Shown in pieces: positions 1 to 26,525 of a DNA stretch of 26,525 nucleotides. Under the pieces are notes generated by a model that searched no databases, had not been told where the DNA came from, and worked only from the letters and a program-made list of their open reading frames with translations. The stretch covers positions 1 through 26,525 of the IMG/VR virus record IMGVR_UViG_3300032285_001890. The stretch is one strand, 5' to 3'. Within the stretch, counting starts at the first letter, position 1. Each line of letters starts with the position of its first letter. A program made the translations under genes and the position numbers. This DNA is from a virus.

Positions 1-123
1 AACAAATGCAAAATCCGATTTTTCATCTTGATTTGCAATGTTGAAAATCTGGCCACTGGTGGTGTAGCGTTGCATAGGAAGCTTGGCACCAATCCAGGTT
101 TCGTCACGGCGATCGGTAATTTG
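1..123. repeat. Left copy of 123-bp terminal direct repeat
   Basis: These bases are identical to 26403-26525. The repeat lies inside the capsid reading frame, which continues through it without interruption. This is what an assembler yields from a circular or circularly permuted genome. A true short terminal repeat is possible but less likely, because it would sit inside an essential gene. Confidence 0.95.
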
Positions 124-885
124 CTTGGCATAGTCTTGTGGTACCAAATAGCCACCGTTTGCATTGGTGCCTTCTACCAATACGGCCTTGGCGGCAATTT
201 CGTCACCCGTGCGCATCCAGTGTTTGAGTGCATCCATTTGGTCATTGCTGTTACCCATGGTGGTAAGCTTTTTGGTAGCTGGTGCATTGCCTGCAACGAC
301 ACCACCACCTTTTACAGGTTCGCCTGCCATCTCTTCAATAGCGGCCTTCACTGCATCTTTGATTAATTGGTCTGACATGGTTGGTAATTCCTTTGATGTA
401 AATGTGTGTATATTGCTACTGATATTTGCAGGGCCGCTGTTGCCAGCCTGTGGCACTGCCTTCGTATCAGAAATAGCCATGGTTCGTGGTTCTGCTGGTG
501 TAGGGGTTAAACTAATCTCCCCAACAATCCATCGTTTTAATTCGCCACCATCACGCACCACTAAATGTGATAGTGCACCTGTAGATAATCCTAGCACACC
601 ACGTTTCACCAGTGCCATCACCTGCTGTGCATATTTGTGGCGTTTGTCAATTTCAATATCAACATCGATGCCTTCGCTATCAGGCTGCCACATCTTTACC
701 GTGCCAATTTGTGACTGCAAATCACTTAGGCCGTGGTCATAATATACTGGCATGCCAACAAATGATCGTGTATCACCAAAATCTGTTTGTGCAGTAAATC
801 GATCACCCGTTAAATCTTTGCCACCAAACACCACGCCACGGCCGCGTACCACGTAATCTGCTACCTGCTTCACTGCATACTTCAT
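1..885 (-). CDS. Prohead protease-major capsid protein fusion (N-terminal part; continues at 26402)
   Basis: This reading frame starts at ATG 885, overlapping the upstream stop as ATGA. It runs off base 1 and continues from 26402 to its stop at 25731, about 518 aa in total. Residues 1 to about 140 match a serine prohead protease of the HK97 gp4 / S78 type: VYYDHG (His51), LGLSTG (Ser101) and ISLTPTPAEPR. The protease should mature the head by cleaving scaffold segments. Residues from about 170 on are the HK97-fold capsid protein, beginning with a probable scaffold-like delta segment. NANGGYLVP, typical of the start of the mature capsid core, lies at about residue 240. No stop codon separates the two parts. 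Met170 (base 378) has its own AAAGGA site, so capsid alone may also be made. Confidence 0.93.
   Translation of the reverse strand, partial: MKYAVKQVADYVVRGRGVVFGGKDLTGDRFTAQTDFGDTRSFVGMPVYYDHGLSDLQSQIGTVKMWQPDSEGIDVDIEIDKRHKYAQQVMALVKRGVLGLSTGALSHLVVRDGGELKRWIVGEISLTPTPAEPRTMAISDTKAVPQAGNSGPANISSNIHTFTSKELPTMSDQLIKDAVKAAIEEMAGEPVKGGGVVAGNAPATKKLTTMGNSNDQMDALKHWMRTGDEIAAKAVLVEGTNANGGYLVPQDYAKQITDRRDETWIGAKLPMQRYTTSGQIFNIANQDEKSDFAFV
376..394 (-). promoter_or_regulatory. Internal ribosome binding site and start for capsid-only product
   Basis: AAAGGA (bases 394-389) lies 10 nt before an in-frame ATG (378-376) at codon 170 of the protease-capsid fusion. The predicted product starts MSDQLIKDAV, like a free-standing capsid protein with its delta segment. 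Internal initiation would give capsid in excess over protease, as assembly needs. Confidence 0.6.
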
Positions 886-2198
886 TGATCCATTCCAATC
901 AGCTGGCGTGCAAAATCTCGCACTGATTTGGCCATTTCATCACGCCATGCCTGTGGTAATGCAGCAACAAAATCAGGGCCTTTGCGTTTGGCCAGTGCAA
1001 TTAGTTTTGCCTTAAATTCCTCAAATGTTACATCACCTTTATAACGACCCCAACTTGACACTGCTGCTGGCACATCATCTGGTGTGACAATTGGGAAGTT
1101 TCGTGTATCTGGCAGAACAAAATCACCTGCTGGCATTGCTTCGCGTTCTTTTGGCGTGGTGTTACGATCAGCAGCAGCACGCACTGCCATCATATCGTTT
1201 TCGATTGGCTGTGCATACTCCGAAACATTCATTGCCATTGGTTCTGCCAGCTCTTGTACATCCATTGGTTCTGCCATCATTACTGCACGCAATTGCCAAC
1301 GTAATTTTTGATGGTACATCAAACGGTCTTGCAGGAAGTTTTGCACACCATATTGCATCACCTCGCCAGCCATCATGATGCCACCATTGATGCAATCAAT
1401 AATGTACAAATTATCCATGCTAATGCTGGCAATAAGCGCATCAAGTGAATCATCAGCGGTGGTGGTATCAATTGGTTGATGCATTGCTAATTGAAACAAC
1501 GTTGCTGGTGCCTTATAATCGAGTGCACGCAATGTTTCGGCAATGCCATCAATTGCATCATCAAGTGCTTCATAGATTTGTTCAAAAAATGCATGGTATT
1601 GTGGAAAATCTTCACCTTCCACATTCCAGTGTGCAGCGTGTGTTTTGTATTGCAAAAATACCGTATTGGCTAATACTTTGCATACTTCCATGGCCAAATC
1701 AGCCTGTGTGGCTTTTACTGCCTTCATTGGTACTGCTGGTACCATACCCATCATTGGTGATGGATTAGGCATGCCATCATCACCCAATGCCACCATGTGA
1801 TTTACCAAATCTTGTGCAGTTTTGCGTGCAGTGCGAATGATTTTCATATCCGCTTCAGAGTGTCTGCTACCTGCTTTTACTTCCATCTTGTTTATCTCCT
1901 TCAAAATAGATTGCACCCAATCCCTGCCTGCATCGCCACCCCAACCATGCCATGCCTGCCAGCCACGGCCCTGATCATTCCATGTGCTGCCTTGTTTATC
2001 CACTGCATGACGTGCAAAATAACTTGCCATGCGCTGTATGGTGTCGAGTGATACCGGTTCCCTATTTGCCAATTGCCGTGCACGTGCCAACCCTACTAAC
2101 GTCATACCACGTGCACTTGCAGGTTTGGATTCGCGTACATCAAGTGCCATCTGTGCATTGCGTGCCACGTCTGCTGGTGGTCTGTACGTATCTGCCAT
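882..2198 (-). CDS. Head-cluster protein with internal Dps/ferritin-like domain
   Basis: The chosen start is ATG 2198, 5 nt after AAAGGAG; a GTG two codons earlier overlaps the binding site. The product is 438 aa with three parts. Residues 3 to about 100 carry a motif-rich region (SWARG-like ARGMTLVGLARARQL, GWQAWHGWGGDAG) that I recall from other phage head clusters without a known function. Residues about 165-308 form a Dps-like four-helix domain with HWNVEGEDF and DAIDGIAE. His190, His202, Asp217 and Glu221 have the same 12-15-4 spacing as the Dps ferroxidase ligands. The C-terminus (from about 365; SSWGRYKG, ALAKRKGPDFVAALP) is another phage-type module. The gene sits between the neck gene and the protease-capsid gene and overlaps the latter by ATGA, so a virion or assembly role is likely. 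Iron oxidation is inferred. Confidence 0.85.
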   Translation of the reverse strand: MADTYRPPADVARNAQMALDVRESKPASARGMTLVGLARARQLANREPVSLDTIQRMASYFARHAVDKQGSTWNDQGRGWQAWHGWGGDAGRDWVQSILKEINKMEVKAGSRHSEADMKIIRTARKTAQDLVNHMVALGDDGMPNPSPMMGMVPAVPMKAVKATQADLAMEVCKVLANTVFLQYKTHAAHWNVEGEDFPQYHAFFEQIYEALDDAIDGIAETLRALDYKAPATLFQLAMHQPIDTTTADDSLDALIASISMDNLYIIDCINGGIMMAGEVMQYGVQNFLQDRLMYHQKLRWQLRAVMMAEPMDVQELAEPMAMNVSEYAQPIENDMMAVRAAADRNTTPKEREAMPAGDFVLPDTRNFPIVTPDDVPAAVSSWGRYKGDVTFEEFKAKLIALAKRKGPDFVAALPQAWRDEMAKSVRDFARQLIGMDQ

Positions 2199-2222
2199 GT
2201 GCACTCCTTTGCTAGTGTAGCA

Positions 2223-2690
2223 TTACGAAAATGCATCTTTTACGGCCTGATCTACCACTGTTTTTATTTTGCCACTATCCGCCATACGCTTGGCTATTTC
2301 ATCAGTGGTCAGCCAACGGCCCTGATGTATTGGTGCCTGCTTATTGCCAATCACATACTGTGCATAGCTGGCAGTGCTTACTGCCTGTGCTTCTGCAATA
2401 GTGCCACGTAGTACCAGGTATGACCTATTCAGCTTCTGTGATTTGCCTGCACCACGGCCGCGTACATAGGGTATTTGAATTGTGCCTTTCCTATACCCTG
2501 CCATCACAAACTTGCGCTGCTTATCGCTTACAAATCCAGGTGCACTGCCACGTGCTGGCGGTGGTGGATCGTTCAGAATTAATTCAGTTACTGCAAGGCC
2601 AGCCACCACTGGCAATACATCCTGCTGTAATTGCCTGCATTTCTCGATTAGATGCAGTGTAGCGTTCTGTACATCGATGGTGAATGGCAT
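2223..2690 (-). CDS. Probable neck/tail-completion (virion morphogenesis) protein
   Basis: This 155-aa protein starts directly after the portal-MuF stop. Residues 55-75 (FVSDKQRKFVMAGYRKG) and the later YAQYVIGNKQAP...HQGRW pattern resemble small siphovirus proteins annotated as morphogenesis or HK97 gp10-like tail-completion proteins. The family match is from memory of such motifs, not from a search. Its position after the portal and before the capsid agrees with a head or neck role. Start ATG 2690 abuts the upstream gene with no spacer, so translation is probably coupled. Confidence 0.6.
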   Translation of the reverse strand: MPFTIDVQNATLHLIEKCRQLQQDVLPVVAGLAVTELILNDPPPPARGSAPGFVSDKQRKFVMAGYRKGTIQIPYVRGRGAGKSQKLNRSYLVLRGTIAEAQAVSTASYAQYVIGNKQAPIHQGRWLTTDEIAKRMADSGKIKTVVDQAVKDAFS

Positions 2691-4751
2691 TTATGCACCT
2701 GCATCTACAATTGGCGATTCCACCAACACCAACCCAATAGCACACCTGCAATTCACGTGTGCTGGTGGTCCTGCTGTTACTTCTGGTGGCCACTGATTCT
2801 GTAGGAGTCCATCTAATGGCAGGCATACATCACAGGTAGTACTATCATTTTCTGCAATCCAAATCATAGTAGTGTTGATGCCAGCATTCAGTGCCTGATT
2901 CTGAATGGCAAACGTTTGCTGTGCTGCAGCTCGTGTGGGTTCAGTGAATGCAATGCGTTGTGCACGCAAATCACCAAACATGGCTAATTGATTGCGAATA
3001 TCATCAACGGTAATACCAACCGTGGTTTGTGCGTTGGTGATCACACTGCTAATGTAGTCACGTTCAGTGGCTGATAGGTCCTGCAGGAATGGCTGCCAGT
3101 AACTATCAATATAGGTATTCGCCTGATTAGCAATACCCTGTGTGATAATCTCATCTCCTACTACATTAGCCATGCCAGGTATGGTGCGAATGCGTTCTGC
3201 ACCTGCATCTAATACCAGCTGTGCAACATTATCTGTAAGCACGCCACGCAAATCAGTGTCAACGGCCGTATAGTCACCATTGGCAATTGCTTCTGCATTC
3301 TTATCACTTCGCGCTGCTAACTTCTTGGCTATGGCGTCGTACACCTTGCGTTCAGCTGGTGTGAGATCAGCAAGTGTGAGTGCCTTTATAAAGTGAAACA
3401 CGTGACCTATATCACTCTTTTTTTTTACGCTTTTAAGTTCTGCATAGATAAAATCAGTCATATAGCGTGGCAGTGTATCTGATTCAAACGTGGCAGCAGC
3501 ATTGCCTTTTTGTTTGTAGCGTTTCACGGCCTTGCGTTCGTATGCTTCCAAATCTGCAAGTCTACTGGCCTGTACTGCTTTTACATCAGTAAGTGATTCA
3601 TCAACAATTTCTGCACCTGTATCAACGTTGATGCCAGTCACATCAGGGCCAGTGGTAGTAGGTGGCACGCCAATTGCCTCATCGATGTTGTCATAGCCTA
3701 GGATTTTCATTGCACTGCCAAGTGGTATGCCAGCCTGTACCAACTGCAACAGACTGCCAGCGCGTTGTGCTTCGTCTGTTTGAAACACGTCTAATGTTTC
3801 AGGAGTGAAATGCATCTTGTATTTGAGTGGTGCAAATACCTGCTGATTTAGTACACGTTGATAAAATGCCAATCGTGGCACAATGGTTTCACGCCAAAAT
3901 GATTGGCGATCACTATCAGCGGTGGCATAGTTTGCAGCACTTGCTTCTAACATGGTGCGTGGTACGCCAAACGTAGTAGTAATGTTGGTGGTGACCCGTT
4001 CTTGCAGTGGTACAAGTTCCATATCTTTTAGTGGAAAAGTAAGAATTTGGGTTTTAACATCACCACGAAAAAAGAAGGTTTTGAATGCATTCGATACATT
4101 CTCTACACGTGATCGCCAATCACTTTTTAACCGTTCATATTCTGGTGGCGTAATCGATTTATCTAAGCTCATGATTACTGCAGGCTGTGCACCATGTTCA
4201 AAAAATGCACTCGTAAACCGTTCCAGGTAATACGCCAGCTGTGCAGATTGCAGTGCTACTGATGCTGGTGCAATTCCACCGTATACATCATCTCTAATTG
4301 ATGGTTCGCGCCAATACACAATTTCATCAATAGTCCATGGCCCGTATATCTTGCCATTGATGTTTTGGCTAAATCGAATGCCCGTCATTACATTGTCAGA
4401 CGTTTGCAATTCAGGTTTGTATTCAACTTGTACTGATTTTGGATTCAAGAACTGAAACCCGTACAATACACGGCCGCGATACAAGCGCAGCCAAAATGCA
4501 GTGCCAGTTAGGAGTAGTGCACGTTCTGTTTGTTGAATCAGTGAATCCATTGGCGTGGCGAATGGATAATCGACGTTCACATCATTGCGTTCTAGTACAA
4601 ATGGCACAGTGCCAAGTGCATCTGAACGCAAGTTAATGGCACGGTATAGCATTGGCACTTTTTCGTATGCATCAATGGTGCCATATAATTCGCCAGCCTT
4701 CTTGGCAACACTGTACCAACCTGGTATGGCCTCGATCGCTTTATAAGTCAT
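2691..4751 (-). CDS. Portal protein fused to MuF-type head morphogenesis domain
   Basis: This is a 686-aa fusion. Residues 1 to about 385 are an HK97-type portal (LYRAINLRSDALGTVPF; IDEIVYWREPS; FGVPRTMLEA; TADSDRQSFWRETIVPRL), which forms the dodecameric DNA gate. Residues about 540-675 are a MuF / SPP1 gp7 domain: RIAFTEPTRAA, then TCDVC at 639-643 and PPAHVNCRC at 662-670, the usual metal-binding Cys/His pattern. A helical, lysine-rich linker joins them. A run of nine A in the coding strand at codons 442-445 contains the slippery heptamer A AAA AAG; a -1 shift would end the protein at about 446 aa, leaving portal alone. Start ATG 4751 follows AAAGG by about 9 nt. Portal and MuF are separate genes in many phages, but natural fusions exist. 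Confidence 0.92.
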   Translation of the reverse strand: MTYKAIEAIPGWYSVAKKAGELYGTIDAYEKVPMLYRAINLRSDALGTVPFVLERNDVNVDYPFATPMDSLIQQTERALLLTGTAFWLRLYRGRVLYGFQFLNPKSVQVEYKPELQTSDNVMTGIRFSQNINGKIYGPWTIDEIVYWREPSIRDDVYGGIAPASVALQSAQLAYYLERFTSAFFEHGAQPAVIMSLDKSITPPEYERLKSDWRSRVENVSNAFKTFFFRGDVKTQILTFPLKDMELVPLQERVTTNITTTFGVPRTMLEASAANYATADSDRQSFWRETIVPRLAFYQRVLNQQVFAPLKYKMHFTPETLDVFQTDEAQRAGSLLQLVQAGIPLGSAMKILGYDNIDEAIGVPPTTTGPDVTGINVDTGAEIVDESLTDVKAVQASRLADLEAYERKAVKRYKQKGNAAATFESDTLPRYMTDFIYAELKSVKKKSDIGHVFHFIKALTLADLTPAERKVYDAIAKKLAARSDKNAEAIANGDYTAVDTDLRGVLTDNVAQLVLDAGAERIRTIPGMANVVGDEIITQGIANQANTYIDSYWQPFLQDLSATERDYISSVITNAQTTVGITVDDIRNQLAMFGDLRAQRIAFTEPTRAAAQQTFAIQNQALNAGINTTMIWIAENDSTTCDVCLPLDGLLQNQWPPEVTAGPPAHVNCRCAIGLVLVESPIVDAGA
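3417..3423 (-). other. Candidate -1 slippery heptamer A AAA AAG in portal-MuF linker
   Basis: The coding strand reads GTA AAA AAA AAG AGT GAT. A_AAA_AAG is in the zero frame and is the heptamer used in E. coli dnaX. Slipping by -1 gives GAG then TGA, ending the protein one residue later (about 446 aa), after the portal domain and before the MuF core. I see no convincing upstream Shine-Dalgarno stimulator and only weak downstream pairing, so use is unproven. RNA polymerase slippage on A9 is an alternative. Confidence 0.45.
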
Positions 4752-4772
4752 TGTGCATTGCCTTTACTACCA

Positions 4773-5990
4773 CTACATAAAATCATACATTACGCTACCA
4801 TCGCCTAACATGGCATTGGCACCACTCACTGCATCCACCATATCATCATGGCTGCCATACGGAAATGCCACGGATTCATCAATGAATTGCTGGCACCATT
4901 CGCCACGTACCACACGAATCATATTTTGTTCAGCACGCGCGGCCCAAGGCATAGCGCGGTGCATCTTATCCTTTGTGACGTGATAGCCAACCAACGTGAC
5001 GTGTGCTAATTCCTGTATACGTCGCAATTCCTGCAACCCTGCCAAACCGTGTAATGCTTCCTCGACACCTTGTGTGGTATCGTCTGCTTCTGATCGCATT
5101 ACATCGATCATAATCTTGCGTACATCTGGCCATTCAGCCTTGATGCGTATGCCATCTGCAATGTACATGATGCCATCATCTGCCATAGCCACACGCACAC
5201 TAGCAGTATAGTCTGCACTATCTCGCACACTGGTGGCCAAATCCCAATAACGATACCACTGCAGGTTTGGTGGTGGTGCATCAACAATGCTAAACCACTG
5301 GCGTTTAAACAGTGCACCAGACAAATCGACAAACTGGCCATTAGCTTCCTGTTCAAACTGTTCATTCGTATAACTTGTGCGTAACGTGTGGATAAATGAA
5401 TCAGGCAAAAATACATTATCTGTGGTTTTGCTGTGAATCACTGCATAATCAGGATTACTGCTGGCATGCCATAGGTCATATATCCAATTACGGCCGCGTG
5501 GCGTGGTAGTAATCCATGCCTTGCCTGGCATTTCTCGCAATGTGGCAATGGCAATCTGCCATGCATCGATGTGCATCATGGCAGCTTCATCAAACCATAT
5601 CCAGCCAAGATTTGCACCACGTAAGCGATCAGGATTATCTGCACTCCTTAGCAATATTGTTCTATTGCCGTGCAACACAATGGTGCCTGTAGATATATTG
5701 TGCGTTTTAAGTATGCCAGCAGGCCGTGCAATATCTAATAGCATTTTGCGCGGACCATCACGTAGCATTGGGTATGTTGGTGCAACAATCATGCCTGTGC
5801 TATTTGGTGGCATGCGTAGCACTTCGATTACGCCAGCTCGTGTCTTGCCACTGCCACGACCCCCAATAAAGGCCCGAAACCGTGCTGTGCTATTCCAAAA
5901 CATCTCCTGTGGTTTCGTACATTCGCTGTGGCGTAACGTCCTGTATTGTATCTGCGTTGTTGGTGATTGCTGGTACACGTGGCGTGCCAA
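4773..5990 (-). CDS. terL: Terminase large subunit
   Basis: This 405-aa packaging motor has both domains. In the ATPase part, Walker A is GGRGSGKT (43-50), Walker B is WIWFDEA (130-136, Asp134/Glu135) and the coupling motif is TTTPRG (161-166). In the nuclease part, RYWDLA carries Asp250, and the C-terminal FPYGSHDDMVDA carries the late acidic residues (382-386). It cuts and translocates DNA into the prohead through the portal encoded just downstream. The frame opens with TTG at 5990, 101 nt inside terS. The first ATG in frame (5903) would remove the conserved KPQEMF segment, so a non-ATG start or the TTG is favoured. The exact start is uncertain. Confidence 0.95.
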   Translation of the reverse strand: MARHVYQQSPTTQIQYRTLRHSECTKPQEMFWNSTARFRAFIGGRGSGKTRAGVIEVLRMPPNSTGMIVAPTYPMLRDGPRKMLLDIARPAGILKTHNISTGTIVLHGNRTILLRSADNPDRLRGANLGWIWFDEAAMMHIDAWQIAIATLREMPGKAWITTTPRGRNWIYDLWHASSNPDYAVIHSKTTDNVFLPDSFIHTLRTSYTNEQFEQEANGQFVDLSGALFKRQWFSIVDAPPPNLQWYRYWDLATSVRDSADYTASVRVAMADDGIMYIADGIRIKAEWPDVRKIMIDVMRSEADDTTQGVEEALHGLAGLQELRRIQELAHVTLVGYHVTKDKMHRAMPWAARAEQNMIRVVRGEWCQQFIDESVAFPYGSHDDMVDAVSGANAMLGDGSVMYDFM

Positions 5991-6336
5991 TCTCTACTAC
6001 ATAATCATGTGTGATGGTTTGCTGTATCTCTTGACGCTGCCTGTATTCAGCTGGCATGTGTCGATTCGCCATGGCCATTAGCAACATATCACTGCCAGCA
6101 AATCCACGTCTTTTTATCTCACGTTCAATGCTGGCGCAAAATCTTGCATACGCTTCATCACATTGCGTACTAAATGCAGGATCATCACGCATGTGGTTGT
6201 ATACCGTTGACTTTGATACATTCGCTACATCAGATGCATACTGTACATTACCTTCTTGTGCATATGCGTTTAAATATCTATCTTGCCATTTGTCGTTACG
6301 TTTGCGCCCTTTTTTATTGATGTGCAAATCGTTCAT
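5890..6336 (-). CDS. terS: Terminase small subunit
   Basis: The 148-aa product has an N-terminal helix-turn-helix region (residues about 14-50: WQDRYLNAYAQEGNVQYASD then VSKSTVYNHMRDD), the usual phage-DNA recognition fold of small terminase subunits. The helical middle part would oligomerise. It lies directly before terL and overlaps it by about 101 nt. Start ATG 6336 follows AGTAGG by 5 nt; a GTG two codons earlier is less likely. The family is assigned from fold pattern and position rather than from strong signature residues. Confidence 0.8.
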   Translation of the reverse strand: MNDLHINKKGRKRNDKWQDRYLNAYAQEGNVQYASDVANVSKSTVYNHMRDDPAFSTQCDEAYARFCASIEREIKRRGFAGSDMLLMAMANRHMPAEYRQRQEIQQTITHDYVVEIGTPRVPAITNNADTIQDVTPQRMYETTGDVLE

Positions 6337-6347
6337 ATACACCTACT

Positions 6348-6527
6348 CTACATACTCACTTCTTTAGTTGTCATAATGCGTAATATTACATTAATAGTAG
6401 TATTAATAATAATAATTATTGGTGCATATTCATGCATTGCAGGTTCATTGAGTAGTGCTAGGCACACGCTACCAATAAGCAGCAGTGCATTGATCCAGAT
6501 GGTTTTTGATTCATACCATGGTTTCAT
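6348..6527 (-). CDS. Putative holin
   Basis: This is a 59-aa membrane protein starting MKPWYESKTIW. Two hydrophobic segments (about residues 10-27 and 34-50, the second with five consecutive Ile) flank a short polar turn, as in small phage holins. The start at ATG 6527 is set by AGGAG 8 nt upstream; the longer frame to 6611 lacks a binding site and overlaps the upstream gene. It follows the amidase and XhlA-like genes, so it would form the membrane lesion that releases the endolysin. A direct holin signature is not visible beyond topology and context. Confidence 0.7.
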   Translation of the reverse strand: MKPWYESKTIWINALLLIGSVCLALLNEPAMHEYAPIIIIINTTINVILRIMTTKEVSM

Positions 6528-6538
6528 GTGTATTACTC

Positions 6539-6745
6539 CTACTTCATATAATTCAGGATAAATACTAGCACACCATACAGTGCACTGATGGCCATCAGTA
6601 CACCCTTCCATTTGGTTTGCTCTTGTTCTAATTGACTAATGCGTGCTTCAAGTGATGCAAACTTTGCATTGCCTTCGTCTAATCGTTTGGCAATGTAGGT
6701 AAGATGTGTATTAATTTCTGCTAGTTGTGTTTCTACAGTGCTCAT
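6539..6745 (-). CDS. XhlA-like coiled-coil membrane protein (lysis accessory)
   Basis: The 68-aa product has a heptad-rich N-terminal coiled coil (residues about 3-45) followed by one C-terminal membrane helix (KGVLMAISALYGVLVFILNY), the layout of the hemolysin XhlA family found beside phage holins. It begins at ATG 6745, overlapping the amidase stop as ATGA, and ends just before the holin. It probably assists lysis at the membrane. An alternative is a second holin component. Confidence 0.7.
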   Translation of the reverse strand: MSTVETQLAEINTHLTYIAKRLDEGNAKFASLEARISQLEQEQTKWKGVLMAISALYGVLVFILNYMK

Positions 6746-7287
6746 GGATTGGTATCCTGTACAAACCGTGCACGCAAATCAGCACGCACCACATTCATAT
6801 CTATCATAGTACCAGGGCATGTTTTCTTGCTTCCTGTTTCTCTGTGGCCTAGTACAGTATTTTTTGATGGCTGCAGGCCACGCCATCTAAGTAACGTTTC
6901 TGCCACATGGTACATTGTCGTGCGTTGTTTCTCTGACCACTCATGATGATCGAAATAGCCAACCATCTCAATACCCCATGATTCATTATTCCACATGGCC
7001 GCATGTGTGCCAGGCTCGTTGATGGCAGTCATTTGCCAGATGCCATCTGGTGCAATAAACAAGTGTGGACCACTGGTCCAGCCAAGGCCGCAATAGTAAT
7101 GCATCATGCCTTGCATTGTGGCCAAACCACGCCACTGGTATTCCTGTGGCGAATAGGTGTGATGCATTACAATTGCTTTTGCCCAATTGGCAATGTTGCT
7201 ATCATATGAATAGATGTGTGTGCGAAAATCTTCAGCTGATTTCCACTGCCTAAAATCATGGCGAAATAGTGCATCTGGTGTGGTCAT
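6742..7287 (-). CDS. N-acetylmuramoyl-L-alanine amidase endolysin
   Basis: The 181-aa product is an amidase_2 / PGRP-fold enzyme that cleaves the amide bond between muramic acid and L-Ala in peptidoglycan. Visible zinc-site features are MHHT (His42/43), LGHRETG (His148) and KTCPG (Cys157), the His-His-Cys arrangement of T7-type lysozymes. There is no signal peptide and no separate cell-wall-binding domain, so it should depend on the holin for export. The start at 7287 has GAAGG 7 nt upstream and overlaps the preceding gene as ATGA. Lysis genes follow in order amidase, XhlA-like, holin. Confidence 0.93.
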   Translation of the reverse strand: MTTPDALFRHDFRQWKSAEDFRTHIYSYDSNIANWAKAIVMHHTYSPQEYQWRGLATMQGMMHYYCGLGWTSGPHLFIAPDGIWQMTAINEPGTHAAMWNNESWGIEMVGYFDHHEWSEKQRTTMYHVAETLLRWRGLQPSKNTVLGHRETGSKKTCPGTMIDMNVVRADLRARFVQDTNP

Positions 7288-7958
7288 GGTTTCACCTTCT
7301 TAATGTACACGGCCAAATCATTCAGATAATCTTGCACTTCTTGAATTGACGATTTACCAGCCAAGAAACCTATGCGAATCATATAATTAATATCCCACAC
7401 TTTGGACCATACCAGATCAGCCACTTGATTTGGCGTAAGCAAACTATTTACCTGTGTTTGCAGGGCTGCTACCTGCTGTTCTAATGCAGTGGTTCGTGCT
7501 TTGACCTGCTGTACACTATTCATTGCAGCATTTGCGGTATCACTCGCACCATTGGCAGTGCTGGTGGCGCGGTCTGCAGATTGCTGTGCAGTGGCTGTGG
7601 CATTTTTCAACCCCTGCACCTGTGCTTCGTTTACATCAATGGTGGTAGATGATGGTACATTGCTTGGGTCAATATAGCCATCAATAAGCAAACGCCACTG
7701 CTGGCCGCGTGCATCACAATACCCAAACCATAGCTGGTAATTGATTACTTCTAAATAGCCATTGCAGTTTGGTTCAAACCAAATCAATTGTGGTGTGCTG
7801 CCTGGTGCTGTGCGATATACATGCGATCCCCAATCACCACCAGCAGTGGTTCTGCCAACCCATGTTTGATAGATGGCACCAGTCCTATCAATGTAAAAGT
7901 TTGCACCACCAGCACTGTAGCTTGGTGCATTGACGGGTAATCTAATTGCACTACTCAT
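7284..7958 (-). CDS. Coiled-coil protein, possible tail fibre or virion-surface protein
   Basis: This 224-aa protein has an N-terminal beta-rich part (residues 1-110, Gly/Trp/Tyr-rich) followed by an Ala/Gln/Ser-rich coiled coil (about 112-165) and a hydrophobic C-terminal helix region ending in Lys residues. I do not recognise the family. The layout suits a fibre or surface protein, yet it sits at the head of the lysis cassette. Start ATG 7958 has GGAG 9 nt upstream and follows a terminator hairpin by only about 18 nt. A lysis-associated role is also possible. Confidence 0.6.
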   Translation of the reverse strand: MSSAIRLPVNAPSYSAGGANFYIDRTGAIYQTWVGRTTAGGDWGSHVYRTAPGSTPQLIWFEPNCNGYLEVINYQLWFGYCDARGQQWRLLIDGYIDPSNVPSSTTIDVNEAQVQGLKNATATAQQSADRATSTANGASDTANAAMNSVQQVKARTTALEQQVAALQTQVNSLLTPNQVADLVWSKVWDINYMIRIGFLAGKSSIQEVQDYLNDLAVYIKKVKP

Positions 7959-7973
7959 TGGTGTTTACTCCGA

Positions 7974-8013
7974 ATAAAAACAGCCATGTATACATATAGT
8001 ATACATGGCTGTT
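7974..8013 (-). terminator. Rho-independent terminator after thyX
   Basis: A perfect 15-bp stem (AACAGCCATGTATAC at 7979-7993 with 7999-8013) closes a 5-nt loop. On the minus strand it is followed by a T-rich tract (GGCTGTTTTTATTC). It lies between the thyX stop (8029) and the start of the next gene (7958). No room is left for a separate promoter downstream, so late genes would need read-through or antitermination. Confidence 0.85.
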
Positions 8014-8028
8014 ATTTCAGGATTGGAA

Positions 8029-8667
8029 TTACATTTCAAGTGATGGCAGTACAGTAATTAATTGTTGCCAGCATGATTCTGCTACCTGCCTGTGTTCAGT
8101 TTGGGTATCAGGTTTGGTGCGTACATCACAGTAGTGCAGCCATGATCTGACGGTGCCAGCCATGTACAATCTCGATACCGTCAACCCTTCTGGCAGTAGT
8201 GCACGTGCCTGCTCTTTCGCAATGCCTAGACTAATTGCCTTTTCATACATCGCTTGCGCCATGCTGGCCATTTGGGCCTGCATCATGGCCCACTCTACAT
8301 TGATGTATTTATCATCTGTGGCCACACTGTTTTGTCTGTTTTTTGTGTCCTGCAATCGTGCAGCACGATTGGTAAATCCAAGTGCCTGTGTTGGGTCTGC
8401 ATACCGTTGGCTAAACTCCTGAAACGAAAATGACCTGTGGCGTAATATCTGGCGTGCAATATCGCGTGTGGTGGTAATTTCCATGGTAATGCTGGCCATC
8501 TCGAATGGTGACCAATGTTTGTGTTTCATCAGGTAACGCATAAGCCGTGGTGCCGTGTCGTGGTTTGCCTGATTGGCAGGATTCGATACACGTGCACAAT
8601 ACACAATGAATTGTTCAAACGTCATGCCTGGCGCGTTGGTGGTGGCAATGATGGTGGCAGTGTTCAT
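8029..8667 (-). CDS. thyX: Flavin-dependent thymidylate synthase ThyX
   Basis: The 212-aa protein contains the exact ThyX signature RHRxxSxxxxSxRY at residues 76-89 (RHRSFSFQEFSQRY). It also has the N-terminal VYCARVSNP and WSPFEMASITME segments of the family. It converts dUMP to dTMP using methylene-tetrahydrofolate, NADPH and FAD, supplying thymidine nucleotides for phage DNA synthesis. Its size is close to the usual 220-250 aa. It overlaps the preceding gene as ATGA and is the last gene before a strong terminator. Confidence 0.97.
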   Translation of the reverse strand: MNTATIIATTNAPGMTFEQFIVYCARVSNPANQANHDTAPRLMRYLMKHKHWSPFEMASITMEITTTRDIARQILRHRSFSFQEFSQRYADPTQALGFTNRAARLQDTKNRQNSVATDDKYINVEWAMMQAQMASMAQAMYEKAISLGIAKEQARALLPEGLTVSRLYMAGTVRSWLHYCDVRTKPDTQTEHRQVAESCWQQLITVLPSLEM

Positions 8668-9203
8668 ATATTTTTTTCATCATCTACTCTATTGCTAATG
8701 CTGGCATTTACCCAATGCCTGAAATGATGCAGGCATGGTTTAAAATCCATGCCATTAAACCAACGTGATGCATGATGGCAGTAATCATCACCATCTGTGA
8801 CGTATCGCCAGCAAGTATCATCTATTGATGTTTCTGTATAGAAATCCAGGCCAGCCACGCTATAAATAAGGTGTTCTGTAGTGTATGTGGCAAACCCTTC
8901 AAATCCATTGTCGTACTGCTGCCATGCAGTGAGTTTATGCAGGCTGGATAAGTGCATCATAAAATCATGATCAAGTGCCACGCTATAAATACCATCATCA
9001 CTTGTACGCACCTGTACACCATCAATAAACATTTGTGTGGGTTTTACTGACCAATACAACAAATGTTCTTTGCCATTGAATAAAAATTTACCATTCCACA
9101 TATTGTCATGTTTGGTAAATGTTACATTTTGGCGAAAAATGTACATAGGATATGTTTCGGGTCTTGGCGTGTATGCCTCGAATATAAATTCATTCATTGT
9201 CAT
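8664..9203 (-). CDS. Hypothetical protein
   Basis: This 179-aa protein is rich in aromatic residues and His, with no signal peptide or membrane helix. I do not recognise a family. ATGA overlaps on both sides tie it to the lysozyme-like gene upstream and thyX downstream. A soluble beta-rich fold is suggested by alternating hydrophobic stretches in residues 20-130. Confidence 0.75.
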   Translation of the reverse strand: MTMNEFIFEAYTPRPETYPMYIFRQNVTFTKHDNMWNGKFLFNGKEHLLYWSVKPTQMFIDGVQVRTSDDGIYSVALDHDFMMHLSSLHKLTAWQQYDNGFEGFATYTTEHLIYSVAGLDFYTETSIDDTCWRYVTDGDDYCHHASRWFNGMDFKPCLHHFRHWVNASISNRVDDEKNI

Positions 9204-9562
9204 CTCATCACCGCCTTATCATTCGCATCAATATACAACCACTGCTGCCAGCATGATTTACTACTTGCCCAATGACGCCAGCCACTGCCATCATTCCATA
9301 GGTATACAAACGTGTCGTATTGATTGCGTGGTGTGTCTTGCTCTGCATGATCATACCCATTTAGCCACATATAGGTACTATCATTAAACTGCCAGATGCC
9401 GCCATCATTTGTAGCACTCCTAGCATGCAATGCATAGCTACCAAAGGTGGTTGTGTCGCCACTCTCACACGTGGCAATGGCTGCTGCTGCTGGTGTCACA
9501 TTGAGTGGTGCCACATGGCAGGTGCCAAGATTGCATGCCAGGTATAGGAGTAATGTAATCAT
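9200..9562 (-). CDS. Secreted lysozyme/Rpf-like transglycosylase
   Basis: From ATG 9562 (ATGA overlap with the previous gene) the product is 120 aa. Residues 1 to about 18 are a hydrophobic export signal. The rest resembles the compact lysozyme-like fold of resuscitation-promoting factors: catalytic-type Glu33 in TCESG, then GGIWQFNDSTY, then a C-terminal SSKSCW. Cys32 and Cys104 could form a disulfide. It would cleave glycan strands outside the membrane. It is separate from the late lysis cassette and lies in the promoter-driven thyX block. The family call rests on this motif order, not on a search. Confidence 0.7.
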   Translation of the reverse strand: MITLLLYLACNLGTCHVAPLNVTPAAAAIATCESGDTTTFGSYALHARSATNDGGIWQFNDSTYMWLNGYDHAEQDTPRNQYDTFVYLWNDGSGWRHWASSKSCWQQWLYIDANDKAVMR

Positions 9563-9831
9563 AGGTTTGAGCAATTCACTTCTGCAAAAATCCAATCAAT
9601 AAGAGTATGAATATTTCCCGCTTCAAAACGCAAATCATGATAAATTTCTTTGTTGATTGAGTTTTGTAATGTGATGTATTCACGTTCATTGTGCATTGTG
9701 AATTGCCCAACAAAATCAATGCCATCTACGCAAATGATAAATAGCGAATCCAAACCAACAATGCTTTTTGCAGTGTTAATTTTTCTAACAATCTCAAGTG
9801 ATGGTGCTGCAGATTTGCTGTAAATATTCAT
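9559..9831 (-). CDS. Hypothetical protein
   Basis: This 90-aa soluble-looking protein belongs to no family I can identify. Start ATG 9831 overlaps the upstream stop as TAATG, and its own stop overlaps the lysozyme-like gene as ATGA. It is therefore translationally coupled within the block driven by the promoter at 10022-10051. Confidence 0.7.
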   Translation of the reverse strand: MNIYSKSAAPSLEIVRKINTAKSIVGLDSLFIICVDGIDFVGQFTMHNEREYITLQNSINKEIYHDLRFEAGNIHTLIDWIFAEVNCSNL

Positions 9832-9989
9832 TACTTGCCACCATTCTGCTTATGCCATACCCACATCACAAACTGCAGTGTGAGTATGGTCATGCACCCC
9901 GAAATAAAGTATTGATTTAGCCACGCCATGAGTATTGCCGCAATTCCTAGCAATACTGCCAACACACGAATTTGCTTCACTAATTCCAT
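9831..9989 (-). CDS. Small membrane protein
   Basis: This 52-aa protein (MELVKQIRVLAVLLGIAAIL...) has two hydrophobic segments, about residues 8-23 and 29-45, and a short basic tail. AGGAG lies 8 nt before ATG 9989. It is the first gene after the strong promoter at 10022-10051. It could be a host-membrane modifier or a holin-like partner for the secreted lysozyme-like protein two genes on. I do not recognise its family. Confidence 0.75.
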   Translation of the reverse strand: MELVKQIRVLAVLLGIAAILMAWLNQYFISGCMTILTLQFVMWVWHKQNGGK

Positions 9990-10021
9990 CTTGTCTACTC
10001 CTATCATTCAACGCCATGCAT

Positions 10022-10051
10022 ATCATATATCATATTGATATACATTGTCAA
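10022..10051 (-). promoter_or_regulatory. Strong sigma70-type promoter for the thyX block
   Basis: A perfect TTGACA (10051-10046) and TATGAT (10027-10022) are separated by 18 bp. The -35 box overlaps the nuclease stop codon. The spacer shares an 18-of-19 match (10029-10047) with the promoter at 17700-17728, suggesting a common regulator or a common phage promoter type. Confidence 0.8.
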
Positions 10052-10314
10052 TTCATCACTGCATTGATTGCATCATCAATGGTTTTTACTACCACTGGCG
10101 CGCGGCCGTTCCATTCTCTATACCACTGCTCTTGTCTTACGTTGGGTTTGCCTTTGGTCTGCTTCACTTCAAGTAGATGTGTAACGCCACGAAACCCTAC
10201 CAGCAGATCAGGCACACCACTGCCTACTTTATGCAGCAGTATCACTGTGGCCCCAATCTGGCGCAATGCCTGCACAATCTCGTTTTGATTGTGGTCTGTT
10301 TTGGCGTTTCTCAT
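10048..10314 (-). CDS. VRR-NUC family nuclease
   Basis: The 88-aa product has the compact PD-(D/E)XK layout of phage VRR-NUC proteins: N-terminal Asn-Glu (QNEIVQALR), KVGSGVPDLLVG with the catalytic Asp, LLEVKQTKGKP with Glu-x-Lys, and a late RQEQWYREWNG. Such stand-alone enzymes act on branched DNA or in replication and recombination. ATG 10314 is chosen because it overlaps the upstream stop as ATGA; the longer frame to 10368 lies wholly in the previous gene. Confidence 0.9.
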   Translation of the reverse strand: MRNAKTDHNQNEIVQALRQIGATVILLHKVGSGVPDLLVGFRGVTHLLEVKQTKGKPNVRQEQWYREWNGRAPVVVKTIDDAINAVMN

Positions 10315-11423
10315 AAATTTCGTTGTAACTCCTTTAGCAATTCGGTATACATGCCAGTCGTTCTGCACCAGCTGATAATTTCACTACGCACAAAATATCC
10401 ATGCATGCTGCACGTAGATTTTGGGAATCCGTATGCCTTCTGCAAGTGACCTAACTTGCTGTTATAGTCACCAATCATACTGACCACTTCATTACGGTAT
10501 ATATAGTAGTAATCCCATTCGCTAGCAAAATCACGCCACCATAAATAGTTTGGCATTTGTGGCGTAATCTTGCGTGGTAGTACATACCTATAGTGTTTTA
10601 ACCACTCGCGCACAGCATCACGTCTGTACAGATTACCTATGCCATATCGATGGATATACATCTGCACTTCAGGCACCACGCGCCCTGGCCACTCTTGACG
10701 CGTGGCATAATCCATTATTTTTGGTGCATAGTAATTGATTTCCTTATTCGATATATATTCCTGCATGGCATTGGCGTGTATCTCCTTTAGCCAATGTGCA
10801 CATTTGCTTATATCTTCGATGCGAAATACATTGCCAGCTATCAGCCATTCATAGAAATCTACGGGGTTTACTGTTACATTGCGTGTACTTTGCACCTGTA
10901 TTGATTTCAGACCTAACTGTTGGTACCACACGCGCACCTGCTCGCGTGCCATGTGCGTATCATTGGCTATATCTTCGACACAATAGCCAATCATTGCTGA
11001 TGATCGAATGCCTAATAGTTTTGTGCGATTTTTTACGGCCGCAATAGTTCTGCCAAGCTTTTCTGCAATCACTGGCCACGGTTCCTGGTATGCCATAAAG
11101 TGCAAATACTTTTCCTCTTGTGCAGACCATGGTTTGTGATCCACAATCAAATCAAATTTGTGCAGCCACGTATACACGGTATCTGACACACACCCTAATT
11201 CTGTGGCAATCTCCTGTGCACTAAATCCTTTATTGATGTAGTGCTGCAGTACATGCTTTTTGATCCATGGTGGCGAATTGTCATATTTATGTAACTTCAG
11301 AAAGCGTTGCAATGCATGTGTGCCTACTTGCAATATTTTGCACGTGCCACGTATGTTGTGCTGACGTACCAAATCAAATACAACCTGTGGTTCCATATCG
11401 TGTATTTTGCTTCTAATACTCAT
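10311..11423 (-). CDS. Multi-HTH DNA-binding protein
   Basis: This 370-aa protein is built from successive DNA-binding modules. An HTH-like segment spans about 15-45, and a clear HTH lies at 57-90 (SAQEIATELGCVSDTVYTWL). A SANT/Myb-like repeat with three spaced Trp/aromatic positions lies at about 98-140 (PWSAQEEKYLHFM...WPVIAEKLGRT), and another HTH at 147-175 (VEDIANDTHMAREQVRVWY). The C-terminal half (180-370) is helical, basic and Trp/Tyr-rich, and unfamiliar. It could be a transcription activator or a protein that binds the iterons about 450 bp upstream. ATGA overlaps join it to both neighbours. Confidence 0.8.
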   Translation of the reverse strand: MSIRSKIHDMEPQVVFDLVRQHNIRGTCKILQVGTHALQRFLKLHKYDNSPPWIKKHVLQHYINKGFSAQEIATELGCVSDTVYTWLHKFDLIVDHKPWSAQEEKYLHFMAYQEPWPVIAEKLGRTIAAVKNRTKLLGIRSSAMIGYCVEDIANDTHMAREQVRVWYQQLGLKSIQVQSTRNVTVNPVDFYEWLIAGNVFRIEDISKCAHWLKEIHANAMQEYISNKEINYYAPKIMDYATRQEWPGRVVPEVQMYIHRYGIGNLYRRDAVREWLKHYRYVLPRKITPQMPNYLWWRDFASEWDYYYIYRNEVVSMIGDYNSKLGHLQKAYGFPKSTCSMHGYFVRSEIISWCRTTGMYTELLKELQRNL

Positions 11424-11836
11424 GATAGGTATTCCAATGTGTCTAGTGCGTGTAATTTGTCTTGTAGGGCCTTGCAGGTGTCCTGTAATTGCAGCACTGC
11501 TGATAGTGCATCTCCTTTGCGTTTGGTGGCTGCAATACGAATAGCAAAATCACTGTGCGCTAATCGATGTGCTGCCATTGCTTCTTTTGTGTTGCCAGCT
11601 CGTGGCAGGTTGATTTTCATCTGGTAGATTACATCGAGTCTAGCAGTGTCTTTTTCATTCAGCCGTTCAATGTTGTTTGCTAGGCCATCACCAATCACTG
11701 CCAGCATTGTTTTGAGTCTGGCACGCACCGCAGGTACATTGTTGCGACAAAATCCACATAGTGGCACGCCATCATCATTTGGCATGAATTGATCACTACA
11801 CCCAATGCACTCACTGTTCAGTCGTAACTTGTTCAT
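11420..11836 (-). CDS. Zinc-ribbon protein
   Basis: The 138-aa product has an N-terminal CxxC-x13-CxxC zinc ribbon (CIGCSDQF...PLCGFC) followed by a mostly helical region. Start ATG 11836 is preceded by AAAAAGG at 6-7 nt, better than the frame's first ATG at 11857. It is the first gene after the iteron array and overlaps the multi-HTH gene as ATGA. The function is unknown; DNA binding or a protein-interaction role in replication fits the context. Confidence 0.75.
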   Translation of the reverse strand: MNKLRLNSECIGCSDQFMPNDDGVPLCGFCRNNVPAVRARLKTMLAVIGDGLANNIERLNEKDTARLDVIYQMKINLPRAGNTKEAMAAHRLAHSDFAIRIAATKRKGDALSAVLQLQDTCKALQDKLHALDTLEYLS

Positions 11837-11871
11837 TGTTTTTCCTTTTTTCATCAATTCCTAGAAATAGC

Positions 11872-12021
11872 GGTTTACTGGTTTACACAATCCCAGATTA
11901 CTGCACTGCAATGCCATAAAACGTGTAAACCACCCTAAATCCACCCTGGTTTACATGGTTTACATATGTAAACCATGTAAACCACGTAAACCACGGTAAA
12001 CCGTGTAAACCCGTGTAAACC
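11872..12021. repeat. Iteron array with 36-bp palindrome, putative replication origin
   Basis: Eleven exact copies of GTAAACC or its complement GGTTTAC occur here, starting at 11872, 11880, 11925, 11948, 11957, 11968, 11977, 11986, 11996, 12005 and 12015. From 11948 on, spacing is 9-11 bp, about one helical turn. Bases 11948-11983 are a perfect loopless palindrome of two inverted pairs. The array sits between the primase-helicase stop and the zinc-ribbon gene. Iterons of this type bind replication initiators; a multi-site operator is the alternative. Confidence 0.75.
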
Positions 12022-12023
12022 AC

Positions 12024-14063
12024 CTAATTGCATAGTTCACTTACCACACGTGTTTGCATATCGCCAATGATGCCAATGGCATTGAGTATTTTGGCTAGTG
12101 CATAGTGATCTTCTTGTGCATCGCTTTTGGCCAGTAAACGCATCTGTGCAATTTTGTGTTCAGGTAGCATAGTTAGCATGCTGGTGGTAGGCAATGGTGC
12201 CTGTGGTGGCGTTATAGGTGCCACTGCTGGCACTGCATCGATTACTGGTAGTGTGTCATCATAGCCAACAGGTATGGTTTTGTTCTTGACCACAAAATAT
12301 TTTGCATTCGCGTCCTGTTTTACCATGCCAGCCGCCTTCAGTCTAGTTAACATTTTGTGCGTGTTCTGGCGGCTCTTGCCTATGGCGTCTGCAATATCTT
12401 GTGGCCTGTAGTGCAATCCGTTTTCTAGCAGTTTCAATATATCGCGACGTTCTGGCGATAATAGGAATGATTCATTATCTCCGATAACTTCATGCATTGA
12501 TTTTGCATCATTCCATTGCAGGGTTCGCTTATCGTCTGCATCAATATCACGACCACGCACCAGAAATTCAGCCTGCTGTGATTTGTCATCATCACCGCTG
12601 ATCCGTGACAATATCCACATGCCAGACACACCACCAACCAAACCTGTAGTGCCTGATATTTCATCAAATGCATCTTCTGCTTTTGATTTGCGTGTGTGAT
12701 GGATCACCAGAATTAAGCAGTGATGTTTTTCTGCCAACACATTGAGTGGTTTCACTGCATCGTAATCTTCAGTGTAGGGGTTGGCATTCTTTTGACGTGG
12801 TGCACGAATGTTTTCTAGAATATCGATCACGACCAGCACACAATCTTTTTGATGTGTTAGCCATTCATCTAATTCTTTTACTGCTTCATCTCCTTTGGAC
12901 CACTCATTCACAATAAACAAGTTTTCTGGTAGTGGTTCGTCATTCATTTGCATCTGGCGCAAACGTGATTGCATACGACGTTGGTTTGATTCCAAATCCA
13001 TGTACAACACACTGCCTTGTTTGGTAGCGTATTTGCCTAGTGCATTACGGCCGTATGCGACCTGCAGACACATGCCAGTAGATAACCATGATTTACGTGC
13101 TTTTGGTTTGCCTGCAAATAGTATGCAGCCTTCAGGCCCGAATTCCTCGATTATCATTTGCAAGGCTTGAAATCGTTTTGCATCTAAATCCCGTGCACTG
13201 ATTATTTCACGTTTCACTACATATTCAATAGTTTTGTTCAGTGGCCCTGTCATGATTGGTAGTGCTGCCAGCTCCTGCATGGTGGCTGCCTGGTATAGAT
13301 TGCAGTAATCTGCCAGATCACCACCTTTACCCAATCGCATATCGATGCCATAGGCATTCATCTGTGCAGTCTTGAATTGTGCCAGCAAATCATTAGTGGC
13401 ACTTCTGCCGGTATTGTCACAATCCAACGCAATGATTATTTGACCACTTGACCACCAGCCCTGTAACTCGTCTAGGAGTGATGCAGGTAACACCCGTTCG
13501 CCACCACCTGCCATGGTGACTGCAGGTATGCCATAGTGCTGTGCTACTACCACCGATGCTTCACCATTGGTGTACACCAGTGGCAAATTATTTGCACGTG
13601 CCATCTGCACTGCTTCGCGTAACTTGTACCAGCAGGATTTAAATCCTGTATCACTGATGTATGTTTTAGAATCCTGATAGTCAAGAAACCGATAACGCGT
13701 GCCATTGTCTGTGCTAATTGCCATTGCAGGCCGTCTATTTTTCTTTGTGGCAGTCCAGCCTGCTTTTTCAAATACAGACCATTCTAGACCCTTCTGTGTG
13801 GCATAGTCGTGATGATCACGGTATGCACGTTTGCTGGTGGTTATCTCTTTGGCCGTATCGATGCCAAGAAAATCTGCCAGCTGGTATAGGGTTCCTTTTT
13901 GACCTGATACAAAATCCACAAACGCGCCATGCTCATCATCATCAATGAGGAGTGAAAATGAATTACTATCACTTCCTACACGGTATGGTGAATTGCATCT
14001 GTACTGGCCTGATTCGTTTGACACTAAATTGAGTGCCTGCAGTACCTTCTGTGCTGTGCTCAT
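12024..14063 (-). CDS. Bifunctional TOPRIM primase / RepA-like replicative helicase
   Basis: The 679-aa product starts with a primase-like segment (SPYRVGSDSNSFSL at 25-38) that lacks a full zinc finger. A TOPRIM domain follows, with Glu168 in NGEAS and Asp214/216 in ALDCDNTGR. A RecA-fold RepA-type helicase is next: Walker A AGKPKARKS (317-325), Walker B VVIDI (411-415) and the His pair in VIHHTRKS. A winged-helix segment (about 525-590, RPQDIADAIGKSRQNTHKML) ends the recognisable part. It would unwind and perhaps prime phage DNA at the fork. It is flanked by the candidate SSB gene and the iteron array. Confidence 0.92.
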   Translation of the reverse strand: MSTAQKVLQALNLVSNESGQYRCNSPYRVGSDSNSFSLLIDDDEHGAFVDFVSGQKGTLYQLADFLGIDTAKEITTSKRAYRDHHDYATQKGLEWSVFEKAGWTATKKNRRPAMAISTDNGTRYRFLDYQDSKTYISDTGFKSCWYKLREAVQMARANNLPLVYTNGEASVVVAQHYGIPAVTMAGGGERVLPASLLDELQGWWSSGQIIIALDCDNTGRSATNDLLAQFKTAQMNAYGIDMRLGKGGDLADYCNLYQAATMQELAALPIMTGPLNKTIEYVVKREIISARDLDAKRFQALQMIIEEFGPEGCILFAGKPKARKSWLSTGMCLQVAYGRNALGKYATKQGSVLYMDLESNQRRMQSRLRQMQMNDEPLPENLFIVNEWSKGDEAVKELDEWLTHQKDCVLVVIDILENIRAPRQKNANPYTEDYDAVKPLNVLAEKHHCLILVIHHTRKSKAEDAFDEISGTTGLVGGVSGMWILSRISGDDDKSQQAEFLVRGRDIDADDKRTLQWNDAKSMHEVIGDNESFLLSPERRDILKLLENGLHYRPQDIADAIGKSRQNTHKMLTRLKAAGMVKQDANAKYFVVKNKTIPVGYDDTLPVIDAVPAVAPITPPQAPLPTTSMLTMLPEHKIAQMRLLAKSDAQEDHYALAKILNAIGIIGDMQTRVVSELCN

Positions 14064-14079
14064 TTGAAATACCTACTGA

Positions 14080-14116
14080 TAAAAATAGACTGCATACAAG
14101 AGTGTATGCAGTCTAT
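14080..14116 (-). terminator. Rho-independent terminator hairpin between SSB-like and helicase genes
   Basis: A perfect 13-bp stem (ATAGACTGCATAC at 14085-14097 with 14104-14116) has a 6-nt loop. On the minus strand a T tract follows (GTCTATTTTTATC). The helicase start lies only about 20 nt further on, so helicase expression probably depends on partial read-through. Confidence 0.8.
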
Positions 14117-14133
14117 CATGAGATAACAAAATA

Positions 14134-14916
14134 CTAAAATGATAGGCTATCATCATCTAATGGTTGTGGTGTATTGGTGGCAGGTTGTTCTGCTGCCACA
14201 TTGCCACGTCGCTTCGTATGCCAGCCATCTTCCACAAGGCCATTACGCATATGCAGGCCGTATTGCATTAGCTCTTTTCCTACATATAGCCGTGTGAGTG
14301 TTTCTCGATCAGCAGCCTGTTTAATGCCTTCTAACACAATATCGTGTAGCACGGTTTTTTGCTGGCCTGCACCAACATCTACAAATATTGGGTTCCCTTT
14401 TGCATCATAGCTGCCACCAACCGGAATCCAAAACGCCCATGGTGGTAATGGTGCCTTCGCTGTGGCGTTTGCTACCTTGTGCACAAATTCGGTATGCTCT
14501 GATACCACGCTATTTTTGGCACCAACCACGCGACCAGCCGTCCAGCCTTTGCAGGCAAAAATAACAGGTTCGTCAAAACCATGCAGCAAACATACCACTT
14601 CAGTGTACAGTTTCAAACCCTTCTGCCAGTGATCATGCCATGTGTAGGTACCTGCATCATCAACACTAAATGCCTGTGATCGCTTCAGCAGTGGTGCAAA
14701 CATCATTGATTTTGCCTGCCAGCCACCATCATCATACAAATCTGATTCTTGCCAGCCGTCTGGTGGTGTTGGCATGCCATCAGCCTTGGCGTACCAGCGG
14801 CCAAACTCTGCGACCTTGCCAACCTTACGACCATGCGCCCAGCGAATCCGTGGCATTTGGTCTTTTTCTTCTTGGCTTTTCCATTCCATGCCTTGCGCGT
14901 CATCTTGCCAGCTCAT
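14134..14916 (-). CDS. Candidate single-stranded DNA-binding protein
   Basis: This 260-aa protein starts at ATG 14916, with GAG 7 nt upstream. It ends in a disordered linker and an acidic tip, PLDDDSLSF, like the DDD-hydrophobic-Phe tail by which SSBs recruit partner proteins. The body is Trp-rich (for example WAFWIPVGGSYD), consistent with an OB-type ssDNA binder, though I cannot show the fold. It lies directly before the primase-helicase. A different replication protein with an SSB-like tail is the alternative. Confidence 0.6.
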   Translation of the reverse strand: MSWQDDAQGMEWKSQEEKDQMPRIRWAHGRKVGKVAEFGRWYAKADGMPTPPDGWQESDLYDDGGWQAKSMMFAPLLKRSQAFSVDDAGTYTWHDHWQKGLKLYTEVVCLLHGFDEPVIFACKGWTAGRVVGAKNSVVSEHTEFVHKVANATAKAPLPPWAFWIPVGGSYDAKGNPIFVDVGAGQQKTVLHDIVLEGIKQAADRETLTRLYVGKELMQYGLHMRNGLVEDGWHTKRRGNVAAEQPATNTPQPLDDDSLSF

Positions 14917-15079
14917 TGTGTTTCTCGTTTCTCTCTTGTTGTAGATACATTGTGATTGCGTTGCGTACCACATCAGATAATGTGGTGTGTGTGCCTTGCC
15001 TGGCCTGTTCTGCTATTACCATCAGCAGTGCCAGGTAAATTTGGGTATCGATGCGGACAGCCATTAAACGTGTTTTAAT
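14900..15079 (-). CDS. Ribbon-helix-helix regulator with apparent ATT start
   Basis: The frame encodes 59 aa from ATT 15079 or 54 aa from ATG 15064. TRLMAVRIDTQIY is the RHH beta strand, and TTLSDVVRNAITMYL is the second helix. An extended Shine-Dalgarno match (AAAGGAGGTGAT, 15096-15085) ends its GGAGG core 9 nt before the ATT and 24 nt before the ATG. An in-frame TGA lies two codons before the ATT. The ATT start would give an intact beta strand. An imperfect dyad upstream may be its operator. It overlaps the SSB-like gene by 17 nt. Confidence 0.75.
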   Translation of the reverse strand: MKTRLMAVRIDTQIYLALLMVIAEQARQGTHTTLSDVVRNAITMYLQQERNEKHNELAR

Positions 15080-15085
15080 GTTTCA

Positions 15086-15117
15086 TCACCTCCTTTAGTA
15101 TAACAATTATACACTAA
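15086..15117 (-). promoter_or_regulatory. Candidate -10 box and operator dyad before the RHH gene
   Basis: On the minus strand TATAAT (15111-15106) is embedded in an imperfect dyad, TTTAGTGTATAA...TTATACTAAA, at 15093-15117, just before AAAGGAGGTGAT. The -35 position (CGCCAC) is not canonical, so an activator may be needed. Autoregulation by the RHH protein is an inference from this overlap. Confidence 0.45.
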
Positions 15118-15148
15118 ATATCAATTGCGTGGCGTTACGAAATAGGTA

Positions 15149-15325
15149 TTAATTGCGCTTCATAAACTCTATAGCAGAATCCCAACCTTTGGAAAATTCA
15201 TCTTGCATCATCTCGTGATGCCAGCTGGCAATTTTCTTTTCGTACCACACCATGCACTGTGCAATGGTGACTGATACACCCATAATCATGGCAGTGATTG
15301 CCAACCCAACAAGTATTATGTTCAT
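15149..15325 (-). CDS. Small membrane protein
   Basis: The 58-aa product has one N-terminal membrane helix (residues about 3-24, MNIILVGLAITAMIMG...) and a charged C-terminal tail. ATG 15325 overlaps the upstream stop as TAATG and has AAGG about 9 nt before it. No family is recognised. It is the last gene of the first early block. Confidence 0.7.
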   Translation of the reverse strand: MNIILVGLAITAMIMGVSVTIAQCMVWYEKKIASWHHEMMQDEFSKGWDSAIEFMKRN

Positions 15326-15666
15326 TATTTCGCCTTCGTGATTCGTAAACCACCAGCACGCGTGGTTTCTTTTTTGCATTCCATGATTTTCTTGGCAGTG
15401 TTTAGTTCGCCATTCTCGATCAGCTCGTACAGTAACGCATCAATGCTTTTAGTGTCGTAACTGTGGCTGGTGGTTGATTCTGTTACCATCGCACTGCCAA
15501 TGTGTGCCAGCTTCACATTGCCACCCATGGCAATAGTCAATGTTTCGATGTTCTTGCGAATATCTTTTTGTGTTGCTTCGAGTGCTACAATCTCCGAATC
15601 AAGTTCAAAGTAATCACGCATTGATACTGCCAACAATTCCTGATCTGTGCTGTAGTTATTAGTCAT
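15325..15666 (-). CDS. Hypothetical early protein
   Basis: This 113-aa soluble protein has an N-terminal helical, coiled-coil-like segment (about 16-50) and a C-terminal part ending in KETTRAGGLRITK. GGAG lies 10 nt before ATG 15666, which overlaps the upstream gene by 8 nt. The C-terminus resembles small phage proteins of unknown role that I cannot name. Confidence 0.7.
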   Translation of the reverse strand: MTNNYSTDQELLAVSMRDYFELDSEIVALEATQKDIRKNIETLTIAMGGNVKLAHIGSAMVTESTTSHSYDTKSIDALLYELIENGELNTAKKIMECKKETTRAGGLRITKAK

Positions 15667-16045
15667 GATTTAGATTCTCCAATCGTGCTACATATTGATG
15701 TTTGTCGAGTGTTACGCCATTGCCATAGTACATCGTGTTTCGCCACACGCGCCATTCTCCCTGACTGTCACTGAATGTAATGTTTTCTACATACTGGCAG
15801 CGATAAAATACGCTGCCATCAGTGCCAGGTGATGAATGCCACGCCACGCCACCAGCCATGAAACCTGTTGCACGTACCACGTATACTGTACCAACTGGCA
15901 TTGGGTATGTAGCGTCAAGATAGCTGGTGGTTTTCAGGTGATTAATCAAATTACCCATAGTGCCATCAGCCTGGTGCACCATTGCCAATACGTGCAGCCA
16001 CTGTGCATCTGTCATAACGATAAACCGATTATAAATAGTGGTCAT
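15659..16045 (-). CDS. Hypothetical early protein
   Basis: The 128-aa product is assigned from ATG 16045, with TAGGA 11 nt upstream. The longer frame to 16126 would start inside a perfect inverted repeat and is disfavoured. The sequence is beta-rich with many aromatic residues, and no family is recognised. A later ATG at 16015 is also possible. Confidence 0.6.
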   Translation of the reverse strand: MTTIYNRFIVMTDAQWLHVLAMVHQADGTMGNLINHLKTTSYLDATYPMPVGTVYVVRATGFMAGGVAWHSSPGTDGSVFYRCQYVENITFSDSQGEWRVWRNTMYYGNGVTLDKHQYVARLENLNHD

Positions 16046-16104
16046 ACCTGCGCTATTCCTATCTTGTATAATGACGTTGCGAATACCTGTGCTAGTTCGC
16101 TTTG

Positions 16105-16134
16105 GGCCTGCAGTGTGTTGTTCCACTGCAGGCC
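16105..16134. promoter_or_regulatory. Perfect hairpin in intergenic region
   Basis: An 11-bp perfect inverted repeat (GGCCTGCAGTG at 16105-16115 with 16124-16134) has an 8-nt loop and no T tract on either side. It lies between the stop at 16144 and the start at 16045. It could be an RNA processing or stability element, a weak terminator, or a protein-binding site. Confidence 0.6.
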
Positions 16135-16143
16135 GTGTTGTGC

Positions 16144-16365
16144 CTAGAAATTGCCTGCTTCGTAATCCGCGCGTAGCATTTGCACCAACATCATTGCGTC
16201 CTGTTCAGTGCTGGTAGTGAATGATTTGGCCTTATCACCTGCCACCACTTCCACCAACCATTTGCCTAATTCGCTATACACAAACCATACAAACTCGCGA
16301 TTACGGCCGTGTGCCATCAGTTTTAGATTCTCTGGCATTGCGCTGCGCTTCCTTCCTTTTCTCAT
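16144..16365 (-). CDS. Hypothetical early protein
   Basis: This 73-aa protein has a Lys/Arg-rich N-terminus and FVWFVYSELGKWLVEVV as its core. ATG 16365 has GAAGG 6 nt upstream. Starting there overlaps the RHH gene by 65 nt, so ATG 16338 (after AAGGAAGG) or 16317 are alternatives. No family is recognised. Confidence 0.6.
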   Translation of the reverse strand: MRKGRKRSAMPENLKLMAHGRNREFVWFVYSELGKWLVEVVAGDKAKSFTTSTEQDAMMLVQMLRADYEAGNF

Positions 16366-16507
16366 TTAAGGCCTTCAATATTGGTGACGTAAGCAGCATT
16401 ATTACCATGCTGGTACGCGTCAAACCCTTGCCTTCCGCCAATGCATCGATGCTGTCAACCAACACTGCTGGCAATCGTAACATTACCATCCGCTTTTTAT
16501 CCGACAT
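16301..16507 (-). CDS. Ribbon-helix-helix DNA-binding protein
   Basis: The 68-aa product has a CopG/Arc-type RHH domain: strand KRMVMLRLP (5-13), helix LVDSIDALAEGKG, then LTRTSMVIMLLTSPI. It has a basic C-terminal tail rich in Lys and Arg. It is probably a dimeric repressor of early genes. Its start overlaps the upstream gene by 11 nt, with only a weak binding site, which suggests coupled translation. Confidence 0.8.
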   Translation of the reverse strand: MSDKKRMVMLRLPAVLVDSIDALAEGKGLTRTSMVIMLLTSPILKALNEKRKEAQRNARESKTDGTRP

Positions 16508-16778
16508 TCAAATTACTCGCACTAAAATCAATGTGATCAATAACCACCTGCAGGCCGTACATTGCCAGCTCTTGCATGATGTGCTGTGCATTACCCCATG
16601 TGCTACTATAAACCTTGCCATTGGTTTCTTCAGTCATGCACCACCACGCGCCATCTTGCCACAATGTAATGCCAGTCATCTCATCATCATGCACCACCAT
16701 TGCACACCACACGCGTTTGTGGTTTTCTGGTGTGCCTACTACTTCGCGCTCAAAATACATCTTTGGTTGTTCACTCAT
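16497..16778 (-). CDS. Hypothetical early protein
   Basis: This 93-aa protein has several Trp residues (RVWCAMVVHDDE, WQDGAWWCMTEE). GGAAGG lies 9 nt before ATG 16778, which overlaps the upstream stop as ATGA. No family is recognised. It is probably one of the early host-interaction or regulatory proteins in this block. Confidence 0.7.
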   Translation of the reverse strand: MSEQPKMYFEREVVGTPENHKRVWCAMVVHDDEMTGITLWQDGAWWCMTEETNGKVYSSTWGNAQHIMQELAMYGLQVVIDHIDFSASNLNVG

Positions 16779-17035
16779 TGTGGTCTACCTTCCATTAACT
16801 CCATAATCATTTTGATATCAGCTGCCAGCCGTTCCAATTCGGCAATACGTGTTAGCACAATGCCTAGTGCATCATTTACCATTTGCACCTGTGGTTTGTG
16901 GCCAGATATAACTACCTTCAGGTGATCGTGATTATGGTCTGCACTCACTGCCACTTCATTCATACCGTAGCGTGCAAAATGATTTGCATTGATAGTGTAC
17001 AAATCTCGCACTAACGTTTTTTTGGTATCACTCAT
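16775..17035 (-). CDS. Hypothetical early protein with C-terminal helix
   Basis: The 86-aa product has a His/Asp cluster (ADHNHDHLK) and a long amphipathic C-terminal helix (about 53-82) suited to oligomerisation. AAAGG stands about 8 nt before ATG 17035, two bases after the previous stop. No family is recognised. Confidence 0.7.
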   Translation of the reverse strand: MSDTKKTLVRDLYTINANHFARYGMNEVAVSADHNHDHLKVVISGHKPQVQMVNDALGIVLTRIAELERLAADIKMIMELMEGRPQ

Positions 17036-17036
17036 G

Positions 17037-17210
17037 TTATTCGCCTTTCACAGTTTCTGGCAATGCCTTGTAGTACCACGGGTATGCTGCACTGATCAGT
17101 GCAAATATTCTTCGATTGTAGCTAGCCATGCCTACCTGATCATTGCGACGTTCTGCGCGTTGGTACCAGAATGACAATAACTGAAATTCGTATTCTTGCT
17201 GTGCATTCAT
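17037..17210 (-). CDS. Small hypothetical early protein
   Basis: This is a 57-aa protein (MNAQQEYEFQLLSFWYQRAE...) with many Tyr, Trp and Arg residues. AGGAG lies 8 nt before ATG 17210; another ATG sits two codons earlier (17216) but is too close to the binding site. It fills the gap between its neighbours almost exactly. The function is unknown. Confidence 0.75.
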   Translation of the reverse strand: MNAQQEYEFQLLSFWYQRAERRNDQVGMASYNRRIFALISAAYPWYYKALPETVKGE

Positions 17211-17222
17211 GTTCATTACTCC

Positions 17223-17426
17223 TTATTGCTTCACAATTGCGTCAATTTGGCCGCGGCTCGTGGTCACCTGGTACACTACTGCACCAGTCATGTAGCGTAA
17301 AAATAACACTTTGGCTTCCAACCATTCGCCATAGTGCTCATTGATGGCAGCCTGCACTGCCTTGCTACGGCCTTGTGCGTAAATTTCGTAAATATTTCCA
17401 TCAATGCAAATCATAAACTTTGGCAC
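17223..17426 (-). CDS. Hypothetical early protein (GTG start)
   Basis: The product is 67 aa if translation begins at GTG 17426, which has AGGGG 6 nt upstream and follows the previous stop by one base. ATG 17441 and ATG 17414 are alternatives with poorer spacing. The sequence (KFMICIDGNIYEIYAQGRSK...) suggests a small alpha/beta fold. No family is recognised. Confidence 0.65.
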   Translation of the reverse strand: MPKFMICIDGNIYEIYAQGRSKAVQAAINEHYGEWLEAKVLFLRYMTGAVVYQVTTSRGQIDAIVKQ

Positions 17427-17427
17427 G

Positions 17428-17658
17428 CTACACCCCTTCATTGTAAATAGCGACGGCCCCAACAATTACGGTTCCATGCTTCGTGTGCTTCGTGACCTGT
17501 GCAATGCGTGTTTCCGAATCAAACCAAATGCCATACTGCTGGCGTGCAGGATTCAACCCAAACGATTTGAGTGCAGCACTCCGAATATCAACCGCCTGCA
17601 CGGTTTTCAATTCGCCACCAATCTTCTTGACTGACCACCACTTGCGTGTACCTGCCAT
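17428..17658 (-). CDS. First early gene, hypothetical
   Basis: The 76-aa protein (MAGTRKWWSVKKIGGELKTV...) resembles its downstream neighbour in size and alpha/beta pattern. ATG 17658 follows AAAGGTG by 6 nt and a promoter (17700-17728) by about 40 nt. The frame extends to ATG 17760, but that part overlaps the promoter and a hairpin and lacks a binding site. As the first gene of the early operon it may act soon after infection. Confidence 0.7.
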   Translation of the reverse strand: MAGTRKWWSVKKIGGELKTVQAVDIRSAALKSFGLNPARQQYGIWFDSETRIAQVTKHTKHGTVIVGAVAIYNEGV

Positions 17659-17699
17659 GTTGTTCACCTTTTCTATGCTAGTGCGAATTGCCTGCCATG

Positions 17700-17728
17700 A
17701 TTGTACATCATTTTGATATACATTGCAA
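17700..17728 (-). promoter_or_regulatory. Early promoter proximal to the first early gene
   Basis: TTGCAA (17728-17723) and TACAAT (17705-17700) are separated by 17 bp. The expected RNA start is about 35 nt before ATG 17658. Its spacer carries an 18-of-19 match (17707-17725) to the promoter at 10022-10051. Confidence 0.7.
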
Positions 17729-17745
17729 TAGGCAATTTTGGCGCA

Positions 17746-17783
17746 ATAAACCCCAATCATGTGTACAGTAGATTGGGGTTTAT
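17746..17783. promoter_or_regulatory. Leader hairpin 2
   Basis: A perfect 13-bp stem (ATAAACCCCAATC at 17746-17758 with 17771-17783) closes a 12-nt loop. No T tract follows on either strand. It lies just upstream of the early promoter, so it may be an operator-like site or part of a leader RNA from the promoter at 17950-17978. Confidence 0.6.
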
Positions 17784-17873
17784 CTCGCGTATTAATTTCG
17801 GTACCACGCGCGCCAGCTGTGCGATCAAAATCGTTATTTAGTGACTGCCTAGACTAGCAATCAGATTGTATCA

Positions 17874-17920
17874 CACAAACGCCACGCATGCGATTTGCGT
17901 GGCGGTCCGTGGCGTTTGTG
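17874..17920. promoter_or_regulatory. Leader hairpin 1 with two mutually exclusive pairings
   Basis: CACAAACGCCACG (17874-17886) pairs perfectly with 17908-17920. Inside, CGCCACGCA (17880-17888) pairs equally well with 17896-17904. Both right arms contain CGTGGCG and compete for the same left arm. The element would lie near the 5' end of RNA from the TATAAT promoter. It could be an attenuator, a terminator for the tail operon, or a binding site. Confidence 0.6.
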
Positions 17921-17949
17921 CGGCGCGTTGAAGTATGTTCGACAAAACG

Positions 17950-17978
17950 ATTATAGCACACTTTTACCATGGTGCAAC
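17950..17978 (-). promoter_or_regulatory. Distal early promoter
   Basis: A perfect TATAAT (17955-17950) has TTGCAC (17978-17973) 17 bp upstream. The -35 box lies inside the 3' end of the upstream tail gene. RNA from here would carry a leader of about 280 nt that includes both hairpins before the first early gene. Confidence 0.6.
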
Positions 17979-18281
17979 AGGCCATGGTGGTGCACTCCAA
18001 TCATTCACATTCACCTGTTTTGGATAATCGCGCAATGCCTGACGATACACACGCCATTGCTGTACCTGTGCAGCAGTTAATGGCACGTCTGGTAATTGTG
18101 TCCAGTCTGATTCCTGTAGTAACTGATCTCGATATTCACGCACATTATCCATGGCTTGCGGCTGTAGTGGTGAATCCACTACATAACTGCCAGCTGGTGG
18201 CGTATCGTAATAGGTGCCAAATTCATCTACATATAAAAATGCAATTTTTGGCACTGCCATAAGTAAACGGTAAATAATCAT
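17964..18281 (-). CDS. Tail fibre assembly chaperone-like protein
   Basis: The 105-aa product carries the pattern ESDWTQLPDVPLT followed by WRVYRQALRDYP, characteristic of phage tail-fibre assembly chaperones (Phage_tail_APC type). It lies last in the tail operon, right after receptor-binding candidates, as expected. ATG 18281 overlaps the upstream stop as ATGA. Such proteins help fibre proteins fold or trimerise and are usually not in the virion. Confidence 0.8.
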   Translation of the reverse strand: MIIYRLLMAVPKIAFLYVDEFGTYYDTPPAGSYVVDSPLQPQAMDNVREYRDQLLQESDWTQLPDVPLTAAQVQQWRVYRQALRDYPKQVNVNDWSAPPWPVAPW

Positions 18282-18760
18282 GTTTGGCTTCCTGTTAATT
18301 GTGTAATGTGCAAAAATGGTGATTCGGCCACGGCGCCATCAGCAGCAACGTTAATAGATACATTGCCATTTGGCACTACTCTGATTTGCAGTGTGTCACC
18401 AGTAGTGAAATAACGCACCATGGTGGCAACATGGTAATTTGTTGATATTGGCGAATTACCAAAATACCCAATGTTGGTGCCGTTGATTTGTCGTTGTGTA
18501 AACAACGTTACATTTCCTGATGTTTGCAAGAAACACTGCACTGCATAATAACCTGTGGTTGGCATAGTAATTGTATCTGTTGACCACGTAAAACCATTGT
18601 TTCTCGTTTCGGTTTGCCATGTAATCAACGTGCCAGCAGTGGTAATTGATAATGATGCCGATCGAGTAAGTGTAAGGCATGCACCTGGCGTTTCTACGCG
18701 CTGCAGGTCCTGTACTTCACTCATTACACTTGCAAGGTTATTGGTTATTAAGTTTGACAT
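18278..18760 (-). CDS. C1q/TNF-like jelly-roll protein, receptor-binding candidate
   Basis: This 160-aa protein has a short helical N-terminus (about 1-22) followed by a beta-sandwich pattern like C1q-type domains. These are TRNNGFTWSTDTITMPTTGYYAV, split here as NNGFTWSTD and ITMPTTGYYAVQC, then FTTGDTLQIRV near the end. Such domains form trimers at fibre tips and bind host surfaces. It starts inside the last codons of the upstream gene (23-nt overlap), with GGGAG 12 nt before ATG 18760. Confidence 0.7.
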   Translation of the reverse strand: MSNLITNNLASVMSEVQDLQRVETPGACLTLTRSASLSITTAGTLITWQTETRNNGFTWSTDTITMPTTGYYAVQCFLQTSGNVTLFTQRQINGTNIGYFGNSPISTNYHVATMVRYFTTGDTLQIRVVPNGNVSINVAADGAVAESPFLHITQLTGSQT

Positions 18761-19838
18761 TTACTGATTCACTCCCATTACTATCAAACTTCATTTCTAC
18801 ACCTTGCACCTTTTGCGTTACTAGCGTGCCATTGTCATTAATGCTGACTAAATCACCAAAAAAGTAATCACGGCCGTATTTAAAGGCTGCGTTTTGTGTA
18901 AGCTTGGCTGCATAGCTGGTGCGCTTTTTTGCCTGCAGTGCTAGTGTGCTATCACCAATGCTGTTGTAATTGGCAGCAGTGGTGCCAGCTCCCTGATTGC
19001 GTGAATCAATAAACTGTTCTCGATTCGATAAACCCGTATTGAGTGATGCAGGTCTGCTGTACATGCCACGTGCCAGTGATTCGCCATTGCCACCTAATAT
19101 CACATTGGTAAAATCTTGCACTCGATCAGTCACTACTTGCAATTCTGCAATAGTGCCAGTGGCCACTGATAGAATCACTGTACTACTTCGATTGGTTCCG
19201 CGTTGCCCTAAATACCACGTAAATGTGTACGTGGCTGGTGCAGTCCATACCATATCAAAATCACCACCATTGCCTATAGCCACCTTCTGCATTACATCTA
19301 ACAGATTTTGCATGCTACAGGCAATGCTTACTGTGCTACCACCGCCAGCACTTGCAGCAGTGGTCATACCAGTAGTATTGCCATTAATAATGCGTTGTGA
19401 CGTGGTGCCAGTCACTGCCAGATTTGTGCAATTGTAATTGAACAATGTTTTTAGAATTGTTTCAGCAGGCACTGCAGAAAATACACTCCTATTCGCCACG
19501 TTGGCACGATATGCCACCACACGATCAGATAGCAGGGCCATCATTGACACGGCCGTGATTTGGTAGATTGTTTGCGTACTAACCACTCGTACAATCTTAC
19601 GAATCATGCCAGCAAATTCAACACTTGCAGAAATGCCTTGTGCGCTGTCCTGGCGTGTCACTGACACAATATACCCATACTGCAGGTACTGTGCGTTAGG
19701 TGACGTGCTGGCCATGGTAAACGTCAAACCACCAATAGCATTTACCTGCCTACTGATCCCCAATTGCAAATAATCCGTGGCAATGGTTTGAATCACGCCA
19801 CTGGCATTGTAAATTGTCATTGTATAAAGTGGTGCCAT
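18738..19838 (-). CDS. Baseplate/tail protein of the ReqiPepy6 Gp37-like type (Tal-like)
   Basis: The 366-aa protein has features of the siphovirus Gp37-like baseplate family: a Dit-adjacent position, the N-terminal pattern YLQLGISRQVNAIGGLTFT, and a middle QDFTNVILGGNGES segment followed by YGRDYFFGDLVSIND near the C-terminus. These proteins form the hub under the distal tail ring. The start at 19838 is three bases after the previous stop without a clear binding site, so translation is probably coupled. Confidence 0.75.
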   Translation of the reverse strand: MAPLYTMTIYNASGVIQTIATDYLQLGISRQVNAIGGLTFTMASTSPNAQYLQYGYIVSVTRQDSAQGISASVEFAGMIRKIVRVVSTQTIYQITAVSMMALLSDRVVAYRANVANRSVFSAVPAETILKTLFNYNCTNLAVTGTTSQRIINGNTTGMTTAASAGGGSTVSIACSMQNLLDVMQKVAIGNGGDFDMVWTAPATYTFTWYLGQRGTNRSSTVILSVATGTIAELQVVTDRVQDFTNVILGGNGESLARGMYSRPASLNTGLSNREQFIDSRNQGAGTTAANYNSIGDSTLALQAKKRTSYAAKLTQNAAFKYGRDYFFGDLVSINDNGTLVTQKVQGVEMKFDSNGSESVNVKLNNQ

Positions 19839-19841
19839 GAA

Positions 19842-20762
19842 TTACAACCGTGTACAAACAATGTATGAATCAGTCACACTACGTGACGCTACACTAGCCC
19901 ATGCCTGCAAAAAATAGTTATTTGGCGTGCCTGACGTTACCGTAATTGCATACGTGACACTGCCACGGTATGTGCTGCTGGTAGCAAAATTTGCTGCAGA
20001 CATTAAATTAAATCCTACTCCTAGATTTTGAATTAATGCCATACGCGTGCCAGTGGCATTGCTATCAAACGTGATTTGAAAATCAAACTGATACACACCA
20101 GACTGGTAAATAGTAATTTGGCCATTGGTTGTATTAAACGTCATGCTACCATCAGCACTCGACACACCAGCAGCGTAATTTGCAAGTGCATAGTATGTTG
20201 ATGCACTGACTAATGATACGGTGCCGCCATTGCCTTGGCAGTACTGCTGTGTGCGTTGCTGGCGTGCGTTTGCATAGGCATTGTATGGTGTGATTACTGA
20301 TACAAGGCCAGATGCCACTGTTACCGTGCCAAGTGTAATATAGGGCTGTGCAGCAGTAGATAATTGTGCACTCGTGGCCAGTGCCAGCCGTGTGGTTTTG
20401 GTGGCAATGGTGGTACCTGCCACTGATCGCGTAACAGTAACACTTGCACCAGATTCATTGGCTAGGATAACCAAAAAATACGTACCATTCGCCACGGCTC
20501 CAACAGCAATACTGGCACTGCTGGTATTCTCGTATAAATAACCACCAGTAACTGTGGTTGTGCCTGTGGCCACCACTGCACTGCCATCTGCAATGGCAAG
20601 TGTTGCAGTGCCTGTACCTGATTGTGCCAAATAACTGCCTTGCAGTAACACGCCAATGCCTAATGTTTTTGCTTCAATAACTGTCATACGTGCAGAATCA
20701 TAACCCGATACAGGGCCATCGCCAGTGCCAGTGGTGGCATACCCAATTGATTGTTCAGCCAT
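19842..20762 (-). CDS. Tail/baseplate protein with C-terminal C1q-like domain
   Basis: The 306-aa protein is Ser/Thr/Ala/Gly-rich. Residues 1 to about 165 look like repeated beta strands of a baseplate or upper-fibre part. Residues about 180-306 have a C1q/TNF-like pattern (GQITIYQSGVYQFDFQIT; TRMALIQNLGVG; VTYAITVTSGT). It is a receptor-binding or baseplate-wedge candidate between Dit and the Gp37-like protein. AGGAG lies 9 nt before ATG 20762. Confidence 0.65.
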   Translation of the reverse strand: MAEQSIGYATTGTGDGPVSGYDSARMTVIEAKTLGIGVLLQGSYLAQSGTGTATLAIADGSAVVATGTTTVTGGYLYENTSSASIAVGAVANGTYFLVILANESGASVTVTRSVAGTTIATKTTRLALATSAQLSTAAQPYITLGTVTVASGLVSVITPYNAYANARQQRTQQYCQGNGGTVSLVSASTYYALANYAAGVSSADGSMTFNTTNGQITIYQSGVYQFDFQITFDSNATGTRMALIQNLGVGFNLMSAANFATSSTYRGSVTYAITVTSGTPNNYFLQAWASVASRSVTDSYIVCTRL

Positions 20763-20767
20763 GGTGG

Positions 20768-21670
20768 TTATACTCCTATAAATCTGTCATTGTACGTAAG
20801 CGTTACTGCACTTGCAGACGTGCCAGCCGTGGCAGTAATTGAAATGGTATTCACGCCACCAGTTATTTGTGGCATTGGTGCCAGATTAAACGTGGCTAGA
20901 TTTGATGCAGCACTGATGTTTGATAGTACATTTGCACCTGTTTGATCCACTACTGTTTTATATCCATAGCGTAAATCAAATGTATATGTAGTGCCAGCCG
21001 CAATGTTGGCAGTCAATGTGATGCTGTCACCAGTGCTGGTGTTCTGAATAATCAAACTATTTAACGGCCCTACTGCCACAATGTTGGGGTATGTATTCCA
21101 CGTGCCAGTATACGCCACGGCCGTATTAACACTGATAGTGCCACCTGCACCATACGTTACAGGGTATAAACGCGGTATAGGTGTAGGAGTGCCTAAAATG
21201 GCAGGTGTACCAGCAATGATGTTCTGTACAGGGTTGTACCAGGTAGGATCATCTGCACGCATCTGCACAATGGTTTTCACGCTATAGCCTGATTTTGCAT
21301 CTACATCGAGTGACAAGCCGCCTAATATTTTTGTGGCGATGGCACGCTGTGTACCATCAGCTCGTGTGATGGTAAGCACACCAACCACGTTTGATGGTGA
21401 AAATATCGCTAGTAATTTATCTCTGATTAAATAGTGGTCTGTAATGTTGGTAGCAGTAATGATGAATGGCAATTGCAACACTCTTGGATCAAGGCGAAAA
21501 TCTACATCTGAATCACCCTGCTGCAGCGGCCCGCGCTGCGTGATTCGATGTAATGGTGCCATGCCAAATCCTAAATCACCCAAATACCCAAACGTTAGAC
21601 CTGATACTGCATCATAGCCATTGAGTGTGTATGTGGTGCCTTGTATCGTGTAGGTAAGTGTATATGGCAT
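20768..21670 (-). CDS. Distal tail protein (Dit)
   Basis: The 300-aa protein follows the tape measure gene, overlapping as TAATG. It has the N-terminal Dit-like pattern: GMAPLHRITQRGPLQQGDSD, then FRLDPRVLQLPF and DHYLIRDKLLAIFSP. The C-terminal half is beta-rich. Dit forms a hexameric ring joining the tail tube to the baseplate. The assignment comes from both the N-terminal pattern and gene order. Confidence 0.8.
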   Translation of the reverse strand: MPYTLTYTIQGTTYTLNGYDAVSGLTFGYLGDLGFGMAPLHRITQRGPLQQGDSDVDFRLDPRVLQLPFIITATNITDHYLIRDKLLAIFSPSNVVGVLTITRADGTQRAIATKILGGLSLDVDAKSGYSVKTIVQMRADDPTWYNPVQNIIAGTPAILGTPTPIPRLYPVTYGAGGTISVNTAVAYTGTWNTYPNIVAVGPLNSLIIQNTSTGDSITLTANIAAGTTYTFDLRYGYKTVVDQTGANVLSNISAASNLATFNLAPMPQITGGVNTISITATAGTSASAVTLTYNDRFIGV

Positions 21671-23526
21671 TACAAACCACCTGCTAGTACCTGCATGGCA
21701 TTAAAATCTGCCATAATGCTTGATTCACTCTGATTAGTATTATACGTGGCTGATAGCTGGTAATAATTCTGCACGGTTGCCTGTGCTGCATTTACACCAC
21801 TCCCCAATGTGGCATTCATGGCGTTGGTTACGTCTGGCAATCCTGCCATGATGCCAGCTGCCATGCCTTGCGAAATAGGTTTACCAACCAAATTGGCAAA
21901 TGCTGTTGATGGCGAATGAATTCCAAGTAGTGCCATGGCTGCATCAAGTGCAGACTGTGCAGCACCTTTGGCGGCATTGGTGATTGCAGTAACGCCATTG
22001 CTAATACCATTCGCAATGCCATTGGCAATATTTTGCCCTACTGCCATAGCCTGTGCAGTAATTGACGATACAAGGCCACCAATCTTGGCTGATACATCAG
22101 TAACAAATGTACCAATAGCTGTTTGCACGGTCGTAACAAATGCACTCACTGATGTTTGCAATGTGGACCACGCGCCTGCAAAATCACCTTTAAGTAATTG
22201 GCTAATAGCAGTGAGTGCACCAATAATCAGTGTTTGAAATGGTGCGATCAGTGCCATAAATCCATTAAGCACAATTTGAATGTATGGCCACAAAAATTGT
22301 AGTGTGGTCATGAGTGACTGCCATTGAACCACCATGCCATTAATAGCAAGTGACACGACACTGATTAGAATATCTCCCAGCAAACTAAATATGGTGACTA
22401 GGTTTTGTATATAGCCTTGTGTTTGCGGTGATGCTAATTGTGTGGTGATTGCACCATACAGTGCAGTGAGTGCTGGCACTGCCACTGCATACAGATTTGC
22501 AATAGCACTGGTAATTGGCGCAATGATTACAAGAAACGAATTAAACCCTGCCTGTATCGATGCAAGTGTGCCATTCCAATCAATACCAGATACAAACGCA
22601 TCTGATGATAAATACAAATTATCAATGGCAGATATGATGCCTGGCCAGTCAACACTGCTAATGAAGTTTGCAAATTGTGTCACTACATCGCCAATGATTG
22701 GCACTAATACTTCACTGGCATAACTGCCAAATCGTACCAGTACAGGTAGCAGTGCTTCTCCTAACGTCTGCTGAATATCAGCAAACTGTGCTGCTAGCAT
22801 TGCCTGCTGGCCTGCATAGGTATCTACAGCAGCAGCAGCACTGCCACCAAATTCTTTATTAAGTTCACTTAAGATTACCTGCTGTGCACCAGCCACATTG
22901 CCTGTTTCGACCATGGTTTTAATCATGGCCTTTTGGTCATCAGTAAATGACACACCCACACGCGACAATGCACTAATGCCTGCTATTGGATCGTTCAGAG
23001 CCTTGCCTACTTGCAGTGCTGATGATTGCAAATCAGTACCCATGGCCTGTGAAATATCCAAAATAGATTGCGTGGCACTCGTAAAATTCGTGCCTTTGAT
23101 TTGCGTGAATGTGGCTAGTACGTTTTCTGCACCAAGAATTGCATCATCAGAGAAAATGCTATTGCCACTACTGGCACTCATCATAGATGCCATATCGCCA
23201 AATTGTTGTGCAGTGAATCCAGCCGCCATGCCAGTAGATTTCACCACTGCTTCAGTTTGTGCAATGGCAGAATTCCATTCAGAGGCCTCTTTAATGCTTC
23301 CTGAAATGAAATCACCAACCTTGGATAACGCGGCCCCTGCCAGATTGGTGGCAGCCGTGCCAATTGCCTGAAATGCGCCTGTGGCAATGGATTGCAAGGC
23401 ATTGAATCCACCACCAGCAGTTTTGGCTGCACCACCAACACCTTCCACGCTGCTCGTAACTGCAGCAGCCACTGGTGTTACATCATCTTCACCTAAGAAA
23501 CGAATTAGTACAGTGGTATCACTCAT
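21670..23526 (-). CDS. Tape measure protein
   Basis: The 618-aa protein is the longest tail gene product. It is Ala/Ser/Gly-rich, with the phage tape measure core (about 60-250: FTQIKGTNF, GKALNDPIAGISALSRVGVSF, split here by position) and long hydrophobic helices (about 320-360 and 395-440). The C-terminal part has IHSPSTAFANLVGKPISQGM, common in these proteins. By the usual rule of about 1.5 angstrom per residue, the tail would be near 90 nm. It starts at 23526, overlapping the second chaperone frame as ATGA. Confidence 0.93.
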   Translation of the reverse strand: MSDTTVLIRFLGEDDVTPVAAAVTSSVEGVGGAAKTAGGGFNALQSIATGAFQAIGTAATNLAGAALSKVGDFISGSIKEASEWNSAIAQTEAVVKSTGMAAGFTAQQFGDMASMMSASSGNSIFSDDAILGAENVLATFTQIKGTNFTSATQSILDISQAMGTDLQSSALQVGKALNDPIAGISALSRVGVSFTDDQKAMIKTMVETGNVAGAQQVILSELNKEFGGSAAAAVDTYAGQQAMLAAQFADIQQTLGEALLPVLVRFGSYASEVLVPIIGDVVTQFANFISSVDWPGIISAIDNLYLSSDAFVSGIDWNGTLASIQAGFNSFLVIIAPITSAIANLYAVAVPALTALYGAITTQLASPQTQGYIQNLVTIFSLLGDILISVVSLAINGMVVQWQSLMTTLQFLWPYIQIVLNGFMALIAPFQTLIIGALTAISQLLKGDFAGAWSTLQTSVSAFVTTVQTAIGTFVTDVSAKIGGLVSSITAQAMAVGQNIANGIANGISNGVTAITNAAKGAAQSALDAAMALLGIHSPSTAFANLVGKPISQGMAAGIMAGLPDVTNAMNATLGSGVNAAQATVQNYYQLSATYNTNQSESSIMADFNAMQVLAGGL

Positions 23527-23708
23527 TTTTTCTTTGCCTTGTGTTCGTTCACTTCAGATTCAATGGCCATCAGTGCTAGGTGTTCAGATATGATTTGCCA
23601 GTCTGGCAGGTTTGCTGGTGTGCAATGATATATATCACGACACAAAATCAATTCCAAGTATTCAATAGGCATTGGTGCTTTTGTCCATAGGTGTGCACGC
23701 AATGCCAT
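23523..23708 (-). CDS. Tail assembly chaperone, downstream frame (made by -1 frameshift)
   Basis: This 61-aa frame (MALRAHLWTKAPMPIEYLELIL...) sits between the first chaperone and the tape measure. It has no binding site of its own before ATG 23708. It lies in the -1 frame relative to the first chaperone, so slipping at CCCAAAA (23714-23720) would join the two as a product of about 134 aa, like lambda gpGT. Such extended chaperones coat the tape measure during tail assembly. Confidence 0.75.
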   Translation of the reverse strand: MALRAHLWTKAPMPIEYLELILCRDIYHCTPANLPDWQIISEHLALMAIESEVNEHKAKKK

Positions 23709-23710
23709 TG

Positions 23711-23926
23711 CTATTTTGGGTTTGTTTCACCTGATACACGATTGACAATAGCACTGATAATTTGCGCCAAATGACTGGCAGGCAAATCTTCAGCTCTGCG
23801 GCCGTCATCTACCATTACACACTTATTCATGATTGGCAGCAGTGCATCTAAATCATTACCCTGGCCAGCCTTCACAAGGTTTGCCACATCACGAATAGTT
23901 AGTTTACTTGCATCGATACTGTACAT
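23711..23926 (-). CDS. Tail assembly chaperone, upstream frame
   Basis: From ATG 23926 (AGGAG 7 nt upstream) the product is 71 aa (MYSIDASKLTIRDVANLVKA...), the size and position of gpG-type chaperones between tail tube and tape measure. The last codons before the TAG stop are C CCA AAA, a canonical slippery sequence. The frame extends to 23983, but that part overlaps the binding site and is not used. Confidence 0.75.
   Translation of the reverse strand: MYSIDASKLTIRDVANLVKAGQGNDLDALLPIMNKCVMVDDGRRAEDLPASHLAQIISAIVNRVSGETNPK
23714..23720 (-). other. Programmed -1 frameshift site C CCA AAA
   Basis: The coding strand reads AAC CCA AAA TAG CAA TGG. CCCAAAA fits X XXY YYZ in the zero frame and lies immediately before the TAG stop. 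After a -1 slip, reading continues ATA GCA ATG GCA TTG, exactly in the downstream chaperone frame. Gene order and frame match the conserved tail-chaperone frameshift of long-tailed phages. Confidence 0.8.
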
Positions 23927-23989
23927 TGTTGTTCTCCTATAAATTGTGTGGCATGGTGCCAGCCACGCCACACTACTGTGCATACAAGA

Positions 23990-24436
23990 TTAGGTGCTGT
24001 GGGTAATGCTGGCACATCGCAAGGTAAATGAACACATGATAGGGCCTGCACTTGATGCGTCAATTGCTGGCAAGTCAACAGCGACAATTTGGCCAGCACT
24101 GGTGGTGTAGGTATCTGCACCAGCAGCAGTGCCTGCAGGAATCCATTTCAGTGCAATCAACGTGCCATTTTCAAATGCCGTTAACATCACTTGATAGCCT
24201 TCAGTGGTTGATTCGGTATACAACACATTTACCACTACTTCTGATGGTTCGTTTTTGCCAACCGTTAGCACTGCATAGCTGCCATCAAACGTGTATGCCT
24301 CACCAGTAACTTTGGTAAGTGTCACCACGTCTACTGATTGGCTGCTTCCTGAAATATCCGTGAATGCACCACTGCCACCTGATTGGTAGCTAATGGTGGA
24401 GGCCGCTCCTGATAATGCACCTGTGGTTTGTGCCAT
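23990..24436 (-). CDS. Major tail (tube) protein
   Basis: The 148-aa, beta-rich, Thr/Ser/Gly/Ala-rich protein has a tail-tube pattern (SVDVVTLTKVTGEAYTFDG near residues 34-52; KNEPSEVVVNVLYTE). It lies between the tail terminator and chaperones, the standard place for the tube protein. AAAGGAG lies about 10 nt before ATG 24436. Confidence 0.82.
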   Translation of the reverse strand: MAQTTGALSGAASTISYQSGGSGAFTDISGSSQSVDVVTLTKVTGEAYTFDGSYAVLTVGKNEPSEVVVNVLYTESTTEGYQVMLTAFENGTLIALKWIPAGTAAGADTYTTSAGQIVAVDLPAIDASSAGPIMCSFTLRCASITHST

Positions 24437-24451
24437 GGCTGGTAATCTCCT

Positions 24452-24907
24452 TTACTGCACAATTTCAACAAATGTGAGTGTGCATATTACTCCGTGATAG
24501 TTTCGGCCCGATCCGTTCACATACTCAATTACCTGTGCACGTTGTGTAAGTAGGGTAAGTGTGTATGTTTGACCTGATAGCTGGCGTGCCTGTTCAATGT
24601 ACGCTGCCATGTATGCCTGGTACACTGCTGCAATATCCGTTAACCCCAACCCCATGCCTACTGCACGCAATAAGCAGGTATCAGTAATGGTCCATTCGGT
24701 ATTCATTACGTGGCCAGCACCACCCAATGTTTGTACCTTTGTGCGTTGCGACGTCATGCCAACAGGTGACACAATCCGCGTTGGCAAATCACCAATTTCT
24801 TCACTATCTTTTAGTGTAGTGCCTGATCGCACCAGCACTGTGGTGCCTGATAGCTGTACATTGAGTGATGTAATAGCAGTGATAATTGCACTAATGTTAC
24901 TGGCCAT
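24452..24907 (-). CDS. Tail terminator / neck protein
   Basis: This 151-aa protein lies between the head-tail connector and the tail tube gene, where the tail terminator or completion protein usually stands. Residues 20-65 form a beta-rich part. The C-terminal half has a helix (YQAYMAAYIEQARQLSG) followed by YTLTLLTQRAQ. ATG 24907 overlaps the upstream stop as TAATG. The call is mainly positional. Confidence 0.6.
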   Translation of the reverse strand: MASNISAIITAITSLNVQLSGTTVLVRSGTTLKDSEEIGDLPTRIVSPVGMTSQRTKVQTLGGAGHVMNTEWTITDTCLLRAVGMGLGLTDIAAVYQAYMAAYIEQARQLSGQTYTLTLLTQRAQVIEYVNGSGRNYHGVICTLTFVEIVQ

Positions 24908-25503
24908 TAGCTACGCTTCCTGTAGGGTTCAAGTGTTTGCTGTACATCTGTGGGTATGCGTGGTGCCTGTAGGATTACACCATCTGATGACAAAATTGCT
25001 CTATCACTATCTGGCGTGCCTTCGCGTGCACGATAAATGAAACTGCCTAAACGCAAACACGCTGCCACAATATCAGATGGTGGCGTGATCGAGTAGGCAA
25101 ACCTGCCAGTAATGGCAATGGCAATATCAGGAGTGCCAGTATAGGTCCAGATATAGCTGGTATTCATCTGAATCTTAATGGCATATGCTGGCGTGTAATT
25201 GGCAGGCAACAGTACCACCACACTGCCTGGCACGGTTTGGCCATTGCCATTCACAATCGTTGTTAGCTGGCACAAATCGTAATCCAGCATTAGTGTATTG
25301 TTCATAGCGTCAACGTTGCCACCATACCGAAAATCAAGTGCATTGTAATACCGTGTGGTATCTGCAGGACATTCAAAAATTCGGTTCGTGTACGTTTCTA
25401 CCATCGATTGTGCACGCGTGGCAGCATATCCAAGTTGGGTATCATCACTGGTGCTGGTGGCACCAATGTATGATCGTAAATCTGCTGCAGTTATATATGC
25501 CAT
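24907..25503 (-). CDS. Head-tail connector (gp6-like)
   Basis: The 198-aa protein starts MAYITAADLRSYIGA and continues DDTQLGYAATRAQSMVETYT, the N-terminal helical pattern of gp6/gp15-type connectors that dock under the portal. A beta-rich insertion occupies about 60-140, and PSDIVAACLRLGSFIYR returns to the helical fold near 155. AAAGGA precedes ATG 25503 at a normal distance. Confidence 0.82.
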   Translation of the reverse strand: MAYITAADLRSYIGATSTSDDTQLGYAATRAQSMVETYTNRIFECPADTTRYYNALDFRYGGNVDAMNNTLMLDYDLCQLTTIVNGNGQTVPGSVVVLLPANYTPAYAIKIQMNTSYIWTYTGTPDIAIAITGRFAYSITPPSDIVAACLRLGSFIYRAREGTPDSDRAILSSDGVILQAPRIPTDVQQTLEPYRKRS

Positions 25504-25508
25504 GGTGG

Positions 25509-25718
25509 TTATTCCTTTGGCAGACGTTTTACCCGTCGTGGTGCCTGCTCTTGTGGTGCATCGATGGCTGGCACGTCATCTGGTACTAACACTGCACGAT
25601 TGGTGGCAATCAGTCTGGTGCCTTCACTGGTGGTGACGTCGATAACATCACCACCAGTGTGTACCACCATGCGTGTGCCTACCATTCGTGCAAGGCTGTT
25701 ATGAAGCTTTACACGCAT
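25509..25718 (-). CDS. Small hypothetical protein downstream of capsid
   Basis: The 69-aa product is beta-rich in its first 45 residues, then has a Pro/Ala linker and a basic end (RRVKRLPKE). AGGAG lies 9 nt before ATG 25718. Its place between capsid and connector is often held by small head proteins such as cement or fibre proteins, but no family is recognised. Confidence 0.65.
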   Translation of the reverse strand: MRVKLHNSLARMVGTRMVVHTGGDVIDVTTSEGTRLIATNRAVLVPDDVPAIDAPQEQAPRRVKRLPKE

Positions 25719-25730
25719 ATAGTATTACTC

Positions 25731-26525
25731 CTACGATGCAGGATTCACACCATACACGAATGCTTCAGCCTGTGTCACGTCACCACCCCAACGCACGGTG
25801 CAGAAAATGGCAGTCTGGTAATTCGCCTGGTACAAGTAGGGATTGCGACTGATTTCCAAGCCAAGGTTTTCCACAAATGCATAGTAATTGAAGTTACCAA
25901 ACAAAATTGATTTGGCACTGGCACCTAATGCAGCAATCTTATCAGACACTGCCACCGGTTTGGTATACAGGCTGTTCATATCACCCATAGGAGTTGGTTG
26001 GAAGCTAAAGAAATTGCCAGTGAGTGCGCGAATAGCACCTAACGTGGTGTTACGCATTACCCAACCAACGCTGCTGGTATCGTCTGCATACCATTCAGGC
26101 AATTTGTGCACGATGTTCAAAATATCGCTAGCGTCTACACCTGACACACTGGCCAGCGTTTCCGAAACCGTGGCACGTGCCAAGATGCCATACGGTTGTG
26201 ACGATCCCGTACCAACCAATTGAAAGTTATTTAAATGACGTGCATACGCGCGGCCTACTTCGCGTGCAATGAATCCCTCCAAATCCATGGCTTGGTCACG
26301 CAACAATTGATTTGAAATCTTCATACCCAATGATGCAGTGTAGATGGTGATGGCACTGCCAGCAAACGTTGGTTCATCTTCGTTGAATGCATTCGATTCA
26401 GCAACAAATGCAAAATCCGATTTTTCATCTTGATTTGCAATGTTGAAAATCTGGCCACTGGTGGTGTAGCGTTGCATAGGAAGCTTGGCACCAATCCAGG
26501 TTTCGTCACGGCGATCGGTAATTTG
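25731..26525 (-). CDS. Major capsid domain of protease-capsid fusion (C-terminal part)
   Basis: This continues the reading frame that begins at 885 and passes through base 1, and holds the HK97-fold capsid core to the stop at 25731. Features include ETWIGAKLP, a region with GMKISNQLLRDQAMDLEGFIAREVG (residues 318-342 or so, quoted in two parts as GMKISNQLLRD and LEGFIAREVG), and VGTGSSQPYGIL, all typical of phage capsid proteins. Met at 26477 is internal, not the start. After protease removal and delta cleavage, the mature subunit would be about 280-300 aa. Confidence 0.93.
   Translation of the reverse strand, partial: QITDRRDETWIGAKLPMQRYTTSGQIFNIANQDEKSDFAFVAESNAFNEDEPTFAGSAITIYTASLGMKISNQLLRDQAMDLEGFIAREVGRAYARHLNNFQLVGTGSSQPYGILARATVSETLASVSGVDASDILNIVHKLPEWYADDTSSVGWVMRNTTLGAIRALTGNFFSFQPTPMGDMNSLYTKPVAVSDKIAALGASAKSILFGNFNYYAFVENLGLEISRNPYLYQANYQTAIFCTVRWGGDVTQAEAFVYGVNPAS
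26403..26525. repeat. Right copy of 123-bp terminal direct repeat
   Basis: These bases are identical to 1-123. Together they show that the two ends join within the capsid gene, giving a closed map of about 26,402 bp. Confidence 0.95.

Follow-up and report, generated by a model that had tools for sequence, protein, structure and literature searches.

Dps is a bacterial domain that oxidises iron and protects DNA, and the members of its family, the dodecameric mini-ferritins, form a hollow 12-mer, with the ferroxidase site located between the subunits of a dimer, and oxidise iron with H2O2. In phages, the same domain family is represented by free-standing proteins (phrog_3636; Gratiaviridae, Lactobacillus phages, Salmonella 7-11 and phiEco32-like phages). 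These are encoded by separate genes, which lie outside the head operon in the isolates examined, and in cultured phages are found among nucleotide-metabolism or other non-structural genes. Published readings of phage Dps place its action within the cell (PMC8008677, PMC6669764). The locus presented here offers a different arrangement, in which a Dps domain is built into a gene of the head operon.

Gene order and architecture of the fusion gene

The window, meaning the whole stretch of DNA analysed, is a record of 26,525 bases with identical 123-base ends (1-123 and 26403-26525, a direct terminal repeat), which fits a complete, circularly closing assembly. The virus is a small, uncultivated tailed phage, and the closest cultured matches of its TerL and major capsid protein are only about 25-31% identical. 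The genes follow each other in the order TerL, portal-MuF, 155-aa gene, Dps-fusion gene and protease-major capsid fusion:

4773-5990: TerL
2691-4751 (-): portal protein with a C-terminal Mu-F-like domain (Phage_portal 8.9e-36, Phage_Mu_F 7.5e-9)
2223-2690 (-): 155-aa head-operon gene
882-2198 (-): whole fusion gene, N module - Dps domain - C module, 438 aa (open reading frame, start context, three folded parts in the model)
1-885 (-): protease-major capsid fusion, 5' part, continuing at 26525-25731 across the terminal repeat
25731-26525 (-): protease-major capsid fusion, 3' part (phrog_10, E=1.3e-28)

The start ATG of the Dps-fusion gene is at 2198, with AGGAG 5 nt upstream, and the longest open reading frame of the gene begins with GTG at 2204. 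Its stop is overlapped by 4 nt by the ATG of the protease-capsid gene, whose 518-aa product reads through the contig ends and the terminal repeat. Elsewhere in the window, the flavin-dependent thymidylate synthase ThyX is encoded at 8029-8667 (-) (Thy1, 1.5e-41), and the product of 7284-7958 (-) resembles that of L171:2221-2994 (-). L171 is an 88-kb phage contig, also bearing the nearest outgroup free Dps, which suggests that it shares a common gene pool or host with the window.

Within the fusion gene, the following parts can be distinguished:

1869-2198 (-): N module, aa 1-110, phrog_2859 type, common to portal C-termini and to genes in scaffold/protease position
1251-1826 (-): exchangeable segment, aa ~125-316, without DNA homology to otherwise ~88% identical phages
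1275-1706 (-): Dps domain, aa 165-308 (family and fold matches)
885-1166 (-): C module, aa 345-438, dispensable

The predicted full-length model likewise contains three folded parts (about 1-105, 165-308 and 345-430) with low-confidence linkers between them. The original prediction described the Dps region as flanked by two phage-type modules, and this holds, as phrog_2859 matches aa 6-122 and the C module is also present in relatives (it is missing from L087 and L011). The position given there, between the neck genes and the protease-capsid gene, was retained on the capsid side; on the neck side the role of the 155-aa gene is only putative, as it gave zero matches among the Pfam, PHROG and NCBIfam families searched. 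The identity of the 438-aa protein as an HK97-type prohead protease was rejected, since it matches no protease family and the protease is encoded by the next gene.

Portals of three families, Mu, lambda (Phage_portal_2) and Phage_portal_3, also carry the N module at their C-terminus, and a protein bearing the XkdF protease domain contains it as well. In cultured Vibrio phages the N module begins, or directly precedes, a coiled-coil gene in scaffold position, which has the head-morphogenesis gene on one side and the capsid gene on the other. A scan of genome contigs for the host gave only three matches to the N module and no host was found. The fusion gene thus combines a position in the head operon with a module common to known head proteins; its flanking modules are head modules, and the fusion protein is probably located in or on the (pro)head.

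The Dps domain and its conservation

Several lines of evidence identify aa 165-308 as a genuine Dps domain with a complete set of ferroxidase ligands. Pfam Ferritin matches aa 175-306 (E=4.6e-16) and the phage Dps family phrog_3636 matches aa 171-307 (E=2.3e-24), while the best PDB match is the P. aeruginosa Dps PA0962 (8ff9, E=2.2e-14), in an ungapped alignment that places the four ligands opposite identical residues. Correspondingly, a profile built from 27 phage Dps domains matches Dps structures with values down to 2.7e-34. The model of the domain (pLDDT mostly around 90) presents a ferritin-like four-helix bundle (A 165-192, B 198-225, C 252-279 and D 283-308) with the short BC helix (234-238), and superposes on B. 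subtilis MrgA at 1.1 Å. In a Foldseek search, all top-ranked PDB matches were Dps, many of them at 1.1-1.6 Å and with target TM up to 0.95. The ligands themselves are spaced 12-15-4, with Trp following the first His:

1629-1631 (-): His190, ferroxidase ligand (invariance partly ascertained, position within the search pattern)
1593-1595 (-): His202, ferroxidase ligand (motif spacing, invariance)
1548-1550 (-): Asp217, ferroxidase ligand (motif spacing, invariance)
1536-1538 (-): Glu221, ferroxidase ligand (motif spacing, invariance)

None of the four varies among 27 diverse phage Dps sequences, fused or free, where the invariance of H190, and of D217 in one scan, is partly ascertained because these positions lay inside the search patterns, and H202 and E221 lay outside them. 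A chance occurrence of the motif is ruled out by the family and fold statistics. The ligand spacing claimed in the original prediction is therefore present and aligned with that of Dps; a fold unrelated to Dps, which had been named as the outcome that would contradict it, was not obtained when the model was compared with the PDB, and the three-part fusion that it proposed to look for elsewhere was found in other phages. By homology, the residues would form the inter-subunit ferroxidase site of a Dps dimer.

Purifying selection on the domain is extreme (dN/dS about 0.01). Compared with seven close relatives, dN/dS amounts to 0.007-0.018, with 21-28 silent changes but only 1-2 that alter an amino acid, and is mostly lower than in the flanks (0.07-0.15 in the C module, 0-0.16 in the N module), all these values being simple NG86 counts based on few changes. 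Ligand conservation and selection together lend indirect support to iron oxidation, and judged from the sequence a catalytically active domain is fairly likely.

Exchange of the Dps domain for a HiPIP-like domain

The DNA of five phage contigs (L011, L012, L013, L014 and L017) matches that of the window at about 83-90% identity where they cover the flanks, and in all of them homology ends at aa ~125 and restarts at aa ~316 or later. The domain filling the slot of these near-identical phages contains four invariant cysteines. In the PDB, HiPIPs are the top matches of its profile (0.0013, 0.0048 and 0.016), and PF01355 (HIPIP) matches 27 of the 37 slot-domain members, the best at 8.8e-5, with only four matched by the next family. 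With HiPIP spacing of the four cysteines and similarity at the family level, the domain can be regarded as a putative HiPIP-like Fe-S domain; its predicted structure was a failed model (pLDDT 42). In four HiPIP-type contigs (27-31 kb, possibly incomplete), a ferritin-family domain was not found.

The HiPIP-like domain of phages is widespread, with more than 560 IMG/VR stretches among the matches listed, usually behind the same N module, and is seen only weakly by PF01355. In the contigs compared here it occurs in L011, L012, L018, L020-L025, L027-L038, L040, L093 and L233-L312.

With regard to the origin of the Dps fusion, in most contigs of the group L022-L032 the gene with the N-HiPIP-C arrangement is immediately preceded by a free Dps gene, and the free Dps of this clade is the sister of the Dps of the window (99/91). 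Such a neighbour makes a move of Dps from the adjacent gene into the slot a plausible origin.

As the slot accepts either Dps or a HiPIP-like domain, the property common to these two identified fillings would be iron/redox chemistry and not one fold or shell architecture, and the exchange suggests that some phage heads carry swappable iron-handling modules. This bears on the possibility that Dps serves as the oligomerisation core, as a dimer or a shell, of a scaffold-like protein, with iron chemistry being incidental. The gene does occupy the position of scaffold or protease genes, and in a second lineage, described below, Dps lies within a protease-scaffold-like protein. A purely structural use is nevertheless weakened by the small HiPIP-like domain in the slot of near-identical phages, for which such shells are not expected, as well as by the retention of all four ligands and the low dN/dS, and we consider it improbable.

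A third type of middle segment, without recognisable iron ligands, is present in L009 and L010 (L009:2295-3611, L010:3870-5186), where the slot holds a cysteine-containing helical sequence. Its interpretation as a degenerate Dps has only a weak pairwise signal over the second half.

Iron-related domains in other head genes

Dps is also found inside proteins of about 640-690 aa in a separate lineage (within L109-L138), encoded between a portal gene (7e-47) and a capsid gene (3.9e-28). At their N-terminal end, these proteins show a weak match (7.6e-4) to a head maturation protease family. Their Dps domains group in a clade of their own (100/100), which points to an independent fusion.

In L258:2031-4190 the HiPIP-like domain, in turn, is fused N-terminally to a protease-major capsid polyprotein. 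In L221:3-1586 it has long poly-serine stretches on one side and a head-maturation-protease-like part on the other, and a Dps gene lies about 1.4 kb downstream of this fusion. In L268:2581-4644 it belongs to a minor head protein (phrog_16619), together with a pair of 'LxGQHDQxSHG' repeats and one more domain; a Dps gene follows about 0.75 kb downstream. In L093 the N, Dps and HiPIP genes all lie within 2.3 kb. In the cultured lake phage DSL-LC01, a gene named 'high potential iron-sulfur protein' by its depositors adjoins three capsid maturation protease genes, and the N module together with a HiPIP-like domain is present in two of these three.

These observations have to be weighed against the main rival explanation, according to which the fusion protein is an intracellular helper, controlling iron and peroxide in the infected cell late in infection, with no need to enter the virion and with the N and C modules providing only late expression or placement at assembly sites. 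Besides agreeing with the published interpretation of phage Dps and with the non-structural surroundings of its free genes in cultured phages, this explanation draws on the L022 clade, where free Dps genes are in the same operon without fusion, and so predicted to be co-expressed. Mere co-expression, however, needs no fusion, and at least two fusion events into different head proteins are observed, while the same slot also takes a HiPIP-like domain. Altogether, an exclusively intracellular role appears rather unlikely.

Possible role of the fusion protein

We propose that the protein takes part in head morphogenesis and carries an interchangeable iron-redox module that would remove Fe2+ and peroxide near the phage DNA, a proposal that we judge about as likely to be right as wrong. 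Through its N and C modules, the protein would be brought to the inside or the surface of the (pro)head, where the Dps domains could pair, perhaps as 12-mers, and complete the ferroxidase sites. These sites would oxidise Fe2+ with H2O2 close to the DNA, so that Fenton chemistry would be kept off it while it is packaged, stored or first injected. For the individual parts of this proposal, the case for DNA protection as the benefit is evenly balanced, and we lean slightly against retention of the protein in the mature virion. The location of free phage Dps outside the head operon in the isolates examined, fitting an intracellular role, and the L009/L010 pair with its lack of recognisable iron ligands both speak against this proposal.

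Alternatively, the head protein could load virions with iron, which would then reach the next host cell as a nutrient or serve in the manner of the Ferrojan Horse idea, a concept about tails. Head genes here do repeatedly contain one or other of two iron-binding domain types, and iron in phage particles is a theme under discussion. Nothing points, though, to exposure beyond the head or to uptake via host receptors, and the two fillings would differ greatly in capacity, with only four iron atoms per HiPIP cluster; we therefore find iron carriage very improbable.

Returning to the iron-redox module in the head, a generalisation that we would rather doubt than assert is that many tailed phages build such a module, Dps or HiPIP-like, into an exchangeable (pro)head slot, guarding or sensing the state of the DNA. 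If true, Dps and HiPIP would be two ways of meeting a single requirement of the head that has gone unrecognised until now. The Dps fusion in two lineages and the swap in near-identical genomes amount to a natural domain-swap experiment, which points to iron chemistry as a possible need of the (pro)head, in contrast to phage Dps having so far been read as an intracellular stress helper, and makes the question directly testable.

Comparison with known systems

Compared with the Dps mini-ferritins (PF00210; MrgA 2chp, PA0962 8ff9 and S. aureus Dps 2d5k), the phage domain has the same fold (1.1-1.4 Å over ~145 residues) and shares the short BC helix, the His-12-His-15-Asp-4-Glu pattern and the conserved Trp after the first ligand His, but it forms the middle of a head-operon protein of 438 aa, with a module on either side. 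The four invariant cysteines of the phage HiPIP-like domain, which is absent from the window, align with the cluster ligands of HiPIP (PF01355; 3h31, 1hpi and PioC 6xyv), whereas the phage domain has diverged and carries additional conserved residues (GAHY) at its N-terminal end. Siphophage tail tips and hubs contain iron-sulfur clusters (PMC10276861), which are likewise iron centres in phage particles; they belong to the tail and not to the head operon, and are not ferroxidases.

In the open-access literature, no paper was found that describes a Dps or HiPIP domain within a phage head protein, or the exchange between the two. A protein of this type is already deposited, and the related entries carry automatic names: A0A6J7WLL1 (uncultured Caudovirales, BFVD/UniProt, 340 aa, 'DNA-binding protein Dps') is 78% identical over ~340 columns and A0A6J7WPK9 (uncultured Caudovirales, 763 aa, 'Prohead protease') 27% over 471 columns, and several 'Prohead protease' entries are among the structural neighbours in BFVD. 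The fusion is, as far as we found, undescribed. Since Dps and phage Dps are already known and the domain represents no new fold, the interest of this locus lies in the exchange of the domain and in its recurrence.
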